A DNA stretch of 6,052 nt from Candidatus Heimdallarchaeota archaeon (GTDB taxonomy: Archaea; Asgardarchaeota; Heimdallarchaeia; Heimdallarchaeales; Heimdallarchaeaceae): positions 1 to 6,052 of the forward strand of contig JAEOTK010000264.1 in NCBI GenBank assembly GCA_016839875.1. Direction: 5' to 3'. The notes below the pieces were generated by a model. It made no database searches, was not told the DNA's origin, and worked only from the letters and a program-made list of their open reading frames with translations. Each line of letters opens with the position of its first letter. Position 1 is the first letter of the stretch. The position numbers and the translations under genes were made by a program. Of the stretch, positions 1 to 6,052 are shown one piece after another.

Positions 1-2073
1 ACTCTTTCTGGTATAGCTACTTCTACACATCTCTATAATGCAATCATTCCTAATATGGATACTTTGTTTGGAAAATCACTAATGATTGTAGAACCTGATA
101 TTCTTCATGAATTTGCTGACTTGTTTCTTCAAACCTCGAGATGGATGGATGAGGAAAAATACCTATTTCTCTGTCAAAAAATAGCCGATGCATTCTACAA
201 TATCAATGATTTTGAAAAATCTCTTGAAATGATGGATAAAGCATACCAGTATATCAAGGATAAGAAATACAACAAGATTGAACCGTTAGTTCGTTTCAAA
301 AAAGCTGAATTCTCAAGTTTGATTTTCTATTTCATGACATTTGATCCTTTATTTGACCCTTACGAAATAAAGTCAGTCCAAATATTAGAAGATAATTCAC
401 AAAAAGATTTGCACCTTCAGGTTCTAAGCGCTCCAATTAATAGTTTTCCTGCAACATCTTACTCCCAATTTTTACGAATAATTGAAAAAGCAAATAAAAG
501 ATATACTAAGGAAAACTCCATGAAAATTCAAGGAATAGAAGAAGCAGAGGAAAGATGCTTTTTTGTTCTTGATTTACAATTAGCAGAAGAGAATTTACAG
601 CTCCTTATGAAAGAGGATTTTCAGTTAGAAAGAAAGGAAACACAAACACTCCATTCTACCATATCCCCATATTACTCCATAATAGGTTTACTTTCAGATA
701 AAGAATCAGAAGATAAAACAATAGAAGAAATAGCAGATATTGAATCAATATTACTCAAAATACAAAGAGCTATCAATTGTCCAGCTTCAAGAGCTACCAT
801 ATATCTTCCAGAAACATCTTTACAGCTAAATCTTTTCAAGTATTATCTTGAACAAAGCGGTTTTAACGATATTAAAACAAAGATTTTGGACACTGCCAGA
901 TCTCTTCATAAGAAGTATGATTTTGCAAAGAATTCAGACTTTTTACAGATATTTAATAGTGACCCAATAACTATTTTCGATCTATCTTTAAGAGATTTAG
1001 AACAATTATCTCCTCTTACTGGCTTAATCAGGCAAGCATATGGAATAGAAATAGAAAACAGCATACTTTCACAATTTCTAAAGGAAACTATGAAATTATT
1101 CCTAAAACGAAGCGATGCTAGATTCTGGAGAGACTTCTATTATCAATATTCTTGGCTTCAAATCCGCGGAGAATTCACAGCAGTAATGAATGAAGATTCT
1201 GCAAAAAGAGGTATTTTATGTGAGCAATTAATAACAATAAGTGAAAAATTAGATGAGAGTGAAAAAATACTTGAGAGCAATTATTTCAAGGCCTATCTTT
1301 ACCTAGTAGATAAGAATAAGGATTTTGAGACCCAAGTTCAAAAACTCACTTCTTTATCTGAAGAATATGGAAATCAGAAATATTCTATAGCTGCTATGTT
1401 AATGGAGAACCTGATTCAAGAACAAATGTTAGATGATGAAGAATTCCTTCGTGAAACAACAGATCTGTTTTGCTTGTTATGTGAGTTCAAAGACTGGAAT
1501 GTTGCATTAGAATTGTTTATTGTGCTTCTAGATAAAATTCAAAGCATAAAAACAATGTTTGAAATATGCAAGAAAAGAGAAGTAAAAGATACAGGAATAT
1601 TACTTTATCTACATTTATCGAGATATTTGACAGATCTTGAAAATTACAGTTTAGCTTCATCGATGTTGATGTGGATAACAAATGTTCTAAATGAACGAAA
1701 AGAGAAGTTCTTTCTACCTTTGCATACGTGGAATTACTTGTTTGTAAAGACAAATTTGCTATTATATGAGATTCTTGAGAATATTCCAAAAGAAGAACAG
1801 AAGAAAAATAACATTCAGAAGGATAGTATTGTTAAGAATTTACTTGAAAATTCTGAATGGATTGATGATCCATTACAACTTGCTCAATTAATAAAAGATC
1901 AAATCGATATATTTCTTGTTAAGAAAGAACTTTCATCAGCAGAAAAGCATTATCACTGGATTGAACAAATTTTATATTACTATTGGGATTTGTTTACAGC
2001 CTCTGAAAACCAATTATTATTGCAAGAGATACAATCAGCAAAAAAGCGAATTGAAAGCCATCATTTCACATAA
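1..2073 (+). CDS. Large helical TPR-like repeat protein, 5' end missing
   Basis: I do not recognise a named family. The frame is open from base 1 with no stop before the ATG at 55. The 18 codons upstream read as ordinary protein and no Shine-Dalgarno site precedes that ATG, so it is probably internal and the gene starts outside the window. At least 690 residues are visible. The protein looks almost entirely alpha-helical, with no signal peptide and no clear membrane segment. Four stretches resemble the second helix of TPR-type hairpins: near bases 205-255 (NDFEKSLEMMDKAYQYI), 1489-1545 (KDWNVALELFIVLLDKI), 1639-1692 (ENYSLASSMLMWITNVL) and 1921-1977 (KELSSAEKHYHWIEQIL). Each has an aromatic or Leu, then Ala/Ser, then spaced hydrophobics. 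I see no catalytic motif. An alpha-solenoid scaffold or adaptor in the cytoplasm is the best inference. A 262-bp gap separates it from the next gene, so co-transcription is uncertain. Confidence 0.8.
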   Translation, partial: TLSGIATSTHLYNAIIPNMDTLFGKSLMIVEPDILHEFADLFLQTSRWMDEEKYLFLCQKIADAFYNINDFEKSLEMMDKAYQYIKDKKYNKIEPLVRFKKAEFSSLIFYFMTFDPLFDPYEIKSVQILEDNSQKDLHLQVLSAPINSFPATSYSQFLRIIEKANKRYTKENSMKIQGIEEAEERCFFVLDLQLAEENLQLLMKEDFQLERKETQTLHSTISPYYSIIGLLSDKESEDKTIEEIADIESILLKIQRAINCPASRATIYLPETSLQLNLFKYYLEQSGFNDIKTKILDTARSLHKKYDFAKNSDFLQIFNSDPITIFDLSLRDLEQLSPLTGLIRQAYGIEIENSILSQFLKETMKLFLKRSDARFWRDFYYQYSWLQIRGEFTAVMNEDSAKRGILCEQLITISEKLDESEKILESNYFKAYLYLVDKNKDFETQVQKLTSLSEEYGNQKYSIAAMLMENLIQEQMLDDEEFLRETTDLFCLLCEFKDWNVALELFIVLLDKIQSIKTMFEICKKREVKDTGILLYLHLSRYLTDLENYSLASSMLMWITNVLNERKEKFFLPLHTWNYLFVKTNLLLYEILENIPKEEQKKNNIQKDSIVKNLLENSEWIDDPLQLAQLIKDQIDIFLVKKELSSAEKHYHWIEQILYYYWDLFTASENQLLLQEIQSAKKRIESHHFT

Positions 2074-2157
2074 TTCCTTATTAGTTCTTTAAATATCTTA
2101 AATAACTATTTATTATCTAGTAATTTAATTATCTGTCTAAGTTATTTATATTTAGAA

Positions 2158-2170
2158 TTTTTTCATTCTT
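2158..2170 (+). terminator. Possible T-rich terminator after the TPR-like gene
   Basis: A run of six T (2158-2163) is followed by further T-rich sequence to 2170, about 85 bases after the stop at 2073. Archaeal RNA polymerase commonly terminates at oligo-T stretches without a hairpin. The whole spacer is AT-rich, so this is a weak call. Confidence 0.3.
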
Positions 2171-2180
2171 TATAAAGAAT
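2165..2180. repeat. 16-bp perfect palindrome, ATTCTTTATAAAGAAT
   Basis: The 16 bases equal their own reverse complement, and the centre TTTATAAA resembles an archaeal TATA box. It could be an operator for a dimeric regulator, a symmetric TATA element, or a chance product of AT-rich DNA. It lies 156 bp before the next gene's ATG, farther than expected for that gene's core promoter unless the leader is long. Confidence 0.45.
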
Positions 2181-2250
2181 ATCAATACTGAATGACATGG
2201 GATGCTGTAGCTTAAGATTTTCAATGAAAAACAGACTGTAATCTACAACA

Positions 2251-2258
2251 ATATTTAT
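2251..2258 (+). promoter_or_regulatory. Candidate TATA box for the CofD-like mosaic gene
   Basis: ATATTTAT is preceded by A/C-rich bases that could act as a BRE. With usual archaeal spacing, transcription would begin near 2279-2283. The mRNA would then have a leader of about 55 bases containing the hairpin at 2291-2307 and the Shine-Dalgarno site at 2324. It was chosen for its position relative to those elements. Other AT-rich octamers in the spacer could serve instead. Confidence 0.35.
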
Positions 2259-2290
2259 GAATGGAAGTCCAACTTAGTCAAGTGTAAAAA

Positions 2291-2307
2291 TTCAACTGAG
2301 AGTTGAA
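2291..2307 (+). promoter_or_regulatory. Leader hairpin with 7-bp stem upstream of the start
   Basis: TTCAACT (2291-2297) and AGTTGAA (2301-2307) are perfect reverse complements around a GAG loop. The stem ends 16 bases before the Shine-Dalgarno site, so it would lie in the 5' leader if transcription begins near 2280. It could be an RNA hairpin affecting translation or stability, or at DNA level an inverted-repeat operator just downstream of the promoter. Stem AT content is high and the loop is short, so stability is modest. Confidence 0.4.
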
Positions 2308-2323
2308 CCGCTGTATCTATATT

Positions 2324-2327
2324 GGAG
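2324..2327 (+). promoter_or_regulatory. Shine-Dalgarno site GGAG that sets the start at 2336
   Basis: GGAG lies 8 bases before the ATG at 2336, the usual spacing for pairing with the CCUCC end of 16S rRNA. This favours ATG 2336 over the in-frame TTG at 2303, which has no comparable site and would fall inside the leader hairpin. Confidence 0.7.
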
Positions 2328-2335
2328 TCGAATTA

Positions 2336-4978
2336 ATGTCTTCAGAACATGAAATCGCGATAATAACGGTGGGTTACAAGTCAAGTCCGTTTATTGAACA
2401 AATCATAGACAAAGAAAACATACCCTTTTCAATTGTTGCAAATAATGGGAGTGACTTCCAGATTCACCATGCTGATCCAACTAAAATACTGAACTATAGT
2501 TTAGAATTTACCAACATAATTGAGACTATAGCTAAGAAAAGTATGGATTCTTTAGCGGTTTTTGAGACATTAGGGCAGTTCTTTGAATTTTACAATCCAT
2601 TGCATCTCTCAACTTTGAATTACTTAATATCTAAATATGCTACAAATATCAAACCAGAAAATACTAATTATTTAGAAGCCTGGAAGCAAATAACAAACGC
2701 TATCTTTGATGAAGAATTTATATTTCCACTGTTTGAAGAAACACGAATTTTTCACATTAGAGAAGGAGATGTTGAGTTACCTGTAAGGCAATTCTTGATT
2801 TCAAATAAATTAGAATTACTCAAAAATAATTCAAAAAACAACAATAAATCAAAAGAACAACTGATTGAAGAAATAACAGGTATAATTGATGTAGATAAAG
2901 TTGAAAAAATGAAATTATGCGGTGAAACAGCTAAGAAGATTGTTTCAGCCTCAGCAGTTATTATTGTTCCAACTGATATGTCTTCATTATTTATTATGTT
3001 CAAATCAGAGAGTTTCAAAGAAAATCTACAAAAAACAGATGGAAAAATAGCGTTAATATCACCATTGTGGCCAGGAAATGAAGTCTCAAAGTTGGAAGAA
3101 TCAATCTTGATTAAAACAGAGTTCGAACCAAATCTCCTTAATTTAGTAGATTTAATCAAAGAATCTGTTGATGTTCTAATAATTGATACCAAGGATAGTG
3201 ATCTCGTACCTCAATTAAGAGAAGCTGGCGTAACTGTGCTTGTTGAAGACTTAAATCCTGAAACTCAACAAACAGAAGAATTTCTTGATACTGTTCTAAA
3301 AACAATGGACTTATCTTTAGAGACAGTTCTTGTAGAACCCAAAAAAGCAATAGAAGGACTAGGTGAAAAATTAGTTAATCTTTTCAGGGTTAGAGAACCT
3401 AAGAAAGAAGAAACTGCTGAAAGTTCAGAACAGGTTGCTCTGGAAGAAAGCAGAGAAATTATAGATACACTATTTGAAGAAGAATTAAAAACAGAAGAAG
3501 TTGTTTCTGAAAATATCACTCCAGTTCTGGAAGAAACTTCTGATGTTACTGAAGAGGAATCATTAACTGATGAATTTGAAATGGAAGTTATTGATACAGA
3601 AGAAGAAGTGCTTCCAATACCTGCTCCACCTGCAAAAACAGGTTCTATAGAAAGCGAAATTCTATCTACAAAAGCAGAAGGTCAATTTCTACTTCCTGGA
3701 ATAGAACAGATAACTCAATTAGAATTAGAAGAACTTGATTCCTTAGATGTAGACGAACACATTATTACTTCAATTATAGATAGAGCAATTTCATCATCAA
3801 ATGTAACAGGATTGGAAGTTGTTTTTTCGGATTTACTTTCATTACAAAACAATCCTCTCTTGATTGATAAGATCTACCAAATGATTATGAAAAGATTGAT
3901 GAAATTAAGAGAAACAAATCCAGAAGAAAAAATAGCAGTAATGGTTACTTATCTATCTGCTCATAAACCAGATTATTACACTGAAAAACTTGAGGATTTA
4001 TTAGAGGATACTATAACTACAAAAGATGAGGAAGAATTCTATAAGAACCTCAGAACAGCTGCTTTGATTGTAAAAAGCTCTTTGATTATTGCTGGCGATG
4101 TAATAGAGAATTTTCTAAGCAGCTATATGCAAAAAGAAGATGTGTATTTAGAGAATAGAATTCGAAGAATCATAAATGTTTTTGCAATAACTGATCCAGA
4201 TTTACAATTACTAGTTAATCGAATATTATTAAAAATCTACAAAGATGAACTCAAGAAAGAAGAAGTTAATGAAGCAGTTATTGACAAAATCATCTCAATA
4301 AATTCAACATTTGATGCCATAACCGTTGGAATATCGTTAATATTGGATGGTACAGAAGCATTATTGAATTCATTTTCTGAAAAAATACTTCAATTGAATC
4401 ACTGTGATTCTTTCAAGAAAATTGTAGCAGATATTGTTATTGAGTATAACGAAGGAAGATTTGACGATCTGGTTAAAGCTTTACACGGAAGAAGTATTCC
4501 TGAAAGCGTTGAATATGAAATGATGAAAAAGAAATATGAAAACAGTCTTTCTAAAGTTGGGTCAATTCCTTTAGAGATTTTTGCAGAACGTGTAGGTCAT
4601 CCTATTGAAAAAGCTGAAAAGATAATCTATGATATGATTCTCAAAGAAGAAATCCAAGCAAGAATAGAGCTTGTGAGTGGAAGATTATACATTGTAGAAG
4701 AACAGGAAGGTGAAGAGGTTGAAGAGATTGAGGTTAAAGAAGAAGTAGATGAAGAACCACCCAAAAAACCTGCAAAGAAACCTGTAAAGAAACCTTCAGA
4801 GAAGCCTACCAAAAAGCCTACAAAGAAACCTGCAAAGAAACCTGTAAAGAAATCTGTAGAGAAACCTGCTGAAAAACCCGAAAAGAAGGAAGAATTTGTA
4901 TGTCCAGATTGCCAAAAAACTTACAATACTGAACGCGGTCTCAAAATGCATATTTCTAAGAGCCACAAAAAAGACTAG
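2336..4978 (+). CDS. Mosaic protein: degenerate CofD-like domain, PCI-like winged helix, Lys/Pro repeats, C2H2 finger
   Basis: This is an 880-residue protein starting at ATG 2336. Residues 4-325 follow the motif order of CofD, which transfers 2-phospholactate to Fo in coenzyme F420 synthesis. NGSDF (37-41) stands for TGDDF, and HADPTKILNYSLEF (45-58) matches the SPDLDT-YTL stretch. EGDVELPVRQFLI (143-155) matches EGELPFQEYFV, VPTDM (211-215) matches GPSNP, ISPLWPG (241-247) matches the SPI-GG loop, and DVLIIDTKDSDL (279-290) is typical of the C-terminal part. The glycine-rich GGTGGAK loop is absent (TVGYKSS at 11-17), so CofD activity is unlikely. An acidic linker (about 355-454) leads to a helical region (456-724) and a winged helix (739-789) like those ending PCI domains. 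A short acidic stretch, eleven KKPx-type units (810-853) and a C-X2-C-X12-H-X4-H finger (C856, C859, H872, H877) follow. No membrane segment is seen. The role is unknown; a scaffold or nucleic-acid- or protein-binding pseudoenzyme is inferred. Confidence 0.9.
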   Translation: MSSEHEIAIITVGYKSSPFIEQIIDKENIPFSIVANNGSDFQIHHADPTKILNYSLEFTNIIETIAKKSMDSLAVFETLGQFFEFYNPLHLSTLNYLISKYATNIKPENTNYLEAWKQITNAIFDEEFIFPLFEETRIFHIREGDVELPVRQFLISNKLELLKNNSKNNNKSKEQLIEEITGIIDVDKVEKMKLCGETAKKIVSASAVIIVPTDMSSLFIMFKSESFKENLQKTDGKIALISPLWPGNEVSKLEESILIKTEFEPNLLNLVDLIKESVDVLIIDTKDSDLVPQLREAGVTVLVEDLNPETQQTEEFLDTVLKTMDLSLETVLVEPKKAIEGLGEKLVNLFRVREPKKEETAESSEQVALEESREIIDTLFEEELKTEEVVSENITPVLEETSDVTEEESLTDEFEMEVIDTEEEVLPIPAPPAKTGSIESEILSTKAEGQFLLPGIEQITQLELEELDSLDVDEHIITSIIDRAISSSNVTGLEVVFSDLLSLQNNPLLIDKIYQMIMKRLMKLRETNPEEKIAVMVTYLSAHKPDYYTEKLEDLLEDTITTKDEEEFYKNLRTAALIVKSSLIIAGDVIENFLSSYMQKEDVYLENRIRRIINVFAITDPDLQLLVNRILLKIYKDELKKEEVNEAVIDKIISINSTFDAITVGISLILDGTEALLNSFSEKILQLNHCDSFKKIVADIVIEYNEGRFDDLVKALHGRSIPESVEYEMMKKKYENSLSKVGSIPLEIFAERVGHPIEKAEKIIYDMILKEEIQARIELVSGRLYIVEEQEGEEVEEIEVKEEVDEEPPKKPAKKPVKKPSEKPTKKPTKKPAKKPVKKSVEKPAEKPEKKEEFVCPDCQKTYNTERGLKMHISKSHKKD
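4763..4894 (+). repeat. In-frame 12-bp tandem repeats encoding KKPx units
   Basis: Eleven consecutive four-residue units read KKPA, KKPV, KKPS, EKPT, KKPT, KKPA, KKPV, KKSV, EKPA, EKPE and KKEE. At DNA level the 27 bases at 4766-4792 recur exactly at 4826-4852, 60 bp (five units) downstream, which points to past expansion by slippage or unequal exchange. The product is a strongly basic, proline-spaced tail like those of histone H1 and other non-specific nucleic-acid binders. It sits directly between an acidic stretch and the C2H2 finger. Confidence 0.9.
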
Positions 4979-4984
4979 TTTAAC

Positions 4985-5020
4985 TGTTTTGGATAATATT
5001 TTTATCTCTTTATTTGTTCT
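4985..5020 (+). terminator. Possible T-rich terminator after the mosaic gene
   Basis: The sequence just after the stop at 4976-4978 holds several T clusters, including T4 at 4987-4990, T5 at 4999-5003 and TTTATTTGTT around 5010. No hairpin is obvious. Oligo-T clusters right after a stop codon fit archaeal intrinsic termination. Confidence 0.4.
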
Positions 5021-5046
5021 AAAATAATTAGCTAGAAATCAATAGA

Positions 5047-5054
5047 TTTTAAAA
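5047..5054 (+). promoter_or_regulatory. TATA-like box placed for a leaderless transcript
   Basis: TTTTAAAA is preceded by the purine-rich bases AATAGA, which could serve as a BRE. Its centre is about 25-26 bp before the ATG at 5076, the distance at which archaeal transcription normally starts. No Shine-Dalgarno-like sequence lies between the box and the ATG. Together these suggest that transcription starts at or next to the start codon and that this gene is transcribed separately from the upstream one. Confidence 0.5.
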
Positions 5055-5075
5055 CAACTAAAGCCATTCTTTGTT

Positions 5076-6052
5076 ATGCTTATCTGCCTTTTTAAATTGG
5101 AAGATATTGGACCTGCTTTAGTTGAAATGGTGGCTGATCAGAATGTTGAATTTGATGAGACCATTATTGAGAAATTCAGATTTTCAGGTTCTATAACATA
5201 TTCTCTTGTTTTCCAAGGGATGGTTCATTTAGAGGACATGTCTACAGAACTATATGGTCCATTTCCATTTGCTTTCTCTTCTGGTTTTGTTCAATATGCA
5301 TTTTCATTTATTGCGGAAGATAAAACGGTTAAAGATAAACGAATGAAAAAGAAGACACTTGGTTTGGTTCTTATGTTAGTACCAGAAATTGTGTCAAAAA
5401 TTGATGACTTCAGAGAGGAGTTAGCGAAGATTCTACTTTATAAATTTCACAAAATTGATAGGATCAATCAAGTCAATAAACAATTTCTTGGAGATATAAT
5501 TAAATCGTATAATAAGGTTTTAACTGATATATTGAGCACTCAACAAGCAAGTTTACTGTCAGAACAACTCATGGAATTTCTTGAAAAGAAACCTGTACCA
5601 TCAAAGAAAAAGAAACTTACTGATATTGCAGTTATATATACTAAGGAATACACTTCTCTAGTCAAGAACTACTATGCATCATTTCTTACATCTCTCCCTT
5701 ATCAAGAAACATATTATGAAGAATCACAAGCTGTGGTTAAAACAAAGAATTATTCATTTAATTTTCGAAGAGAAGATAAGGCTGATGAAGAATTTTTAAG
5801 TTCTCAAACAGCATTGATTTTTGTTATTGATGTAGGAAATCGAAAATATAAAACAACTTATTCCATATTGTCTAATCTTAAGTCAAAACCAAAGATTGCT
5901 TTAGTTGTTTCTTTACCAGATAATATCGAGAAAGCTAGTCAACAATATGCAAAGTTCTTTACTGGTTTGGAGGGGTATATCAGTGGATTACCTTTCTTCT
6001 CATCTAGTTTTACATCTAATTATGAATTCAAATCTAAGATGTTAGAAGCACT
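5076..6052 (+). CDS. Longin-like plus pseudo-GTPase-like protein, 3' end missing
   Basis: The frame runs from ATG 5076 to the window end without a stop (325 codons plus two bases). The ATG is the first in the frame after an in-frame TAG at 5043. Residues 1-130 predict a strand-strand-helix-three strands-helix order like longin domains: MLICLFKL, GPALVEMVAD, a helix near 28-46, TELYGPFPF, QYAFSFIAED, LGLVLMLVPE, then the helix FREELAKILLYKF. A helical stretch and a basic patch (KKPVPSKKKK, 171-180) follow. Residues 181-325 resemble the small-GTPase fold: IAVIYTKEYTS where strand 1 and the P-loop would be, ALIFVIDVG (247-254) as strand 4, and KIALVVSL (273-280) as strand 5. However, GxxxxGK[ST], DxxG and NKxD are all missing, so nucleotide binding is not expected. 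No signal peptide or membrane helix is seen. An adaptor role, perhaps in membrane-linked or GTPase-related processes, is inferred from the folds only. Confidence 0.8.
   Translation, partial: MLICLFKLEDIGPALVEMVADQNVEFDETIIEKFRFSGSITYSLVFQGMVHLEDMSTELYGPFPFAFSSGFVQYAFSFIAEDKTVKDKRMKKKTLGLVLMLVPEIVSKIDDFREELAKILLYKFHKIDRINQVNKQFLGDIIKSYNKVLTDILSTQQASLLSEQLMEFLEKKPVPSKKKKLTDIAVIYTKEYTSLVKNYYASFLTSLPYQETYYEESQAVVKTKNYSFNFRREDKADEEFLSSQTALIFVIDVGNRKYKTTYSILSNLKSKPKIALVVSLPDNIEKASQQYAKFFTGLEGYISGLPFFSSSFTSNYEFKSKMLEA

What the first reader, a model, noticed from the sequence alone, without database searches (positions are those of the whole stretch)
2336..4978. Unusual fusion: CofD-like, PCI-like winged helix, basic repeats and C2H2 finger in one protein
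I know of no described protein combining a CofD-like domain with a helical/winged-helix module and a C2H2 finger. CofD is normally a single-domain cofactor enzyme, while PCI-type modules and C2H2 fingers belong to eukaryote-like assembly and nucleic-acid-binding machinery. One uninterrupted frame with an acidic linker and consistent codon use argues against an assembly error. It could be an Asgard-specific regulator tying a metabolite-binding fold to a complex or nucleic acid.
Basis: partly seen in the sequence, partly recalled or inferred. Interest (0 to 1): 0.8.

Follow-up and report, generated by a model that had tools for sequence, protein, structure and literature searches.

The report
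Retired CofD enzyme fused to scaffold
In Asgard archaea, the relatives of eukaryotes, a domain that looks like a cofactor-making enzyme but has lost a key metal-binding residue is joined in one protein to a scaffold domain best known from eukaryotic protein-destruction and protein-making machines; the joining is real and conserved, but what the protein does is not known.

Summary
One open frame (2336-4978, 880 aa) encodes a complete CofD-fold domain, an acidic linker, a HEAT-like helical stretch ending in a PCI winged helix, a Lys/Pro tail and a C2H2 finger. It is not an assembly error: 40 of 227 Asgard genomes hold the full-length CofD-like + PCI protein in one frame. The C2H2 finger is a local addition (35 of 131 rows); others end in a basic tail, a helix-hairpin-helix or nothing. 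In five genomes the PCI half carries another, PRC-like N-terminus, and CofD-like proteins without the PCI half exist, so the parts are modular. The CofD half has lost the first metal-binding Asp of CofD/FbiA (0 of 126 rows) and most of the glycine loop, yet keeps its own invariant residues (E57, R151, D214). Thirty of the 40 genomes list a separate true CofD. Best reading, not shown: a catalytically retired CofD fold acting as a ligand-binding switch, as in the bacterial regulator GlmR, on a PCI-type scaffold. No paper found names this combination (open-licence library only). New architecture of known folds.

The parts
2336..4978 (+). whole gene, 880 aa plus stop
   Evidence: M1 nearly invariant in relatives
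2336..3355 (+). CofD-fold domain, residues 1-340, first metal-ligand Asp and most of the Gly loop lost
3356..3700 (+). acidic, probably disordered linker, residues 341-455
   Evidence: sequence; pLDDT under 50 for 348-472
3701..4480 (+). HEAT-like helical repeats, residues 456-715
   Evidence: models; HEAT_2 E 0.0014 (below its cut-off) in the relative L095
4481..4705 (+). PCI winged helix, residues 716-790
   Evidence: PF01399 over its cut-off; Foldseek ranks chains of COP9 signalosome, 26S proteasome and eIF3 entries first for the PCI half folded alone
4712..4885 (+). Lys/Pro-rich basic repeats, residues 793-850
   Evidence: sequence; pLDDT under 50
4895..4966 (+). C2H2 zinc finger, residues 854-877
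   Evidence: PF00096 E 0.001, below cut-off; pattern in 35 of 131 rows
1..2073 (+). upstream neighbour (ORF1, 5' open), no Pfam family over cut-off; conserved neighbour in the Heimdall clade
5076..6050 (+). downstream neighbour (ORF3, 3' open), no Pfam family over cut-off; conserved neighbour in the Heimdall clade

Best explanation
A conserved Asgard scaffold protein with a built-in ligand switch. The N-terminal CofD fold no longer has the metal site of the F420 enzyme and most likely does not make F420; it keeps its own invariant residues (E57, R151, D214, with G13, D40, S217 and D279 nearly invariant) and binds some anionic metabolite or nucleotide. The acidic linker tethers it to a HEAT-plus-winged-helix (PCI) scaffold that holds a protein or RNA partner, so that ligand state changes assembly. 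Tails (C2H2, helix-hairpin-helix, Lys-rich) add nucleic-acid contact in some lineages. Shown by computation: domains, fusion, conservation, loss of the first metal ligand. Inferred: ligand binding, switching, partners, nucleic-acid contact.
Confidence: 0.5

Rival explanations
1. The CofD half is still an enzyme with changed chemistry, for example a transferase using another donor or acceptor, and the PCI half brings it to its substrate complex.
For: Invariant or nearly invariant charged residues E57, R151, D214 and D279 are what a changed active site could look like; the fold is complete; Listeria GlmR is titled an accessory uridyltransferase (PMC10128056, listing).
Against: The first metal ligand of CofD/FbiA is gone in all 126 rows with a letter there and the Gly loop keeps one Gly.
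Confidence: 0.2
2. The CofD half is a plain protein-binding platform without ligand; the conserved residues keep its fold or its contact with the PCI half.
For: The first metal ligand and most of the Gly loop are lost; the PCI half occurs with a PRC-like N-terminus instead.
Against: E57, R151 and D214 are kept at 100% weighted identity over 17 clusters although the mean in the domain is 0.43; R151 and D214 align with the FQE strand and the PSNP loop of CofD.
Confidence: 0.15
3. It is a subunit of an Asgard lid-like, COP9-like or eIF3-like complex, that is a relative in function of the eukaryotic PCI complexes.
For: Foldseek ranks chains of signalosome, 26S proteasome and eIF3 entries on top for the PCI half; PF01399 over cut-off.
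Against: Such complexes have several PCI proteins; 24 of the 40 fusion genomes show 0 or 1 PF01399 match (the fusion itself counts), 14 show 2 and two show more. The search is not exhaustive: at most 22 candidates a genome were scored, and it missed the fusion protein itself in G034 and G036. Fold similarity does not give function.
Confidence: 0.12
4. The fusion is an assembly or frame artefact.
For: The window is a 6-kb fragment without a held genome.
Against: Same architecture in one frame in 40 of 227 genomes, in 20 of 20 distant loci fetched, and in the record CP084167, titled a complete genome.
Confidence: 0.01

Closest known systems
CofD / FbiA, 2-phospho-L-lactate (phosphoenolpyruvate) transferase of F420 synthesis (PF01933, TIGR01819)
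   Same: complete fold, 300 aligned profile columns, order of elements
   Different: D45 metal ligand lost in 126 of 126 rows with a letter there, D57 opposite a gap in the window protein, Gly loop mostly lost; fused to PCI; a true CofD is separately listed in 30 of 40 genomes
GlmR/YvcK (UPF0052, family name recalled)
   Different: GlmR is bacterial and stands alone (recalled); its ligand UDP-GlcNAc was not tested here; no PCI
PCI subunits of the 26S lid, COP9 signalosome and eIF3 (PF01399)
   Same: helical repeats followed by winged helix; 'winged HEAT' by the title of PMC9467303 (listing)
   Different: CofD domain in front; few other PCI matches in the same genomes
UFL1-DDRGK1 winged helix
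   Different: only the small winged helix matches

Membership tests
CofD (F420 enzyme) | CofD fold over the whole domain | tested here: met
CofD (F420 enzyme) | curated profile score (TIGR01819 257.45 bits; PF01933 30 bits) | tested here: not met
   TIGR01819 20.7 bits; PF01933 not listed for the window protein at E up to 10; 25.8 and 25.6 bits in the relatives P0068 and P0085
CofD (F420 enzyme) | metal-binding Asp 45 and 57 of FbiA | tested here: not met
   D45 position: Asp in 0 of 126 rows; D57 opposite a gap in the window protein, with a shifted alignment not wholly excluded
CofD (F420 enzyme) | transferase activity | not testable with these tools
   needs protein
GlmR/UPF0052 | UDP-GlcNAc binding and partner switching | not testable with these tools
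   fold match only
PCI domain | PF01399 over curated cut-off | tested here: met
   23.5 against 22 bits
PCI domain | helical repeats followed by winged helix | tested here: met
   model with pLDDT 82, pTM 0.75
Lid/COP9/eIF3-type complex | several PCI subunits in the genome | tested here: inconclusive
   0 or 1 PF01399 match in 24 of 40 fusion genomes, 2 in 14, more in 2; the search scored at most 22 candidates a genome and missed known members
C2H2 zinc finger | Cys2-His2 pattern and Pfam cut-off | tested here: inconclusive
   pattern present, but 19.9 bits against 25.2; relative P0033 passes PF13912 at 27.5 against 25

The most novel reading that the evidence does not exclude
An Asgard-born, metabolite-gated PCI scaffold: a CofD fold turned from F420 synthesis into a sensor that controls assembly of a protein or RNA complex, a prokaryotic stage in which PCI scaffolds were metabolite-controlled before the eukaryotic lid, COP9 and eIF3 complexes arose.
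Probability: 0.15. Interest if true: 0.85.

Novelty: new variant of a known kind. Interest (0 to 1): 0.6.

Why it matters
PCI scaffolds are best known from eukaryotic proteasome, signalosome and translation-initiation complexes. A conserved Asgard protein, single-copy in the 8 of 8 genomes looked at for this, that couples such a scaffold to a repurposed cofactor-enzyme fold gives a concrete, testable object for asking how these scaffolds were used before eukaryotes, and adds an archaeal case of a CofD fold that appears to have left F420 synthesis.

Tried and rejected
Assembly error: rejected. C2H2 as a defining part: rejected. True CofD: rejected by the lost metal ligand and by profile scores. 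Function from neighbours: ORF1 and ORF3 have no Pfam family over cut-off; strong matches to them lie in 22 and 23 of 227 genomes (beyond these 1 and 4 genomes have weak matches); their profiles found nothing among the frames of the loci L053 and later, so they cannot explain the family as a whole. Sequence search of the PDB with the protein and with the family profile gave only chance-level rows; the relationship appears by fold and by profile-profile comparison. The roughly 790-aa PCI-hit proteins of other Asgard genomes (L084-L088) gave no hit with the family profile.

Full report
What is there. The gene runs from ATG 2336 to the stop ending at 4978 and encodes 880 aa; M1 is nearly invariant in the 30-row alignment. 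The upstream and downstream frames (1-2073 and 5076-6050) are on the same strand and match no Pfam family over its cut-off.

Real and conserved. A search of 5.8 billion proteins (only the 7992 candidates sharing most words were scored) gave 62 rows, the window protein included, down to 34% identity, and one with a broader alignment gave 49 more rows. Where a source names them, the names are Heimdallarchaeota, Heimdallarchaeaceae, Hodarchaeales, Hermodarchaeota, Promethearchaeota and a few Thorarchaeota. In named genomes 27 loci were found, one in CP084167, titled a complete genome; one short contig was labelled Bathyarchaeota (L026) and one weak 48-residue match Pirellulales (L027). Of 227 genomes of the phylum 147 match the broad alignment, most of them through true CofD; 40 hold a match covering the whole query in one frame (41 places; the TAA listed for G034 is its terminal stop) and 7 more hold pieces, six of them at or near contig ends, the seventh (G047) not checked. 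All 20 distant loci fetched hold both halves in one frame.

Modularity. In five genomes (L092-L095, L108) the PCI half is preceded by a short domain; of the two tested, Pfam calls it PRC-barrel at E 9e-4, just under its cut-off, in one and not in the other. A sixth (L091) is cut before that part. Three further loci (L109-L111) hold a shorter relative of the same kind. CofD-like proteins without the PCI half occur in four other genomes (L104-L107) and less surely in a fifth (L115, which keeps a GG loop); in two genomes such a gene lies one gene away from the fusion gene (L064, L065). The C2H2 pattern is in 35 of 131 rows, all among the first 62. On a quick tree of 111 rows the four tail classes (C2H2 33, Lys-rich 12, helix-hairpin-helix 4, none or other 62; classes set by a rule and by the Pfam marks) need 6 changes against 42.5 in shuffles, and all C2H2 rows lie in one branch of 43 rows. 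The deep branches are long and the tool warns of false joins, so only the clustering of tails is used here.

Enzyme or not. FbiA holds its metal with D45 and D57 (PMC7253369, section 9). D45 corresponds to S39 here; among 126 rows with a letter there are 44 Ser, 34 Ala, 20 Cys, 16 Leu, 11 Gly, 1 Ile and no Asp. D57 falls opposite a gap in the window protein; 63 rows have an Asp at the nearby position 47, so a shifted alignment cannot be wholly excluded there. Of the Gly loop one Gly is left (G13, 125 of 125 letters). In contrast R151 and D214 are 128 of 128, E57 127 of 127, D40 124 of 126, S217 126 of 128 and D279 127 of 128; weighted over 17 clusters at 50% identity E57, R151, D214 and, in the winged helix, E761 are fully conserved. 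R151 lies at the FQE strand and D214/S217 at the PSNP loop of CofD in the alignment. I read this as the same cleft with another chemistry or ligand; no distance was measured. Of the 40 genomes 30 list a separate frame of true CofD; four more (G032, G037, G039, G158) have matches at E 1e-19 to 1e-22 whose place is not listed, G007 has only a weak match, and five (G006, G017, G030, G036, G046) show none.

How it may work. GlmR, which has weak homology to CofD, binds UDP-GlcNAc and changes partner with it (PMC7525490, abstract and passages). By analogy the CofD-like half would be the sensor and the PCI half the holder of the partner, with tails adding nucleic-acid contact in some lineages. This is inference. 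A lid- or eIF3-like complex is less likely because most of these genomes show few other PCI matches: 0 or 1 PF01399 match in 24 of 40, 2 in 14, more in 2; that search is not exhaustive, as it scored at most 22 candidates a genome and missed the fusion itself in G034 and G036.

Neighbours. Among the window and 21 loci compared, the ORF1 family is seen in 17 and the ORF3 family in 20, mostly in the order ORF1 - fusion - (SLOG-like gene in 10) - ORF3, contig ends allowing. In the phylum ORF1 has strong matches in 22 and ORF3 in 23 of 227 genomes. Exceptions exist: in G001 ORF3 lies about 90 kb from the fusion, and in G006 and G019 ORF1 lies on another contig. They are candidate partners in this clade but not in the other lineages.

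Literature. Search listings for Asgard archaea with CofD gave one F420 review, not opened; for CofD with PCI domain nothing; for Asgard archaea with PCI domain one work on ESCRT, whose passages mention PCI-like domains in other Asgard proteins; one search gave the same paper. PMC9467303 was seen by title and start of abstract, and a term search in it found no mention of archaea. Only open-licence PMC papers were searched, so an unheld description is possible.

Verdict.

Noticed in passing
window 1-2073 and 5076-6050; L001-L024: Two families without Pfam match over cut-off flank the fusion in conserved order in the Heimdall clade, with a SLOG-like gene often inserted and a Ras-like GTPase and a TPR protein nearby.
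   Followed up: partly
L104-L107, L115: CofD-like proteins of 325-403 aa without the PCI half, besides true CofD, in other Asgard genomes; in L104-L106 next to a gene that looks like a stomatin/SPFH protein (name recalled).
   Followed up: partly
L092-L095, L108-L111: PCI-half relatives with a PRC-barrel-like N-terminus; those of L092-L095 and L108 also have a Lys-rich tail; a second, about 500-aa version lies near aconitase-like genes (names of neighbours recalled).
   Followed up: partly
L055-L059, L062, L066, L068, L107, L113: A DUF389-like membrane protein gene (name recalled) lies beside the fusion or a CofD-like gene; its cluster holds genes from 17 loci, several of them overlapping pieces of the same genomes.
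   Followed up: no
L084-L088, L114: Another Asgard protein of about 790-800 aa with PCI-type hits and Cys-rich N-terminus; L084-L088 gave no hit with this family's profile.
   Followed up: no
L026 3040-3519: A 60% identical piece on a 3.6-kb contig labelled Bathyarchaeota; possibly misbinned.
   Followed up: no
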